A stretch of DNA of 64,000 nt from Desulforamulus reducens MI-1 (lineage in GTDB: Bacteria; Bacillota; Desulfotomaculia; Desulfotomaculales; Desulfotomaculaceae). The DNA lies in assembly GCF_000016165.1 (NCBI RefSeq), contig NC_009253.1:3049484-3113483 (forward strand). The letters are read 5' to 3'. Below the pieces are notes generated by a model. The model was not told the origin of the DNA, did not search any database, and was given only the letters and a program-made list of their open reading frames with translations. Position numbers and translations under genes: made by a program. This document shows, piece by piece, positions 1-64,000 of the stretch (position 1 is its first letter; every line of letters starts with the position of its first letter).

Positions 1-1127
1 ACGCGGTGATCAAAGGTATCTTCATCCAGTGATGTGGGTAGGGGTAAATTCTGTTCAATCCCTGCTAGGCCAGCTTGCATAACAAGGCACAGGGCTAAAT
101 ATGGATTACAGGTGGCATCGGGGCTTCTCCAAACAATCCTGGTATCGTTACCCCGCTGTCCTGGCACACGAATCATGGAGTTACGATTGCCCTCAGACCA
201 GCCTTTTAACACACGGTCCAAATTGGAATTCCCAAGTCTCTTGTAGGAATTTACCAAAGGGTTTGCCACTGCAGTAATGGCCGGGGCATGGTTGGTTATT
301 CCTGCAATAAAACTGCCTGCCCAGGAACTGAGACCATAGGAACCAGCATCCTCCCACAAGGCATTGGTTCCGTCCCGCCATAGGCAAAGATTCAGTGCCA
401 TACCAGAGCCATTGTATTTGGGTAGAGGCTTTGGCATAAAAGATGCGTGCAAACCATGACGTTGGGCAATGGTCCTTACTACAAATTTGAAGGTGGCAAT
501 TTTATCAGCCATGCCCAAAGGATCCTCTTCCCTCAGTACAATTTCATGTTGACCGGGGGCACTCTCATGGTGGCTGGACACAATTTGGAAACCCATTGCT
601 TCCAATGTAAGCACCATATCCCGGCGAGCATTTTCACCCAAATCCACGGGAGTTAAATCACAAAGGCCTGCATTGTCGTGGGGACAAGAAATTGGGTGGC
701 CCTGCTGATTGGTTTGAAAAAGAAAAAATTCAATTTCTGCACCCACTGAAAGTTCGAGGTTGTTTTTCTCCAACCTTGCCAGGGAATCTCTCAATTTGCT
801 ACGCACACATCCAGGATATGGTTTGCCTGTTGCATCCACAACATCACAGATTAATCGGGCCACTGCCCCTTCCCGGGGACGCCAAGGAAAAACTTCAAAG
901 GTTGTGGGGTCTGGTTTTAGAAAAACATCCCTTTGATGGGCTCCGTATTTTCCTTCTAATACAGCACTGTCTAAGCTAATCCTGGACTGCAAGGCCCTTT
1001 CCAGTTCTTCTACGGTAACTGCAACGTTCTTAAAAGAACCTTGAATGTCTGTGAACTGAAGTCGTACAAATTTAACATGACATTCCTGTGCTTTTTCCAT
1101 AACCTCTTGGGCATTTAACAGCTGCAT
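1..1127 (-). CDS. glnA: glutamine synthetase, type I (3' end outside window)
   Basis: ATP-dependent ligation of ammonium to glutamate in the cytoplasm. The reading frame opens at ATG 1127 after a GGAGG site and runs off the left edge, so about the first 375 residues are visible. Family motifs seen: GAEIEFFLF (metal-binding Glu), the SSHHESAPGQHEI catalytic block, a NGSGMALN block, NSYKRL, and the C-terminal RSPDATCNPYLAL block. It is a somewhat divergent short GlnA (the loop after NSYKRL differs from the usual VPGYEAP). It follows an ANTAR regulator gene on the same strand, separated by a leader carrying a terminator and an ANTAR-type hairpin, so it is probably controlled by antitermination. 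Confidence 0.95.
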   Translation of the reverse strand, partial: MQLLNAQEVMEKAQECHVKFVRLQFTDIQGSFKNVAVTVEELERALQSRISLDSAVLEGKYGAHQRDVFLKPDPTTFEVFPWRPREGAVARLICDVVDATGKPYPGCVRSKLRDSLARLEKNNLELSVGAEIEFFLFQTNQQGHPISCPHDNAGLCDLTPVDLGENARRDMVLTLEAMGFQIVSSHHESAPGQHEIVLREEDPLGMADKIATFKFVVRTIAQRHGLHASFMPKPLPKYNGSGMALNLCLWRDGTNALWEDAGSYGLSSWAGSFIAGITNHAPAITAVANPLVNSYKRLGNSNLDRVLKGWSEGNRNSMIRVPGQRGNDTRIVWRSPDATCNPYLALCLVMQAGLAGIEQNLPLPTSLDEDTFDHR

Positions 1128-1163
1128 GTTGTCCTCCTTGGTGGTTATCTTGCAAAACAAAAA

Positions 1164-1213
1164 CGCCCCAACTAGACCCTATTATAAAGGTCCAGTTGGG
1201 ACGCCTTTGCCCC
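1164..1213 (-). promoter_or_regulatory. ANTAR-type attenuator in the glnA leader
   Basis: Read on the minus strand: a 5-bp stem GGGGC/GUCCC closes the hexaloop AAAGGC (1198-1213), fitting the ANTAR rule A at loop position 1 and G at position 4. Its 3' arm is part of the 5' arm of a 15-bp intrinsic terminator (1164-1203) followed by GUUUUUGUUUU. The two structures are mutually exclusive, as in known ANTAR antitermination leaders. The upstream first hairpin expected in this class is only weakly supported: CAATAGG at 1226-1232 could supply its loop. Confidence 0.75.
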
Positions 1214-1235
1214 TTGACTCATTTACCTATTGAAT

Positions 1236-1264
1236 AATATAACTGGTTGAGTTCCATAAGTCAA
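1236..1264 (-). promoter_or_regulatory. sigma-A-type promoter for glnA leader
   Basis: Minus strand TTGACT (1264-1259), 17-bp spacer, TATATT (1241-1236). This would give a leader of roughly 100 nt ahead of glnA containing the attenuator. Confidence 0.6.
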
Positions 1265-1313
1265 CAAAGGAGCTTTTGATATATTGTATACATAAAAAGT
1301 TCAAAGTACACCT

Positions 1314-1889
1314 CTACCTGTTAAGGGACGAAATTACCAATTGCGCCACCTTTGCCAGTGAACAACAACGGTCCATACTTACCTTTTGCATATACCGATG
1401 GGCTGTCTGTTCATTAAATCCTTTTTTCTCGATTAATAGACGTTTGGCTTGCTCGACTAAACGTTTTTCCTCAAGCTTTTTCTTTAATTTTTTGTTTTCC
1501 TCTTCCATTCTTACCATTCTTTTAAAAGTAGCCAGGGCCATTTCCAAAGTGACAATTAAATTGATATCATCCACGGGTTTAATTATAAAACCAAGTACAG
1601 AGGATACCTTTGCCTCTTCAAGTAACTCTCGGTGGCTAAAGGAAGTTACTAAAACCACTGCTGCCAAGTGATGTTCTTCAATGATTCTGGCAATTTCCAG
1701 ACCTTTACTACCCGGAAGTTCTCCTTCCATAAGTATAATATCCGGTTGGTTTTGAAAGGCTGCTTGCAACGTACTCCTGCCGTCCTCGGTCTCTGCAACA
1801 ACCAGGTAATCATTCTGCTGGAGTATATCTTTAAGCTTTTTTCGAAAATCCGGGTCGGGATCTGCCAGCAGTACACGCCTGCTAAACAT
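1314..1889 (-). CDS. ANTAR-domain response regulator (antiterminator, NitR-like)
   Basis: 191 residues: receiver-like domain (about 1-120), coiled coil (about 120-150) and C-terminal ANTAR domain (about 135-190, with the AKRLLIEKKGFNEQTAHRYM helix). ANTAR proteins bind paired RNA hairpins and prevent transcription termination. The receiver is atypical: the position of the phosphoacceptor Asp (after IIL-M) is Glu55, while the conserved Lys (Lys104, IIKP) is present. It lies directly upstream of glnA and its attenuator, the arrangement described for clostridial nitrogen regulators. No histidine kinase gene is nearby. Start ATG 1889 follows GGAGTG. Confidence 0.9.
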   Translation of the reverse strand: MFSRRVLLADPDPDFRKKLKDILQQNDYLVVAETEDGRSTLQAAFQNQPDIILMEGELPGSKGLEIARIIEEHHLAAVVLVTSFSHRELLEEAKVSSVLGFIIKPVDDINLIVTLEMALATFKRMVRMEEENKKLKKKLEEKRLVEQAKRLLIEKKGFNEQTAHRYMQKVSMDRCCSLAKVAQLVISSLNR

Positions 1890-2077
1890 GTTCTACACTC
1901 CAATTTACACTAACGTTAAAATAAATTTTAACCCTAAACCCTAACAATGTCTATCTTTCTCACAATTTTGATTTACCTTTGCATGATAATCCATAAATTA
2001 GCAAAATGAAATCATGACACTTTTACTCTCCCCACCGTAATATGAATTATACAATTAAAAAGTCAATGTTTTTGACA

Positions 2078-2133
2078 CAGGGGCAATGGCGCCACCTGTT
2101 AAAAGGTATTGAAATTACCTTTAGCAGGTGGCG
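2078..2133 (+). promoter_or_regulatory. ANTAR-type attenuator in the asnB leader
   Basis: CAGGGGC (2078-2084) pairs with GCC-A-CCTG (2091-2098, one bulged A) around hexaloop AATGGC (2085-2090), which has A1 and G4. The 3' arm is also the 5' arm of an intrinsic terminator: CGCCACCTG (2090-2098) with CAGGTGGCG (2125-2133), an inner AAAGGTA/TACCTTT stem and the U-tract TTTCTTTT. Same logic as the glnA leader. Confidence 0.7.
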
Positions 2134-2183
2134 TTTCTTTTGTGTAACTTAACAAGTACTATGTACTAAGGAGGATGAAAGAT

Positions 2184-4028
2184 ATGTGTGGAATCACTGG
2201 TTGGATTGACAAAGACATTCAATTTCCCCGGGATCATTCTATCCTTAAAGCCATGACGGCTACTCTTTTTAATCGTGGTCCAGATTCTGAAGGTTATTGG
2301 TTCTCTTCCAGAGTTGCCCTTGGCCACCGACGCCTTGCAGTTGTGGACCCTGAGGGCGGTGCCCAGCCTATGGTTCGTATGATTGGTAATAAGACCTATG
2401 TAATTGTTTACAATGGTGAGCTTTACAATACACCAGAATTACGCCGTGAATTGTTATACAGGGGTTATACCTTCCAAGGACATTCCGATACAGAAGTATT
2501 GCTCACATCCTACATTGAGTGGGGGCCTCGGTGCGTAAACAAGTTTAATGGTATCTTTGCCTTTGGCATATGGGACGAAGTAGAACAAACCCTGTTTATG
2601 GCCCGGGACCGCCTGGGTGTAAAACCCTTATTTTATGCCAAAAGGTCCACTGCCTTTATCTTTGGCAGTGAGTTAAAAGCCCTACTGTCACACCCCTTAG
2701 TAAAACCAGAGGTGGCAGCGGATGGACTGGCAGAAATTTTTGCCCTGGGACCCGCCCGTACCCCAGGTCATGGTGTATTCAAGGATGTTCATGAGCTACG
2801 ACCCGGCTACACTCTGACCTTTAAGGATGATTGTATTCATATCCAACGTTATTGGCAATTAATTAGTCAGCCCCATGAAGATGATCTCCAAAAAACAACG
2901 AACAAGGTTCGAGAATTACTGGAGGATTCCATTACGCGTCAGTTGGTAGCAGATGTGCCGGTGTGCACCTTTTTATCCGGCGGGCTGGATTCCAGTGCAA
3001 TCTCTGCTTTTGCGTCCAAAGCCTATGGCGACCAAGGTTTAGAAGGTTTGGTTACCTATTCAGTTGACTATGTTGATAATGATCGCTACTTCAAACCCAG
3101 TATTTTTCAACCAAACTCCGATGCACCCTGGGTAAAACGTATGTCCCAATTTCTAAATTCTAAGCATCATTATGTAACGGTGGATACACCCAAGCTTATT
3201 GAATCCTTACGAATTGCTATGCGGGCCCGGGACCTGCCGGGGATGGCCGATGTGGATTCATCCCTCTATCTTTTCTGCCAAGAAATAAAGAGGGCTGCTA
3301 CAGTGGCCCTGTCCGGTGAATGTGCCGATGAAATCTTTGGCGGCTATCCCTGGTTCCACCGGGAAGAGGATTTAAAGGCGGGTATCTTTCCCTGGTCTCA
3401 ATTTATGGATGACCGAACCCAACTGCTTCGACCAGAGATAGTGGATTATATTAATCCCAAAGCCTACGCAACTGCCCGTTATCAAGAAACCTTAGGGGAG
3501 GTACCCCTTCTGGCTGGTGAAGACCCGGCAGAAACAAGAAGACGGGAAATGTTCTATTTAAACTTTATTTGGTTTATGCAAACGTTATTGGATCGTAAGG
3601 ATCGCATGAGCATGGCCACAGGACTGGAAGTTCGAGTTCCTTTCTGTGATCATAGAATTGTCGAGTATGTTTGGAATGTCCCCTGGTCTATGAAAAACTT
3701 TAACGGCAGGGAAAAGGGGTTACTTCGTTTAGCCTTAGCCGGTATACTGCCTGAGGATGTGCTGGAACGGCGCAAGAGTCCCTATCCGAAAACCCATAAC
3801 CCAGCGTACCTTGTGGCCGTAAGAAACCTACTTAGGGACATTCTAAAGGACCCCTCTTCACCTCTACTTCAGATTGTTAACGTTGATTTTCTTCGTTCTA
3901 TGGTTGAATTAGAGGGGGATAGCTTCAGTAGACCCTGGTTTGGCCAACTCATGACGGGACCACAATTATTAGCTTATTTATATCAAGTAAACATTTGGCT
4001 AAAGGAATACAAGGTTGTGATTAAGTAA
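2184..4028 (+). CDS. asnB: asparagine synthase (glutamine-hydrolysing)
   Basis: Converts aspartate, glutamine and ATP to asparagine. The start chosen is ATG 2184 because it makes Cys the second residue (MCGITGW), the N-terminal nucleophile of class II amidotransferases, and because AAGGAGG lies 9 nt upstream; an in-frame ATG at 2175 would block Cys exposure. The N-terminal glutaminase domain (about 1-190) has RGPDSEG and YNGELYN; the synthase domain has the ATP loop SGGLDSSA (about residue 267) and GECADEIFGGY. About 614 residues, normal for the family. It is monocistronic, with a terminator following and an ANTAR-type leader preceding. Confidence 0.95.
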   Translation: MCGITGWIDKDIQFPRDHSILKAMTATLFNRGPDSEGYWFSSRVALGHRRLAVVDPEGGAQPMVRMIGNKTYVIVYNGELYNTPELRRELLYRGYTFQGHSDTEVLLTSYIEWGPRCVNKFNGIFAFGIWDEVEQTLFMARDRLGVKPLFYAKRSTAFIFGSELKALLSHPLVKPEVAADGLAEIFALGPARTPGHGVFKDVHELRPGYTLTFKDDCIHIQRYWQLISQPHEDDLQKTTNKVRELLEDSITRQLVADVPVCTFLSGGLDSSAISAFASKAYGDQGLEGLVTYSVDYVDNDRYFKPSIFQPNSDAPWVKRMSQFLNSKHHYVTVDTPKLIESLRIAMRARDLPGMADVDSSLYLFCQEIKRAATVALSGECADEIFGGYPWFHREEDLKAGIFPWSQFMDDRTQLLRPEIVDYINPKAYATARYQETLGEVPLLAGEDPAETRRREMFYLNFIWFMQTLLDRKDRMSMATGLEVRVPFCDHRIVEYVWNVPWSMKNFNGREKGLLRLALAGILPEDVLERRKSPYPKTHNPAYLVAVRNLLRDILKDPSSPLLQIVNVDFLRSMVELEGDSFSRPWFGQLMTGPQLLAYLYQVNIWLKEYKVVIK

Positions 4029-4067
4029 ACATTCCCTGATTCTGTTTCTACCGTAACTAAAATAAAG

Positions 4068-4098
4068 GCCGATAATTTCCAAAGGGGAATTTATCGGC
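4068..4098. terminator. terminator after asnB
   Basis: GCCGATAA and TTATCGGC arms extended by partly pairing TTTCC/GGGAA, followed on the plus strand by TTCT. It lies between convergent asnB and the nif operon end. Confidence 0.6.
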
Positions 4099-4103
4099 TT
4101 CTA

Positions 4104-4157
4104 GGGACGGTTCTTGACTTAAATTCAGTTTTTGAATTCAAATCAAGAACCGTTCCC
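4104..4157. repeat. long palindrome at the 3' end of the nif operon
   Basis: GGGACGGTTCTTGA (4104-4117) is the exact complement, apart from one base, of TCAAGAACCGTTCCC (4143-4157), and the inner AAATTC/GAATTC also pair. There is no strong U-tract. The ACGGTTCTT core resembles dispersed palindromes common in clostridial genomes (recollection, not searched). It may work as the nif operon terminator. Confidence 0.5.
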
Positions 4158-4172
4158 GTTTGAATTGATCAG

Positions 4173-4796
4173 TTAACAACAGCATTTTTTTGTAATATAC
4201 ACCTTAATTTCATTTTTACCGATGACTTCGGAACTGCTCTCGAAGCCTTTGAAAAGAATTTCTCTTTCCAACCAAGGTGGGATGTGATTGCAGAGCACCT
4301 CTAAGGAGTAAAAATTTCCCTTACGAATAAAGGGTAGCAAGGCCTGTTTAGAAGTAATGCTCAGAGATTGTTCTTGTATTTCCTTGATGGAGATCCGGTA
4401 ACAGCCGCTGAAAGTCTCCACTGGAACAGGTGGGCTTACCGCATCCCCCCGTATACTTTTCTTTGGTTCTTCTTCCTTGGTTAGTATATAATCCAGAAAG
4501 TTCACTGGATTACCCTCGAATTCCCAAACACTGCAGTTGGATTTTTCCAAAGCAAAGTAGGGTATCCCAGTAACGGAAAGGCCTACAAAGGTTTTACAGG
4601 GTCCTATGAAGTCAACCAACTCATTCATCTGTTCCCTTAAGGCTTTAATATTAAAATTATCCCCCAAAGAAAAATCCTTTTCTCTAGCTATCTGCCACTG
4701 GCCCTTATCTCTTAGATAGACCATAACTTTACCATTTTGATAAAGGCTGATGGTCTCTCCGTTATTGCCCACATAGACTGCTATTTCTTTGGTCAT
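4173..4796 (-). CDS. AnfO-family nitrogenase accessory protein
   Basis: 207 residues, assigned to the AnfO family by overall pattern: N-terminal beta-rich segment with GQWQIAREKDFSL, then the VGLSVTGIPYFALE and VWEFEGNPVNFLDYIL blocks. AnfO is named from iron-only nitrogenase operons and its biochemical role is not settled. Here it is the last gene of a Mo-type nif operon, 117 bp after nifB, with no anfG in the window. The C-terminus is unusual, ending in KKCCC, which could bind a metal or cluster. ATG 4796 follows a GGAGGGA site. Confidence 0.75.
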   Translation of the reverse strand: MTKEIAVYVGNNGETISLYQNGKVMVYLRDKGQWQIAREKDFSLGDNFNIKALREQMNELVDFIGPCKTFVGLSVTGIPYFALEKSNCSVWEFEGNPVNFLDYILTKEEEPKKSIRGDAVSPPVPVETFSGCYRISIKEIQEQSLSITSKQALLPFIRKGNFYSLEVLCNHIPPWLEREILFKGFESSSEVIGKNEIKVYITKKCCC

Positions 4797-4913
4797 TTGG
4801 TATCCCTCCTTTGTCTGGGGGTCTTTTTCTCTTATAGTTCCAATCGTTTAACTGGATTGCCTCCTTCTAACACAGTACCCAAATCCTACTGACCTGGGCA
4901 CTGCTCCATTTTG

Positions 4914-5813
4914 TTAAATAAGATTAGGACTTACGGCATCAAACTCTCGGGATCGGTCATCACTTAGCAGACCAATGGCATCGGCCCGACACTGCTTGCA
5001 ATGACGCATTTGTTGCAAATCAATCTGGCACAGATCCCTCATTTGATTGAGTTCCTTCATATTTGTTGAGGGGAGCTTGGCAAAAACAGTGCCTTCCACT
5101 GGAATAAGTGGCATAATATTGCTCATAAAGGCCCCCAGTTGTTTAACTTTTTTGACTACCTCGGAAATCTCCTGGTCATTGATGCCTTTAATCATAACAA
5201 TGTTGACTTTAACCAAAACACCCTGCCCAGCCAGATACTGGATACCCGTTAATTGATTTTGCAATAAAATCTTGGCCCCTTCAATGCCAGTATATTTTTT
5301 CCCTTGGTAATGAACAAATTGGTAAATTTTTGCCCCCGTTTCTGGGTTTACAGTATTCATCGTCACGGTTACATGCTTGATACCCAGCTTAACGATTTCC
5401 GGAGCATAATGGGGCAACATTAATCCATTGGTTGATAGGCAAAAGATCATCTCTGGATTTGATGCTTTGATACGTTCAATGGCTTCCCGTGTACTTTCCC
5501 AATTGGCCAGGGCATCGCCCGGTCCGGCAATCCCTACCACACTCAGATTGGGAAATTTCTCTTTAACCACAATAAATTTTTGTTGAGCCAATATAGGTGT
5601 TATCACCTGGCTGGTAACCCCTGGTCTGCTTTCATTGGTGCAATCATATTTGCGGTTACAGTAATTGCAGCCGATATTGCATTGGGGAGCCACCGGCAGA
5701 TGCATGCGGGCATACTTATGATGAGCTTCCCTGGAATAGCAAGGGTGCTTGCTGGTTTGCTCCATTAGTTTCGTTGATTGGTTATTGTTAGTTTGATTGC
5801 ATAAGCATGACAT
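4914..5813 (-). CDS. nifB: nitrogenase cofactor biosynthesis radical SAM protein NifB
   Basis: Makes the NifB-co precursor (8Fe-9S-C core) of FeMo-co. The radical SAM motif CNIGCNYC (CxxxCxxC) lies near residue 45, followed by NRKYDC, GIAGPGDALAN and the C-terminal HCKQCRADAIG cluster-binding block. About 300 residues: the radical SAM core without the NifX-like C-terminal domain found in many proteobacterial NifB proteins. The start is uncertain: ATG 5813 overlaps the end of nifN by 26 bp and has a weak GTGG site, and an in-frame GTG lies at 5825. Confidence 0.95.
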   Translation of the reverse strand: MSCLCNQTNNNQSTKLMEQTSKHPCYSREAHHKYARMHLPVAPQCNIGCNYCNRKYDCTNESRPGVTSQVITPILAQQKFIVVKEKFPNLSVVGIAGPGDALANWESTREAIERIKASNPEMIFCLSTNGLMLPHYAPEIVKLGIKHVTVTMNTVNPETGAKIYQFVHYQGKKYTGIEGAKILLQNQLTGIQYLAGQGVLVKVNIVMIKGINDQEISEVVKKVKQLGAFMSNIMPLIPVEGTVFAKLPSTNMKELNQMRDLCQIDLQQMRHCKQCRADAIGLLSDDRSREFDAVSPNLI

Positions 5814-7227
5814 GCTGTTCACCACAACTTTCTGTAGATAATTCCTGACCTTCTTGCTCCCCTTGATAGAACATTTGGTACATGGAATCCCGATAATTTT
5901 TATGTTTATTTTCTAGCAGGGTATTAGTTACCCGGTCTAAGAACATGGTAGTACCTGCATAGCAAATTGATAGTAGGCGCTGCCCTCCTGTCCGATCAAG
6001 AATGGGAAATCCGTATCGAACCAAGGGAATTCCCTCCCTTTCAGTAAGATACTTGCCATCTGAGGAACCGATGGCAATGTTGGCCTTTCCCCTGCTTTTT
6101 AGTCGAATAGTAGTAAAATCGGTCTCCGTTAAGACGGTACATTCTATTGGAGCATTGGCTAAACATTCATCCAGCAACTGGGCAAGTTTTAGGTTTTTAC
6201 TGCCGGTCGCCACCACCACAGGGTGAATGCCATTCTCGATGCAAGTTTTCACAACACCATAGACATTTTCAGGTTCTCCATAGATAACACTGCGTCCCTG
6301 ACCATTGTACTTGTGAGAATCAATCATACAATCCAGAAGCCTGCCCCTTTCCTGCTCCAAGCAAGTTGGCAAAGGGTTGCCCGATAACTCTTGCAATACA
6401 TTCATAAATAAATCGGTGTTTTCAATTCCCATGGGCAGGGGTAAATTATAAAGCGGTACACCAAACTCCTTTTCTAAGTATTTTCCTGGTGACATACTGT
6501 CATCCACCGTGAGACCCAGTTGGATGGTAGCAACAGCTCCACCCATGGCTGCAATATCGGCTAATTTAGTGCCTCCTTCAGGCATTTTTTTATAAGGTCT
6601 TTCATAGGGGCGGTCCATGGTATCAGAAAAATCGGGTAACAAGATGTATTCCATCTGCATCAGTTGTAGAACACGCTTGATCTCCCGGATATCTGCCGGG
6701 CTAATGTTGGGAACTATGACATTTATTTTGTTATGAGTTTCTGTTTTACGGGCTAGTTTAGCAACAATTTTTTTCAGTGTTAACCAGTATCCTTCACTGT
6801 GAGTGCCACCGTAACCGGGTGTGTTGACTGTTATCACCGTTAAGTCCCCATAGTCTCTTTCTGTTAAATACTCTTGACTGATCCTGCCAATATCTTCGCC
6901 AATGGTTTCTGCCAAACAAGTTGTCAGGATGCCGATCACCTTGGGCTGGTAGGCTTTGATGATATTGTCCAGACCTTTTTTTAAATTTTGTTCTCCTCCA
7001 TAAATGGTGCCTTTTTCATTTAAGGAGGAAGAGGCTACATCGACGGGTTCATTAAAATGCTCTGCCATATGCCGCCTCATGTAAGTGGCGCAGCCCTGGG
7101 AACCATGAATAATCACCATACAATGCTCTAAACCCTTTAAGACCAGGATGCCACCCATGGGCATACACATATTACATGGGTTTTCATTGACATCTCGGAA
7201 ATTCGCTCCACTTTTTCCCCTATCCAT
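5788..7227 (-). CDS. nifN: nitrogenase cofactor scaffold subunit NifN
   Basis: 479 residues. Beta-type scaffold partner of NifE, on which FeMo-co is completed. Seen: NPCNMCMPMGGI, the HGSQGCATYMRRH block, LTTCLAETIGEDI and a nitrogenase component 1 fold throughout; it resembles NifK but is flanked by nifE and nifB, as expected for NifN. ATG 7227 follows AAGGAGGG. It overlaps the nifB start by about 26 bp, suggesting translational coupling. Confidence 0.9.
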   Translation of the reverse strand: MDRGKSGANFRDVNENPCNMCMPMGGILVLKGLEHCMVIIHGSQGCATYMRRHMAEHFNEPVDVASSSLNEKGTIYGGEQNLKKGLDNIIKAYQPKVIGILTTCLAETIGEDIGRISQEYLTERDYGDLTVITVNTPGYGGTHSEGYWLTLKKIVAKLARKTETHNKINVIVPNISPADIREIKRVLQLMQMEYILLPDFSDTMDRPYERPYKKMPEGGTKLADIAAMGGAVATIQLGLTVDDSMSPGKYLEKEFGVPLYNLPLPMGIENTDLFMNVLQELSGNPLPTCLEQERGRLLDCMIDSHKYNGQGRSVIYGEPENVYGVVKTCIENGIHPVVVATGSKNLKLAQLLDECLANAPIECTVLTETDFTTIRLKSRGKANIAIGSSDGKYLTEREGIPLVRYGFPILDRTGGQRLLSICYAGTTMFLDRVTNTLLENKHKNYRDSMYQMFYQGEQEGQELSTESCGEQHVMLMQSN

Positions 7228-7242
7228 AGACCTCTTCCCTCC

Positions 7243-8595
7243 TTATACATATTTCCAGACTGGTGAACAAAGGGTGGTATAAACCTCTTTGGCTAGGTTT
7301 ACTGCTCCCACAAAACCACTCAAGGGATGCTTTCGGTCATGATTATGGTCAATAAAGGCAACACCCAATTTGTAAGCCAAAGGTCTTTCTTTAACGCCTC
7401 CCACCAACAGGTGAGCTCCCTTATCCACCATAAACTTTTCTAATTCTGTCGGATTCGCATCATCCAAAATAATGGTTCCGTCATCCACCAGATCATTAAT
7501 GGTTTCGTATTCTTCCTTTCGTCCGGTTTGCGTTCCGATCATGACAACATCAATACCAATTTCTCTAAACTGTTTGACCAGGGAGATAGCCTTAAACCCT
7601 CCCCCTACGTAAATAGCGGCTTTTTTACCTTGCAACCTTTGTCGATACCACTCTAACTCGGGCTCAACCCGAACTGTTTCCCGCTGCACCAACTTTTCTA
7701 CTTGGGACATCATATCTTCATCGCCAAAAAAAACAGCAATCTTTCGCAGGGAAGCGGTCGTATCCTGCAGACCCAAGAACGAAATATTAAAGTAGGGAAT
7801 CTTATAAAGTTCCTTCATTCGTTCAGCCATATAGATCATAGAGCCAGCACACTGAATGATATTCACAGATGCATGGGTGGCATTTTTTAATGCCTGATAT
7901 TTTGAGTCGCCGGTAAAGGCCACATTTACGTTAACCCCAATTTCCTTGAGGTAGTTTTTTATAATCCATACCTCTCCGGCCAGGTTGAAATCACCTAGAT
8001 AATTCAGCGTATTTTTTTTCTGGGCAACTTTGGCATTATCCCTTTGAATAAGTCGAAGTAACGCATCACAGGCGGCCCGGTACCCTGCCGATTTATTTCC
8101 GGCAAAGCCGCTGGACTGCACCGGAATCACCTCAATTTGGTGTTTATCAGCAGCAGCCTTACAGACGGCTTCCAGATCATCCCCAATCACCCCGACAATG
8201 CAGGTGGCATAGACAAAAACTACTTTGGCAGGATGCTTTTCAACCAATTCATCAATGGCCCGAGCTAATTTCTTTTCACCACCGAAAATGACATCCTGTT
8301 CTTTCAGATCAGTGGAGAAACTGTTCCTGTACAAGTCAGATCCACTGCTGAGACTCCCCCGGATATCCCAGGTATAGCTGGCACAGCCAATAGGACCATG
8401 AACCAGATGGATGGCATCAGTAACCGGGTTTAGAACAACCCTGGCCCCACAGTAAACACAGGCTCGCTGGCTGACACAACCGGCAACACTGTCTGTGTCA
8501 CACTTCAGTTGTTTCTTCTGTTTTCCCTTGGTGATGATGGAATCTTCCCTTTCTTGAAAAACCGTATCCTGCAATACTGCTTCCCGCACATCCAT
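7243..8595 (-). CDS. nifE: nitrogenase cofactor scaffold subunit NifE
   Basis: Alpha-type scaffold subunit for FeMo-co assembly, partner of NifN. Motifs: CVSQRACVYCGARVVLNPV, HGPIGCASYTWDIRG, DVIFGGEKKL, YATCIVGVIGDD and QCAGSMIYMAE (Cys equivalent to the NifD cofactor-ligand region). About 450 residues. The start is uncertain: ATG 8595 is very close to AAAGGAG, and the GTG two codons on has better spacing. Fifteen bp separate it from nifN. Confidence 0.93.
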   Translation of the reverse strand: MDVREAVLQDTVFQEREDSIITKGKQKKQLKCDTDSVAGCVSQRACVYCGARVVLNPVTDAIHLVHGPIGCASYTWDIRGSLSSGSDLYRNSFSTDLKEQDVIFGGEKKLARAIDELVEKHPAKVVFVYATCIVGVIGDDLEAVCKAAADKHQIEVIPVQSSGFAGNKSAGYRAACDALLRLIQRDNAKVAQKKNTLNYLGDFNLAGEVWIIKNYLKEIGVNVNVAFTGDSKYQALKNATHASVNIIQCAGSMIYMAERMKELYKIPYFNISFLGLQDTTASLRKIAVFFGDEDMMSQVEKLVQRETVRVEPELEWYRQRLQGKKAAIYVGGGFKAISLVKQFREIGIDVVMIGTQTGRKEEYETINDLVDDGTIILDDANPTELEKFMVDKGAHLLVGGVKERPLAYKLGVAFIDHNHDRKHPLSGFVGAVNLAKEVYTTLCSPVWKYV

Positions 8596-8662
8596 CACTC
8601 CTTTCAAACTTATAATGAGTTGGAACAGGAGGCCAGTAACCTGCCTCCTTGTTCAGTTTTCG

Positions 8663-10054
8663 TTACATTACCAACTCAAAATCTTCATCCTTGGCATCTC
8701 TGTCTTGCCGCTCCAGCAACGCATTGCTGATCATTTCAAGCAAGCGCATGGCGCCTTTGTAACCTACCACCGGCAGGTAAGAGTGTACACTTCTGTCCAG
8801 AATGGGGAAGCCCAGACGAACCAGTGGAATATCTTCCGCCCTGGCAATATATTTGCCATAGGTATTGCCAATCAAAAGATCAACGGGTTCATTCTTGATC
8901 CATTGGTGCAATTCAAAAAGGTCACCCGCTGCCTTTACTCTTCCTTCTACACCAGCATCTTTTAACATGCTCTTCACTTCATCCTCAAAGTTTCCTACCA
9001 TAGTACCAATGGCCCCCCCGCTACCAGGAGTACCCGTTAATACATGGATGGGTATCATGCCCAAGCTTAAGACAAATTCGGTCATGGCAATAACAATATC
9101 TGGATCGCCAAAGATGGCAACTTTTTTGCCGTGGAAGTGGAAATGGGTATCGGTCATGATGTCCACCAACTGTCCCCGCTCCTCTTCCAATTCATAGGGA
9201 ACATCTACAGTAAACTTGTTCATTAATGCCATTAAAAACTCGTCAGTGGCCTTGATGCCAATGGGTGTCTTCAGGGTTACCGCAGGAACCTGGCATTTTC
9301 TATCCAACTGGTTGGCAGCATCGGATGAAGCATAGCTACCCAAGGCTAGGGTTACTTTAGAATTCCCTGTATCAATGAGTTCCGGTACGGTGGTTCCACC
9401 CTTGGGAAACATTTCATATTTACCGGTCATCGGGGTATCCACAACCCCGGTAGTATCTGGGAACATAATAAACGGAATCCCCATGGTCTTGACAATTCTT
9501 TTAATTTCTCTCATGTCCCCAGGGTTAACAAAACCTGGAATTACATTAGCCTGTTCTTTTTTTGTTTCCAGAGAAGCTTCAGATAGGTAGTTGACCATAC
9601 CCTTCGTCATATTGGAAAAGCCTGTTACGTGGGAACCTTGATAACTGGGTGTATTAGCATGAATAACCAGTTTACCCTCGGGGACTTCCGATGTCCGAAT
9701 AAAGGTTGGCAAATCATCCCCAATGGTTTCGGATAGACAGGTCGTATGCACTGCCATAATATCTGGATTATAGATGGCAAATACGTTTTTTATGGCTGTT
9801 TTTAAGTTGGCACCGCCACCAAATACAGAGGCACCTTCGGTAAAGGAACTGGTCGAAGCCATAATGGGATCACGAAAATGCCGGGACAGGTGCATACGGT
9901 GATAGGAGCAACATCCCTGGGAACCGTGGCTGTGGGGCAAGCACCTGTGGATGCCCAGCGCAGCATACATGGCTCCAATGGGCTGACAAGTTTTAGCCGG
10001 GTTAATCATGCCGCCAGTACGTTTTCTAATTTCTTTCGGTGTGCAATCTAGCAT
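8663..10054 (-). CDS. nifK: nitrogenase MoFe protein beta subunit
   Basis: About 463 residues, the short form lacking the roughly 50-residue N-terminal extension of proteobacterial NifK, as in Clostridium pasteurianum. P-cluster cysteines are seen in KTCQPIGA, HGSQGCCSYHR and TTCLSETIGDD. ATG 10054 is preferred (8 nt after GGAGG); an in-frame ATG at 10063 sits directly on that site. It overlaps nifD by 7 bp. Confidence 0.96.
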   Translation of the reverse strand: MLDCTPKEIRKRTGGMINPAKTCQPIGAMYAALGIHRCLPHSHGSQGCCSYHRMHLSRHFRDPIMASTSSFTEGASVFGGGANLKTAIKNVFAIYNPDIMAVHTTCLSETIGDDLPTFIRTSEVPEGKLVIHANTPSYQGSHVTGFSNMTKGMVNYLSEASLETKKEQANVIPGFVNPGDMREIKRIVKTMGIPFIMFPDTTGVVDTPMTGKYEMFPKGGTTVPELIDTGNSKVTLALGSYASSDAANQLDRKCQVPAVTLKTPIGIKATDEFLMALMNKFTVDVPYELEEERGQLVDIMTDTHFHFHGKKVAIFGDPDIVIAMTEFVLSLGMIPIHVLTGTPGSGGAIGTMVGNFEDEVKSMLKDAGVEGRVKAAGDLFELHQWIKNEPVDLLIGNTYGKYIARAEDIPLVRLGFPILDRSVHSYLPVVGYKGAMRLLEMISNALLERQDRDAKDEDFELVM

Positions 10055-11667
10055 TTTGAGCATCCTCCTTCCTCAATGGTTCCTTCTATAATTGGTTTGT
10101 TTTTCCAGGGCGGGGTAGTAAAATTCCAGGTGGGTGAAACAAAACCCATGGCCACATCCTCCGCAAATTTCACTGCACCCTTAAAGCCTGCATAGGGACC
10201 ACTGTAATCATAGGAGTGTAATTGTTTAGCCGGAATGCCCATTTTTTGTACAATATATTTATCTTTAATACCAGACGCAAAGATATCCGGCTTTAACAGT
10301 TTGATAAATTCTTCGGTTTCATAGTGATTCAGGTCATCTACAATGACATGGCCTTCCTTCATCTCCACATTCATTCCTTTGTAATAACTCAAAGGAATTT
10401 GTTTTTTCAGTTCTTCCATCCGTTCCGGTGAGATTTTTAGCTTAAATCTTCTCTGATCCGGTTCTACCTGCAGGTTAGGAATGTTTTTAGTATCTGCATC
10501 CAATTTGATTTCAGGGATGATCTCTCTGCCCTCGTAATCATCCCTGTGAGCAAACTCATAACCTGCCAGAACGGTTTCGATCCCAAGTTCTGCAAACAAC
10601 CCCTGATAATGGTGACCTCTGGAGCCCCCCACGAAGCAAAAGGCAGTCTTTCCTTCACATATTTTTTTGTATTGATCAATGACCGGCTCAATTTCCGCCA
10701 GTTCCCTGGCAATGACCTCTTCGGTCTTGCGGATTAATTCTGGATCACCGAAATAAAGGGCCATATTTCTCAGGGTATCAATGGTAGACTGAATCCCAAT
10801 AAAGTTTACTTTCAACCAGGGTGTACCATATTTGGTTTCCAGCATTTCTGCAATATAATTGATCGAACGATGGCACTGAACCAGGTTTAACTCAGCCACA
10901 TGGGCATTTTTTAAATCTTTATAGGAGCCATCACCGGTCATTACCGAAATAACGGTGTAGCCGATTTCTTTTAGTACTCGCTCAACCTCCCAACTATCGC
11001 CACCGATGTTGTATTCTCCCAGCATGTTAATGGGATACTTGCCAGGAGATTCTTCCCAATCTCCCTGGCCGATGACCCTATCCATCAAAATATTGTTGGC
11101 AATATGATGACCCGCTGACTGGCTAACACCTTTGTAACCTTCACAGTTAAAGGCCATCACCGGAACACCATGTTTTTCTTCAGCTGCCTTGGCCACGGCG
11201 TTCAAGTCATCCCCAATCAGCCCCACCGGGCAGGTGGCTGAGACGGTAATGGCATTGGGCTTAAAGATCTCCACAACATCATCAATCATTCTAGCCAGCT
11301 TTTTCTCCCCACCAAAGACAATATCACTTTCCTGCATATCGGTAGAAACGCAGTAAGTAAGGAAATTCTTCTTGGGGTCCTCGGATACTGCTTTGTTGCG
11401 TCGGGTTAACCATGAATAGTAACCACAACCAATGGGTCCATGGGTGATGTGCACAATGTCTTTCAGCGGACCCAACACAACACCTTTACATCCAGCATAG
11501 GCACAGCCGCGGTTGGTAATAATTCCTGGAACGGTTCTAGTGTTAGCCTCGATTTCTTGACGGGCCTGCTCCGGATCCCTAATGACAATATGTTTCTTAC
11601 GATTTCTCTTTACTTTTGCCGGGTATTGACTAAAAATCTCCTCCAGCTTTTTTTCATCAATGGCCAC
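10048..11667 (-). CDS. nifD: nitrogenase MoFe protein alpha subunit
   Basis: Binds FeMo-co and half of the P-cluster. Cofactor ligands are visible: Cys in NLVQCHRSINY and His in QLHSYDYSGPYAGFKGA. P-cluster Cys are in RGCAYAGC, HGPIGCGYYSW and SATCPVG. CEGYKGVSQSAGHH carries the Gln and His near the cofactor in the Mo-enzyme pattern rather than the iron-only one. A roughly 50-residue insertion after GYEFAHRDDYEGRE is the clostridial type. GTG 11667 is chosen as start because GAGGAGG lies 8 nt upstream. Confidence 0.96.
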   Translation of the reverse strand: MAIDEKKLEEIFSQYPAKVKRNRKKHIVIRDPEQARQEIEANTRTVPGIITNRGCAYAGCKGVVLGPLKDIVHITHGPIGCGYYSWLTRRNKAVSEDPKKNFLTYCVSTDMQESDIVFGGEKKLARMIDDVVEIFKPNAITVSATCPVGLIGDDLNAVAKAAEEKHGVPVMAFNCEGYKGVSQSAGHHIANNILMDRVIGQGDWEESPGKYPINMLGEYNIGGDSWEVERVLKEIGYTVISVMTGDGSYKDLKNAHVAELNLVQCHRSINYIAEMLETKYGTPWLKVNFIGIQSTIDTLRNMALYFGDPELIRKTEEVIARELAEIEPVIDQYKKICEGKTAFCFVGGSRGHHYQGLFAELGIETVLAGYEFAHRDDYEGREIIPEIKLDADTKNIPNLQVEPDQRRFKLKISPERMEELKKQIPLSYYKGMNVEMKEGHVIVDDLNHYETEEFIKLLKPDIFASGIKDKYIVQKMGIPAKQLHSYDYSGPYAGFKGAVKFAEDVAMGFVSPTWNFTTPPWKNKPIIEGTIEEGGCSKC

Positions 11668-11693
11668 TTGCTGCACCTCCTCTAGCTACTGAT

Positions 11694-12074
11694 TTAAATG
11701 GCTATCTCTCCCTGCTCGCCGGTTCTCACTCGAACAGCACCCAAGACTGGTCCTACGAAGATTTTGCCATCTCCTTTGTGGCCTTCCTTATTGACCTCAA
11801 TAATGGCACCTACAACCTTTTCCACTTCATCATCATGGACCAATATGGTTAACAGGCGTTTAGGAATTAAGCGAGCCCCTTCTGACAAGCCATCGGCTAA
11901 AATCCCACCAATTTCTTCTTTGTTTCCTAACTCATTGATGATATAGAAGTCCACCTTCATTTTTCCCCTTCCCATTACCTTCATGGCATGCAGACCGCAA
12001 ACACCAATCTCCGATAGGGCTTTCTTCGTAACATTAACCTTATTCATCCGAATAATTGCAATGATTTCTTTCAT
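11694..12074 (-). CDS. nifI2: PII-family nitrogenase regulator NifI2
   Basis: 126 residues, PII fold (C-terminal GDGKIFVGPV). With NifI1 it forms a complex that binds and inhibits dinitrogenase when 2-oxoglutarate is low (known for methanogens). The T-loop is long and lacks the uridylylated Tyr context. Its position between nifH and nifD is diagnostic for NifI proteins of archaea and anaerobic bacteria. 12 bp from nifI1. Confidence 0.95.
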   Translation of the reverse strand: MKEIIAIIRMNKVNVTKKALSEIGVCGLHAMKVMGRGKMKVDFYIINELGNKEEIGGILADGLSEGARLIPKRLLTILVHDDEVEKVVGAIIEVNKEGHKGDGKIFVGPVLGAVRVRTGEQGEIAI

Positions 12075-12086
12075 AGATTCATCCCC

Positions 12087-12416
12087 CTACAGGCCTTTTG
12101 TGCCACTGCTAATGGTATAAGCTTCCTCCACAGGGGTAACAAAAATTTTACCGTCTCCGAAGGCTCCTTTTTTGCCGGTTTTGGCATACTTGGATACGAT
12201 ACTGATAACATCATCCTTATCCTTTTCCTCCTGAACCACCAGCATCAACATTTCCTTGGGAATTTCGTCGTAGACAACTTCCCCAACCTTTACACCCCGC
12301 TGCTTACCACGGCCAACCACATCCATTTTCGTTACGGCAGGAAATCCGGCACTGTTTAACTCCGCTAAGATAATATTAGACTTTTCTGGTCTAACGATTG
12401 CTCTGATCATTAACAT
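12087..12416 (-). CDS. nifI1: PII-family nitrogenase regulator NifI1
   Basis: About 109 residues, PII-like: MIRAIVRPEK at the N-terminus, T-loop region VGRGKQRGVKVGEVVYDEIPKE without the canonical RGAEY, and GDGKIFVTPVEEA. Partner of NifI2 in post-translational nitrogenase switch-off. ATG 12416 follows AAGGAG with 8-nt spacing; an upstream GTG at 12425 is less likely. Confidence 0.95.
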   Translation of the reverse strand: MLMIRAIVRPEKSNIILAELNSAGFPAVTKMDVVGRGKQRGVKVGEVVYDEIPKEMLMLVVQEEKDKDDVISIVSKYAKTGKKGAFGDGKIFVTPVEEAYTISSGTKGL

Positions 12417-12450
12417 CGAATTCACTCCTTGAATTTCAATTAATCTTGGA

Positions 12451-13272
<822 letters not shown>

Positions 13273-13307
13273 TCATTCCTCCTGTTTTAGGTTTTTAAAA
13301 AAAGACC

Positions 13308-13347
13308 AGGCCGCTGGAACCTATAAATTCCAGCGGCCTCAACGCCA
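13308..13347 (-). promoter_or_regulatory. nifH-proximal attenuator (terminator 2 with alternative hairpin)
   Basis: Minus strand: AGGCCGCTGGAA / TTCCAGCGGCCT (13339-13308) followed by GGTCTTTTTTT is a complete intrinsic terminator only about 40 nt ahead of the nifH start. Its 5' arm overlaps an alternative small hairpin GGC[GTTGAG]GCC (13346-13335). The loop has G at position 4 but G, not A, at position 1, so it departs from the ANTAR consensus. Confidence 0.65.
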
Positions 13348-13397
13348 AAACACTCCATTGTATATAGGGAGGGTATTGTCTTAGTTAAAATACAAAA

Positions 13398-13429
13398 CGC
13401 CGGTTCTATAAGAACCGGCGCCCTCGCCA
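13398..13429 (-). promoter_or_regulatory. nifH-distal attenuator (terminator 1 with alternative hairpin)
   Basis: Minus strand: CGCCGGTTC / GAACCGGCG (13420-13398) followed by TTTTGTATTTT, within the nifH leader. The 5' arm overlaps an alternative hairpin starting with TGGC (13429), TGGCG[AGGG]CGCCG, i.e. a tetraloop stem competing with the terminator. Confidence 0.6.
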
Positions 13430-13464
13430 TTTGTCATTTGATACTACAACGTATCTTTTAAATT

Positions 13465-13500
13465 GATTTAGATTATAGCAAATCAATTAGGCTATATCAA
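13465..13500 (-). promoter_or_regulatory. promoter of the nif operon
   Basis: Minus strand TTGATA, exact 17-bp spacer, TATAAT. It lies about 200 bp upstream of nifH, so the transcript crosses both attenuators. No sigma-54 -24/-12 element was seen here, unlike proteobacterial nif promoters. Confidence 0.65.
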
Positions 13501-13568
13501 TGGGTTTACTCTATGAATACAGTACACTTTTTACTAAAGCAAATTATTTTAGAACCAGTTTCTTAAAA

Positions 13569-13614
13569 GGGGCTGTTTGCACAAGAACCATTCGGTTCAT
13601 TGTGCAACAGCCCC
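13569..13614 (-). terminator. terminator of the oxidoreductase operon
   Basis: Minus strand GGGGCTGTTGCACAATGAACC pairs, with one bulged base, with GGTTCTTGTGCAAACAGCCCC around GAAT, followed by TTTT. It separates this operon from nif. Confidence 0.85.
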
Positions 13615-13660
13615 TTCACTTTTTTCAATTTTAAGTCAATCAATTGGTGTAGATTTATGC

Positions 13661-13909
13661 CTATGCTTCTTTAGCAACTCTTTTATCTACCCGGATCGCT
13701 GTGTCGGGGCATACCATCTGACAGATACCACAGGCGATACATTCGTCATTGGTCTCTACCGAGGGGGTTCCGTACACACCCAGTACTTTGGACCAGGAAA
13801 TGCACTTTTTAGGGCATTTTTGGATGCACAGACCACAACCCTTACACAGACCGGGGAAAAGAGTCCAATCACCTTTGGTTAATTCTAGGGTACGACCTTT
13901 GAATTCCAT
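13661..13909 (-). CDS. 2-oxoacid:ferredoxin oxidoreductase delta subunit (2x 4Fe-4S)
   Basis: 82 residues with two ferredoxin motifs, CKGCGLCIQKCP and CIACGICQMVCP, each ligating a 4Fe-4S cluster. Electron-transfer subunit of the complex encoded by the next three genes, which it follows by 11 bp. It relays electrons from the thiamine-diphosphate site to external ferredoxin. Confidence 0.9.
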   Translation of the reverse strand: MEFKGRTLELTKGDWTLFPGLCKGCGLCIQKCPKKCISWSKVLGVYGTPSVETNDECIACGICQMVCPDTAIRVDKRVAKEA

Positions 13910-13920
13910 GATTTCCCCCC

Positions 13921-14484
13921 CTATTTCATTAGCTCAATGCCGCGATCAATGGCCTTGAAGTTCAGTTCACGCAGCTGAGGATTCTGTTCAAATTTGTAAC
14001 CCAGTTTCTTTTCGATGGCGGCCTTGGCAGTTTCCACTGGAATCACTCCAGTGGCACCAATAACAGCACCCATGATCAGAATGTTAAACACCCGGGGGTG
14101 CAGTTCGTTTTGGGATATTTCTAAAGCAGGAATAGCTAATACTTTCTTAGCTTCACCTTCCTTAGGAAGATCCTCTTCTACACCCTGAATGCTTGCATCA
14201 TATACAAAGACAGTATTGGCATCAACATATTGTTTGCAACGACGTACAGCCCGATCACTCAATGTAACCAGAATATCGGCTTTATCAAATTTAGGAGCTC
14301 CGATGGGCTTGTCAGCAATCTGCAGGAAAGCAATTGATACACCACCACGCTGCTCAACACCAAAGTTGGGAATGTAGAGTGCTTCGCGGCCCTCTGCATT
14401 GGCAGCATCAGCAATAATACCTGCTACGGATTGAACACCCTGGCCACCTTCGCCGGCCAAACAGATTTTTACAGCTTTAGCCAT
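13921..14484 (-). CDS. 2-oxoacid:ferredoxin oxidoreductase gamma subunit
   Basis: 187 residues; GEGGQGVQSVAGIIADAA near the N-terminus is the gamma-domain signature, with PNFGVEQRGG following. It binds the CoA side of the reaction in this enzyme family. It overlaps the beta gene by 8 bp and has AAGGAGG upstream of ATG 14484. Confidence 0.9.
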   Translation of the reverse strand: MAKAVKICLAGEGGQGVQSVAGIIADAANAEGREALYIPNFGVEQRGGVSIAFLQIADKPIGAPKFDKADILVTLSDRAVRRCKQYVDANTVFVYDASIQGVEEDLPKEGEAKKVLAIPALEISQNELHPRVFNILIMGAVIGATGVIPVETAKAAIEKKLGYKFEQNPQLRELNFKAIDRGIELMK

Positions 14485-15250
14485 TCTGCTGAGCCTCCTT
14501 TTTAGCCTCGAAAGGGTTTTTCTTTTCCCCTACTTTGTAGTACTGAGTCATTTCTTTTTCAATAAAGGCCCAGGTCTTCTCAGCATTGGTCCGCCAGTTG
14601 GTGGGACAACCAGCCAGTGCTTCAACGAAGGAGAAGCCCCTTCCATCTATTTGGTTTTGCAGCGCTTTTTTAATATAACTCTTTAATTGCTTTAAGTTAG
14701 AAGTGGTACCGCGGGCAACATAGGCACCGTCTCCAGTGATGGCAGAGATCATTTCAGGTCCCTGGGTGGGCATACCGGTTGCTTCGGGGTCACGTCCATA
14801 GGGAGCTGTTTCAACCTTTTGTCCGGGCATGGTACAGGGGGACATCTGACCACCGGTCATGGCATAAACGGTGTTGTTGGCCAGCAGTACAGTTACTTTC
14901 TCATTACGAGAAGCAGCGTTAACAATGCCGCCAATACCAATGGCATAACCGCCGCCATCACCCATATATGCAACACAGATCATATCGGGGTTTGCCCGTT
15001 TGATACCAGTCATTACCGGGGTAGTACGACCATGGTGGGTTTGTACACTGTCACAGTTGAAGAAATCCCAGGACAGCAAAGAACATCCAATGTCACATCC
15101 GAATACAACTCTATCTTGAATACCCAGTTCATCAATGGCTTCGCCCAGGCATTTTAATACCAGGCCGTGGCCGCAACCGGGACAGAATTTATGGGGCTTG
15201 CTTTCTGCACGCCAGCTTTTAGGCATGGCAGGTTGTGGAGACACAGACAT
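14477..15250 (-). CDS. korB: 2-oxoacid:ferredoxin oxidoreductase beta subunit
   Basis: 257 residues from ATG 15250 (AAGGAGGGAGG upstream). Thiamine diphosphate-binding subunit: FCPGCGHG at the N-terminus and GDGGGYAIGIGG, then NNTVYAMTGGQMSP. Together with the alpha subunit it oxidatively decarboxylates a 2-oxoacid to acyl-CoA and reduces ferredoxin. The substrate (2-oxoglutarate or branched-chain oxoacid) cannot be fixed from sequence; the symbol is by similarity to Kor-type enzymes. Confidence 0.88.
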   Translation of the reverse strand: MSVSPQPAMPKSWRAESKPHKFCPGCGHGLVLKCLGEAIDELGIQDRVVFGCDIGCSLLSWDFFNCDSVQTHHGRTTPVMTGIKRANPDMICVAYMGDGGGYAIGIGGIVNAASRNEKVTVLLANNTVYAMTGGQMSPCTMPGQKVETAPYGRDPEATGMPTQGPEMISAITGDGAYVARGTTSNLKQLKSYIKKALQNQIDGRGFSFVEALAGCPTNWRTNAEKTWAFIEKEMTQYYKVGEKKNPFEAKKEAQQNG

Positions 15251-15281
15251 GTTGGAACCTCCCTCCTTAATTTGGCAAATC

Positions 15282-16367
15282 TTAAAGTACCTCTTTTGCT
15301 CTTGCAACAATTTGTTCTGTGGTGATACCTACACCAGGACGGAACAAAGGTACAATTTCAGCAGTTGCACCGTAAATGGCATCCTTGACCAGTTTGGCCA
15401 ACTGACCCTGGGCGGACTCAGCAATCAGCAGTTTTTTGGTTTTGTTAGCAATGACCTTGAGCTGCTCCGCAGGGAAGGGGCGGAGGGTAATGGGACGGAA
15501 GAAACCTACCTTGTAGCCCTCTTCTCTTAATTCTTTTACGGCATCCCGTACGCCACGGAAAACCACGCCGTGAGCTACGATTACCAGATCAGCATCTTCT
15601 ACATTATCCTGAGCATATTCAATGACCTCAGGAGCCATTTTTTCGTAATCGGTAATGTGCTGTTGCAGAACTTCAAATAGCTCTTCTTCGGTGTTATAGG
15701 TGTTACGGTAATGGCCAGGCTCACGGTCTACACCGGGGGTACCTGGTTTCCCAACATATTTTTCAGAGGGTACCCTTACATAACCTCTTTCCTCAGGATC
15801 GTACAGAGTTACAGATTCACGTAATTTTGCTTGATAACCATCGCCCAGCACAAAGGTGGGGAAACGATATTTCCACGCAGTATTAAAGGCTTTCAGTGTA
15901 TAGTCAAATAGTTCTTGGTGGTTGCTGGGGGAATAGACAATACGTATTCCCTCACCGTTACCACCTTGGGTAGTCATAGTAACTTCCTGCTGGGAGTAAA
16001 TAACTGTCGCAGTGGACGGACCACCGCGTTGCTGAACAATGGTTACGACTGGCAGTCGCATCATTTCAGCCATGGACATGGGTTCCTGCATCAGTGTGTT
16101 ACCAGGACCGGCGGTGGCGGTAAAAGCCTTCAGACCTGCTAAAACACCACCCACTGTGGTAAAACCAGCAGAGAGCTCGTCTTCGGTTTGCAGGAATTTA
16201 CGGCCATACTTGGGGATTTGACGGGTCCAGTAGTGCATAATTTCGTTCTGCGGGGTAATGGGATAGCCGTACATAATATCGGCACCTGCTGCTAAACAAG
16301 CCCAGGCAACTACCTCGTTACCAGTCATGAACACCCGTTTTTCTCCTGTAATGGGTTTTTCAGACAT
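15282..16367 (-). CDS. korA: 2-oxoacid:ferredoxin oxidoreductase alpha subunit
   Basis: About 361 residues; alpha pyrimidine-binding domain with MTGNEVVAWACLAAGADIMYGYPITPQNEIMH (given here as motif start 7-38), TATAGPGNTLMQEP, then the C-terminal domain with VIVAHG. First gene of the four-subunit operon. ATG 16367 is favoured although GGAGG is 13 nt away; GTG 16379 lies too close to that site. The ferredoxin it reduces could feed the neighbouring nitrogenase (inference). Confidence 0.88.
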   Translation of the reverse strand: MSEKPITGEKRVFMTGNEVVAWACLAAGADIMYGYPITPQNEIMHYWTRQIPKYGRKFLQTEDELSAGFTTVGGVLAGLKAFTATAGPGNTLMQEPMSMAEMMRLPVVTIVQQRGGPSTATVIYSQQEVTMTTQGGNGEGIRIVYSPSNHQELFDYTLKAFNTAWKYRFPTFVLGDGYQAKLRESVTLYDPEERGYVRVPSEKYVGKPGTPGVDREPGHYRNTYNTEEELFEVLQQHITDYEKMAPEVIEYAQDNVEDADLVIVAHGVVFRGVRDAVKELREEGYKVGFFRPITLRPFPAEQLKVIANKTKKLLIAESAQGQLAKLVKDAIYGATAEIVPLFRPGVGITTEQIVARAKEVL

Positions 16368-16379
16368 GATAGATACCAC

Positions 16380-16757
16380 ACCTCCTATTTTAGTAAAAGT
16401 TCTTTTTAGGAAACAAACCTCTTATAGCTTTATAGATTTAGAATATTCTCTGTATTTACTGAATTTTCCTTCTTTATAAATATGTATACTTTATTTAATA
16501 TGTCAAATTTTCTAAAAATACGACATTTTTTACATATATTAAAACAATTCTTTACAAAAAGGTTGTTCTAATCACCCCTTTGGACCATACCAATTGACCG
16601 AAATTACATATATTACCAATTGTTTACCTGTCAAAAAATATCATAGATAACAAAACTGTTAATATTAATAAAATGTCACAATGTCGTGACAAAATCGTTC
16701 ACATATAAACTTATTTTTGTTGTTTCCTAAAACAAAGTTCTAAAAAGGAGGGGAAAA
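16380..16757. promoter_or_regulatory. divergent intergenic region
   Basis: 378 bp, very AT-rich, between the divergent oxidoreductase operon and the ATPase gene. A TTGACA on the minus strand at 16506-16501 with a loose AT-rich -10 could serve the oxidoreductase operon. An inverted repeat TGTCAC-N6-GTGACA (16674-16691) lies 67 bp before the plus-strand gene and could be an operator. Nothing else recognised. Confidence 0.4.
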
Positions 16758-17879
16758 ATGAGCAGGGGCAAACTAAAGAAGGTTTTTCCGGGAGGTAATA
16801 CCTGCCGTGGTTTTTTTTCATACTATGACAATATTATTAACCTGGATGCAACTAGAATCTTCGTTATAAAGGGTGGTCCTGGCGTTGGTAAATCTACATT
16901 TATGAGATACATCGGAGAAAAAATGTTGGACTTAGGCTATGATGTTGAATATCATTGTTGTTCATCGGATAACGGTTCATTGGACGGAGTATGCATTCCC
17001 TCCATTGGCGTAGCACTTTTAGACGGCACCGCCCCCCATGTGGTAGATCCCAAAAACCCAGGTGCTGTGGATGAAATTATCCATCTGGGAGACTACTGGA
17101 ATGAAGATAGCCTGCGGCAAAATAAAGAAGCCGTCCTTAAATCCAATGCCAGGGTTGGTCGACTCTTTAAGATTGCCTACCACCAATTGGCCGAAGCTAA
17201 GGCTATAAAGGATGAATTAGACAGCTACTATAACGAAGCCATTAATATGGCCGGTGTCAACGGTGTAATTCATGACATTACCAAAGATATTCTGGATGAT
17301 GCTCAATTCCAGTTTATATCAAAACCCCGGCAACGACATCTGTTCGCCACCGCCTTTACTCCCAAAGGTCAGGATCATCATCTGGAAACGGTGTTAGACG
17401 GTATTAAAAATCTCTACTTCATTACAGGGGATGCCAGTGCCGCCGCCTCAGAGGCAATAGGCACCATTGCCCAGGCCCTTTACATTCACGGGTTGGATAC
17501 CGAAGTTTACCACTGCGCCTTTGAGCCAACCAAAGTCGACCTGTTAGTGGTACCGGACTTACAAATTGCAGTATTAAAGGATATTCCCGGTATTAACCTT
17601 AAAATCCAGGATATCCCCGGCCTGAAGAAAGTAAAATTTAAAGACCTTGGGCAGTATCTAGATCCAAAGCTTTTATCTGTCTATGATAAGGAAATTAAGT
17701 GTGCCTTTGAAAGACTTCATTCTGCCATCGGCAGGGCTACCTCTTACATTGCGGCTGCCAAGGCTGAGCACGATGTGATGGAAGAGTACTATATTCCTGC
17801 CATGGACTTTGATGCCATTAATGTTAAGCGTGATGAGATTTTAGCAAGGATATTAAGATATGCGGAGGAGTTTAAATAA
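16758..17879 (+). CDS. P-loop ATPase of unknown function (PRK06851-like)
   Basis: 373 residues. A Walker A GGPGVGKST occurs near residue 40, after a conserved-looking FPGGNTCRGFFSYYDNI segment that precedes it in this uncharacterised family. A second, weaker half-repeat (RQRHLFATAFTPKGQDHHLETVLDGIKNLYFITGDASAA, motif about 200-238) suggests two related domains. No transmembrane segment or signal. AAGGAGG precedes ATG 16758. Function unknown. Confidence 0.85.
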   Translation: MSRGKLKKVFPGGNTCRGFFSYYDNIINLDATRIFVIKGGPGVGKSTFMRYIGEKMLDLGYDVEYHCCSSDNGSLDGVCIPSIGVALLDGTAPHVVDPKNPGAVDEIIHLGDYWNEDSLRQNKEAVLKSNARVGRLFKIAYHQLAEAKAIKDELDSYYNEAINMAGVNGVIHDITKDILDDAQFQFISKPRQRHLFATAFTPKGQDHHLETVLDGIKNLYFITGDASAAASEAIGTIAQALYIHGLDTEVYHCAFEPTKVDLLVVPDLQIAVLKDIPGINLKIQDIPGLKKVKFKDLGQYLDPKLLSVYDKEIKCAFERLHSAIGRATSYIAAAKAEHDVMEEYYIPAMDFDAINVKRDEILARILRYAEEFK

Positions 17880-17893
17880 CTCTATATTAAGGC

Positions 17894-17925
17894 AAAACCT
17901 CTCTGAGAAATCTCAGGGAGGTTTT
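17894..17925 (+). terminator. terminator after the ATPase gene
   Basis: AAAACCTC-CTGAGA type arms around AA, then GGTTTTCGTTT. Good intrinsic terminator. Confidence 0.8.
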
Positions 17926-18072
17926 CGTTTAGGTAAGCCACCGGTGATAGAATATCTCTTAATTTTAACTGAAAGGCCAAATTCTGTAACAATAAATCAA
18001 GCAATGTCGTCTTAAAATTATGAACAAGTATTCGTTTCAAGATCAGTATAAAGTTTGTGGGGAGGCTAAAAC

Positions 18073-18825
18073 ATGATATTAAACGAAAAGACTCAATATA
18101 TACGAGGAATAGAATTAATACGGGAAGAAATAGATTCCTTTAAAAAATATCCTTATTGTTTGCCTGCGGTCAAGACTCTAAGTACATTGGATTTTCACCC
18201 AAGAGTGACATTTATAGTTGGAGAAAATGGGACCGGTAAATCTACTTTACTAGAAGCAATTGCAATTGCCTTTGGTTTTAATCCAGAGGGTGGCACAAAA
18301 AATTTTACTTTTTCAACTAACAATACCCATTCCGATTTACACAAGTGTATTAAGCTGGTTAAGGGGTTCAAAAGACCTGAAGATGGCTTTTTTCTGCGGG
18401 CTGAAAGTTTCTATAATGTTGCCTCAAATATTGACGAACTTGACAAGTCCGGCCTTGGTAATAAAATAATAAACTCTTATGGTGGTCGTTCATTACATGC
18501 CCAATCCCATGGTGAATCCTTTTTTGCCACTTTTATAAATCGTTTTTACGGAAAGGGGCTGTATCTATTAGATGAACCTGAGGCAGCGTTATCACCCTCC
18601 AGGCAAATGGCCCTAATCTCTAGAATTCATGATCTGGTCCAAAAGGCATCTCAATTTATTATTGCCACTCATTCGCCCATTATCATGGCCTACCCGGACG
18701 CCATAATCTTACAATTAAAGGATACCTATGAATTGGTTGAATATACCGAGACAGAGCATTATCAAATCACTCGGCAATTTTTAAACAATACAGAAAGAAT
18801 GTTAAATATATTAATGCAACCATAA
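18073..18825 (+). CDS. AAA/ABC-type ATPase (SMC-like, COG3910 type)
   Basis: 250 residues. Walker A GENGTGKST (about residue 56), an ABC-like signature QSHGESF (about 143), Walker B LYLLDEPEAALS (about 160) and the H-loop THSPI. These place it among the short, soluble ABC-fold ATPases with RecF/SMC-like architecture, often annotated as predicted ATPases. No transporter subunits are nearby. GGGGAGG precedes ATG 18073. Biological role unknown. Confidence 0.85.
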   Translation: MILNEKTQYIRGIELIREEIDSFKKYPYCLPAVKTLSTLDFHPRVTFIVGENGTGKSTLLEAIAIAFGFNPEGGTKNFTFSTNNTHSDLHKCIKLVKGFKRPEDGFFLRAESFYNVASNIDELDKSGLGNKIINSYGGRSLHAQSHGESFFATFINRFYGKGLYLLDEPEAALSPSRQMALISRIHDLVQKASQFIIATHSPIIMAYPDAIILQLKDTYELVEYTETEHYQITRQFLNNTERMLNILMQP

Positions 18826-18856
18826 TTTCCTTCCCTTTTGACAGTATAAAAATTAG

Positions 18857-18950
18857 AAAAACTTGGCTTCGCCAAGTCTTTAGACGTCGGCGGAGCCTTA
18901 GTTTGCCCTTATGCATATCGGAAAGTTTTATACTTTCTGATATGCTAAGA
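18857..18950 (+). repeat. dispersed intergenic repeat, copy A
   Basis: Starts AAAACTTGGCTTCGCC and ends in a hairpin: CTTA-T-GCATATCGGAAAG, loop TTTTATA, CTTTCTGATATGC-TAAG. It lies between convergent genes. Shares the AAAACTTGGCTT start, CCTTAGTT middle and GAAAGTTTTATACTTTC core with copies at 30.7, 33.5 and 40.4 kb. Confidence 0.8.
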
Positions 18951-18986
18951 AAGCCGGGCAGTTAGCCACGACTTTTTATTTTATAT

Positions 18987-19946
18987 TTACTTTATATTAT
19001 AAACCTCTTGAATATCAATAATACCCTTTCTGTATTGATCAACCTCATCTGTTAACTTAAAATTGTTTTTCTTTAATACAACCAGATAGTCTTTAATTTT
19101 TTTACCAAGATCACTTTCTGTATCCATAGCTACATTTAAATAGCTATTTTTTAGTTTTTCATTAAGAAAAGTGGTATCAACGACAAAAGCAGGAGAGTTA
19201 TCCAGTCCATAAATATAGGCAGCTGCATACCACCCATACCATTGTTTTATCTCTTTGTACTTTACAGATTTTGGATAGGACTGTAAGTATTTCTCTGACT
19301 TCACTGCCCTCTTATACACCTCGTCCCAGGAGACATTTAAGCCGGCATCCACAGAGAAGGGGTTTTCAGATTCTATTGCCATAATCTCAAAATAGTCTTT
19401 AATTTCATCCGTAAGGTATTTGCCATATTGTTGATAGGCCATTTCATAGTTAATAATTGGATAAACAGAACCCTCCGGGCAGATAAACTTATAACCCATG
19501 GCTAGATTATCTTCAAATAGTTTTTTAAGGTCTTCATCTTTTAACTGCTGTATGGAGGAAGTAACAAGGCTACCATTTTTAAATGTTAGACTACCTTCTT
19601 GCATACTTTTTAGTAATCTTAGCTCAATCTCGAAAAAACCTTTTTGTCGCTGTTCAAGGTTCTTCTGCTGTACGCTTTCCAAACCCAAAACCATTTGAGA
19701 AGCGTTTTCCTTAGAGACAAGGGAAATGTTTTTGTTAATAAAGTCAATGACTTCTCTTTCAGCACCATTTTCCTGCAGTATTTGATTAAAACCATTCATT
19801 ATTTCATTTTGTTTTGCTTCGGATTGAACACCTACCTCTTGCTTTGTTTCCTTTGGTGCAGGTTGCTTGTTGGCTTGTTCTGTTCCCTTTGAGCAACCTG
19901 TGAAAAGGATGGAGAAAATCATCAATGCAACAAACATTTTCTTCAA
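18987..19946 (-). CDS. hypothetical lipoprotein
   Basis: About 319 residues. Signal peptide with lipobox: KKMFVALMIFSILFTGC, Cys as lipidated residue, then a charged Gln/Lys/Glu-rich linker (about 20-50). The rest is helical, soluble and without a family I recognise. TTG 19946 is preferred as start because AAAGGA lies about 9 nt upstream and it gives a normal signal peptide; GTG 19955 is too close. Expected on the outer face of the membrane. Confidence 0.75.
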   Translation of the reverse strand: MKKMFVALMIFSILFTGCSKGTEQANKQPAPKETKQEVGVQSEAKQNEIMNGFNQILQENGAEREVIDFINKNISLVSKENASQMVLGLESVQQKNLEQRQKGFFEIELRLLKSMQEGSLTFKNGSLVTSSIQQLKDEDLKKLFEDNLAMGYKFICPEGSVYPIINYEMAYQQYGKYLTDEIKDYFEIMAIESENPFSVDAGLNVSWDEVYKRAVKSEKYLQSYPKSVKYKEIKQWYGWYAAAYIYGLDNSPAFVVDTTFLNEKLKNSYLNVAMDTESDLGKKIKDYLVVLKKNNFKLTDEVDQYRKGIIDIQEVYNIK

Positions 19947-20194
19947 ATAATCCACTTCCTTTTAAAGTTGTTATAAATATAAAATATATCTAATTGTAGA
20001 ACGATCCAGGCTCAAAAATCGTAACAAAAAGGTTACAAATTAATATGTTTCCTGTCTTAGCATTTAAATGGTGTTTTTTAACTTTTTTGTAACCCTTTTT
20101 ATCCTCTAACCCTTTATCCTTATCTTATAATTAATTTAGAGTTATTAAGGAGCATTCCTGTAAGGAAATAAAATGGTCTTTGTAAAAGAAAAGC

Positions 20195-20262
20195 ACCTCC
20201 TGTAATATACTGGGTGTCGAGCTATCTAGGCGACCGACCCCTAATTTAATCACACAGGAGGT
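20195..20262 (+). promoter_or_regulatory. stem sequestering the transposase ribosome-binding site
   Basis: ACCTCCTGT (20195-20203) is the exact complement of ACAGGAGGT (20254-20262), which contains the AGGAGG site of the transposase. An RNA read in from outside would fold this stem and mask the site; a transcript starting inside would not. This is a known strategy of insertion sequences. Confidence 0.6.
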
Positions 20263-20270
20263 ACTTCAAA

Positions 20271-21554
20271 ATGAATTATAAACAAAAACAAAGAATTGAG
20301 CAACTCACTGAATCAACTTTAATTATTGGAGCCGATATTGCCAAATCTAAACACGTGGCACGTGCCCAGGATTTTAGGGGTATCGAGTTGGGGAAACGCT
20401 TGGTCTTTGACAACACTAGGGCGGGCTTAACCAAGCTGATGCATTGGATTAGAACCTTGATGGTAGAGCACGGTAAGGATCATGCTCTGGTAGGTATCGA
20501 ACCCACAGGACACTACTGGTTACCAATGGCTGAGTTTTTGCGCAAAGAAGGTGTACCAGTTGTAGTTGTAAATCCGTTGCATGTTAAGAGAAGCAAGGAA
20601 TTAGATGATAACTCGCCCACAAAGAACGACATCAAAGATGCAAGGGTAATTGCCCAATTAGTAAAAGATGGCCGTTACTCAGAACCCAACTTACCCACAG
20701 GTGTCTATGCGGAACTGCGGGTGGGAATGGTTCAAAGGGACCGTCTTAATCAAGACCTTAACCGAGTAAAAGGTAGAATCCACAACTGGCTTGACCGGTA
20801 CTTCCCCGAGTACACAAGTGTTTTCAAAGATTGGGAAGGCAAAGCATCCTTGATGATATTAAATACTTGTCCACTCCCCCGGGAAGTCATCAAAACAGGC
20901 ACAGAGGCAATTGTAACCCTGTGGAAAACTGAGATTAAACGGGCAGTTGGTATAAAAAGAGCTAACAAACTAATGCAGGTTGCTAGAGAATCCATCGGAC
21001 TATCCACAGGGATAGAGTTTGCCCGTCATGAAATAAGGATGCTACTTGAACAATATGACATCCTGTGCAAACAGATGGAAATCCTGATGGAAGCAGTTCA
21101 AGAGTTACTGCAACAAATACCTGGAAGCACAGAAATGATGACCATTCCAGGAGTCGGTTTGGTTACAGTAGCCGGATTTCTTGCAGAAGTAGGCGACTTA
21201 AAAGGATATGAACATGGGCAACAAATCATAAAGTTGGCGGGCCTAAACCTAAAAGAGAACAGTTCTGGTAAACACAAGGGACAATCACGAATCAGTAAAC
21301 GGGGGCGCCCCCGGCTGCGGGCCTTGTTATTTAAGACTGTGTTAGTCATGGTTGCAAAAAACCGAGAGTTTAAGGCCATCCACCAATATTTAATAACAAG
21401 GCATGGAAATCCCTTAAAGAAAAAGCAATCCATAGTTGCCCTCTGTGGAAAATTGATTCGTATTTTGTTCACCATAGGCAGTAAACAAACTCCATATGAC
21501 GCGGAGCAAGTATTAGGCGTTGTACGCCAAGAGCAATTACAGGAAGCTGCTTAA
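20271..21554 (+). CDS. IS110-family transposase (DEDD recombinase)
   Basis: 427 residues. N-terminal RuvC-like domain with GADIAKSKHVA, GIEPTGHYW and SPTKNDIKDARVIA (acidic catalytic residues), then a coiled region and the C-terminal Transposase_20 domain with IPGVGLVTVAGFLAEVGD and GLNLKENSSGKHKGQ containing the serine nucleophile region. Full length and undisrupted, so possibly active. Family members use a bridge RNA encoded in a non-coding end. AGGAGG precedes ATG 20271. Confidence 0.93.
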   Translation: MNYKQKQRIEQLTESTLIIGADIAKSKHVARAQDFRGIELGKRLVFDNTRAGLTKLMHWIRTLMVEHGKDHALVGIEPTGHYWLPMAEFLRKEGVPVVVVNPLHVKRSKELDDNSPTKNDIKDARVIAQLVKDGRYSEPNLPTGVYAELRVGMVQRDRLNQDLNRVKGRIHNWLDRYFPEYTSVFKDWEGKASLMILNTCPLPREVIKTGTEAIVTLWKTEIKRAVGIKRANKLMQVARESIGLSTGIEFARHEIRMLLEQYDILCKQMEILMEAVQELLQQIPGSTEMMTIPGVGLVTVAGFLAEVGDLKGYEHGQQIIKLAGLNLKENSSGKHKGQSRISKRGRPRLRALLFKTVLVMVAKNREFKAIHQYLITRHGNPLKKKQSIVALCGKLIRILFTIGSKQTPYDAEQVLGVVRQEQLQEAA

Positions 21555-21830
21555 AAGGCTATTAAATATTAACACTTATTCACAATGAATTGGATAGACA
21601 AACGAAGCACGGAGAAGCCGGGAACTAATATTTCCATACGGGCATGACCCAGCAAAGGAGCATACCTGGCCTCCACCCCTTGAGAGGTAGAACGAAGGAA
21701 TGTAAGGGCCATATATTGGACCCCGTGAGACGTGGGAGGGTAAACCACAAGGGTACATGTGGAGATCCATTGTGCAACCATAATCTGTAAAATTAGGCGT
21801 AGCCTTTGATTGGCTACACCCCCACCAACC
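21555..21830 (+). ncRNA. candidate bridge-RNA region of the IS110 element
   Basis: About 275 bp without a credible gene between the transposase stop and the right end. It is less AT-rich than surrounding spacers and contains several short complementary segments, including the hairpin at 21799-21817. In IS1111-type members of the family the guide RNA lies in this right-hand end (known for the family); structure here is inferred only. Confidence 0.4.
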
Positions 21831-21949
21831 ATATAATGTAATTTATTTAAAATTATTCCTTTGAACCTTGTTTGTATGTGCTTGAAATTGTAAGAATGAG
21901 TGAGTAAATGAAAGAAAAATTTATTTTATTGAGGGAGGCAGTTTAAATC

Positions 21950-23308
21950 ATGAAAAAAGTTATAACCATTGGAATTGTAGGTGGTTTACTCTTTGCTACC
22001 GCATCCTATGCATTGGCATCCACTAGTCTACCAATGCCCACTGTAAATAAAGTAGCCTTCAGCCAAGCTGAACAAATCCCTGCCATTAACTTTACACCCA
22101 AAATTATAAAAAGCACCAGTGAATCACTGGAATTGGATCTGAAAATACCGATGCTGACGGGCCTAAAAAACATTGAACTTCAGAATAAAATAAACAACTT
22201 AATTTTAAATCAAGCTATGGAGCAAAAAAGCAACCTGGAAAAAGAAGCACTGGAATATGTCCAGGAAGCAAAGAAAGAAGGTTGGCCCATTCGTCCTTAC
22301 CAGTTCCTACTGGATTATACCCTGCTGGAAAAAGAAGACATCCTCTCCTTTGCCGTAAAAAATTATGTCTACACCGGTGGAGCCAACGGCATGTACACCA
22401 TTGATTATTACAACATGGACCTTTCCAAGAACGAGCTTTTTACCCTAAAGGATTTATTCAAAGAAAATGTCAATTATAAAGACTTTCTGAATAAGAAAAT
22501 TAAAAGACAGATTGCAATACAGGAAAAATTTGAGGATAAAACATTTTTTTCTGGTGATATGGGATTTACATCCATCTCTGACTCCCAATCCTTTTATATA
22601 AAAGATGGTCAGCTTGTAATTTGCTTCGGGCTTTATGAAATTGCCCCAAGGTCAACGGGCATTGTGGAAATAAAAGTCCCAGTCAAAGAGCTTAAGGGAT
22701 TGTTAAAGGATCAATACTTTAACTTACTGGGCCTTAATACCGAAGCAGTTTATGAAACAGTCGATGGGTTTATTAAAAAGGAAAATGTTGAGGTATATTT
22801 CCCACAAATTAAAAATTTTAAAGGCCAGTTGATTATGGATTACATAAACCAGGATTTAAAAAATGTCTTAGAACCTGCTATGCGGGAAGCTACGCCTCAG
22901 TCAAAATTAAATGTTGACTATGAAATAACCCGTCAGGATGAGAATATTTTAAGTGTGGTATTTAAGGGAGCCCAACAATGGGAAGGCGGGCAGTACAAAA
23001 TCTTAAAAGCTCAGAATTTTGATTTGAAAACCGGTAACCAAATATCCGCCAAGAATCTGATTAAAAAAGATGAGACCTCACAAAGGGCCATCAATCAGTT
23101 GTTAACAGAAGCTACTAAGAATAACACCTCACTAAAAAAACCCTTTGCTGGTTTTGGAGATTGGATGGGTGTATATTTTACCGATAAAAATTTAGTCTTC
23201 CATTATATAGAGGATGATTCAGCAACGGATTATGTTCAGCTGGAGATTCCCCTAGAGAAGGTACAACCCTATCTTAATACCTCCTTTGGAGAAATGCCCG
23301 TTAGTTAG
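21950..23308 (+). CDS. exported protein with DUF4163/DUF3298-type domains
   Basis: 452 residues with an N-terminal signal peptide (KKVITIGIVGGLLFATASYALA). The mature part holds a DUF4163-like then DUF3298-like pair (about 45-265, with NYVYTGGANGMYT and YEIAPRSTGIVEIKVP), and a second related segment in the C-terminal half (about 270-450, ending VQLEIPLEKVQPYL). Similar domains occur in the extracellular part of anti-sigma factors and in peptidoglycan-associated proteins; no enzymatic residues are evident. Probably secreted or wall-associated. Monocistronic, with a terminator following. Confidence 0.8.
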   Translation: MKKVITIGIVGGLLFATASYALASTSLPMPTVNKVAFSQAEQIPAINFTPKIIKSTSESLELDLKIPMLTGLKNIELQNKINNLILNQAMEQKSNLEKEALEYVQEAKKEGWPIRPYQFLLDYTLLEKEDILSFAVKNYVYTGGANGMYTIDYYNMDLSKNELFTLKDLFKENVNYKDFLNKKIKRQIAIQEKFEDKTFFSGDMGFTSISDSQSFYIKDGQLVICFGLYEIAPRSTGIVEIKVPVKELKGLLKDQYFNLLGLNTEAVYETVDGFIKKENVEVYFPQIKNFKGQLIMDYINQDLKNVLEPAMREATPQSKLNVDYEITRQDENILSVVFKGAQQWEGGQYKILKAQNFDLKTGNQISAKNLIKKDETSQRAINQLLTEATKNNTSLKKPFAGFGDWMGVYFTDKNLVFHYIEDDSATDYVQLEIPLEKVQPYLNTSFGEMPVS

Positions 23309-23339
23309 ACTTAATGATAACCTTTGTTACTTAAATATA

Positions 23340-23366
23340 GAAACCGCCCCAAGGGGCGGTTTCTAT
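23340..23366. terminator. bidirectional terminator
   Basis: AGAAACCGCCCC-AA-GGGGCGGTTTCT with flanking AT tracts, between convergent genes. Confidence 0.85.
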
Positions 23367-24754
23367 ATAGTCTTCAACAGACCCACCACCTGCTCGGCTG
23401 CCTCCATCACCGTTTCCGGCAAAGAGGGATGAGCATGGATAGTTTCGGCCATATCTTCTGCGGTGGCTCCTAGCTTTATGGCCAGGGTTGCCTCCGAGAT
23501 CAGGCTGGTTGCCTGTGGACCCAGGATATGAACACCTAGTATTTTGCCATTTTCCACATCGGCAATAATTTTAACCAGTCCCTTGTTCTCGCCCATGGCC
23601 AGTGCTTTGCCACTGCCGGTAAATTGGGACTTGCCCACAACCACCTGGATACCTTGCTCCTTTGCCTGGGCTTCGGTGATCCCCACCGAGGCCAACTCCG
23701 GTGAAGTGTAAATGCAACTGGGGACTACAGCATAATCCATCTCTTTATGGCCGCCCATGGCGTTTGCTGCGGCCACTATACCCTCGGTGGATGCCACATG
23801 GGCCAACAAAATACCTCCTGTGGCATCCCCAACGGCATAAATATTGGGCACGTTGGTTTCCATATAGGTATTGACCACAATTCTTCCTCTTTCGATTTGA
23901 ATGCCTATTTCTTCTAAGCCAAGGTTTTCCACATTGGGCCTGCGTCCCACCGCTACTAGAACCTTATCAACCCTAAATTCCTGGATGCCCTTTGGTGTAT
24001 CTACATTAACCAAAAGCCCTTCCTCAGAGTTGTTAACTCCAGATACCTTGGCACTGGTGAGAATCGATATTTTTTCCCGTGTCATCAGTTGTTTTAACCC
24101 ATTACTTACTTCTTCATCAGCAAAGGGTAAAATTCTGTCCATTGCCTCAACCAGTGTAACCTTTGCCCCCAGCTTATGATAAATGCTTGCAAATTCTACT
24201 CCAATGGCGCCCCCGCCGATGATTAACAGGCTGCCGGGAACATCACTTAACATCAATGCGTGGTTGCTATTAATGATTTTTTCGCCATCTGTCTCCAACC
24301 CCGGTATAACTGCCGGGCGGGACCCGGTAGCAATGATAATTTTTTGGGTTCTAAGAATCACCTGCTTAGATGGGTTAGAAACCGTTATTTCATTGGCACC
24401 GGTTATTTTTCCCTCTCCTTGGAAAACAGATATTTTACCGCTTTTCATGAGAAACTCAACGCCGGTATTGAGGCGCTTAATCACTGCCTGCTTCCGGTTA
24501 ATAAGTTTTTCTAAAGCTACTTCGGGAACTCCTACTTCCACACCAAAATCCTTTGCCTTTTTAACTGTTTCCAATACTTCCGTGGATTTTAACAATGTCT
24601 TGGTGGGAATGCAGCCCTGATTCAGGCAGGTACCTCCCAAAGCTTCCTTTTCAACCAGAGCTACCCTGCCCCCCAGGGCTGCCGCCCTGGCGGCGGCGGT
24701 ATATCCACCGGGGCCGCCGCCAATGACAACCACATCAAAAGTTTCGTTAGTCAT
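23363..24754 (-). CDS. lpdA: dihydrolipoyl dehydrogenase
   Basis: 463 residues. FAD site VVVIGGGPGGYTAAARAA, redox-active disulfide GGTCLNQGCIPTK, NAD site LLIIGGGAIGVEFASIY, and C-terminal HAHPSLPETVMEA with the catalytic His/Glu pair. It reoxidises the dihydrolipoyl arm of a lipoyl carrier such as GcvH using NAD+. It is third in an operon behind a symporter and an OsmC protein; no oxoacid dehydrogenase E1/E2 genes are present here, and gcvH lies 4.3 kb away beyond the sigma-54 activator. Confidence 0.95.
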   Translation of the reverse strand: MTNETFDVVVIGGGPGGYTAAARAAALGGRVALVEKEALGGTCLNQGCIPTKTLLKSTEVLETVKKAKDFGVEVGVPEVALEKLINRKQAVIKRLNTGVEFLMKSGKISVFQGEGKITGANEITVSNPSKQVILRTQKIIIATGSRPAVIPGLETDGEKIINSNHALMLSDVPGSLLIIGGGAIGVEFASIYHKLGAKVTLVEAMDRILPFADEEVSNGLKQLMTREKISILTSAKVSGVNNSEEGLLVNVDTPKGIQEFRVDKVLVAVGRRPNVENLGLEEIGIQIERGRIVVNTYMETNVPNIYAVGDATGGILLAHVASTEGIVAAANAMGGHKEMDYAVVPSCIYTSPELASVGITEAQAKEQGIQVVVGKSQFTGSGKALAMGENKGLVKIIADVENGKILGVHILGPQATSLISEATLAIKLGATAEDMAETIHAHPSLPETVMEAAEQVVGLLKTI

Positions 24755-24781
24755 CTAACCAATAAGCCTCCTTTGGGTCTG

Positions 24782-25234
24782 TTAGTTGGCATCCTGCTTG
24801 GGTTGATATTCATGCACGGTGCCATTGATCTCAAAGGAATAGGTGATTTTTGCCACTTTATTCATCATGTTAGCTGCCGAACAATAGACCTGCTCCGCCA
24901 GTTGCAGGGCCTTGTTTACTTTCTCCACAGGGACATTTTCACCTGTAAAGCGATAGATGACCTGAATGTCTCCAAAAACCTTGGGATGATCTTCAACTCT
25001 GTTACCTGTCACTTCTATTTTTAGCTCGTCAAAGGTCACTCGCATTTTATTGAGAATATGGGTAACTTCAATCCCTGTGCAACCACCCAGAGACATTAAC
25101 ATTAACTCCATCGGTCTTACCCCTTGGCCCTGACCACCATATATTTCTGCTGCATCCATGGGAATTGCTATACCGCTATCATCGGCACCTACAAATTTCA
25201 TATTTCCTTCCCAGTTAATATGAACTTTCGACAT
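24782..25234 (-). CDS. OsmC family protein
   Basis: 150 residues. The two family cysteines are seen in LMSLGGCTGIEV (about 54) and EQVYCSAANMMNK (about 117). OsmC/Ohr proteins reduce organic hydroperoxides; in several of them a lipoyl-protein plus dihydrolipoyl dehydrogenase re-reduces the thiols (family knowledge). That makes its position next to lpdA and in one regulon with gcvH meaningful. AAAGGAGAGG precedes ATG 25234. Confidence 0.9.
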   Translation of the reverse strand: MSKVHINWEGNMKFVGADDSGIAIPMDAAEIYGGQGQGVRPMELMLMSLGGCTGIEVTHILNKMRVTFDELKIEVTGNRVEDHPKVFGDIQVIYRFTGENVPVEKVNKALQLAEQVYCSAANMMNKVAKITYSFEINGTVHEYQPKQDAN

Positions 25235-25270
25235 ATGTGTCCTCTCCTTTTATGCCAAATTTTTATGAAC

Positions 25271-26902
25271 TTAAGCTTCTTGGGTTTTCAGAGATTTTAC
25301 TGAACTTTTATCTTCGATGGGTGATGTTACAGATATGGTCATGATGAAGATACCGGCCACAACCGTGAAGCATGCCAGGCCCAGTAAACCTTTGGTAAAT
25401 AACCAATTGAAGGCAGTTGCAATGGATATAAGAGACAGACCGCCAAGGGCAACTGCTACCATTGCTACATTTTTGCGCACTGTAGTAAGCTCACCGCCTA
25501 CCCTAAATTTGCCGGATTGCTCCACTAGGGTAACCACTAGCATGGTAAGCATATTTAAGGACATACCAAAGAATACAGGGTGAACATTTAAGTAGAACTT
25601 AGCAGGATCCCAGTTACCCAGGGCATACCAGCTTAGGCCTGAGACGAAGCCCACTGCCAGGGAAAGGGATGCAGCCCGTTTGGTAGCCAGTGGCCAGAAG
25701 AGTGCTGCAACCACCGGGGCAAAGGTGGCACCATTGCGCAGGGTCCAGGCAAATACATTCCACCAGGCAGCCTGCTCGCTGCGCAGGTAGCCCAGAATAA
25801 TCATGAGGGCTGTCAGAATAACCAGCGACCACTTTGTATAAGTTACTTTTTGCGTGTCAGTAAGGCTCGGGTTAATGGCCCCGGTTACGTCACGACCTAA
25901 ACTGGTGGAACCAGAGAACTGGCAGGAAGCCCCCCAACCCAGGGCGCAGGACCAAATGCCCAGGAAGAACAAACCAACCAGCGGCGCCGGTAAAACCGTT
26001 GCCATATATTGTGGAACGGCCACCATGCCACGGGCACCATCCGGTACAACGGCTGCAGCAGCCAGACCGAAAAGAACACCAAAGAAAACAAAGAAAATGT
26101 TTGCTCCAAAGGCCATCAGCATGCCTTTACGTCCTTCTTCTGGTGTCCGGCAGGACAGGGCCATTTGGAATGCAGCCTGAGCCAGTAATACGTTAATCAT
26201 GAAGGTTGCAAACCAGGAAATAATCACCTGCAGCCCCACCGCTGTGCTATCAAACATAGCAGGCTTAACCTCTGCCAGGTGCCTTAATCCTTCAATGCCA
26301 GGGTTAATGAAAAAGGCTGTTACACCAATAATAAACATCAGAAAGAACATAATGGCGTTAGCGGTTTGTGTCATAACAACCGACCACATGCCGCCGGCCT
26401 GCAGGTAAATCAAAAGCAAGATCGCCACAAAGGCAACAGATGTGGTAATGGGAATATTGGTGAATGCACTAACCGCCGAAGCAAAGGACAATGCTGTGGC
26501 CACGGACCACATGGGGAAGGTAAAGGCCGTAATGGTGCCGGCCACTCCCATTGCCATACGACCAAAGGAATCGCCAATCAAACCACTTACCGTAACCATC
26601 ATGCGTTTACGGAAGGTTCCAATTAGAAGAATTGCAATAATAAGGACGTGCAACATCTCCGCTACACCGTACCAACCTGCAGAAATCCCTTTTAGATAAG
26701 ATAATTCCATAATGGAAATAAAAGATGAACCTGAAAATAAGCCCGTTATACAAACAAATACCATCCAGGGTTTAAAGTTACGTCCACCAACCCAGTAGCT
26801 TTCACCACTGGTGGCTTTTTTTCTTACTATGTTTCCTAGAATAATCAGGATGGCTGTATAGGCCACTGCCAGCCCGATTATCCAAGCCCCATAAGCACTC
26901 AT
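25271..26902 (-). CDS. sodium:solute symporter (SSS family)
   Basis: About 543 residues with roughly 13 hydrophobic helices, starting AYGAWIIGLAVAYTAILIILG. The SSS pattern is seen in the VTGLFSGSSFISIMELSY region and GWGASCQFSGSTSLGRDV. Substrate not predictable (family members carry proline, acetate, pantothenate, sugars and others). First gene of an operon with osmC-type and lpdA genes and directly downstream of a perfect sigma-54 promoter. Start ATG 26902 lies 8 nt after GGAGG. Confidence 0.88.
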   Translation of the reverse strand: MSAYGAWIIGLAVAYTAILIILGNIVRKKATSGESYWVGGRNFKPWMVFVCITGLFSGSSFISIMELSYLKGISAGWYGVAEMLHVLIIAILLIGTFRKRMMVTVSGLIGDSFGRMAMGVAGTITAFTFPMWSVATALSFASAVSAFTNIPITTSVAFVAILLLIYLQAGGMWSVVMTQTANAIMFFLMFIIGVTAFFINPGIEGLRHLAEVKPAMFDSTAVGLQVIISWFATFMINVLLAQAAFQMALSCRTPEEGRKGMLMAFGANIFFVFFGVLFGLAAAAVVPDGARGMVAVPQYMATVLPAPLVGLFFLGIWSCALGWGASCQFSGSTSLGRDVTGAINPSLTDTQKVTYTKWSLVILTALMIILGYLRSEQAAWWNVFAWTLRNGATFAPVVAALFWPLATKRAASLSLAVGFVSGLSWYALGNWDPAKFYLNVHPVFFGMSLNMLTMLVVTLVEQSGKFRVGGELTTVRKNVAMVAVALGGLSLISIATAFNWLFTKGLLGLACFTVVAGIFIMTISVTSPIEDKSSVKSLKTQEA

Positions 26903-27019
26903 AGCATCTTCCTCCTTCAATTGTTAGTTTCTCAAAAGTCTTAACTAGTAATCTCTTATTATTACCCTACCACCGCCCCATGACACAGGTTTAGCGCGCT
27001 TGTTCTAGTTATTACTTTT

Positions 27020-27034
27020 GCAATGATCGTGCCA
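27020..27034 (-). promoter_or_regulatory. sigma-54 promoter of the symporter operon
   Basis: Minus strand TGGCACG-ATCA-TTGCA: -24 GG at 27033-27032 and -12 GC at 27021-27020, 10 nt apart, an essentially perfect consensus. About 120 bp before the symporter start. Confidence 0.9.
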
Positions 27035-27065
27035 ATGCCTAAATCCCCTAATAACCTATGACATC

Positions 27066-27102
27066 AAAAAAGCATGGTGTTGTAATGCACCATGCTTTTT
27101 TG
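27066..27102. promoter_or_regulatory. activator site S1 within a long palindrome
   Basis: TGGTGTT-GTAA-TGCACCA at 27075-27092, centred about 51 bp upstream of the -24 element. It sits inside a longer palindrome (AAAAAGCATGGTG ... CACCATGCTTTTT) which could also terminate transcription from the activator gene. Confidence 0.7.
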
Positions 27103-27153
27103 ATGTCGTATATAGGACGTAGCCAAAAACCTTTTATTCCATTTGTCACAAGC

Positions 27154-27171
27154 TGGTACATTTTTGTACCA
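27154..27171. promoter_or_regulatory. activator site S2
   Basis: TGGTACA-TTTT-TGTACCA, perfect palindrome with the same 7-4-7 layout as S1, S3 and S4; about 130 bp upstream of the symporter -24 element. Confidence 0.7.
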
Positions 27172-27199
27172 GCTTGGATTGATTCCGCACCACCATAAG

Positions 27200-28948
27200 C
27201 TATTCCTCAACGGAGATACCCAGAGCCCTAGCTTTACGTAATAAAGTAGAATGGGCTACACCCAGCGCATCTCCAGCACGCCTCAAACTTCTATATTGTT
27301 TCAAGGCCTTTACGATTAGCTCGCTTTCAACCTGTTCTCTGGCCTCCTTTAAAGGAATGATCTCATCAATGGATATTTGCAGAGGACTGGTTGATGGTTT
27401 GCCAAAAAATGTTGGAGGCAATTGATCTGGGTAAATGGTTTCCTGTTCTGACATAATTATCAACCGTTCCACCAAATTAGCCAGTTCTCTGATGTTGCCG
27501 GGCCAAGGGTACTGCTCAAAAAGTTTGAATACTTCGGAAGAAAAAAGTCTGTGAAAGTTATATTTATTGTTAAATTTTTCTAAAAAATGCATGCTTAGAG
27601 GCAAAATATCACTTTTTCGTTCTCGTAGGGGTGGAATATGAATGGGTACAACATTCAAACGGTAAAACAAATCTTCCCTAAATTTCTTTTCTGCAATCAT
27701 TTGCTCTAAATTTTTATTAGTGGCAGCAAGAATACGTACATTTAATTTAACAGCAGTTCGTCCTCCAATGCGGTAAATTTCCTGCTCTTGAAGGGCTCTC
27801 AGCAACTTAACCTGGAGGTTCAAAGGCAAGTCCCCTACCTCATCCAGCAGCAGTGTACCCCCGTTGGCCAATTCCATCATACCGGGTTTTCCTTCTTTAT
27901 TGGCTCCGGTAAAGGCTCCCTTTTCATAACCAAATAGTTCCGATTCTAAAAGGTGTTCAGGAATAGCGCCACAATTTATTTCAATAAAAGGCCCCTCTGC
28001 CCTGGGGCTGTTGCGATGAATGGTCCTGGCAATCACTTCTTTTCCCACTCCGGATTCACCTGTAATCAACACGGTTGAATCCACCTCAGATACCCGTAGG
28101 GCCTTTTTTACAACCCGTTCCATGGCAGTGTCGTGAAAGATCAAATCCTTTTGGTTCTTAGTCCGTAAGGATTTTAATTCCTCGGAATACCGAGCTGATT
28201 GCAGCCTTAATTGGTTTAACTCTGTGAAGTCATGTAGGCTGATCACCACATGAACCGGGCTGTTTTGATCATCTAAAATAGGTGAACCAGTAATGGTCAA
28301 CTCACTGAGATTCTCTCCCTGATAACGGGCAAAGGCCACTTTTCCCTGTTGCATAACCTCTTGAAACACTTTTATCACGTCGTCGTGACAGTCAAGGGGT
28401 ATCTGTTCCAAGGAAGTTCCTGCAGGGTCATGGGAGGAATCCTGCAGTCTAAAATAACTGCTGTTGACCATTTGAACAACTCCTTGGCTATCCACCACAA
28501 TGATCCCATCATAGGAAGCCTCAATGATGCTTCTAAGCCTTTGATTGGTTTCAAAGGCTTCAGCCAATTTATCCTCGGTATTTTCCAAGGCCCTATGAAC
28601 TTTATTGATGAGATCAATTCTTGTTAAGACCCCTGTTAGTTTCTGCTTTTGATTAAAGATTACAAGTCGATCGATGGGTTTATGACAGATTTCACTAAAG
28701 CAGGTATCTTCATCAATAATCTGCAAGTTACGATCCATAACCACATCCACACGGGTTGCAAAGGTTGCTCCGTTTTCTAAGGCCTCCAATAACCGAAAAA
28801 CGGTTAAGATTCCCACCACATTGTTTTCATCATCAACAATGGGAGCACAGTTCACTTTAGTTTGTTTATAGACCTCACTGGCATCTCGCAGTGTTTTACT
28901 ACGATGCAGCGTCCGAGGATTCTCTAACATAACCTGCTTAACTTTCAT
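27200..28948 (-). CDS. sigma-54-dependent activator with CBS and PAS domains
   Basis: About 582 residues. Two CBS domains (about 1-120, often bind adenosyl ligands), PAS domain (about 125-235), AAA+ domain (about 270-500) with Walker A GESGVGKE, the sigma-54-contacting GAFTGA and Walker B GGTLLLDEVGDLP, and a Fis-type helix-turn-helix at the C-terminus (RRAGDALGVAHSTLLRKARAL). ATG 28948 follows GGAGGAGA with good spacing. It lies between two sigma-54 promoters that share four matching palindromes, so it is the likely activator of both the symporter operon and gcvH. Confidence 0.93.
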   Translation of the reverse strand: MKVKQVMLENPRTLHRSKTLRDASEVYKQTKVNCAPIVDDENNVVGILTVFRLLEALENGATFATRVDVVMDRNLQIIDEDTCFSEICHKPIDRLVIFNQKQKLTGVLTRIDLINKVHRALENTEDKLAEAFETNQRLRSIIEASYDGIIVVDSQGVVQMVNSSYFRLQDSSHDPAGTSLEQIPLDCHDDVIKVFQEVMQQGKVAFARYQGENLSELTITGSPILDDQNSPVHVVISLHDFTELNQLRLQSARYSEELKSLRTKNQKDLIFHDTAMERVVKKALRVSEVDSTVLITGESGVGKEVIARTIHRNSPRAEGPFIEINCGAIPEHLLESELFGYEKGAFTGANKEGKPGMMELANGGTLLLDEVGDLPLNLQVKLLRALQEQEIYRIGGRTAVKLNVRILAATNKNLEQMIAEKKFREDLFYRLNVVPIHIPPLRERKSDILPLSMHFLEKFNNKYNFHRLFSSEVFKLFEQYPWPGNIRELANLVERLIIMSEQETIYPDQLPPTFFGKPSTSPLQISIDEIIPLKEAREQVESELIVKALKQYRSLRRAGDALGVAHSTLLRKARALGISVEE

Positions 28949-29100
28949 TAAATTCTCCTCCAAAACAAAAGACATCGTTAGCATTCCTAATTATAACCTT
29001 CAGTTTACCATAAGATAAAACAAAAAGGCTATGCATGGAATGATAACCATGTCTTTGAATGAAGTCAATTTTAGAGGTACGTCATAATGCAATTACTACT

Positions 29101-29463
29101 TTATTTTACAAATTCTAGATATTCTTCCTCTGTCATTAAATCATCCAATTCAGCAGGATTTTCCGCTTTCAGTTCAGCAATCCAGGCTTCTCCCTCAGGG
29201 TCCCGGTTTAAACGCTCCGGTTCATCCCCCAGCACTTCATTGACAGCTAACACTTCTCCAGTAACCGGGGCATAGATATCTGAAGAGGATTTCACAGACT
29301 CCACCACCGTCATGGGTTCCCCGGCAGTGGTTTGTTCTCCCACCGTAGGCAGTTCTAAATACACAATATCCCCTAATTGCTCTGCGGCAAATTTGGTAAT
29401 GCCCATGCGTCCCTTATGGCCTTCTACCTCTATCCATTGATGCTCTTTACTGTATTTTTTCAT
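29101..29463 (-). CDS. gcvH: glycine cleavage H protein (lipoyl carrier)
   Basis: 120 residues; lipoyl domain with Lys58 in VVESVKSSSDIYAPVTGEV as the lipoylation site, and HQWIEVEG / GITKFAAEQLGDIVYLELP typical of GcvH. It normally shuttles the aminomethyl group between GcvP and GcvT and is reoxidised by Lpd. No gcvP or gcvT lies in this window, so a stand-alone lipoyl-carrier role with LpdA and the OsmC protein is possible. GGAGG precedes ATG 29463 and a perfect sigma-54 promoter lies about 45 bp upstream. Confidence 0.93.
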   Translation of the reverse strand: MKKYSKEHQWIEVEGHKGRMGITKFAAEQLGDIVYLELPTVGEQTTAGEPMTVVESVKSSSDIYAPVTGEVLAVNEVLGDEPERLNRDPEGEAWIAELKAENPAELDDLMTEEEYLEFVK

Positions 29464-29504
29464 TTTTGTACCTCCAGGCTGATTAATTTTTTAAAACATT
29501 TGTT

Positions 29505-29520
29505 GCAATTGTCATGCCAA
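29505..29520 (-). promoter_or_regulatory. sigma-54 promoter of gcvH
   Basis: Minus strand TTGGCAT-GACAA-TTGCA: GG at 29518-29517 and GC at 29506-29505 with 10 nt between. Confidence 0.9.
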
Positions 29521-29606
29521 TGTCCAATGGACTTAGTCAGCTTCGTTATTCCAGTCGACACATGGGGATAGTTTACTTTCTCATATGCCTGATATTAACC
29601 GAATGA

Positions 29607-29624
29607 TGGTGTACAATTGCACCA
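29607..29624. promoter_or_regulatory. activator site S3
   Basis: TGGTGTA-CAAT-TGCACCA, 7-4-7 layout, centred about 98 bp upstream of the gcvH -24 element. Confidence 0.7.
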
Positions 29625-29672
29625 TTGTCTGGTTAAATCTTCTTGGTTCCTTTGTTTGCTACTTTTCTAAAA

Positions 29673-29700
29673 TGCACCAGCCTGGTGCAATAATGTACCA
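29673..29700. promoter_or_regulatory. activator site S4 with an extra half-site
   Basis: TGGTGCA-ATAA-TGTACCA at 29683-29700, centred about 174 bp upstream of the gcvH -24 element. An inverted extra half-site TGCACCA precedes it at 29673-29679. Confidence 0.65.
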
Positions 29701-29750
29701 TATTTAATTATATCCATCTACTTTCTCTAAAAGATAATAGATTACTTTTA

Positions 29751-29780
29751 GAAAAACTTGGCTTGCGCCAAAGCCTATAC
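29751..29780 (+). repeat. dispersed intergenic repeat, partial copy B
   Basis: AAAAACTTGGCTTGCGCCAA followed by AGCC: only the first part of the repeat, without the terminal hairpin. It lies just ahead of the 5'-truncated germination gene. Confidence 0.5.
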
Positions 29781-29838
29781 ATAATTTTACCTGGTATGGA
29801 AAAAATACAATAAATTCTTCTAGTAACTAGGAGTTCTT

Positions 29839-30500
29839 ATGTTATGTTTAATTTATTTTTGGATGGCTGTTCACAGTGTTGTTTTTCTTTTTAAGGATAT
29901 GGATTTTAGTAATTTATTACCAATATTTGATCTTCCCTTAAAGGATTTCCTTCAGTCTGTCCATAGTACAGCTACATTTCCCTTTGGTGAGACCATCGCC
30001 TTTCTTATGATTTTTCCCTTTGTTAAGAAGACAGGTAATTTAACAAAACATGTCTTAATTTTCATGTTTATTGCTGGCATCTTCATTTCTTTGGTTGCTA
30101 TACGTGATATCACTGCCCTGGGACCCATGGCTGAGATCGAATCCTTCCCCCCCTATAGAACTGTCCGTCTAATTGATATTGCCAATATCATTACTAGAAT
30201 GGAAATCCTCCTGGCCATTAGTTTTTTGTTAGTGGGAGTTATCAAGATATTTGTATTATTTTATGGCGGCACACTGGGCCTGGCACAGTTATTTAAATTA
30301 AAGGCTTATTTGCCATTGGTATATCCTTTGGGAGCCATTATTACTCTAATGAGTTTAGTAAATTTTAATAGTTATTTGGGAGTTTAGCCTTTGCCATTGA
30401 TGTTTACCCTTACTATAGTCTTTTGTTTCAGCTGGTTTTACCACTCATCTCCCTTATCGTAGCAATAATAAGAGGGGTGCCAAAAAAAGGGGCATCAAAC
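29839..30500 (+). pseudogene. GerAB-type spore germination permease remnant
   Basis: Only the C-terminal half of a GerAB-like amino acid permease remains: 29839-30387 gives 182 residues with four or five hydrophobic helices, where the family has about 360 residues. Near 30375 the frame breaks: the homologous continuation (LAFAIDVYPYYSLLFQLVLP) is read in another frame and ends at the TGA about 30500. So it is both 5'-truncated and frameshifted. A partial repeat copy borders the 5' break and a full copy lies downstream. Confidence 0.75.
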
Positions 30501-30502
30501 CC

Positions 30503-30709
30503 ATGATTTTTCTTTTGATTCTGACCTTTACTACCATGGCTTTTTTTGAAATTCCAGCACTGGTACAAAGACAGTATTGGCGAGAGTTAGTTGTGTTTTT
30601 ATCCCTTTGGCTATTGGCCTTCGTATTAAGTATCCTTTATGCCCTCGGGATCCAATTGCCCAGCCCCGCAGCTTTGATTACAATTGTTGTTCAAGGCCTT
30701 CTTACCTAA
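30503..30709 (+). CDS. small membrane protein of a germination operon
   Basis: 68 residues with two hydrophobic helices (about 1-20 and 28-48) and a PSPAAL segment. The ATG overlaps the stop of the preceding GerAB remnant (ATGA), the coupling typical of ger operons in this group. Probably a leftover of the same broken operon. No enzymatic motif. Confidence 0.55.
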   Translation: MIFLLILTFTTMAFFEIPALVQRQYWRELVVFLSLWLLAFVLSILYALGIQLPSPAALITIVVQGLLT

Positions 30710-30724
30710 TTTAAACTACTTCTC

Positions 30725-30830
30725 ATACCCTATAGGGCACGAGAGCCTTTAGGCGATAGCGATAGCGTAAGCCTTAGTTACCCTTATGCATGCAGGAAAG
30801 TTTTATACTTTCCTGCATGCATAAGGGCGT
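30725..30830 (+). repeat. dispersed intergenic repeat, copy C
   Basis: ATACCCTATAGGGCACGAGA, then CCTTTAGG and CCTTAGTT, then a perfect 20-bp-arm hairpin (30781-30800 and 30808-30827) around TTTTATA. It overlaps the 3' end of the truncated ABC permease frame. Confidence 0.85.
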
Positions 30831-31165
30831 CTGTATAGACGCCTCTTAGTGTACCTTCGTAAATTGATGGAGTACAGGGCAATCATGACCAAGATACCGG
30901 ATAATAAAGGAGAAATACGAAGCCGCGTGTTTAACCAGCCTATAACTGAACCAGCCAGTATGCCAGAAACCATTGCCAAAAAGGTACCTACCCAGGGATT
31001 ATGACCTTCAAGAATGATACTGGCTGCCACGGCAGCTCCTAGTGTAAAGCTACCGTCCACTGTCAGGTCCGGAAAATCAAGGACCCTGAAGGTTAAAAAG
31101 ACCCCCAGTACCATAACACCCCATAGTAAACCTTGCTCCCAAACGCCTAAGCCAATTGTTGTCAT
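30803..31165 (-). pseudogene. ABC transporter permease, truncated
   Basis: The first 105 or so residues match the N-terminal part of the membrane subunit of TrpXYZ-type ABC importers (LTFRVLDFPDLTVDGSFTLGAA, LLSGILVMIALYSINL), whose usual length is near 290. After SINLRR the reading frame continues into repeat copy C, giving a nonsense tail. The rest of the permease and the ATPase gene are absent. It follows the substrate-binding lipoprotein gene by 10 bp, so the operon has lost its 3' end. Confidence 0.8.
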
Positions 31166-31175
31166 TTTTCCTCAC

Positions 31176-32165
31176 CTATTTTATGGTTTTATTTGCCTTC
31201 GCTAGTACTTCTTTGGGAATAGTTAAGCCGATTCTTTCTGCAGCCTTAAGGTTCAGGATAATATCGGTCCCGACCTGGCCCTGAACAGCCATTTCTTGGG
31301 GTTTCTCACCCTTTAATATACGTAACGCCATTTCTCCGGTGGTATATCCCAACTGGTAGTAGTCAATCCCCACTGTGGCCAACGCACCCTGTTCAACAGA
31401 ACTGCTCTCTCCGGTAAATATGGGAATTTTGTTTTCTTCCGCTACTTTGATAACAGCAGCTACCGAAGAAATAACCATGTTGTCCGTGGGCAGGTAGTAG
31501 GCATCCACTTTACCGACTAGTGACTGAGCTGCTTGCATAACTTCATTGCTGGCAGAGACCGATACTTTAACCAGTTCTAAATCAAGCTCCGGCACCACCT
31601 TGTCCGCTGCTTCAACTTGTACCGCGGAGTTAATTTCGCTGGAGTTATAGATAATGCCCACTCTCTTAGCAGAGGGAACAATATCTTTTATCAGCTTTAA
31701 CTGATCCTTAACTGGGTTCATATCCGTGGTCCCAGTAACATTGGTGCCAGGCTGTTGTAAGTTCTTCACCAGTTTCGCGCTGATAGGATCAGTTACGGCA
31801 GTCATAAGAATGGGAATTTCACTGGTTTCATTGGCCATGGTCATAGCCGAAGGGGTAGCAATGGCAAGAATCACATCTTTCTTATCCTGCACAAACTTGC
31901 GGGCAATGGCCTGCAGGTTTCCCTGATCTCCCTGGGCATTTTGATAATCAGCAATGAGCTTTTGGCCCTCGGCATAGCCGCCTTCCTTTAGAGCATCCAA
32001 AAATCCCTGTCGTGCTGCATCTAAGGATGGGTGCTCCACAATTTGGATAATACCAAGATTTACTTTTTCAGCTTTTTCCTGTTCTTTAACTCCCTGAGAA
32101 CTTCCACAACCGCTTAACCCGAGAAGGGATACAATTATTAATAGGGATAATAAGTATTTTTTCAT
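31176..32165 (-). CDS. ABC transporter substrate-binding lipoprotein (TrpX-like)
   Basis: About 329 residues of the ABC_sub_bind family. Signal peptide KKYLLSLLIIVSLLGLSGC with lipobox Cys; then LGIIQIVEHPSLDAARQGF (motif 39-57) and VTGTTDMNPVKDQ typical of the family. It delivers a solute, probably an aromatic amino acid judging from the T-box and family, to a permease that is now truncated, so the transport function is doubtful unless other subunits are recruited. ATG 32165 lies 8 nt after GGAGG. Confidence 0.88.
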   Translation of the reverse strand: MKKYLLSLLIIVSLLGLSGCGSSQGVKEQEKAEKVNLGIIQIVEHPSLDAARQGFLDALKEGGYAEGQKLIADYQNAQGDQGNLQAIARKFVQDKKDVILAIATPSAMTMANETSEIPILMTAVTDPISAKLVKNLQQPGTNVTGTTDMNPVKDQLKLIKDIVPSAKRVGIIYNSSEINSAVQVEAADKVVPELDLELVKVSVSASNEVMQAAQSLVGKVDAYYLPTDNMVISSVAAVIKVAEENKIPIFTGESSSVEQGALATVGIDYYQLGYTTGEMALRILKGEKPQEMAVQGQVGTDIILNLKAAERIGLTIPKEVLAKANKTIK

Positions 32166-32170
32166 TTTGT

Positions 32171-32239
32171 TTACCTCCAATATTTTTTTAAGATAACGAA
32201 AAGAGCAATACCAAACAATAAACCCTTTGAAAATTGCAT
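32171..32239 (-). CDS. 22-residue hydrophobic peptide ahead of the ABC operon
   Basis: AAAGGAGGG precedes an ATG at 32239; the frame gives MQFSKGLLFGIALFVILKKY-WR and stops at 32171. The stop lies within the GGAGG region of the next gene, suggesting translational coupling. One membrane helix flanked by Lys. A Trp codon is second to last. Not recognised in any family. Confidence 0.5.
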   Translation of the reverse strand: MQFSKGLLFGIALFVILKKYWR

Positions 32240-32261
32240 CCCTCCTTTACTTCAAAAAATA

Positions 32262-32384
32262 AAAACTCTCCGTCCCTGAAAGGGACGGAGAGTTAATCCG
32301 CGATACCACCCAAATTGGCATAATAGCCCACCTCTACAAGGTACAGGAAATGACACGTACTAAATAAAAAAGCATTTCATCCTC
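32262..32384 (-). promoter_or_regulatory. second T-box expression platform without Stem I
   Basis: Minus strand: GGGTGGTATCGCGG antiterminator (T-box sequence) then terminator AACTCTCCGTCCC/GGGACGGAGAGTT with a TTTTTATTTTTT tract. About 120 nt, too short for a Stem I, so it duplicates only the stem III, antiterminator and terminator modules. Confidence 0.85.
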
Positions 32385-32645
32385 GAAGGGACGAAATGCT
32401 TGATTTCGCGGTACCACCCTAATTGCTTAAATGCCGCTTAAAAGTACGGGATGTGTCACATCCGATACCTCTTCCCTTTTAACGGCGGGAATCCCCGGCT
32501 ACACCTACTAATACAAACCTTCAGCACAGCAACTCCGGAGAGAACTTCAATCAACCATACCTTAAAGAAGCTTCCAGTCTGTGGCTTCTTCTCCCTGAAA
32601 GGCTGGGACTAATCTACTTTTCTCCATCATTGTCATTAACTTTTA
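32370..32645 (-). promoter_or_regulatory. T-box leader (tRNA-responsive), complete
   Basis: Minus strand: AGTAGA loop at the Stem I base (about 32618), long Stem I, then GGGTGGTACCGCG (T-box) and the terminator AAGCATTTCGTCCC / GGATGAAATGCTT with TTTTTT. It senses an uncharged tRNA. The specifier was not fixed with certainty; a UGG (Trp) at 32557-32555 would fit the downstream TrpX-like gene, but AUU and GAU also lie in the candidate loop. Confidence 0.93.
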
Positions 32646-32782
32646 ATATTGAATATAAGGTTACCATAGGTATTTCTGTACGTCAATATGTATTTCCCCC
32701 CTACAAAGGACCATGATTTAAAGTTCTTTGAGAATTAGCTCCTCTAGCGGTATTTATGGTCTTGGTGCAGGATAATACTTAA

Positions 32783-32808
32783 ACCCCGGCCTTTGCCGGG
32801 GTTTAAGT
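32783..32808. terminator. terminator
   Basis: CTTAAACCCCGGC-CTTT-GCCGGGGTTTAAG class hairpin downstream of the metallopeptidase-like gene. Confidence 0.75.
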
Positions 32809-32861
32809 AGACATTATAAATAACATCCAAAACCTTTGAAGTTCCTTTAATCAGCTTGTCG

Positions 32862-33320
32862 TTAGTCTTCCTCTTCAATTGTCCACTCTTCCTGCCAATT
32901 CATAATTTTACTGATTCTAGCTGAGTTACTATTGATAAAATGTGTGGCAAACTTATCAGCATCTATTTCCGATGCCTCATCATCCTCAGTTAAAAAGTTG
33001 TTCTCAAATTGATACCTATGTCTTAGCTCATGGACCAAGGCATGCAAAGAATACAACTGTTTACTGTGAAAATCATCTCCATCATCGGTTTGTGCGAAGA
33101 TGCAAAGGTAGGCTACGTCAGATTGAACATCATAGCTACCCTCTAGCTTCCCCATAAATTCCTCCAAGGAAAAATTAAAACACTTTGGAAAGAATTTTAA
33201 AATATCAAGCCTACTCTCATAAATAACTATTTTACCAGGTCGATAATCTGGGCCTAATATCTTAATAATACTTTTGATTTGTTTATTAGTGATATAGTTT
33301 TCATTATTTAGAATAAGCAT
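32862..33320 (-). CDS. putative zinc metallopeptidase (HExxH), unknown family
   Basis: 152 residues. HALVHELRHRYQF carries HELRH, an HExxH zinc motif, and DEASEIDADKFATHF 20 or so residues later provides the Glu/Asp pattern of IrrE/ImmA-like and related peptidases. The ribosome-binding site is weak. No partner repressor lies next to it, so an ImmA-type role is not supported by context. A terminator follows. It sits between two repeat- or RNA-rich spacers. Confidence 0.65.
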   Translation of the reverse strand: MLILNNENYITNKQIKSIIKILGPDYRPGKIVIYESRLDILKFFPKCFNFSLEEFMGKLEGSYDVQSDVAYLCIFAQTDDGDDFHSKQLYSLHALVHELRHRYQFENNFLTEDDEASEIDADKFATHFINSNSARISKIMNWQEEWTIEEED

Positions 33321-33461
33321 TTCATTGCCCTTTTACATAAAGATTTTGTAATATGCCTACAAAATTGATCAGTGCCTTTTTTCTGGATGCCTGTGCCAGA
33401 ATTTTACCAGTAATTTTTTATAGTGTCTACAAATAAAGCTAACTTTAATAGAAATTCAAAG

Positions 33462-33578
33462 AAAACTTGGCTTCCGCCATACACTATAGGGTACGAGAGC
33501 CTTTAGGAGATGGCGTAAGCCTTAGTTGCTTTTATGGCAAGTCGGAAAGTTTTATACTTTCCGACTTGCCATAAAAGG
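33462..33578 (+). repeat. dispersed intergenic repeat, copy D
   Basis: AAAACTTGGCTTCCGCC, CACTATAGGGTACGAGAGCC, GGCGTAAGCCTTAGTT, then a hairpin with perfect 21-bp arms (33529-33549 and 33557-33577) around TTTTATA. Arm sequence differs from copy C at many positions, yet pairing is kept on both sides. Confidence 0.88.
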
Positions 33579-33616
33579 ATTTGGTATCTCCCACTGGATA
33601 ACCAAATCCTTTTCCT

Positions 33617-34807
33617 CTAAAGTTTATAGGCCCGGGCTAATATTTGAATGGGGTGAATAACCTCTTGGTGTGTAAGATGAAAAATTTGTAACTGACACAT
33701 GCCGCACTCCGTAATTACCTGATCTACGGCCATTTCCTGTACCGCCCTAGTTATATTTTGACCAATCTCTTGACTAATTGGATATTTTTCTTTCTTAAAG
33801 CCATAGCTTCCGGAAAGGCCACAGCAACCAGCATCCAGGTCCTGGACCTGCAGTCCTGGTATACGCTGTAGTATCGCCAGAGAGGGAACCCCGGAACCCG
33901 CAGCCTTCAAGTGACATGGTTGGTGGTATCCCAGCTTTAAAGAGACATTACAAAAATCAGTTTTTAGTTCACCTTGTTCTAATAATTGATCTAAATATTC
34001 AAAGGCATCCATCACACTGTATTCACTGGTATCCAGATCAAAGAGTTCATGGTAATCACGGCCCAAGGTGAGGTTACAACTGGGACATGTAGTAATAATC
34101 TGATAGCCCTCTGCGGCATATTTTTTTAACTTCTGGATATTTCTTTCAGCATGCCCCTTAGCCACATCTAAAAAACCATTGGCAATAATGGGCAGGCCAC
34201 AACACTCAAACTGGTCCACCATCACTTCAATGTTATGATGATTGAGTACCTTCACTAACGCCAGCCCCACCTCGGGGTTATTATAGTTCACATAACAACC
34301 GGGGTAGTAAAGAACCTTTCCTTTGCAGTTAGCTAAACTTTGCGGCTTGTATAGTTGTAAGAAAGTTTTTGGGGCATACTGAGGCAGCGTCATTTTAGAG
34401 CTTACACCCATTACCATTTCCCCCAGTATCCTCAGGGGCTTTATACCTCCTAATACATTTACCAGCGAAGGGGCCAAACGGGACATTTTCCCCATCATTT
34501 CCACCCGGCACAATAACTTATCCCGCAAGGGGGCACCGTGCAGGGATACATATTCTCCCTTAGCCTTACAGTTCATAACCGATATACTAACCCCCGAGGG
34601 ACAAACCACATCGCAGGTTTTGCAGTTGCTGCAATAACCAATGGATGGATGTACAGCAGCTGGTTCTTCTAACCGAAAGCGTTCCAAATCTGGCCCATTC
34701 TGCTTGGGACCAGCAAACTTATCTGTGACCCTGGCAACAGGGCAATGGCTCACACAGATAGAGCATTTTATACAGTTGTCCAGAGCAACCCGATCTCCCT
34801 GCGTCAT
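33617..34807 (-). CDS. glpC: anaerobic glycerol-3-phosphate dehydrogenase subunit C
   Basis: 396 residues. Two 4Fe-4S motifs, CIKCSICVSHCP and CSNCKTCDVVCPSG, then two cysteine-rich CCG domains (FECCGLP and AGCCGLSGSYG). It passes electrons from the GlpAB flavoproteins to membrane quinone. Last gene of the glp operon, 2 bp after glpB. Confidence 0.93.
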   Translation of the reverse strand: MTQGDRVALDNCIKCSICVSHCPVARVTDKFAGPKQNGPDLERFRLEEPAAVHPSIGYCSNCKTCDVVCPSGVSISVMNCKAKGEYVSLHGAPLRDKLLCRVEMMGKMSRLAPSLVNVLGGIKPLRILGEMVMGVSSKMTLPQYAPKTFLQLYKPQSLANCKGKVLYYPGCYVNYNNPEVGLALVKVLNHHNIEVMVDQFECCGLPIIANGFLDVAKGHAERNIQKLKKYAAEGYQIITTCPSCNLTLGRDYHELFDLDTSEYSVMDAFEYLDQLLEQGELKTDFCNVSLKLGYHQPCHLKAAGSGVPSLAILQRIPGLQVQDLDAGCCGLSGSYGFKKEKYPISQEIGQNITRAVQEMAVDQVITECGMCQLQIFHLTHQEVIHPIQILARAYKL

Positions 34808-34809
34808 GT

Positions 34810-36072
34810 CTACACCTCCCCCACAAGTTTACCGGCCTTATAGCCCGTGGCCAAGGCAACTCCGTTGCCGCATTTCTCTATGGGATAATTAGCACCGGCT
34901 AGATTGGCACCAATCACCCTGATATTCTTTATTACCACTTCTCCCTGGGAATTCACCGGTTGCAAATGGTTATTAACCTCGATACCAAACTTACTAAAGG
35001 GATGACCTTCTAAGGATAAAAATTCCTTTGCGGACCATTTTTCATCCAAGACCTTAATCGGTAGATGAAAGACAGTTTCTATTACCTTTCCGGGTTGAGC
35101 CTCCATGCCGCCCCCTAGAAAGGAACCCGTTGCTAAAATAATGGATTTTGCTGCTATTGTCAGGTTCTTTCCTGAACCTTCTGCCAATACTTCAGTACAA
35201 TGTTCTCCCAATACGGTTGTACCTATAACTGTGCAACCTAAAATAATTTCTACACTTTGTTTCTTTAGATGATGCAGTAGAGCCTGTTGCAGTCTCTGAC
35301 CCGGTAGCGACGGTGGGATATTGGTCACTTCATAAACCTGTACACCCAGACTCTCCACCAGGTTTAGGAGCACCTTTGTGTGCCCTCGCTCACCTAGTAC
35401 CGGCGGCATCAGAATGACCATCTCCTCTGCCAAGTGGGGCTTTATCTGAGACACTAACCGCTGAAGAACCTCGTCCTTCTCCAGCAAGTAAGCCAAATTA
35501 TTGGGAGACAGTTCGATTTTACCCAAATCCAACATTAAGGTAGTCAATTGGCAATCTGCTGGCAGATTCATATTGTTTTTTAAATTTGTGGTCAATACCT
35601 CGGGATAAAAGTCCTTTAGACCTTGAAATCCCATAACCAATATATTTTTAGCCCTGGGCAACTCCCTTGCAGCCATACCGGCAGGCGCCAGATAGGTGGG
35701 TCTAACGGTACCTAATGCCGTAGGTAGCAGCCAATTGCCTTTCTCCGCAACCTCATAGGCCAGCCCATTTTGTGAACAAATCTGCTGAAAAAAGCTTAGG
35801 CTTTCTTCTAGGACGTCCCATACCTTTGCATAGGGATGATCCTTTTGGGCAGCAACCATTTTGATGATTTCTTGAACTGGGTCTTGGCAAATTTCCTCTG
35901 GATGGTCCAAGCTGTAGCCCCAGAGATCGATACAACCCGAGGAAAGGCCCAAGGCTCCCATGCCCTTTGCCACCAATAACACTTTTTTTCCGCTATCCGC
36001 AGCCTTGGCTGCAGCCATGAGACCAGAGAGACCTGCTCCAATAATTAGTACATCTGTGTTTTTTTTCATCAT
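34810..36072 (-). CDS. glpB: anaerobic glycerol-3-phosphate dehydrogenase subunit B
   Basis: 420 residues. Flavoprotein with the dinucleotide site TDVLIIGAGLSGLMAAAKAA at the N-terminus and CGNGVALATGYKAG at the C-terminus. ATG 36072 (ATGATG) overlaps the glpA stop and has GGAGAG upstream; the longer upstream frame has no support. Part of GlpABC. Confidence 0.92.
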   Translation of the reverse strand: MMKKNTDVLIIGAGLSGLMAAAKAADSGKKVLLVAKGMGALGLSSGCIDLWGYSLDHPEEICQDPVQEIIKMVAAQKDHPYAKVWDVLEESLSFFQQICSQNGLAYEVAEKGNWLLPTALGTVRPTYLAPAGMAARELPRAKNILVMGFQGLKDFYPEVLTTNLKNNMNLPADCQLTTLMLDLGKIELSPNNLAYLLEKDEVLQRLVSQIKPHLAEEMVILMPPVLGERGHTKVLLNLVESLGVQVYEVTNIPPSLPGQRLQQALLHHLKKQSVEIILGCTVIGTTVLGEHCTEVLAEGSGKNLTIAAKSIILATGSFLGGGMEAQPGKVIETVFHLPIKVLDEKWSAKEFLSLEGHPFSKFGIEVNNHLQPVNSQGEVVIKNIRVIGANLAGANYPIEKCGNGVALATGYKAGKLVGEV

Positions 36073-37670
36073 TTCATTCTCTCCATGCCAAATAATGTAC
36101 AGTAAATTGCAGTGGACAGCTGAGCTTCTCTCATTTGCTGCCCCCACATTACCGGTCGGATCCCCTTCCAACGTTTCTGCAGAAATTTGGTTAAAAATTC
36201 CTTGTGATTACGGGTCCAATCATAACTACTAAGGGCTCCCAGGGTACGGTAACTGCAAAAGGTTCCCTGACAGGTACCCATACCTAGTCTTGTTTTTCTT
36301 CTAATATCACCCAGGGTAAAACTGTCCCCGTCCCTGGCTACAAAGTCTATTTCGGCAAGACTTACGGCTTCACACTCACAAAATACTTTACACTTATGGG
36401 GCTCCTTTTCTGCTTCTTCTAAAACTTTTACAAAATTATCGCCTAATCGATCCGCAGCCTTCTTAGCACCGGCAACACCAAAAACCTTTTTGCCCCGTTC
36501 CAGTATTTCCTTCGAAATTGGGTTGGTGAGTGGTTCCTCCGCCGTACGACTGGGTGCATCTACCCCAAGCTTTTGGGCTGCCATATCCACGGTCTTCTCG
36601 GCCATCAGTCTGAAGGTTGTAAATTTTCCTCCTACGATACTAACCAAACCATTGAGTCCATCCTGCTGTTGGTGATCCAGCAGCGCAAAGTTTCTGGTTA
36701 CCGCTCTACCGACTGCTCCATTACCAGCCTGGTATAACGGTCTTACACCAGCAAAGGCTCTAATCATACGGAAATTCTGGAGTTCAGGGATCATCTCACT
36801 GCCAATTTTTATTAAATCCAGTACCTCTTGCTGTCCCGGCTTACTGCAGGATGGTTCATCCACCGTGATTGACGTGGTTCCCAGAATGGTAATGGTTCCA
36901 TGGGGAACAAAAATATCTCCATCTCCCGGTGGCCTTAAGCGATTCACAACCTGATTGGTTAAGCGATGATTATAGGCTACTAAAGTTCCTTTATCTTTAA
37001 TAACATTTACTTCCAAGCCTGCCATGGCAGCCACTTCTCCGGCCCATGCCCCTGCTGCATTAATAACCAATTGGCACTCAATATATTTATGCTCCCCTGT
37101 GAGTTGGTTGGCTACTTCCACTCCACAAATTTTACCGTTACTTTGCTTTATGCCGATTAACTTATGATAAGTCAAAACCTGCCCCCCGTATTGACGGGCG
37201 GAGTTAACATTGCTCCACAGCACACGGAAGCCATCCACTGCACAGTCTGGTACCCGAAAGGCCCTGACAATGTCCGGTGATAATACCGGATAGGTTCTGC
37301 GCAGTTCCCCAATCTCAACCTCCTCTGTCGGAATACCCGCTTGGGCACAGGAACTGATCCACTTATCTGTATAGGACGGGTCGTCTTCCTTCAGTTGTAC
37401 AAACAAGCCACCTGTTTCTTCCACACAATTCGGGGCAATTTTGCGCAGAATCATGTTTTCTTCTATGCACTCCCGGGCTGCCTCTTTATCTTTAACGGCG
37501 TAGCGGGCACCACTGTGTAGCAGCCCGTGGAATCGGGAGCTGGTACCATGGGCCAGGTCCCCCTGTTCCACCAGTATGCCAGAAATACCTCTGAGGGCCA
37601 GGTCCCTTAAAATACCTGTTCCGGTAGCACCTCCTCCGATTACAACCACCTGAGCTCTATCCGTTGTCAT
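36069..37670 (-). CDS. glpA: anaerobic glycerol-3-phosphate dehydrogenase subunit A
   Basis: 533 residues. Oxidises sn-glycerol 3-phosphate to dihydroxyacetone phosphate. FAD motif VVVIGGGATGTGILRDLALRG, HGTSSRFHGLLHSGARY, DAO fold, and a C-terminal BFD-like [2Fe-2S] region (CKVFCECEAVS, GMGTCQGTFC). ATG 37670 follows TTGGAGGG; TTG 37679 is less likely. Overlaps glpB by 4 bp. Confidence 0.94.
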   Translation of the reverse strand: MTTDRAQVVVIGGGATGTGILRDLALRGISGILVEQGDLAHGTSSRFHGLLHSGARYAVKDKEAARECIEENMILRKIAPNCVEETGGLFVQLKEDDPSYTDKWISSCAQAGIPTEEVEIGELRRTYPVLSPDIVRAFRVPDCAVDGFRVLWSNVNSARQYGGQVLTYHKLIGIKQSNGKICGVEVANQLTGEHKYIECQLVINAAGAWAGEVAAMAGLEVNVIKDKGTLVAYNHRLTNQVVNRLRPPGDGDIFVPHGTITILGTTSITVDEPSCSKPGQQEVLDLIKIGSEMIPELQNFRMIRAFAGVRPLYQAGNGAVGRAVTRNFALLDHQQQDGLNGLVSIVGGKFTTFRLMAEKTVDMAAQKLGVDAPSRTAEEPLTNPISKEILERGKKVFGVAGAKKAADRLGDNFVKVLEEAEKEPHKCKVFCECEAVSLAEIDFVARDGDSFTLGDIRRKTRLGMGTCQGTFCSYRTLGALSSYDWTRNHKEFLTKFLQKRWKGIRPVMWGQQMREAQLSTAIYCTLFGMERMK

Positions 37671-37720
37671 ACCCTCCAACCTCCGTTTATATTCTCTTTT
37701 TTATTATTTAGAAACCAAAT

Positions 37721-37764
37721 AGCCGCACAATAGCAGGATTCTTTCATCCTGTTACTGTGCGGCT
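37721..37764 (-). promoter_or_regulatory. leader hairpin of glpABC, candidate GlpP target
   Basis: AGCCGCACAGTAACAGGAT pairs with ATCCTGCTATTGTGCGGCT (minus strand, 37764-37721), followed by ATTTGGTTTC. It lies between the promoter and glpA, the position of GlpP-controlled terminators in Bacillus glpD. The U-tract is poor. Confidence 0.5.
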
Positions 37765-37801
37765 TCTCCATATCTCAAGCCAATATCAAATTAAATAAAG
37801 G

Positions 37802-37846
37802 TGTAAACGTTTGAATTTTTTATATTATACAACAAAACTTGTTCTT
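37802..37846 (-). promoter_or_regulatory. glpABC promoter with overlapping cre-like site
   Basis: A TATAAT -10 (minus strand, 37829-37824) with a weak -35. Just downstream, TGTAAACGTTTGAA (plus strand 37802-37815) differs from the catabolite-responsive consensus at one conserved base (AA for the final CA), placed where a CcpA roadblock would act. Confidence 0.45.
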
Positions 37847-37889
37847 TTGCTAGATAGGTCATTGCATATTCTGTATCTGATTAGAAGAA

Positions 37890-37925
37890 AGCCACACTAA
37901 ACAGTTTTTCCTGTATAGAGTGGCT
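37890..37925 (-). terminator. terminator after glpK
   Basis: AGCCACTCTATACAG / CTGTTTAGTGTGGCT (minus strand) around GAAAAA, then TTCTTCT. Confidence 0.7.
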
Positions 37926-37949
37926 CATTTCTGTTTTCCCTAAAAGAAC

Positions 37950-39479
<1,530 letters not shown>

Positions 39480-39507
39480 TTATTTAAGTTGAATTTTAAT
39501 TAATTAA

Positions 39508-40218
39508 CTAGGCTAAAAAGAAGGCTTTATAGAACAGTGCTCCCAATACACCACCAATAACTGGTCCTACAACGGGAATCCAGGAATACCCCCAATCAGA
39601 ATTTCCCTTACCTGCAATGGGCAACACTGCATGGGCGATACGGGGTCCCAGGTCACGGGCAGGGTTAATGGCATAACCTGTGGTACCACCTAAGGATAAA
39701 CCAATGGAAACGATCAAAAGACCAACAATGAATGGGTTGATACCATCAGCGAATTTATTTGCTCCAATGGCCAGAATACCTAACACCAGAATAAAGGTAC
39801 CAATAATTTCACTCACTAAGTTGCCAAAGTTGTCACGGATGCCAGGTCCTGTACAAAAGATACCCAATTTTGCTCCTGGGTCATTGGTTTCTTTCCAGTG
39901 AGGCAAATAATGAAGCCACACAATGACACCACCCAGGAAAGCACCGATAAATTGAGCCAAGATATAAGATGGTACATCCGCCCAGGGAAAACTACCAATT
40001 GCCGCAAGACCTATGGTTACCGCCGGGTTCAAGTGGGCTCCACTAAAGCCGCCAACTGCATAGACAGCCATTGCTACGGCTAAACCCCAACCCGCTGTGA
40101 TAACAATCCAACCACTGTTTTCTGCCTTAGATTTTTTAAGTAAAACACCAGCAACAACACCGTCACCTAAGATAATTAAAATCATTGTACCAATAATTTC
40201 CGCCAAAAATGGTGTCAT
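39508..40218 (-). CDS. glpF: glycerol facilitator (aquaglyceroporin)
   Basis: 236 residues, six helices, with both NPA-type pore motifs: SGAHLNPAVTIGLA and YAINPARDLGPR (Asp after the second Arg is typical of glycerol channels). Admits glycerol for GlpK. A 645-bp spacer with terminators and repeat copy E separates it from glpP. Confidence 0.94.
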   Translation of the reverse strand: MTPFLAEIIGTMILIILGDGVVAGVLLKKSKAENSGWIVITAGWGLAVAMAVYAVGGFSGAHLNPAVTIGLAAIGSFPWADVPSYILAQFIGAFLGGVIVWLHYLPHWKETNDPGAKLGIFCTGPGIRDNFGNLVSEIIGTFILVLGILAIGANKFADGINPFIVGLLIVSIGLSLGGTTGYAINPARDLGPRIAHAVLPIAGKGNSDWGYSWIPVVGPVIGGVLGALFYKAFFLA

Positions 40219-40256
40219 AAAAAATCTTCCTTTCTTATACTATTTTTTGGCGCCAG

Positions 40257-40295
40257 ACTCTGTATTACAATGTTACCAGATCGATCTTACAGAGT
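40257..40295 (-). promoter_or_regulatory. hairpin in the glpF leader
   Basis: ACTCTGTA / TACAGAGT (8 bp, 23-nt loop) followed on the minus strand by CTGGCGCCAAAAAA, about 40 nt before glpF. Possible GlpP-sensitive element; sequence support is modest. Confidence 0.35.
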
Positions 40296-40441
40296 TAACC
40301 GGCTATACTTTCCAGAATTGAATACAATACCTGCTAAGACAGATTTTACACCCCCCTTTTTTGAATACACTACTAAACCCTTTGGGTCGTGCTGATGTTG
40401 ATCCTTAGTAGAGAGCAGTGGCAGGACAAGGATGCCTTAGT

Positions 40442-40543
40442 AAAACTTGGCTTCCTCCATACCCTAAAGGGCACAAGCTTCGTTGACGCCTGCCGAAGCT
40501 TAGTTTGCCCTTATGTATAGCAGAAAGTTTTATACTTTCTACT
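40442..40543 (+). repeat. dispersed intergenic repeat, copy E
   Basis: AAAACTTGGCTTCCTCCATA, CCCTAAAGGGCAC, GCTTAGTTTGCCC, TTATGTATAGCAGAAAG, loop TTTTATA, CTTTCTACTAG. The distal arm is degraded compared with copies C and D. Confidence 0.75.
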
Positions 40544-40552
40544 AGAAAAAAA

Positions 40553-40600
40553 TAACGACTCATATAGAACATTCTTATCAATGTTCCTTTGAGCCGTCTC
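40553..40600 (-). terminator. terminator in the glpP-glpF spacer
   Basis: Minus strand GGCTCAAAGGAACATT / AATGTTCTATATGAGTC followed by GTTATTTTTTT. Confidence 0.65.
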
Positions 40601-40629
40601 CCTCTCTCCTGGCCAGGCTAGAGTAAAAA

Positions 40630-40681
40630 CAAAAAAAAACCCCATGTAATAGTTAACAAGCATTAACTATTTAAGGGTTAT
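40630..40681 (-). terminator. terminator after glpP
   Basis: Minus strand AACCCTTAAATAGTTAA / TTAACTATTACATGGGGTT followed by TTTTTTTG. The interval 40682-40863 behind glpP is AT-rich with nothing recognised. Confidence 0.75.
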
Positions 40682-40863
40682 TCTCCTAAACTCCAACCAA
40701 ATATCAAATTGTATATTGGTTTAAGTGGAAACTTCTATGGTTAAGATTATACTCCATTTCGATTCTAAATGCAAGAAAAATATAAATACTACAATAATTG
40801 TGAACTTTATAGTTAGAACCATAATTAAGCAAATGGCATATCCCTGAGATAACTCGCCATATA

Positions 40864-41430
40864 CTATAAATTCCACAGAGCCCTGCGACTGGTGGAGATA
40901 AAATCAATACCCATTGCAAAGGCTTCTTTTACATCCTCCGCCGTTTTTAATAAGCCACCCCCAAGAATAGGTATCCCCAATGCTTGTTTAATCTCGTTAA
41001 CCACATAGGCTGGTACAGTGGCCGGTAATATTTCAACTGCACTGGGCTGAACGTTTTTAGCAATCCGTATACCTGTTTTTAATGAAGTAGAATCCACCAG
41101 AAAGATTCGTTGAATCACAGAGATCCCTTCTTCATGAGCCGACTTCACCAAATTGGATTTTGTTGTTACAATACCCGCAGCGCCCATTCGCTTGAGGAGT
41201 CTTACCCCTGCCCAGTCTTTACCAATTCCCTCTATAAGATCGATATGTACAAGGAGATTTTTACCCTCTTTATTAATTTTATTAGAAACTGCAGGTAAAA
41301 CATTAATATCCCCACCAAGAAGAAATATTGTCTTTACTTTCGGGTGTTTAATAGCCTCCTCTAAATCTTCCAGTCGTCGAATGGCGGCACCAATTCTATT
41401 ATAGAACAATACCTTTTCTTGAAAACCCAT
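40864..41430 (-). CDS. glpP: glycerol uptake operon antiterminator
   Basis: 188 residues of the GlpP family, a TIM-barrel-like RNA-binding protein that, with glycerol 3-phosphate, prevents termination ahead of glp genes. Seen: IFLLGGDINVLPAV, VHIDLIEGIGKDW, GIVTTKSNLVKSAHEEG, VEILPATVPAYV and ILGGGLLKTAEDVKEAFAMG (motif 156-175). Upstream of glpF on the same strand. GGAGG precedes ATG 41430. Confidence 0.93.
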   Translation of the reverse strand: MGFQEKVLFYNRIGAAIRRLEDLEEAIKHPKVKTIFLLGGDINVLPAVSNKINKEGKNLLVHIDLIEGIGKDWAGVRLLKRMGAAGIVTTKSNLVKSAHEEGISVIQRIFLVDSTSLKTGIRIAKNVQPSAVEILPATVPAYVVNEIKQALGIPILGGGLLKTAEDVKEAFAMGIDFISTSRRALWNL

Positions 41431-41842
41431 TTCGTTACCTCCAACCTAATAGCACCGGATTTACATTTTTCTCTACCAATATATACTCTCCTAAAATCGC
41501 GAATCTATTTTAATAATCATTTTGCTTGCTTAACGAACTCCATTGGGCTTTTAAAACACTTTATCGTTACTTTAACTAATTTTTTAAATTAAAAATTTTA
41601 TTTTGTTGATGTATTATTGGTAAAATCAATATATAATATAATTAGTCTTACTATATAAAAAGTCTATTTCCTTCGATAATATTCAAACTTTTTAAAAATA
41701 CTAATACTCTATACCTCTAAAAAGGATTTCCCTATTTAGTGTCGAATAGTGTCATGTGAATTTTTTTTAATCTCGACCCATGTGTGATTTGTCACAAATG
41801 ACTTTATTATAAAAAATTCATTAACATACAGTGGAGGTTTTC
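41431..41842. promoter_or_regulatory. divergent spacer, 412 bp
   Basis: Very AT-rich, between glpP and the Cys-rich gene. Contains the palindrome TGTGA-TTTG-TCACA at about 41781-41794, a plausible operator some 50 bp before the Cys-rich gene. No gene seen. Confidence 0.4.
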
Positions 41843-42343
41843 ATGATTCAGGTTAATAACTTTCGTGAGGTTGTTGAGTTAAGAAAAACTTGTGGCAATC
41901 AGGATTCCCATTCCTGTGACAACTGCTCTTGCCCCTTAAAGGCGAAGGGTATTTTAGGCATGACTGTCTGTGAGTTGGTTACTTCACATATAAATACTGA
42001 ACCCAAATCAGTTGAAATTGTTTGCAATTGTTCTGTGGAAGATGACCCATTGGGCATTAAAGATTTTTTTGAACACTGTGAGAAGGGCTATATCCGACCA
42101 ACTTCTCGTCAGATGGATTTTATGAAACGTCAGCATGAAAAATGTACCCAGTGCCCTGCTAATACCCGATACACCATGCACCACGACAAATTAAATATAG
42201 AAATATCACCCCACCTTTGCACAACTCTAAAATCTACCGCCCAAACAATTCGAGATGCTGCCAAGGGTAATTCATGTTGTTTGATACCGAAGGTTCCTAA
42301 AAAATTATCCCATAAAGCTTTTTCATTAGGGAAATCATTATAA
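41843..42343 (+). CDS. Cys-rich protein of unknown function
   Basis: 166 residues. Clustered cysteines: CGNQDSHSCDNCSCP near residues 17-31, VCNCS near 62, EHCEKG, HEKCTQCPAN near 100, then LCTTL and SCC. Also His-rich between (TMHHDKL). The pattern suggests zinc or iron-sulfur binding; no family recognised. No transmembrane segment. ATG 41843 follows GGAGG; a GTG at 41831 would overlap that site. A terminator follows. Confidence 0.75.
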   Translation: MIQVNNFREVVELRKTCGNQDSHSCDNCSCPLKAKGILGMTVCELVTSHINTEPKSVEIVCNCSVEDDPLGIKDFFEHCEKGYIRPTSRQMDFMKRQHEKCTQCPANTRYTMHHDKLNIEISPHLCTTLKSTAQTIRDAAKGNSCCLIPKVPKKLSHKAFSLGKSL

Positions 42344-42346
42344 ATA

Positions 42347-42385
42347 AAAAGCCGAGGATTGGCTTTAACATCCCCGGCTTTTTAT
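42347..42385. terminator. terminator
   Basis: AAAAGCCGAGGAT and ATCCCCGGCTTTT arms around TGGCTTTAAC; serves the Cys-rich gene and possibly the small minus-strand frame. Confidence 0.8.
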
Positions 42386-42498
42386 TTACTTGTGGCAAAT
42401 TTGGTTATCCTAGGTTCTCTCGAACATTTTTGTTCGTTTTCATATAAACTCTCTAACCCAATACTGTCTAATATCTCGTTAATTAAGTCCTTATCCAT
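42382..42498 (-). CDS. possible 38-residue protein
   Basis: ATG 42498 is preceded by GGAGGAAAG with 5-6 nt spacing. The frame encodes MDKDLINEILDSIGLESL, then a single Cys and a basic C-terminus, and stops at the shared terminator. The N-terminal part would form an amphipathic helix. Unrecognised. Confidence 0.4.
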   Translation of the reverse strand: MDKDLINEILDSIGLESLYENEQKCSREPRITKFATSK

Positions 42499-42599
42499 TT
42501 ATTCTTTCCTCCATTCAAGTTGGTTACCCAATTAATATATGTGCATTTTCTAAAAAATATGCCTGTTTTTTAAAACATTAAGAATCATAAAGTCAGCTT

Positions 42600-42746
42600 G
42601 CAAAAGCGCTTCTATCTGATGTATAATAATGCTAGCTCGAAAAATGCTTGGATATACGGTGAACTTTCTCTATTGCCAATGGCTGCGGGGAATTTTTAGG
42701 TAACTGTAATTCCCTAGCACGGGCAACTATTAGAGGAGGTTTTTCC
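42600..42746 (+). promoter_or_regulatory. leader of the zinc-ribbon gene
   Basis: GATGTATAATAATG contains a TATAAT -10. The stretch downstream has a GGGAATT / AATTCCC hairpin (about 42689-42715) and GC-richer flanks, longer than a simple leader. No known riboswitch was recognised. Confidence 0.3.
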
Positions 42747-43046
42747 ATGTATCAAGACAAAACTTTAACCTGTAAAGACTGTGGTGCTGATTTTGCTTTT
42801 ACCGCATCTGAGCAAGAATTCTACGCAGAAAAGGGTTTCACCAACGAACCCGGTCGTTGCCCCGAGTGTCGTGCCGCTCGTAAAGCTGCCAACAACAGAG
42901 GTAACGGTGGTTTCAACCGTAGAGAGCGTCAAATGTTTGACACCATCTGCTCTGCTTGTGGAAAAGAAACTCAAGTTCCTTTCCAACCCCGTGGTGATAA
43001 GCCCGTATATTGCCGTGATTGCTTCAGACCCCGCAACAACTGGTAA
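42747..43046 (+). CDS. zinc-ribbon protein
   Basis: 99 residues with three CxxC pairs: CKDCG (about 9), CPECR (about 38), and CSACG (about 70) with CRDCF (about 90), plus a basic, Arg/Asn/Gly-rich centre (about 42-60). Resembles small bacterial zinc-ribbon proteins of the zf-trcl type, whose function is unknown and which may bind nucleic acid. Strong AGAGGAGG site. Terminator directly behind. Confidence 0.8.
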   Translation: MYQDKTLTCKDCGADFAFTASEQEFYAEKGFTNEPGRCPECRAARKAANNRGNGGFNRRERQMFDTICSACGKETQVPFQPRGDKPVYCRDCFRPRNNW

Positions 43047-43064
43047 TATCCAATAAATAATTAG

Positions 43065-43095
43065 GTCGTATAGAAAAATCTATACGGCTTTTTTA
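43065..43095 (+). terminator. terminator after the zinc-ribbon gene
   Basis: GTCGTATAGA-AAAA-TCTATACGGC followed by TTTTTTATT. Confidence 0.88.
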
Positions 43096-43114
43096 TTATT
43101 GCCAGAGAGCACCA

Positions 43115-43345
43115 TTATGCGAGGTAGCCGGTGGATTGGCAGTAATGCAACGGCCACCTGTTCAGCAGTGGCCGCTGCGGAGAGAAGATATTAAGGCTTA
43201 TCCCTGCAAATCTTGGGAATAAAATGATACTGGAGGTTAGCTTACTGCCCCTGCTTAGAATAATTTGATTATCCCTTCCTATAATTGGACTATTTAATAC
43301 CATTCCCGGCAATAAGTATCGAACAGGCAACTTCACTTCTATCAC
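43115..43345 (-). pseudogene. fragment resembling the N-terminus of an HD-GYP-type protein
   Basis: From GTG 43345 the frame reads VIEVKLPVRYLLPGMVLNSPI, then IILSRGSKLTSSII, a pattern common at the start of HD-GYP proteins; after that the similarity stops and the frame ends after 76 residues with no HD domain. It lies immediately behind the broken GGDEF gene. Probably a decayed neighbour; assignment is by pattern only. Confidence 0.35.
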
Positions 43346-43364
43346 CCTTTTTAAAAGACTCTCT

Positions 43365-44785
43365 CTAGGAGACCAAAGGTGAGGATTGAGAAAACTCAAT
43401 TTTATTCCTAGAAGATTTCTTTGCCTTATAAAGTGCATTATCTGCAGATCGAATGATTTCTTCGACAGTTTGACCATGCACTGGGAATACTGCCACACCC
43501 ATAGAAACAGTAACCCTGCCACAGGGAAGGCACTCCCTCCCCTCAAAGGGATGATTTGCTATATTGACACGTATTCTCTCAGCCACATCATGGCTTCTAG
43601 CAACATGGGTGTCTTTGAGAATGACAACAAATTCGTCCCCACCATACCGGGCAACCATATCTTCATCCCTTACTGCAAGGGTAAGAATATTGGCTAATTC
43701 CTTTAATAAGCGGTCTCCTGCCAGGTGCCCTAAAGTATCATTAAAGGTTTTAAAATAATCAATATCCATCATAATTAAGGAAAAAAAGAGTCCTCACTTA
43801 AAGAGACCACCCGATCTATCTGTTTAATAAAGGCCCTATAGTTAAAAAGACCTGTCATAGCATCACGATCTGCTTTTTCCCTTAAATCCTGATTTTCTAA
43901 AGCCACTCTTTTCTTTTCCAACCATTGCACTGTGTTATCTCGTACCACAGCCATGCCACCTAAAACCTTGTCTTGCTCATCCTTCCAAGGGATTGTATCA
44001 ACTAACAGACAAACCTCATTTTCATTAGGATCTTTTACAATTATTTCCTTTCCTTTTTCGAATTTATTTTCGTGAATTGCCAAAGCTAACACACGTCCTG
44101 GTTCCCCTGCCTCCGCCAGAGGTCGCCCAATCATATCGCTTCTCTTACAGCCACCTAGTAAAAAACAAAATGTATTATTTAAAACTGAAATACGTCCTTT
44201 TTCATTACCCACTAATATGCCGTTTGAAGTAGCCTGCATAACAACCTTTGTGAGCAAATACTCCCTGCCAAGCTTGCTAATACCCCAAACAACAAATATT
44301 CCTAAGGCGATGGTAATTAATATTGAGATTACAACTGCCCGCCACCCCCGGGCTTTTATCCCCTCTTCAAGAACGGTAATCTCTTCGCCCAGTCTACGGT
44401 TTTGAAATTCATTAATATCCTTGGCTGCCTCAATAATTTCCCTAACATTCCCTCCATGCCGAACATTACCAATGGCAATGGTCATATTTTGTACGGTCTT
44501 CTTTCCTTCAGTGGTATGTACTAAATCCAATAATTTTGTATTTATTTTTTCAATTTGGGATAATGAACTTTCTGTCTTATCGGGATTGGATATGACTTTT
44601 TCTGCTAAGGTTAAAACCTGGGCACTCAAGGAGATTTTTTCTCTGCGTTCTCCCAATTTATTTAAAACTTCAGCCTGGGTATAAAAGGTAATACCCATTT
44701 GAAAAATAAATAACAGCAGTAATGACATAACTAATGCAGTCATTGAAACAATCATTTTTTTCCTTATATTGGGAAGATTAATCAT
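43365..44785 (-). pseudogene. GGDEF diguanylate cyclase, frameshifted
   Basis: Two adjoining frames make one protein. The 5' part (44785-43775) has a membrane helix (about 10-30), an extracytoplasmic region, a second helix (about 150-170), a PAS-like segment and the start of a GGDEF domain (DAMTGLFNYRAF). The 3' part (43772-43365) continues with MMDIDYFKTFNDTLGH, inhibitory RxxD (RDED) and the catalytic GGDEF. The break is in a run of seven A (plus strand 43781-43787): one more base would restore the frame. Phase variation, decay or sequencing error are all possible. Confidence 0.85.
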
Positions 44786-45006
44786 CGCCTCACCTCAACT
44801 CATTTTTTTAAAATTTATTATTAAAAATATCAAATACGTTTATTATTTTCAATATTCAAAAAATGTGCTGTCTAGATTTTTGTCATTATCTTTCAAAACA
44901 AAAATCTGCCCAAGACAGATTTTTGTTAGGTAAATGAATTGCATAATTGTTAATCCAGAAAAACGTGAATCCAAGAGTACAAAATAGCTTAATTTTTTAA
45001 AATGAA

Positions 45007-45402
45007 TTAGAACACCATTCTTTGCCCCATTGAGCATATAGGGGTTCCATCAAAGTCACAGCCTTCAGGATGGTCCTTAGAGCCTCGGGAGTTAATGGGG
45101 ATAATGCTTGATTCACTTGGAATTGGTTTACTAAGCGAAAAACCACATTGGAACCGAAACCTTATATCATTAGATAGTCTTTTTACTAATGCAGCGACTG
45201 TAGGTATTTGTTCTAATTGTTTTGCCACTAATGCACGAATCATGTTACCGACACAGTGACCCTTTGGACCGAGAACCGCCCTTTTAACCACATTAAGGGC
45301 AGGAGATAGATCCAAAACTGAAAGAACCTTTTGCAATTTTGTCTCTGGTTCAAATTTTAGTAGTTCTTCGAAGGAAAATAGGTTTGGTTGTAGAAGATAC
45401 AA
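45007..45402 (-). pseudogene. transposase remnant (DUF772/IS1182-like)
   Basis: 131 residues: the N-terminal domain (MIRALVAKQLEQIPTVAALV, LSNDIRFRFQCGF) is like transposases that start with DUF772, but it stops after SESSI and jumps to GCDFDGTPICSMGQRMVF, which resembles a later part of such proteins. The catalytic domain is missing. A CAAAAATCTG/CAGATTTTTG hairpin follows at about 44900-44927. Confidence 0.6.
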
Positions 45403-46030
45403 GTAACTTCACCTCTCTGGTTGTTATTTGTTGGTACTTATATCTTTTACCAGAACAGGGGTGAAGTCCTTTTTTTACCCTTCAGAAACCGCTAAAATAT
45501 TGGACTCAGAAATATGCAATTTACTCACTTATTACAAATGGCTTAACACTGCGTTCTTGGTAAACGTAGTTATCCAAGTGATAAATGAGACTACAACCGA
45601 TGTGCTGGTGCTGTAAATATTCTCACTAGGAGCGGCTATGCTAACTTGTCAAATTTACTATGAGACCAGCTTTGCACTTATAACAAAGATGATGAATAAC
45701 ATGACTTAAGTCTTGTTATCTCACATTTTTGGGGAAGTCCTCTTTATTTTGTAATCATTCATAAATATAGTCTATTTTTTACATATTTCTAGTTTTTCCC
45801 TAAATAGACGTTTATTGGTTGTATTTAGCCAAATGGGAATCATGAATAACCAAAAAATAACCGCGCTTTCTTCAAAAGGGTAAATCTATGCTTGGGTGAG
45901 TCAGGTGACGGTTCTATGACTCATTGAGGAACGTTTTTATGATGTTCGGTTTTTGAAGATTAAAGTTATAGATATATTGTCTATAACTTTTCTGTTTATA
46001 CTAAGAACGATTATACGAGGAGGTTTGAGA
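45403..46030. other. spacer without recognised genes
   Basis: 628 bp. Contains a short ACGGTTCT motif at about 45909 and a hairpin AAAGTTATAGA / TCTATAACTTT at 45961-45992, which could terminate read-through ahead of the next gene. No supported coding region. Confidence 0.5.
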
Positions 46031-48103
46031 ATGATTAAAACAGAACAAAAGTCGAATCGATTGATAAATGAAAAAAGTCCATACCTGCTCCAACACGCTC
46101 ATAACCCTGTGGACTGGTATCCCTGGGGTAATGAGGCTTTTGACATGGCTAAGCGGGTGGACAAGCCCATCTTTCTAAGTATTGGATATAGCACCTGTCA
46201 TTGGTGTCATGTGATGGAGCGAGAGTCCTTTGAGTCCGAGGAAGTGGCAAAGATATTGAATGAGCACTTTGTCTCTATTAAGGTGGACCGGGAGGAACGC
46301 CCAGACATTGACCAGATTTATATGAATGTATGCCAATCCCTCACGGGTTCCGGCGGTTGGCCATTAACCATCATGATGACGCCGGACCAAAAACCATTCT
46401 TTGCAGGTACGTATTTTCCCAAGCAAGCACAGTACGGTAGGCCGGGGATAACGGAAATACTGGAAAACGTAGCTTCGTTATGGAAAAATGAACGCCAACA
46501 TTTATTAGAAGTTGGTGATAAGTTAGTTTCCCATATGCAGTCCGAAGCATCCACCGCCCCAGGGCAGCTACCTGCCGATATCCTGGACAAGGCCTACCAT
46601 ATATTTGCCCAAAACTATGATGCTACTTACGGCGGATTTGGCACAGCACCCAAATTCCCAACGCCCCATAACCTGATGTTTCTACTGCGTTATTGGCACA
46701 AAACCGGAGAGGCAAAGGCCCTATCAATGGTGGAAGAAACCCTGGATGCCATGCACCGGGGTGGTATCTATGATCATATTGGATTTGGCTTTTCCCGCTA
46801 CTCCACAGATAAAAAGTGGTTGGTACCACACTTTGAGAAGATGCTCTATGACAATGCCCTGTTGGCCCTTGCCTTTACAGAAACCTATCAGATCACAGGT
46901 AATCCTCGGTTTGGCCGTGTTGCCAAGGAAATTTTCACTTATATTCTAAGGGACATGACTTCACCAGAGGGGGGCTTTTATTCCGCAGAGGACGCAGATT
47001 CTGAAGGAGTAGAAGGAAAGTTTTATGTATGGCGGCCAGAAGAAGTGATCAGTCTGCTGGGCCAAGTGGATGGGGAACTCTATTGTCAGTATTACGATAT
47101 TACTTCCACAGGTAATTTCGAGGGTGAAAGTATACCCAATTTAATCGGCCAGGACCCCTTTAAATTTTCTCAGGATTTGGAGATAACCCTGGGGGATCTG
47201 GTGGAAGGCTTAGAAGCCTGCCGGAAAACATTATTTGAAGAAAGAGCCAAAAGAATACACCCCTACAAGGACGATAAAATACTTACTGCCTGGAATGGTT
47301 TAATGATTGCTGCCCTGGCCAGAGGTGCCCAGGTGTTCCAAAGCAAACGCTACCTTGAGGCCGCCTCTAATGCCATGGGTTTCATATTTGACAGGTTGCA
47401 AAGAAACGATGGGCGCCTGTTGGCCCGCTACCGGGAATACGAAGCAGCATACCCTGCTTATCTGGATGACTATGCCTTTGTTATCTGGGGACTACTGGAA
47501 CTCTACCAGGCAACCTTTGAACCTAGACATCTGCAAAATGCTGTTTATCTCACCGATGATATGATTGATTTGTTCTATGATGACAAACAGGGGGGCTTTT
47601 ACTTTTATGGCAAGGACAGTGAGCAACTCATTAGCCGCCCCAAGGATATTTACGATGGAGCCATTCCTTCGGGTAATTCGGTGGCCACGGTAAACCTTTT
47701 TAAACTGGCTAGGCTGACAGGAAACTCCCGCTACGAGGAATTAGCCAACCAACAACTGCAGGTCTTTGCCGACGAACTGGCAAGATATCCGGCCGGCTAT
47801 TCCTTCTTTATGATGGGAGCCTATTTACAACAGGAACCACCTATGGAAATTGTCATAGCTGGAACCAAAGAAGACCCCTCACTGCAGCAAATGATCAACA
47901 CCCTCCGGCAAAATTTTCTGCCCAACGCCTCTGTGTTGGTACGTTATGATGATGAATTCGCAAACAAATGGAGTCCCTTGCTACCCCTATTAAAGGATAA
48001 AACTCCAGTCAATGGTAAGGCTGCAGCCTATGTTTGTCAAAATTTGGCCTGTCAAGCTCCACTTACTGAACCTGAGGCCTTGCAGAAAATGATTGGCAAA
48101 TAA
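46031..48103 (+). CDS. YyaL/SSP411-family protein (thioredoxin-like plus alpha-barrel)
   Basis: 690 residues. N-terminal thioredoxin-like domain (DUF255) with the redox-type motif STCHWCHVM (Cys56, Cys59), then a long (alpha/alpha)6-barrel-like region similar to glycosidase or epimerase folds. Conserved start [21 protein letters not shown] (motif 9-29). Function of the family is not settled. ATG 46031 is preferred over a longer frame from 45953 because AGGAGG precedes it and the family motif follows at once. Confidence 0.92.
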
Positions 48104-48166
48104 ATAAAGGGACAACTCTCAAAAGGTCGAATAACTCCGGTAGACAGCTAATCGGAGGGATGAAAT

Positions 48167-49510
48167 ATGGAAAAACATAAATTTTCAAAGGTATATCGGG
48201 CATTGAACTGTCTTACTCTCTTTCAAGGAGTTGTTCAAGATAAGACAGTTCAGTGCTATCATAAGCTCCTTGGGACGATCATGCAGGGAGAAACTACTTC
48301 GCCTTTGGATTTATTAGCAGAATACCACAGGCTAGTAGGTCTACTGCTGGAGGAAACAATAAAGCCCCAGATACCAGTAGTTGGCAACCCCTGGCAAAAC
48401 CACCTATTAAACAGAATTTTATTTGATGATCATATTTATGCAAGGCAATCCGTGTCTGAACAAAATATACCGCCCATGGTGGAGGAAGCTTTTTTGCACG
48501 ATCTTAACAACTTACAAATAATCTGCCTGGAAGGTTGGCAAGTAATGGAACAATATTTTTCTGAGACACCGGGCGTATTTTCAATCAAAACCCATGCTCT
48601 TCCTGAGATGGCTGGTCATCATCCTTTATCTGGTCAGTTTACCAGCATGAAAAAGAAACTACTTGCGGCAATCCACTGGCCCCACCACCTAAAGGATTTT
48701 AAAGACTTTTATAAAACAGCTGGGTTTGGGGAATTTGCCCGTTACTGGGCCTTTCGCTGGGAAGCCGGCGCCCATGGATTCCACTTGTCGGCCATTGAAG
48801 ATCCAGACCCCATCCAACTGCAGCAGTTAATCGGTTATGAACGCCAAAGAAAACAAATTTTATCCAATACCGAACGCTTATTAAAGGGACAAAGTGCCCA
48901 TAATTTATTGTTATATGGAGACAGGGGCACTGGTAAATCATCCAGTGTTAAAGCACTGCTGCATAAATATGGTCCCCTGGGGCTGCGATTGGTGCAAGTA
49001 TCCCGCAAAAATCTACATAGCCTACAAAGTCTTACTAGGCTTTTGCGTACGCTTCCTCAGAAGTTTATTATTTTTATTGATGATTTATCCTTTGAGGAAT
49101 CTGAAACAGAATACAAAGAGTTTAAGACCCAGCTAGAAGGCAGTCTAGAGCAGCAACCTTCCAATGTTTGCATTTATGTAACTTCCAATCAGCGAAATTT
49201 AATTAAAGAGTATTTTGGGGATCGCACAACTAAGGTGGTAGATGGTGAAATACATGTGGGGGACACCATGCAAGAAAAATTATCTTTAGTAGATCGCTTC
49301 GGTCTTAAAATTACTTTTCTTGCCCCAGATAAAGAGGTCTTTCTGGAAATCGTTCGAGAACTAGCAAATCAGGAAGGTATCCATATGGACCCTGCCGCAC
49401 TGGAACGATTAGCCATCCAATGGACACTCTGGAATAACGAACGTTCCGGCCGTACCGCCCGACAATTTATTGATCATATTAAAGGCAGCGAGGATTATGA
49501 TATTTTTTAA
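48167..49510 (+). CDS. DUF815-family AAA+ ATPase
   Basis: 447 residues. Walker A YGDRGTGKSSSV (about residue 248), Walker B FIIFIDDLSFEE (about 302), sensor CIYVTSNQRNL, and the C-terminal lid ERSGRTARQFIDHI. The N-terminal 200 residues are helical. Predicted cytoplasmic ATPase of unknown function, 63 bp behind the YyaL-type gene and probably in the same transcript. GGAGGG upstream; terminator follows. Confidence 0.88.
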   Translation: MEKHKFSKVYRALNCLTLFQGVVQDKTVQCYHKLLGTIMQGETTSPLDLLAEYHRLVGLLLEETIKPQIPVVGNPWQNHLLNRILFDDHIYARQSVSEQNIPPMVEEAFLHDLNNLQIICLEGWQVMEQYFSETPGVFSIKTHALPEMAGHHPLSGQFTSMKKKLLAAIHWPHHLKDFKDFYKTAGFGEFARYWAFRWEAGAHGFHLSAIEDPDPIQLQQLIGYERQRKQILSNTERLLKGQSAHNLLLYGDRGTGKSSSVKALLHKYGPLGLRLVQVSRKNLHSLQSLTRLLRTLPQKFIIFIDDLSFEESETEYKEFKTQLEGSLEQQPSNVCIYVTSNQRNLIKEYFGDRTTKVVDGEIHVGDTMQEKLSLVDRFGLKITFLAPDKEVFLEIVRELANQEGIHMDPAALERLAIQWTLWNNERSGRTARQFIDHIKGSEDYDIF

Positions 49511-49514
49511 ATGT

Positions 49515-49550
49515 AAAAAGCCTCTATCATAAGGTGGTAGAGGCTTTTTT
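49515..49550. terminator. bidirectional terminator
   Basis: AAAAAGCCTCTA / TAGAGGCTTTTTT around TCATAAGGTGG, between convergent genes. Confidence 0.88.
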
Positions 49551-49556
49551 CTACAA

Positions 49557-49946
49557 CTAAAAATCCTTGTGACTTTCCTGTTGCAACATCACATGAACCA
49601 TCGCATCCAATTCTTCATCGGTTAGTTCCCGCTTGGCTTGTTCTCTTGTTACCCGAAGGAATGGGGCCAACTCACCATTTAATAATTTTTGCTGATCAAA
49701 CACATTTAAGCGAGCTAGAATGCGTTTGGGACCAATAACATCGTCTCCAAGAAAATAATAAACATTAATACCAGTGGCCAAGGCAATAGCTTGAACAATG
49801 GCAACATCGGAAGTTTTCTTGGGGTTGAATTGCTTTAACCCTTCAATATCCGATACCTCCAGCATGGTTCTGTTGGCCAGTTCTCCTATGGAAATTTTCC
49901 TTAATTCAAGCATTTCTTCAACTCGCGGAAAAATATTTTTTGCCAA
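49557..49946 (-). CDS. XRE-like helix-turn-helix protein
   Basis: 129 residues. N-terminal lambda-repressor-like fold (about 8-70: ELRKISIGELANRTMLEVSDIEGLKQF, motif 14-40), followed by an acidic helical tail. Start is TTG 49946 with AGGAGG 8 nt before. Target unknown; no obvious operator next to it. Confidence 0.7.
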   Translation of the reverse strand: MAKNIFPRVEEMLELRKISIGELANRTMLEVSDIEGLKQFNPKKTSDVAIVQAIALATGINVYYFLGDDVIGPKRILARLNVFDQQKLLNGELAPFLRVTREQAKRELTDEELDAMVHVMLQQESHKDF

Positions 49947-50075
49947 CCTAAGTTCCTCCTGACACTATACAACTTACGATTATTCCTTCTTTGGGAGAAG
50001 AAATTATCTTAGTTTAAAATCCCCTAATCATCCACTTTTAAATCCCTTAACAGCTTGTTACCTATGGGTTGTAGA

Positions 50076-51095
50076 TTAAACTTTTTCCATCCCAGATCCT
50101 GAAACCAATTTGATAAAGTGTTCTACAACGAGGGGGTCAAATTGAGAACCTGCACAGCGTTTTAATTCTTCCAAAGCATATTCAATGGAAAAACGCTTTC
50201 GATAACTGCGATCGGAAGTCATGGCCTCAAAGGAATCTGCCACTGCAATGATTCGAGATATAAGAGGAATATCTTCTCCAGCCAGCCCCTCGGGGTACCC
50301 CTTACCATCGTATCTTTCATGATGATAACGTACAATGGCGCCCAGTGTGGAAAAGGTATCAATTTGTTTAAGAATATTGGAGCCCGTTACTGTGTGCTCT
50401 TTGATCTTGGTATATTCTTCTTCCGTTAAACGGCTAGGTTTATTTAATATGTGTTCAGGAATGCCAATTTTACCAACATCATGAACTAGGGAGGCAACAT
50501 AAACCAACTGACTTATTTCCTGCAAACCCATTGCCGTAGCAATCATTTGGGCATATTCCGCAACCCGTTCTGAATGTCCCCTCGTATAATTATCACGGGC
50601 CCCAATGGCAGCAGAAAAGGCCAGAATCGTCTGTAGTTGCTGGGCATTCATCATTTCTTTGAGACTTTCATTTCTTCGTTCCAAACTACGCCACATGGTG
50701 AGGTCTTTATAAAGGGCGTATATAGCAGCTGGTTTCCCCTGAGCATTCCTTAGTATGCCAGTGGTAGTTTTGCAGACAAAGTGACTATTCAGTAAGGGGG
50801 ATTTTAAAGTGGTTTCTTCTTCGTGATATTCACGACCAGTTTCCAGGGTTTCGATAAGGGGGCACAGATATTTTGCCTGATAGTCGAATTTTTTTCCACC
50901 ATATAAAGAGTCAATCATGGATTTACCAATCAGTTCACTTGCTTTTATATTGAGGAGCCTGCTAACAGCAGGATTGATAGCAATGATGTTACCCTGACAA
51001 TCTATAACGGTAATCAGATCTTCAGAAGACTCCATAATCCTATGGGTAAACTTCTCTAATTCAGGTATTCCTGCTGAAAACAACCTCTCTGACAT
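50076..51095 (-). CDS. PAS and HD-GYP domain protein (c-di-GMP phosphodiesterase type)
   Basis: 339 residues. PAS domain (about 10-130), then an HD-GYP domain: HSERVAEYAQ, SLVHDVGKIGIPEHIL (HD metal site) and YHHERYDGKGYPEG (GYP signature). These hydrolyse cyclic di-GMP in characterised members. ATG 51095 follows GGAGG. The broken GGDEF gene 6 kb away would make the opposing activity. Confidence 0.9.
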   Translation of the reverse strand: MSERLFSAGIPELEKFTHRIMESSEDLITVIDCQGNIIAINPAVSRLLNIKASELIGKSMIDSLYGGKKFDYQAKYLCPLIETLETGREYHEEETTLKSPLLNSHFVCKTTTGILRNAQGKPAAIYALYKDLTMWRSLERRNESLKEMMNAQQLQTILAFSAAIGARDNYTRGHSERVAEYAQMIATAMGLQEISQLVYVASLVHDVGKIGIPEHILNKPSRLTEEEYTKIKEHTVTGSNILKQIDTFSTLGAIVRYHHERYDGKGYPEGLAGEDIPLISRIIAVADSFEAMTSDRSYRKRFSIEYALEELKRCAGSQFDPLVVEHFIKLVSGSGMEKV

Positions 51096-51212
51096 TGTTA
51101 CCTCCATAATCCGATCTCTATGACAATTTTACCCTGTAAGGCACGTCTTTACAATAATAATTAATCCCCTAAAACATAGAAAAAGGCTGCTACAAAGAGC
51201 AACCTATACCTA

Positions 51213-52775
51213 TTATACTTTAAAGACTTGAACAAGTTCCTGAAATTCATTGCCCATATGGGCTAACTCTTGAGAAGCACTGGCTATTTGCTGCACCGAA
51301 GCGCTGGCTTGTTCCGTTGCCGCAGCAAGGTTTTGTGCACTGGCACTGTTCCGTTCAGCTCCCTGGGCAATTTCATCGATGATGGTTACGATTTGCTGAA
51401 CCTGTTCCAATATTTCTTTTAGGGACTGCCCAGCTAAGTAAACCACCCTTGTGCCTTCATGTACTTCTTGAGCACCTAAGTTCATATCCTTGACAGCTTG
51501 CACCGTCTCTTGCTGAATTTGCTTTATAATAGCACTGATTTCCTTAGCAGCATGGGAGGATTGTTCCGCTAATTTTCTCACCTCTTCAGCAACCACTGCA
51601 AAGCCCTTGCCCTGATCTCCAGCTCTGGCAGCTTCAATGGCAGCATTCAGTGCCAGTAAATTGGTTTGGTCTGCAATACCAGTTATGACCTCCGTAATTC
51701 TTCCGATTTCCTGGGATCGATCACCCAGTCTAACAACCTGCTCAGAACTCTTATCCACTTTTTGAACAATTGAATTCATTTTATCCACTGCCTGTTTTAC
51801 TGCCAAGTTGCCTTTTTCGGCTGCTTTCTCAACTTCCTGGGATACCTCCACAGCATTACTGGCAGCGGCGGCTTCCTGGGTAGCAACACTGGCCAGTTCT
51901 GTTGTTGTACCAGTAATTTCTTCAACTGCAGCACTTACTTCTTGACTGGTAGCTGATAGTTCTTGACTATGAGCAGCCAGGCTATTGCTCTTTTCAACCA
52001 CTTGCTTGGCCATGTTATGGAGGTTTTCTACCATTTTATTAAAAGCCCTGGCAAGTTGGGTTAATTCGTCATTGCCCACAATTTTTATCCTTTGGGTTAA
52101 ATCCCCCTCAGCAACTGCCCCTGTTTCACGAACTAGCTGGTTAATAGGCCTGGAAACTGCTCTGGATGATAAGATGCTGAACATAATACCCATTAATACA
52201 GCAATTACACCAAAGGTTGATGCAATTTTTTGAGTCTCAACACTAATTCCCATGGACCGATTCTCAGAGTTTTTACTTTCCTGTTTCTTGTAGTTAACAT
52301 AACCTGTTACTTCTTTTTTCAATTGTTCGAAAAGAGGGTCATAGCGTTCTTCCTTTAACTGTTTTGCCACTGCATTTTGGCCGTTCTCTACTAAGGGAAC
52401 AATTTCAGACATATACAATTGACTCAATTGCTTGTTCAATTCCCTCACCTTAGTAATGCGATCTAGATTTATTTTTTGCCGGGTAATTTTAATGAGTTCA
52501 TCCTGTTGTTTCAAAGCATAGTTTAATTTTTGCTCATAAGCCTCTTTGTCTCCAGGTTGACCTGTTATTACATATTCCTTGGCCAGGCTGTTCTGTTCCT
52601 CAATAAACATGGCTATGTCCAATCCTTGCATGGTTCGAACATTATGTTTTTGCAAGCCGTCAATTTCAAGCGTCACTTCATGCACTTTGAAAACCATTAC
52701 ACCTGCTAACAATCCTGCCAGCAATAGAACCACACAATAACCTAACACAATTCTTGTGGTTAACTTTAATTGCAC
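51213..52775 (-). CDS. methyl-accepting chemotaxis protein
   Basis: 520 residues from GTG 52775 (GGGGAGGGGAG upstream). Transmembrane helix near residues 8-28, extracytoplasmic helical sensor region (about 30-180), second helix (about 185-205), HAMP (about 205-260) and a cytoplasmic signalling domain with the conserved tip [41 protein letters not shown] (motif about 370-410). Ligand unknown. Confidence 0.95.
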
Positions 52776-52880
52776 ATTTCTCCCCTCCCCGGTCAACTTT
52801 TATATAATGGCAAAAAAATCTGTGACAAAACTATATAACAATTAAAAAATTGATTTCAACTGTTTTTTCATTTTCTATAA

Positions 52881-53609
52881 CTATTTTTCCGTAATTAAAA
52901 CCGGAGTAAAGTTTAGGAAATCGGCGCTTACCAAATGGAATTTTATACCCCAGGCTTCACTGGGTAAGCGGTAATTTCTTGCTCTGTCATGAAGGTGCCC
53001 GTAAACCACTCTGCTAACCTCAAACTCAGACAAGATGTCAATAAAATCGGACCGCTCATGGGTTTCGTTAGTGGGCATAAAATGCATCAATACAATAATT
53101 TCCTCATACTTCCCTTTGACACTTCGTAGGGAATTTTCTAAGCGAATTAGTTCCCTTTTGTATATCTTTTCGTCTTCTTCGGTAAACTGGTGACTATTAG
53201 GACAAGTCCACCCCCTTGTGCCACAAATAATTGTTTCCCCCACCACTACATGATCATTCTGAATCAGTTTTACATTTTCTGGCACAAATTTACGCGTTTT
53301 AGAGATGCCCTGCCACCAGTAATCGTGGTTTCCCGGTATAGCATAGATGGTTCCTGGCAACAATCCCAGGTAATCTACATCATGGCGCGCTTCTTCTAAG
53401 CGTGTGGCCCAGGAAATATCTCCGGGCATTAGTACAACATCTTCTGGTTTTACCCTGGCACACCAGTTCTCATAAATTTTCTGGTAATGCCTTTGCCATT
53501 CGGGGTTAAATATATCCATTGGTTTATATAGTTCTGTATCATCCCATCGCTGGGGGTTTGCCGGATTAATGAAGGAAAGGTGCAAATCACTTATTCCAAA
53601 GAACTTCAC
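52881..53609 (-). CDS. calcineurin-like metallophosphoesterase
   Basis: 242 residues. All five metal-binding blocks are present: SDLHLS, LMPGDISW, AIPGNHDYWW, LMHFMP and VYGHLHDRA. Substrate not predictable; the wider family includes phosphodiesterases and nucleases. Start is GTG 53609 after GGGGAG. Confidence 0.9.
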   Translation of the reverse strand: MKFFGISDLHLSFINPANPQRWDDTELYKPMDIFNPEWQRHYQKIYENWCARVKPEDVVLMPGDISWATRLEEARHDVDYLGLLPGTIYAIPGNHDYWWQGISKTRKFVPENVKLIQNDHVVVGETIICGTRGWTCPNSHQFTEEDEKIYKRELIRLENSLRSVKGKYEEIIVLMHFMPTNETHERSDFIDILSEFEVSRVVYGHLHDRARNYRLPSEAWGIKFHLVSADFLNFTPVLITEK

Positions 53610-53719
53610 ATTTACGACTCCCCTTCCCTTGTTATCTCACCCTAGGAGACATTACTGCATCTCCATTTTTTGGTACTTTAGCATATATTATCCCGCTGGT
53701 TCCGGGGTTGTCAACCTCG

Positions 53720-54595
53720 TTATATGGGAATTTTAAACTTCTCCATAAACCAGTCATCGTTAAATTTTCTGCGTTTGAAATAACGCTGTCGCTGTTGTAA
53801 AACATCACTCTCCAGTATAACCTCAGATATTACTTTTCCAATATTTTTTAAAAAGTGATACATATTAACTACACAGGCCACCCGCTGGGGGTTAAAATGA
53901 CTGAATGCCATATGAATACCATTATAAGCATATTCCTCCATTGTAATTGAATAGGGATGTTTGCTTCGAAAATGATGCTGAATAACCACCGATGGGTCTA
54001 CCTCCACCCGGTAACCAAATAACCAGAGTTTCAGAGAAAACTCGGCGTCTTCGAAACCATAGGTACGAAAACCTGTTTCAAATCCTCCGACATCATTAAA
54101 CACATCCCGGTGTACTGCCACACATCCCCCTGGCGCAATGGGAACTTCTGCAACATCACCGGTACTAGGCAGCCAGCGGGCCTCCAACTGCTTGTTCCAA
54201 GTCATGCCATATCCAATGGCATGGTTCATGTTCATGTTGGCAATGCCGGGAGATACTGCACCGGAACCCCTTTCCAGAAGACCCTCCGATAGGTTTTCCA
54301 GCCAATCAGGTTCCACTGTTATATGGGCATCGCAAAACACCAATATCTCGCCGGCACATTGCTGGGCCCCTAAATTTCTGGCATTGGCTGCTCCAATGCC
54401 AGTGGTGTTGATTAATTTAACGCTGGAATAGATTTTGCTTCTATTAAGGAACGTACAGCAGCTATCCGTAGAGCCGTCGTTAACGACGGTAATATCATAG
54501 GGAATCCTGCATGGGGTTTCTAAAATTGACTCAATGGTTTGCTTTATGAGCTTACCCTCATTCTTACATGGGATAATGATCGACACTTGGGCCAT
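53720..54595 (-). CDS. glycosyltransferase family 2
   Basis: 291 residues, GT-A fold. VSIIIPCKNEGKLIKQTIESIL start, NDGSTD, and the VFCDAHITVEPDWL block in the DxD position, followed by GGFETGFRTYGFEDAEFS. Transfers a sugar from a nucleotide donor; acceptor unknown. No other envelope polysaccharide genes are adjacent, apart from the SLH protein gene upstream. Confidence 0.9.
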   Translation of the reverse strand: MAQVSIIIPCKNEGKLIKQTIESILETPCRIPYDITVVNDGSTDSCCTFLNRSKIYSSVKLINTTGIGAANARNLGAQQCAGEILVFCDAHITVEPDWLENLSEGLLERGSGAVSPGIANMNMNHAIGYGMTWNKQLEARWLPSTGDVAEVPIAPGGCVAVHRDVFNDVGGFETGFRTYGFEDAEFSLKLWLFGYRVEVDPSVVIQHHFRSKHPYSITMEEYAYNGIHMAFSHFNPQRVACVVNMYHFLKNIGKVISEVILESDVLQQRQRYFKRRKFNDDWFMEKFKIPI

Positions 54596-54686
54596 AATTT
54601 TCCCCCTTAGACAATGTTTTTATCATTTTATGAACTGAGGGATAAGAAATTGTCCCAAGTTGAAAAATTAAAAAACAAGAATAAAA

Positions 54687-54712
54687 AGTACCAGTCCAGC
54701 AGGACAGGTACT
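54687..54712 (-). terminator. terminator after the SLH protein gene
   Basis: AGTACCTGTCC-TGCT-GGACTGGTACT followed by TTTTATTC on the minus strand. Confidence 0.82.
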
Positions 54713-54794
54713 GAAGAACTTGATATGAGATTTTCCCACAGGTATTCTCGTTAACACCAGCGAAACAACTTATCGGAGCACAGTTGCTTGGCAC

Positions 54795-57008
54795 TTACTT
54801 TTGAACTTTTAACATCCGAAGGATTGAAATCGCCGCATAACCCCGACTGACCTTTTCATTAGGAACATAGCTTCCTTTGCTGTCAGTTTGCAGACCCAGT
54901 CCCAAACTCAGGGCCGCATATCCCTTTAAGTGCGCTGGCACAAGCTGAGCATCCCGGGTTTGTAGGGAGTAGATATTAGAAAGTTTAGCTGCACCGTCAT
55001 AATCCAGGGTATTAATCATTAATTTTGCTAATTCTAACCGCGTTAATTCCTTATCTAAATCCTTGGTTTCATTAGCTTCAAGAATGCCTAAGCTAATAGC
55101 CGCATTGATTAGACGTTTTGTCTCTTCTTCCTTTTCTTTACCTTCTTTTAACATTGTATAAGGGGTCGGCATCTGCCAGCCCCGGCTGGCCACCAGCATT
55201 TCCACTGCCTCAATCTTGGTGATATTACGATCCGGATAAAACTTGCCGTCCGTAGTTTTGACAATCTTTGCTTTAGCCAGTTGCCTAATGGCATCTGCTG
55301 CGGGATGGCCCTGAAGGTCAGTAAAATTAGTAGTTTCTTTGGGAACAATGGTCTCGCCACGACCGTTTAGGTATTTTCCGGTATTGGCATCCAACATATA
55401 GGAGGGCCGATCCTTTAAGCGATATACCAAATTAACCTGAGGTCGGTTGTCACCTCTGTTTCTGTTAATATACTCCAGTCCGAGTCCACCGTTGGCCAAG
55501 AAGGTTTTGGTGGCCTGTTCCTTGCCAATTCCTTGGGATACCGTGGGGAATTTAACATTCCACCAGTCCATACGGTAGCCGGTAATCTCCCCAGTGTTGC
55601 CATCAACCTCGATATCAAAGCCATTGTTGGTAAAGGGAATTCCATTTACCACTCGGAGGTAAGAAAAATGATAATTGCGGGTAATGCCCTTTTCCAGATA
55701 ATCACTGTTCAGGCTATTGTCCAACTTAATTTCAGCAAATCGTCCAGGTTGCAGTTTCTTAATGAAGTCCTCTGCTTTTTGCCTAGCCTGTTCTAGCGTG
55801 AAAGGTGGTTTCGTTACCTTTCCTTCGTCAGAGTCCTTCTGCCAGATGTTATAATAAACAAGTTCACCGGTTACCGCATTAACTCCAGCGCTAATGCTTT
55901 GCATATTTGTTGAATCTTTTTCACTGTACCAGTGAAAATTCCATTGTTTTTGTTCCGGGAACTGATAATCCTGGCTTAGCCTGCTTTCGGACAGCTTTAA
56001 CTCTGCGGGCACTGCAATAATATCTTTAACCTTTGCCATTGCTTTTTCCGCACTGAGAAGGTTTTTTATTTTATCCACTTCTGCCTGCTCCGCTGGTGTC
56101 ATTTCTTTTCTAACGGACTTCGGCGCTTCACCTGCTCCTCCCATGTCACCGTCATAGCTCCCATACAACTGCCCTTCGATAACCTTGCCGGTAAAGGCAT
56201 CAATTATTAAATTGGCACCCTTTTTGACCCGGTATACTAATTTAACCGGTGTATCCTTGGCACCGCTTGTCCAAGGACGAAAGTACACAAGTTCTATATT
56301 TTCGCCAATAACTCTTTCGGCCTCAGTTAAGGGAATCTTTCCTGCAGTGGTTGGAAAATTAATGTTTTGATCCCAGTCTAGACCAAACCCTATTAATTGA
56401 CCTGTATCCCCATTTACCCGAATGTAAACATTGTTATCAGGATAGGTCACACCATTGGCCACTCTATGAAAGTTATAATAGTATTCCACCGGTCCCCTAT
56501 CTCCGAAGCCATAAAAGGGTTGGTCTTGGTTGGGCATCAGTCTGGTCTGGGCAGCATAGTTAGGCAATAGTTTCTGTAGCCATTGCCTAGCAACTTTGCT
56601 CCCTTCATCGTAAGAGTACCGGGGAAGCCCACTGTACTGTTGACCAGGGGCCTGTTCGTCCCAACGATCCATACCAATAATATCACCGTTTGCTGCATTA
56701 ATACGTACAGAAATATTTCCCTTGGGTTCGGATTCACGGGTCCAGTTTAAGTGCCATTCAGCTTTATCTTCGTAAGAATTAAAGCCACTTTCAAAGCGAT
56801 CATACTCATCGGTAATATTAAACTCTGCCTTAGCCTTCGCAATGGCCTTATCCAGTGGGAATTTAGCTATGGAAAGGTCCCCCTCAATTTGCGAAGGTTG
56901 TTTTGGAAGTACATCTTTTCTAACATCGGCAGAGGCAGCGGAATTAAACATAAAGCCGCTTACTAGGCAACCGGCCACAAGGGCGCTGATTATTTTCTTT
57001 GAAGACAA
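54795..57008 (-). CDS. exported YcdB/YcdC-repeat protein with SLH domains
   Basis: 737 residues. Signal peptide (KKIISALVAGCLVSGFMFNSAASA, motif 4-27). Two long homologous halves of YcdB/YcdC type (about 45-290 and 330-560, each with GNISVRINAANGDIIG-like or VDGNTGEITGYRMDW-like PepSY-type strands), then S-layer homology modules (about 570-730: HPAADAIRQLAKAKIV, NITKIEAVEML, RLELAKLMINTL). It should be anchored to the cell wall outside. Start is TTG 57008 after AAGGAGAG. Confidence 0.85.
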   Translation of the reverse strand: MSSKKIISALVAGCLVSGFMFNSAASADVRKDVLPKQPSQIEGDLSIAKFPLDKAIAKAKAEFNITDEYDRFESGFNSYEDKAEWHLNWTRESEPKGNISVRINAANGDIIGMDRWDEQAPGQQYSGLPRYSYDEGSKVARQWLQKLLPNYAAQTRLMPNQDQPFYGFGDRGPVEYYYNFHRVANGVTYPDNNVYIRVNGDTGQLIGFGLDWDQNINFPTTAGKIPLTEAERVIGENIELVYFRPWTSGAKDTPVKLVYRVKKGANLIIDAFTGKVIEGQLYGSYDGDMGGAGEAPKSVRKEMTPAEQAEVDKIKNLLSAEKAMAKVKDIIAVPAELKLSESRLSQDYQFPEQKQWNFHWYSEKDSTNMQSISAGVNAVTGELVYYNIWQKDSDEGKVTKPPFTLEQARQKAEDFIKKLQPGRFAEIKLDNSLNSDYLEKGITRNYHFSYLRVVNGIPFTNNGFDIEVDGNTGEITGYRMDWWNVKFPTVSQGIGKEQATKTFLANGGLGLEYINRNRGDNRPQVNLVYRLKDRPSYMLDANTGKYLNGRGETIVPKETTNFTDLQGHPAADAIRQLAKAKIVKTTDGKFYPDRNITKIEAVEMLVASRGWQMPTPYTMLKEGKEKEEETKRLINAAISLGILEANETKDLDKELTRLELAKLMINTLDYDGAAKLSNIYSLQTRDAQLVPAHLKGYAALSLGLGLQTDSKGSYVPNEKVSRGYAAISILRMLKVQK

Positions 57009-57029
57009 GTCTGTTCACTCTCCTTAAAA

Positions 57030-57187
57030 GACTGACTTCCGCCTGAAGTATACGAGAGCCTTTGATATACTCTTCGAAAACAAGTACTCTTTCGAGCATA
57101 ACCTAAAGAAGGTCACAGGTCAGTAGGCGGAAGGTTATTTTAACCCCTAGGCATATCAGAAAGTTTTGTATCTGTATATCTAAGGGC
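57030..57187 (+). repeat. dispersed intergenic repeat, divergent copy F
   Basis: CTTCCGCCTGAAGTATACGA, GAGCCTTTGATATAC, then a diverged 3' hairpin CCCCTAGGCATATCAGAAAG, TTTTGTAT, CTGTATATCTAAGGG. An AGTAGGCGGAAGG inverted against the start adds a second pairing. Confidence 0.5.
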
Positions 57188-57249
57188 TTATAATATAGAC
57201 GCTGTATCTACCAATATGTAACAAGACTTCCAGAAAAAAAATAAATGTA

Positions 57250-57275
57250 AAAACCTCGGCAAAGCCGAGGTCTTA
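57250..57275 (-). terminator. terminator of the amtB-glnB transcript
   Basis: Minus strand ACCTCGGC-TTT-GCCGAGGT followed by TTTTACATTTATTTTTTTT. Confidence 0.85.
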
Positions 57276-57315
57276 AACTAAAAACCTTGATAGTATCTAT
57301 AAAGTGTTTGGGGCA

Positions 57316-57654
57316 TTAAATAGCCTCCTCTCCCTGTTCGCTTGTTCTTATGCGAATGACATTAGTTACAGGATAAAGAAAGATTTTTCCATCACCAATT
57401 TCCCCACTATGAGCCGCTTCACTAATAACCTCAACGCATTTATCAACCCAGTTGTCTTTGACAATAAGTTCAACCTTAACCTTGGGTAAAAGGTTTATGC
57501 TATATTCAGCACCCCGATAGACCTCTTTTCGCCCCTTTTGGTGACCGCAGCCAATGACCTGGGAAACAGTCATACCATGAATGCCAAGTTTATTAAGAGC
57601 ATCTTTAACATCCTCCAACTTACCAGGACGGACGATGGCTTCAATTTTAGTCAT
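57316..57654 (-). CDS. glnB: PII signal protein (GlnB/GlnK)
   Basis: 112 residues. T-loop RGAEYSINLLPK carries Tyr51, the residue modified in many PII proteins; C-terminal GDGKIFLYPV. Senses ATP/ADP and 2-oxoglutarate and typically gates AmtB. Lies 48 bp downstream of amtB, so cotranscribed with the transporter it probably controls. Confidence 0.92.
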   Translation of the reverse strand: MTKIEAIVRPGKLEDVKDALNKLGIHGMTVSQVIGCGHQKGRKEVYRGAEYSINLLPKVKVELIVKDNWVDKCVEVISEAAHSGEIGDGKIFLYPVTNVIRIRTSEQGEEAI

Positions 57655-57702
57655 CTTTACTTCCTCCTTCTCGAAAAAGAAATGAATTACATTAACTTTA
57701 AC

Positions 57703-59076
57703 TTAAACAGTTTTAACCGTTGAACCAGCTAAGTTTGAGGAAGTCTTTACTTCACGGGTAATGGAACCACCAAAGGTATCTGCATAAGCATAGGCAGTTT
57801 CACCATGGACGCTGGTGTCCAGACCAAATACTTCATCACCCTCAGATACTCTCAGGCTGGTAAAGATACTGATAACTTTAAGGATTAAAAAAGTAACCAG
57901 AGCAGCAAAAGCAATAGTAGCAGCAACACCAATCAATTGGGTACTCAATTGGGCAGCATTGCCATAGAATAACCCATCTGCCCCTGCATCGTTAACAGAC
58001 TTGCTGGCAAATAACCCTGTGGCGATGGCTCCCCAAGTACCACCAACACCATGAATACCAAAGGCATCCAGAGCATCATCATAACCCAGTTTTGCTTTAA
58101 CTACTGCCACTGCAAAGTAGCACAGAGGACCAACCACTAAACCGATGATAACAGCAGGCATAGCACTTACAAAACCAGCAGCGGGAGTAATGGCCACTAG
58201 ACCAGCCACAGCACCCGATACACAGCCCAGGACAGTGGGTTTTCCATGGTGTGCCCATTCAGCCAGTACCCAGGAAAGTCCCCCAGCAGCAGCGGCAATA
58301 TGGGTAACTGCAAAGGCACTGGCAGCTAAACCATTGGCAGCTAAGGCACTGCCCGCATTGAAACCAAACCAACCAAACCAGAGTAGAGCGGCACCAAGAA
58401 CTGTCATAGGCAGGTTGTGGGGAACCATTGGTTCACTACCGTAACCCTTTCTTTTGCCAATCACCAGTGCTGCAACTAAACCAGCTACACCAGAGCTAAT
58501 GTGTACAACGGTACCACCGGCAAAGTCCAAGGCACCTAATTGCATTAACCAGCCACCACCCCAAACCCAGTGACAAAGGGGAGAATATACAATAGAAACC
58601 CAAATTACAATAAAAGCTAGGAAGGCCTGAAAACGCATTCTTTCCGCAATGGAACCACTTAAAATAGCTACTGTAATAATGGCAAACATCATTTGGAAGG
58701 CCATGAAAATAAAGTGGGGTATTGTACCGCTAGGCTCTTGCCCAACCCCGTTTAACCAAAGGTAATCCAAACCACCAACAACACTGCTAATATCAGTACC
58801 AAAGGCTAAAGAATAACCATATAAGACCCAGATAACAGAAACAACGCATAGAACAATAAAACTCAGCATTATGGTACTCAGTACGTTTTTCTTGCGAACC
58901 ATACCACCATAAAATAGTGCCAGTCCTGGTGTCATAATCATTACCATTGCAGAAGAAATAATAATAAAAGTCGTATCCCCTGTATCAGTGGCGGGAGTTT
59001 CTCCTGCCCAAGCGATTGCCGGCAGCAGCAACAGAGTGAACAGTGTCATAAATAATGTTTTCATTCTGTTTGTCAT
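57703..59076 (-). CDS. amtB: ammonium transporter
   Basis: 457 residues. Signal-like first helix, then eleven helices; signature ALDFAGGTVVHISSGVAGLVAALVIG (motif about 180-205) with the twin-His region, and DDALDAFGIHGVGGTWGAIATGL. Imports ammonium/ammonia. TAGGAGGG precedes ATG 59076. An ANTAR-type attenuator lies between it and the upstream PII gene. Confidence 0.95.
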   Translation of the reverse strand: MTNRMKTLFMTLFTLLLLPAIAWAGETPATDTGDTTFIIISSAMVMIMTPGLALFYGGMVRKKNVLSTIMLSFIVLCVVSVIWVLYGYSLAFGTDISSVVGGLDYLWLNGVGQEPSGTIPHFIFMAFQMMFAIITVAILSGSIAERMRFQAFLAFIVIWVSIVYSPLCHWVWGGGWLMQLGALDFAGGTVVHISSGVAGLVAALVIGKRKGYGSEPMVPHNLPMTVLGAALLWFGWFGFNAGSALAANGLAASAFAVTHIAAAAGGLSWVLAEWAHHGKPTVLGCVSGAVAGLVAITPAAGFVSAMPAVIIGLVVGPLCYFAVAVVKAKLGYDDALDAFGIHGVGGTWGAIATGLFASKSVNDAGADGLFYGNAAQLSTQLIGVAATIAFAALVTFLILKVISIFTSLRVSEGDEVFGLDTSVHGETAYAYADTFGGSITREVKTSSNLAGSTVKTV

Positions 59077-59145
59077 TTTAAACCCTCCTAGTAATTATTA
59101 TCTGAAGCCTTTCTGGGGGTACCCTTCCAGTTAAGACTCCTATAA

Positions 59146-59198
59146 AAAGTGAAGGCTTTGCCCTTATGTAAATCGAAAAGCTTTATACTTTCTGCCCT
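59146..59198 (+). repeat. dispersed intergenic repeat, partial copy G
   Basis: GGCTTTGCCCTTATGTAAAT, then GAAAAG-CTTTATA-CTTTCTGCCC: the 3' part of the repeat with a damaged distal arm, inside the amtB leader. Confidence 0.5.
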
Positions 59199-59270
59199 AA
59201 AAATTAAAACTTTTCATTTATCAGTGGTGCCATCAAGCGGTATGATAGTCTGATTTGCCAAGAACAAAAA

Positions 59271-59322
59271 GTGCCCTCTGGTATAAGGCGAACTAACCTT
59301 ATGCCAGAGGGCACCTTTGCCC
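59271..59322 (-). promoter_or_regulatory. ANTAR-type attenuator between the PII gene and amtB
   Basis: Minus strand: GGGC[AAAGGU]GCCC hairpin (59322-59309), hexaloop with A1 and G4. Its 3' arm enters a terminator with 18-nt arms, GTGCCCTCTGG-C-ATAAGG and CCTTAT-A-CCAGAGGGCAC (59314-59271), followed by TTTTTGTTCTT. CAATAGG (59340-59334) upstream also occurs in the glnA leader at the matching place. Confidence 0.75.
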
Positions 59323-59346
59323 AAAAATTTTATCCTATTGTACTTA

Positions 59347-59685
59347 TTAAAGAGCCTCGCTACCGGAATCCCCGGTGCGAATTCTTATGGCATTTTCCAC
59401 TGGGTATATAAATATCTTACCATCTCCCACTTCCCCAGTCCGGGCGGTTCGAACAATTTGGTCTACTACTTCTTCAACCCTTAGATCCGTTAGAATTATT
59501 TCCACTTTAATTTTAGGCAGCAGGTTAATTGTATACTCCTGCCCCCTGTAGACATTTACCCTACCCTTTTGATTTCCACAACCCATGACTTGGGAAACTG
59601 TCATTCCTTTAATGCCATATTTATCTAAAACTTTCTTAATTTCTTCCAGTTTACTGGGACGGATAATGGCTTCTATTTTTTTCAT
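59347..59685 (-). CDS. glnK: PII signal protein (GlnB/GlnK), second copy
   Basis: 112 residues, Tyr51 in RGQEYTINLLPK, C-terminal GDGKIFIYPVENAIRIRTG. About 65 percent identical by eye to the PII protein downstream of amtB. AGGAGGG precedes ATG 59685. It is preceded by an attenuator and followed by another, so it may be expressed under different conditions from amtB. Confidence 0.92.
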   Translation of the reverse strand: MKKIEAIIRPSKLEEIKKVLDKYGIKGMTVSQVMGCGNQKGRVNVYRGQEYTINLLPKIKVEIILTDLRVEEVVDQIVRTARTGEVGDGKIFIYPVENAIRIRTGDSGSEAL

Positions 59686-59737
59686 CTCTTACCCTCCTAC
59701 GCTACTGTTTTGACATGCGCAGGGAGTGGCAATAAAT

Positions 59738-59811
59738 AAGGCTCAATGTCCGTTAATTCCGGTCATTGAGCCTTCGTTGGCCTTTATGTTTGGGGTACGC
59801 CTTCGTTCCCC
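59738..59811 (-). promoter_or_regulatory. ANTAR-type attenuator in the leader of the second PII gene
   Basis: Minus strand: hairpin GGCC[AACGAA]GGCU (59782-59769), hexaloop A1 and G4, overlapping the 5' arm of terminator AAGGCTCAATG / CATTGAGCCTT (59774-59738; U-tract weak: ATTTATT). Upstream, GGGGAACGAAGGCGTACCCC (59811-59792) forms a hairpin whose loop includes the same AACGAAGGC string, a plausible first hairpin of the pair. Confidence 0.65.
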
Positions 59812-59824
59812 TGCTACTAATGTT

Positions 59825-59853
59825 ATTATATGCTTAAGTATCAAGTTTTGCAA
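59825..59853 (-). promoter_or_regulatory. promoter of the second PII gene
   Basis: Minus strand TTGCAA, 17 bp, TATAAT, leading straight into the attenuator. Confidence 0.6.
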
Positions 59854-59883
59854 TGGCAAATAAATTGATATCCTGTATACTTG

Positions 59884-60459
59884 TTAAATACCCATTTCAT
59901 TGGCTGTTATAATTGCTTCGGCCACCGCTTTTATGTTTGTTCTCTTCTTCATGGCAGCCTGCTGAATGGCTTTATGGGCTTGTTCCTCGGTAAAACCCCT
60001 TTGCTTCATCAGAATACCCTTGGCCTTTTCGACAACTTTTCTAGCCTTTAAAGTATTTTGCAATTCGTTAAGTTGTTGTTGCAATTGGAGAAAACGCTTA
60101 TGAGAGGATGCCGCTGCTTCAACCGCTGCGTAAACCTGGTCCTCCAGATAGGGTCGCATTAAAAAAGCAGAGATTACATCCCTGGCCCTTTCCACCAGGG
60201 CCTTATTGCCCTGGGAAACCATCAAAACCACAGGAGCTAAATTCTCTTCGGTTATGATTTTCGCTACCTGCATACCATCCAGGGCAGGCAGGTAATCATC
60301 CAGTAAAACAACTTCCGGCATTGTGGATCGTATAGCTTTCAGCGCATTCATACCGCTTGTTGCCTCTGCCACCACAGGGTAACCCAAGCGTGTCAGCATT
60401 TGCCTTAACTGAGATAATTCTGCTTTATCACCGCTAGCTATCACAAGCCTTCTGTCCAT
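59884..60459 (-). CDS. ANTAR-domain response regulator, second copy
   Basis: 191 residues: receiver-like domain (1-120), coiled coil (about 118-140, LQLQQQLNELQNTL) and ANTAR domain (KVVEKAKGILMKQRGFTEEQAHKAIQ, motif about 140-165). Asp54 (VVLLDD) is kept, but the acidic pair near the N-terminus is Ser9-Gly10 and the conserved Lys is Arg102 (LMRP). So classical phosphorylation is doubtful. It sits just upstream of the two attenuators before glnK and amtB, its likely targets. It lies 14 bp behind alr. Confidence 0.9.
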   Translation of the reverse strand: MDRRLVIASGDKAELSQLRQMLTRLGYPVVAEATSGMNALKAIRSTMPEVVLLDDYLPALDGMQVAKIITEENLAPVVLMVSQGNKALVERARDVISAFLMRPYLEDQVYAAVEAAASSHKRFLQLQQQLNELQNTLKARKVVEKAKGILMKQRGFTEEQAHKAIQQAAMKKRTNIKAVAEAIITANEMGI

Positions 60460-60473
60460 ACTTCATCTCCCAG

Positions 60474-61586
60474 CTAACCTATATATACCCGAGGTACCCT
60501 GCTCCCTACCCAGCAAACAACTTCATAATTAATAGTGCCCAGCCATGTGGCCACTTCTTCAACCGGCAGTTCAGCACCACCAAATATGATCACTTCATCG
60601 TGTACTTTTACTTCTGCTATATGCCCTACATCGACCATGCATTGATCCATGCATACCCTGCCAACTACCCGTGCCCTTTTCCCCTTGACAAGAACTTGCC
60701 CTTTGGAGGACAACAATCGTGGATAGCCGTCTGCATACCCCAAAGGCAAAGAAGCAATGTCTGTTTCCTGCGGAACAGTATAGGTGCATCCATAACTAAT
60801 TTTAGTCCCAGAATTAACCTTTTTTACATGGGTAATTCTGGCCTTTAATGTCATGGCCGGTTGTAATAGAAGTTTGCCTTTATCTACTTCTTCTGATGGG
60901 TAAAGACCATATAGGATAATACCCGGGCGGACAAGATCGAGGTACGTTTCTGGAAATTCCATAATGGCTGCACTGTTGGCACAATGACGCAACGAAAAGG
61001 TTATTCCCTGTTCCTCCAATCGGTTTAATACCAACATAAAACGCTTAAATTGCCAGCGGGTATAGCTTTTATCTTGTTCATCAGCAGTGGCAAAGTGGGT
61101 ATAAATCCCCTCAACATCCAACCCGTTTAATGCACATACTGCAGTAATTTCAGCCAAACCCTCTTCGTCAGGGGTAAATCCGATACGTCCCATGCCGGTA
61201 TCCACCTTCAGGTGAACCGTGGCCCTTTGCCCCCTACCCTGGGCAATGGCTGCTATTTTTTTTGCCAAATCAAATCTAAAAACCGTTAAGGTAACATTAT
61301 ATTCTAAAGCATCCCCAATTTGATCCGGAGATATATAGCCTAAAAGTAAAATTGGTACTTTTAATCCTGCCCTGCGAAGTTCCTGGGCCTCGGACAATCT
61401 GGCCACAGCCAATCGTGTGGCTCCTGCCTCTAGGGCCACCCGGGCAACTGGTACAGCACCGTGTCCATAGCCATTGGCTTTCACCACAGCCATAATCTCT
61501 CGATTGGGGCCAACCATTTTTCTGATCTCTTTTATATTATGTCTGATGGCTTCCAAGTTTATCTCTGCCCAGATGGGTTCTTTCAT
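60474..61586 (-). CDS. alr: alanine racemase
   Basis: 370 residues. PLP Lys in VVKANGYGHGA (near residue 35), the LRHCANSAAIMEFP block and the catalytic Tyr in ISYGCTYTV; SLPLGYADGYPR and the RVCMDQCMVDV block follow. Makes D-alanine for peptidoglycan (and in spores limits L-alanine germination). Placed between ald and the ANTAR gene. Confidence 0.94.
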   Translation of the reverse strand: MKEPIWAEINLEAIRHNIKEIRKMVGPNREIMAVVKANGYGHGAVPVARVALEAGATRLAVARLSEAQELRRAGLKVPILLLGYISPDQIGDALEYNVTLTVFRFDLAKKIAAIAQGRGQRATVHLKVDTGMGRIGFTPDEEGLAEITAVCALNGLDVEGIYTHFATADEQDKSYTRWQFKRFMLVLNRLEEQGITFSLRHCANSAAIMEFPETYLDLVRPGIILYGLYPSEEVDKGKLLLQPAMTLKARITHVKKVNSGTKISYGCTYTVPQETDIASLPLGYADGYPRLLSSKGQVLVKGKRARVVGRVCMDQCMVDVGHIAEVKVHDEVIIFGGAELPVEEVATWLGTINYEVVCWVGSRVPRVYIG

Positions 61587-61675
61587 ATCATGTCACCTGC
61601 CATCATTCTCTTTTTCTTTTATTTTAGCATAAAACAAAAAAAAATGCTTGGACAAGCCCAAGCAAGTTTCCTTGT

Positions 61676-62800
61676 TTAGATAGCGTCGATAGCCTCTGGT
61701 AGTGGAGTATAGGCTAAATTTAAGGCATCTGCCACTGCCTTAAAGGTGCATTTGCCGGCAACTACATTGACTCCTTTGGCCAGGGCACAGTTATCTTTAA
61801 TGGCCTGTAGCCATCCCTTGTTTGCCAATTGCAGGGCATAGGGAAGGGTAACGTTTGTTAAAGCAAAGGTAGAAGTACGTGCCACAGCCCCGGGCATATT
61901 AGCCACTGAATAATGAATGACCCCATACTTTTCGTAGGTGGGTTCACTATGGGTGGTCACCCTGTCAATGGTCTCGATGGACCCACCCTGGTCAATGGCC
62001 ACATCCACAATGACGGAACCAGGCTTCATCTCTCTTACCATGGCCTCAGTGACCAATTTGGGTGCCTTAGCACCTGGAATTAAGACAGCCCCCACCAGTA
62101 GGTCCGCTTTCCTAACAGCCTCCGCAATATTGTAGCTGTTGGACATAACTGTATGGATACGTCCACCAAATAAATCATCTAAATAACGTAACCTATCAAC
62201 GTTGACATCAACAATGGTTACATTGGCGCCTAAACCCATGGCCATTTTAGCCGCGTTGGTGCCCACAATTCCACCACCCACAACAACAACCTCAGCTGCT
62301 GGAACCCCTGGTACGCCACCTAACAGAACGCCTGCACCACCGTAGTTCTTCTCTAAATATCTTGCACCAATTTGGATAGACATGCGGCCTGCCACCTCAG
62401 ACATGGGTGTCAACAGGGGCAAAGCACCGTTATCTAATTGAATGGTTTCATAGGCTATACCTACAACTTTTTTGTTAAGAAGGGCTGCTGTCAGTTCCGG
62501 TTCAGGGGCAAGATGAAGATAGGTAAAGAGCAATTGTCCTTCCTTAAATAAATCATATTCTGCAGGTAAGGGCTCTTTAACTTTGATAATCATATCTGAT
62601 TTGTCAAAAACCTCTTTGGCAGTATCCAAAATCTGAGCCCCTGCCTTAATATATGCCTCATCAGCAATTCCACTGCCCACACCAGCGTTATGCTCAATAA
62701 AAACCCGATGTCCGTTATTGACCATGGCCTGCACTCCTGCTGGGGTCATGGCTACACGGTTCTCGTTATTCTTTATCTCCTTGGGAACTCCTATTAGCAT
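61676..62800 (-). CDS. ald: alanine dehydrogenase
   Basis: 374 residues. [18 protein letters not shown] start, KVKEP with the pyruvate-binding Lys, NAD fold [19 protein letters not shown] and IDQGGSIET. Interconverts L-alanine with pyruvate plus ammonium. A terminator-poor 89-bp gap precedes alr. A sigma-54 promoter lies upstream. Confidence 0.95.
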
Positions 62801-62842
62801 AGTAAAGTCGCCTCCTTATTGGTTTATTATCAATTATACTTA

Positions 62843-62857
62843 GCAAAATTTATGCCA
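62843..62857 (-). promoter_or_regulatory. sigma-54 promoter of ald
   Basis: Minus strand TGGCAT-AAATT-TTGC: GG at 62856-62855 and GC at 62844-62843 with 10 nt between. About 45 bp before the ald start. Confidence 0.8.
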
Positions 62858-62880
62858 CATCATCAGTCAAATACTATCAA

Positions 62881-62988
62881 TGGATTATTTCCAGTTCCGG
62901 CCATCTCGGAAAGTATTATTTCCACTTTTTGTGTTAATATCAGAAAAATGGAATCTTTTCTTTACACTTTTGGACTAAATAGTTTCCA
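62881..62988. promoter_or_regulatory. repeated TGGA/TTTCCA palindromes upstream of ald
   Basis: TGGA-TTATT-TCCA (62881-62893), GGAAA-GTATTA-TTTCC (62908-62923) and TGGA-N10-TCCA (62971-62988): three related sites, 25-140 bp upstream of the sigma-54 promoter, fitting enhancer sites for another activator. They differ from the TGGTRYA class near gcvH. Confidence 0.45.
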
Positions 62989-63157
62989 TTTTGTCATCTA
63001 CCAAGTTTAATATAAATTTTACTTTTTACTTCTATAAAATTAATAATATTGGCATATAATACAACTGGTTTTTCCGGCCAAGCTAAAAACTTCATATTCT
63101 CTTTCATGTTTTAACTTTCCCTGCCACCGACCGGGCAGGCTATTTTTTTGTTAGAAA

Positions 63158-63180
63158 AACCTGTGGCAAAACCACAGGTT
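63158..63180 (-). terminator. terminator after nnrD
   Basis: AACCTGTGG-TTTTG-CCACAGGTT followed by TTTCTAACAAAAAAA on the minus strand. Confidence 0.75.
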
Positions 63181-63192
63181 AGGAAGTTAATA

Positions 63193-64000
63193 TTATTTAG
63201 TCAACACTGCTTTCATGGTAGCGGGTAAAAATCGCACAAGATCGCTGGCCAGTGTGCTGACCTCACTTAATTCCTGAGCCGCCAAGTCCCCTGCATAGCC
63301 ATGAAGATATGCTCCTGCCGCCGCTGCCTGGGTCGGGCTAAATCCCTGGGCCACCAGACTGGCAATTATGCCCGTCAGTGCATCACCGCTGCCACCGGTG
63401 GCCATGCCAGGGTTACCGGTGGGGTTGATGTAAATCTCACCCTCAGGGGTCCCAATGATGGTCTTAGCGCCCTTTAATAATACAACTAAGTTCCAGTCCT
63501 TTGCAGAAGTACCGGTTAGGTAAAGACGTTCTTCTTGTACCTCGTCAATTGTTAACCCTAGCAACCGGCTCATTTCCCCAGGGTGAGGTGTAATAATAGC
63601 AGGTGTTTGTAATTGCTCCAGTAAATGGCTGGCTCCGGCTAAGGCATTTAAGGCGTCTGCATCCAACACAACTGGGATTGTTAATTTTGGCAGTAAATTA
63701 CGAACCAAATCAATGGTCTCTGGATGTGTCGTAATGCCTGGCCCTAGGGCCAACACATCCGCAGACTGACACGCTTCTAAAATCTGTTCCAAAGCCTCTG
63801 TTGACAGGGTCCCCTCTTCGGTTTCCGCTAAACCCTTCGTCATGGCTTCCTCCAGCCCTGCAGCTACCAGCGGTTGAATACTTTGGGGAACCGCCAGGGT
63901 TACTAATCCAGCCCCGGCCCTTAAAGCCCCCCGGGCTGCCATACGTGCTGCGCCACTCATATCTCTGGAACCAGCCACCAACAAAACATGGCCATAGATT
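63193..64000 (-). CDS. nnrD: ADP-dependent NAD(P)H-hydrate dehydratase domain (5' part outside window)
   Basis: Repairs hydrated NAD(P)H. The visible 269 residues are the C-terminal kinase-like domain: GHVLLVAGSRDMSGAARMAARG at the open edge, AITPHPGEMSRLLG, LLKGAKTIIG and the GNPGMATGGSGDALTGIIAS nucleotide site (motif about 190-209). The frame stays open to the right edge, so it may be fused to the usual YjeF epimerase half. Confidence 0.92.
   Translation of the reverse strand, partial: IYGHVLLVAGSRDMSGAARMAARGALRAGAGLVTLAVPQSIQPLVAAGLEEAMTKGLAETEEGTLSTEALEQILEACQSADVLALGPGITTHPETIDLVRNLLPKLTIPVVLDADALNALAGASHLLEQLQTPAIITPHPGEMSRLLGLTIDEVQEERLYLTGTSAKDWNLVVLLKGAKTIIGTPEGEIYINPTGNPGMATGGSGDALTGIIASLVAQGFSPTQAAAAGAYLHGYAGDLAAQELSEVSTLASDLVRFLPATMKAVLTK

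Follow-up and report, generated by a model that had tools for sequence, protein, structure and literature searches.

A probable tandem ANTAR antitermination switch ahead of nifH, part of a nitrogen regulon, in Desulforamulus reducens

We analysed a 64,000-nucleotide stretch (the window) of the closed genome of Desulforamulus reducens MI-1 (3,608,104 bases), in which nifH leads a cluster of nitrogenase-type genes that all run in the same direction (Table 1). The original prediction placed a TTGATA-17-TATAAT promoter, and then two complete intrinsic terminators, ahead of nifH, and this arrangement was confirmed by both sequence scanning and folding. The TTG and TGnTATAATC of the promoter are kept across an alignment of nine leaders. 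Terminator 1 has a folding energy of -20.5 kcal/mol (z -5.6) and terminator 2 of -24.7 kcal/mol (z -7.2); the leader as a whole folds with z = -4.9, and none of 200 shuffles was equally stable. Between a ferredoxin-like gene and the nifH promoter lies a further strong inverted repeat (13566-13616; GGGGCTGTTGCACAATGAACC...GGTTCTTGTGCAAACAGCCCC, then TTTT), which is probably the terminator of the oxidoreductase operon upstream of nifH.

Table 1. Features of the nifH leader, related leaders and ANTAR genes (window positions unless a genome or locus is named)
Feature	Position	Strand	Basis or remark
nifH, first gene of the putatively controlled cluster	12451..13269	-	TIGR01287 above cut-off
PII-like nifI pair and nitrogenase-type genes (nifD, nifK, relatives, radical SAM), downstream of nifH	4914..12425	-	ORFs, named by recognition only
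Ribosome site AGGAGG	13283-13278	-	ahead of nifH start at 13269
Terminator 2 (intrinsic)	13308..13339	-	14 bp stem, loop 4, tail GGTCTTTTTT; compensatory changes
P2b hairpin TGGC-GTTGAG-GCCG	13334..13347	-	overlaps terminator 2; folding and descriptor scan
P1b hairpin ATAC-AATGGA-GTGT	13350..13363	-	loop with A1 and G4; thermodynamically weak alone
Terminator 1 (intrinsic)	13394..13424	-	14 bp stem, loop 3, tail GTATTTTAAC; compensatory changes
P2a hairpin TGGC-GAGGGC-GCCG	13416..13429	-	overlaps terminator 1; G1-C6 can close, giving a tetraloop (TGGCG-AGGG-CGCCG)
P1a hairpin GATAC-GTTGTA-GTATC	13440..13455	-	stem invariant in nine family leaders
Extended -10 sigma-70-type promoter TTGATA-17-TATAAT	13472..13500	-	TG before -10; 11/12 positions matched, top in the stretch
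GTGTACTGTATTCAT, nearly invariant 15-bp element, candidate DNA operator	13513..13527	-	12 nt upstream of the -35 box
glnA-family leader: P2 (GGGGC-AAAGGC-GTCCC) and terminator	1166..1213	-	by eye; G-T pair kept it out of the strict scan
asnB leader: P2 (GGC-AATGGC-GCC) and terminator	2082..2133 (match at 2085)	+	P2-terminator descriptor
Between glnK and amtB: P2 (GGGC-AAAGGT-GCCC) and terminator	59271..59322 (match at 59318)	-	P2-terminator descriptor
glnK leader: P1 (GGGGAAC-GAAGGC-GTACCCC, one mismatch), P2 (GGCC-AACGAA-GGCT) and terminator	59739..59811	-	P1 by eye; P2-terminator descriptor match at 59778
ANTAR1, ahead of two glnA genes	G000:C1 about 3,046,903-3,047,583; L057 6904-7584	-	PF03861 search
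ANTAR response regulator 2 (ANTAR2)	1314..1889	-	PF00072 and PF03861; phospho-acceptor D to E
ANTAR response regulator 3 (ANTAR3), adjoins glnK-amtB-glnK	59884..60459	-	PF00072 and PF03861

The leader contains two complete modules in tandem, each made of a P1 hairpin, a P2 hairpin and a terminator, in the order P1a-P2a-T1-P1b-P2b-T2. That the TGGC stems share the 5' arms of the terminators had been noticed before and holds true, and the stem drawn with a tetraloop can also be read with a hexaloop. However, only the P2 hairpin at each terminator had been seen; the P1 hairpins upstream, the decisive half of the ANTAR target layout, had been overlooked. As set out by Ramesh et al. 2012 (PMC3369931), that layout comprises P1, P2 and an overlapping terminator. 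The nifH leader has the two hairpins, with stems of at least 3 bp, six-base loops and a variable linker, and an intrinsic terminator overlapping P2. P1b is the weak one (-0.2 kcal/mol on its own) and was accepted because its TAC-loop-GT core is conserved. When a full-layout descriptor (P1, P2 and overlapping terminator, with G4 and a purine at position 1 in both loops) was run over both strands of the 64 kb, it returned both nifH modules plus a single weak match within nifD; shuffled windows gave a mean of 0.53 matches, and 0.03 strong ones. Among 3000 dinucleotide-shuffled versions of the leader, one contained a module. Rfam searches at gathering and relaxed thresholds gave nothing credible on the nifH leader. 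The sole Rfam match in the window is a T-box leader (RF00230, 110 bits) at 32384-32639 on the minus strand, upstream of an ABC-type substrate-binding lipoprotein gene.

The same layout is present in all eight other leaders of the family that were examined. Comparing related nifH leaders for covariation had been proposed as a check, and the terminators do compensate: their sequence varies while pairing is kept (94% of cells paired in the nine-leader alignment), with 9 of 22 pairs changed on both sides and none of 500 shuffles as good. The P1 and P2 hairpins, in contrast, are nearly fixed in sequence across the nine leaders, so that covariation within the family is uninformative for them; across genera their pairs show some two-sided changes, which lend modest support. 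Fixed hairpins beside terminators that conserve only pairing would be expected where the hairpins are recognized by a protein and the terminators need no more than their pairing. For covariance models, module types a and b were treated separately, since spacer length caused a joint alignment to misalign P2. Within the genome of D. reducens both models recovered the nifH modules only, plus the ANTAR1 leader weakly (E 0.01); other matches failed the full descriptor and were rejected.

We also examined the loop bases, because the original prediction had doubted an ANTAR target on the grounds that the loops do not fit the A1 rule. That is correct for three loops: position 1 is A only in P1b (AATGGA) and G in P1a (GTTGTA), P2a (GAGGGC) and P2b (GTTGAG), so neither module has A1 in both hairpins. 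As a reason to doubt ANTAR, however, it carries less weight, since it was judged from the P2 loops alone; the P1 hairpins complete the motif, and G4 is present in all four loops and in every loop of all nine leaders (four loops each), in an alignment that was not selected for G4. In the structure of EutV with RNA, G4 is the sole base-specific contact and A1 is uncontacted, although A1 may serve against cross-loop pairing (PMC8934654). Because of this missing contact, and because A1 is only >50% conserved in actinobacteria (PMC8164766), we did not treat A1 as strictly defining. Relatives carry A1 at sites where the D. reducens nifH loops have G1, and therefore A and G appear to interchange in evolution. 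The most doubtful loop is P2a because its G1 and C6 can pair; cross-loop pairing and tetraloops were suggested to be disfavoured by the EutV structure paper (PMC8934654). Target searches that require A1 could thus overlook real ANTAR sites.

The nif cluster is not alone in having such a leader. Since the covariance models were too nif-specific, the regulon was mapped by descriptor. A search for P2 plus terminator gave exactly five matches in the window, before asnB, glnK, amtB and, twice, nifH, compared with 0.075 matches per shuffled window, and all five stand ahead of nitrogen genes. Just outside the window, the ANTAR1-glnA-glnA operon has three near-canonical modules, one per gene, one of them with G1 in its P1 loop, and the module ahead of ANTAR1 is retained in most of the relatives tested. 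The best reading of these sequences is a nitrogen regulon to which nif would belong.

Across the order, modules stand ahead of nifH in most genomes that carry nif (30 loci). The majority of these loci pass the strict P2-terminator scan, some distant matches being weaker than the family set, and three (L005, L008 and L020) pass the full-layout descriptor. The exceptions are L018, where the contig ends, and L022, where a PII-like gene immediately precedes nifH. Among 80 nifH leaders of a wider named set, 11 matched, against 0 of 80 control stretches inside nifH. Clear matches came mostly from Desulforamulus, Peptococcaceae, Dethiobacter and other Bacillota MAGs; nearly all nifH leaders from Clostridium, Sporomusa, Desulfovibrio and methanogens in this set were negative. 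Two genomes bear on the regulator. G034 has ANTAR modules before nifH and, by Pfam search, a single ANTAR protein, an ANTAR1 homolog adjoining glnA. In G022 (96% complete; locus L023), ANTAR-like modules precede nifH and an ANTAR protein was not found.

The two ANTAR proteins previously counted proved too few, as the genome of D. reducens encodes four (PF03861), the best candidate lying just beyond the window. The fourth gene adjoins genes for a EutP-like GTPase and a histidine kinase, and its product is probably an ethanolamine regulator. Residues contacting the hexaloop, with roles taken from the EutV structure (PMC8934654), were placed on the ANTAR proteins by manual counting along the alignment. 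ANTAR1 keeps an aromatic residue at the Tyr164 site as well as Met172, Asn173 and Arg175, but not Arg168 or Arg177; ANTAR2 and ANTAR3 retain fewer of these residues. In ANTAR2 the phospho-acceptor position is occupied by Glu (ILMEGELP), a residue that could imitate constant activation. Because its hexaloop residues are the best kept and the only ANTAR protein of G034 is its homolog, we infer that ANTAR1 is the likeliest regulator of the nif leader. ANTAR1 does not qualify as a canonical two-component regulator: all seven complete receivers of Desulforamulus ANTAR1 have His or Gln in place of the phospho-acceptor Asp (the G034 homolog, from another genus, keeps the Asp), and no kinase gene was seen beside ANTAR1. 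Such a candidate must be controlled without the usual phosphorylation, probably through a partner protein, in the way that AmiC governs AmiR, or through its own abundance.

Taken together, these comparisons make it highly probable that nifH is preceded by a tandem ANTAR antitermination switch belonging to a nitrogen regulon. Transcription would start just 3' of the TATAAT box, and unaided polymerase would halt at one of the two terminators. Under a shortage of fixed nitrogen, an active ANTAR dimer would bind P1 and then P2 in each module; the bound P2 would hold the terminator 5' arm, so that polymerase could pass both terminators and transcribe nifH and the genes behind it. The off state should be tighter with two modules in series. 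A switch of this kind is also predicted before asnB, glnK, amtB and the glnA genes, and ANTAR1, itself behind such a module, may be subject to positive feedback. We counted as hints against an ANTAR switch the G1 in three of four loops, the tetraloop option of P2a, the weak P1b, the G022 genome and the indication of initiation control considered next.

The original prediction had proposed control of elongation rather than through sigma-54/NifA, and the part on elongation is well supported. Excluding initiation control altogether goes too far, since GTGTACTGTATTCAT, a 15-bp element with almost no variation, lies upstream of the -35 box. Its first 13 bases are invariant in 9 of 9 leaders, and one position differs in the whole 15-mer. 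Conservation so near the -35 box makes a second layer of nif control, at initiation, possible. It is unlikely, however, that a DNA-binding factor on this element is the main control and the leader modules only fine-tune: although the element hardly varies and exists in the genome as a single exact copy, it has no known factor, inspection by eye did not reveal it in nifH leaders from other genera with ANTAR modules, and two strong terminators would still block nif in the absence of antitermination.

Far less probable is that another RNA-binding antiterminator, or direct ligand sensing of the riboswitch or T-box type, acts on the hairpins while the ANTAR proteins function elsewhere. Such a factor would fit the three hairpins whose loops start with G, and the potential tetraloop, but dual hairpins with a terminator and G4 are the ANTAR signature, versions with A1 and G4 precede the ANTAR1-glnA operon of the same genome, and the leader matches no Rfam family, the window's one match being the T-box at 32384.

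Control of nif is usually taught as a matter of sigma-54 and NifA, and here the claim that neither operates on nif is supported. The NifA family (TIGR01817) exceeded its curated cut-off in 0 of 60 genomes, and no -24/-12 match with at most two mismatches lies between 12176 and 14767; the pairing of a nifA gene with a sigma-54 promoter before nifH was thus not found. Elsewhere in the window there is a CBS-PAS sigma-54 activator gene (27200-28984) and, between it and a symporter gene, a perfect -24/-12 match (27020-27034, minus strand). That sigma-54/NifA controls nif and the leader is irrelevant is very improbable, since this activator, the one feature in its favor, scores far under the NifA cut-off (340 vs. 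529 bits) and adjoins its own perfect site ahead of the symporter gene, while the conserved promoter of nifH is of the sigma-70 type.

Returning to the ANTAR switch, we tentatively suggest, as a specific version that is itself rather doubtful, that nif in this genus is run by an ANTAR protein that works without phosphorylation (Asp to His or Gln), reads six-base loops beginning with G and takes its activity state from a metabolic partner (glutamine synthetase or PII, for example), and that a DNA-binding factor at GTGTACTGTATTCAT acts alongside it.

Among known ANTAR regulators, AmiR and NasT have a receiver-like domain controlled by a partner (AmiC and NasS, respectively) and not by phosphate. 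They are thus a model for ANTAR1, although no AmiC or NasS homolog was identified here. EutV/EutW of Enterococcus faecalis likewise combines a receiver-ANTAR protein with a dual hairpin, P2 within the terminator 5' arm, and several terminators per operon (PMC3369931, PMC8934654). As described there, however, EutV has a partner kinase and the phospho-acceptor Asp, in contrast to ANTAR1, and the nifH-leader loops differ in having G1. NitR of Clostridium acetobutylicum, another anaerobic Firmicute, is likewise an antiterminator protein with ties to the assimilation of ammonia, but its description involves an antisense RNA and not nif (PMC4676874). Our literature search on ANTAR with nifH or nif in Clostridia found no experimental study. 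The closest precedent is Ramesh et al. 2012 (PMC3369931), which predicted ANTAR control of nitrogenase units in Pelobacter carbinolicus and of nitrogen metabolism in Desulfotomaculum acetoxidans; for D. reducens, its main text names only glutamate-synthase loci. The regulons presented there resemble this one, with P1-P2 hexaloop hairpins and overlapping terminators before nitrogenase, PII, ammonium transporter and GS/GOGAT genes, and several modules per unit. However, the model of that study required A1 and G4 in both loops, whereas the nifH loops here mostly have G1. A conserved elongation-level nif switch, present through much of this order of anaerobic Firmicutes, would fill in an outline predicted in 2012; new relative to that main text are the specific nifH-leader member, the loops departing from the A1 rule, a candidate regulator without the phospho-acceptor Asp and the nearly invariant 15-bp element.
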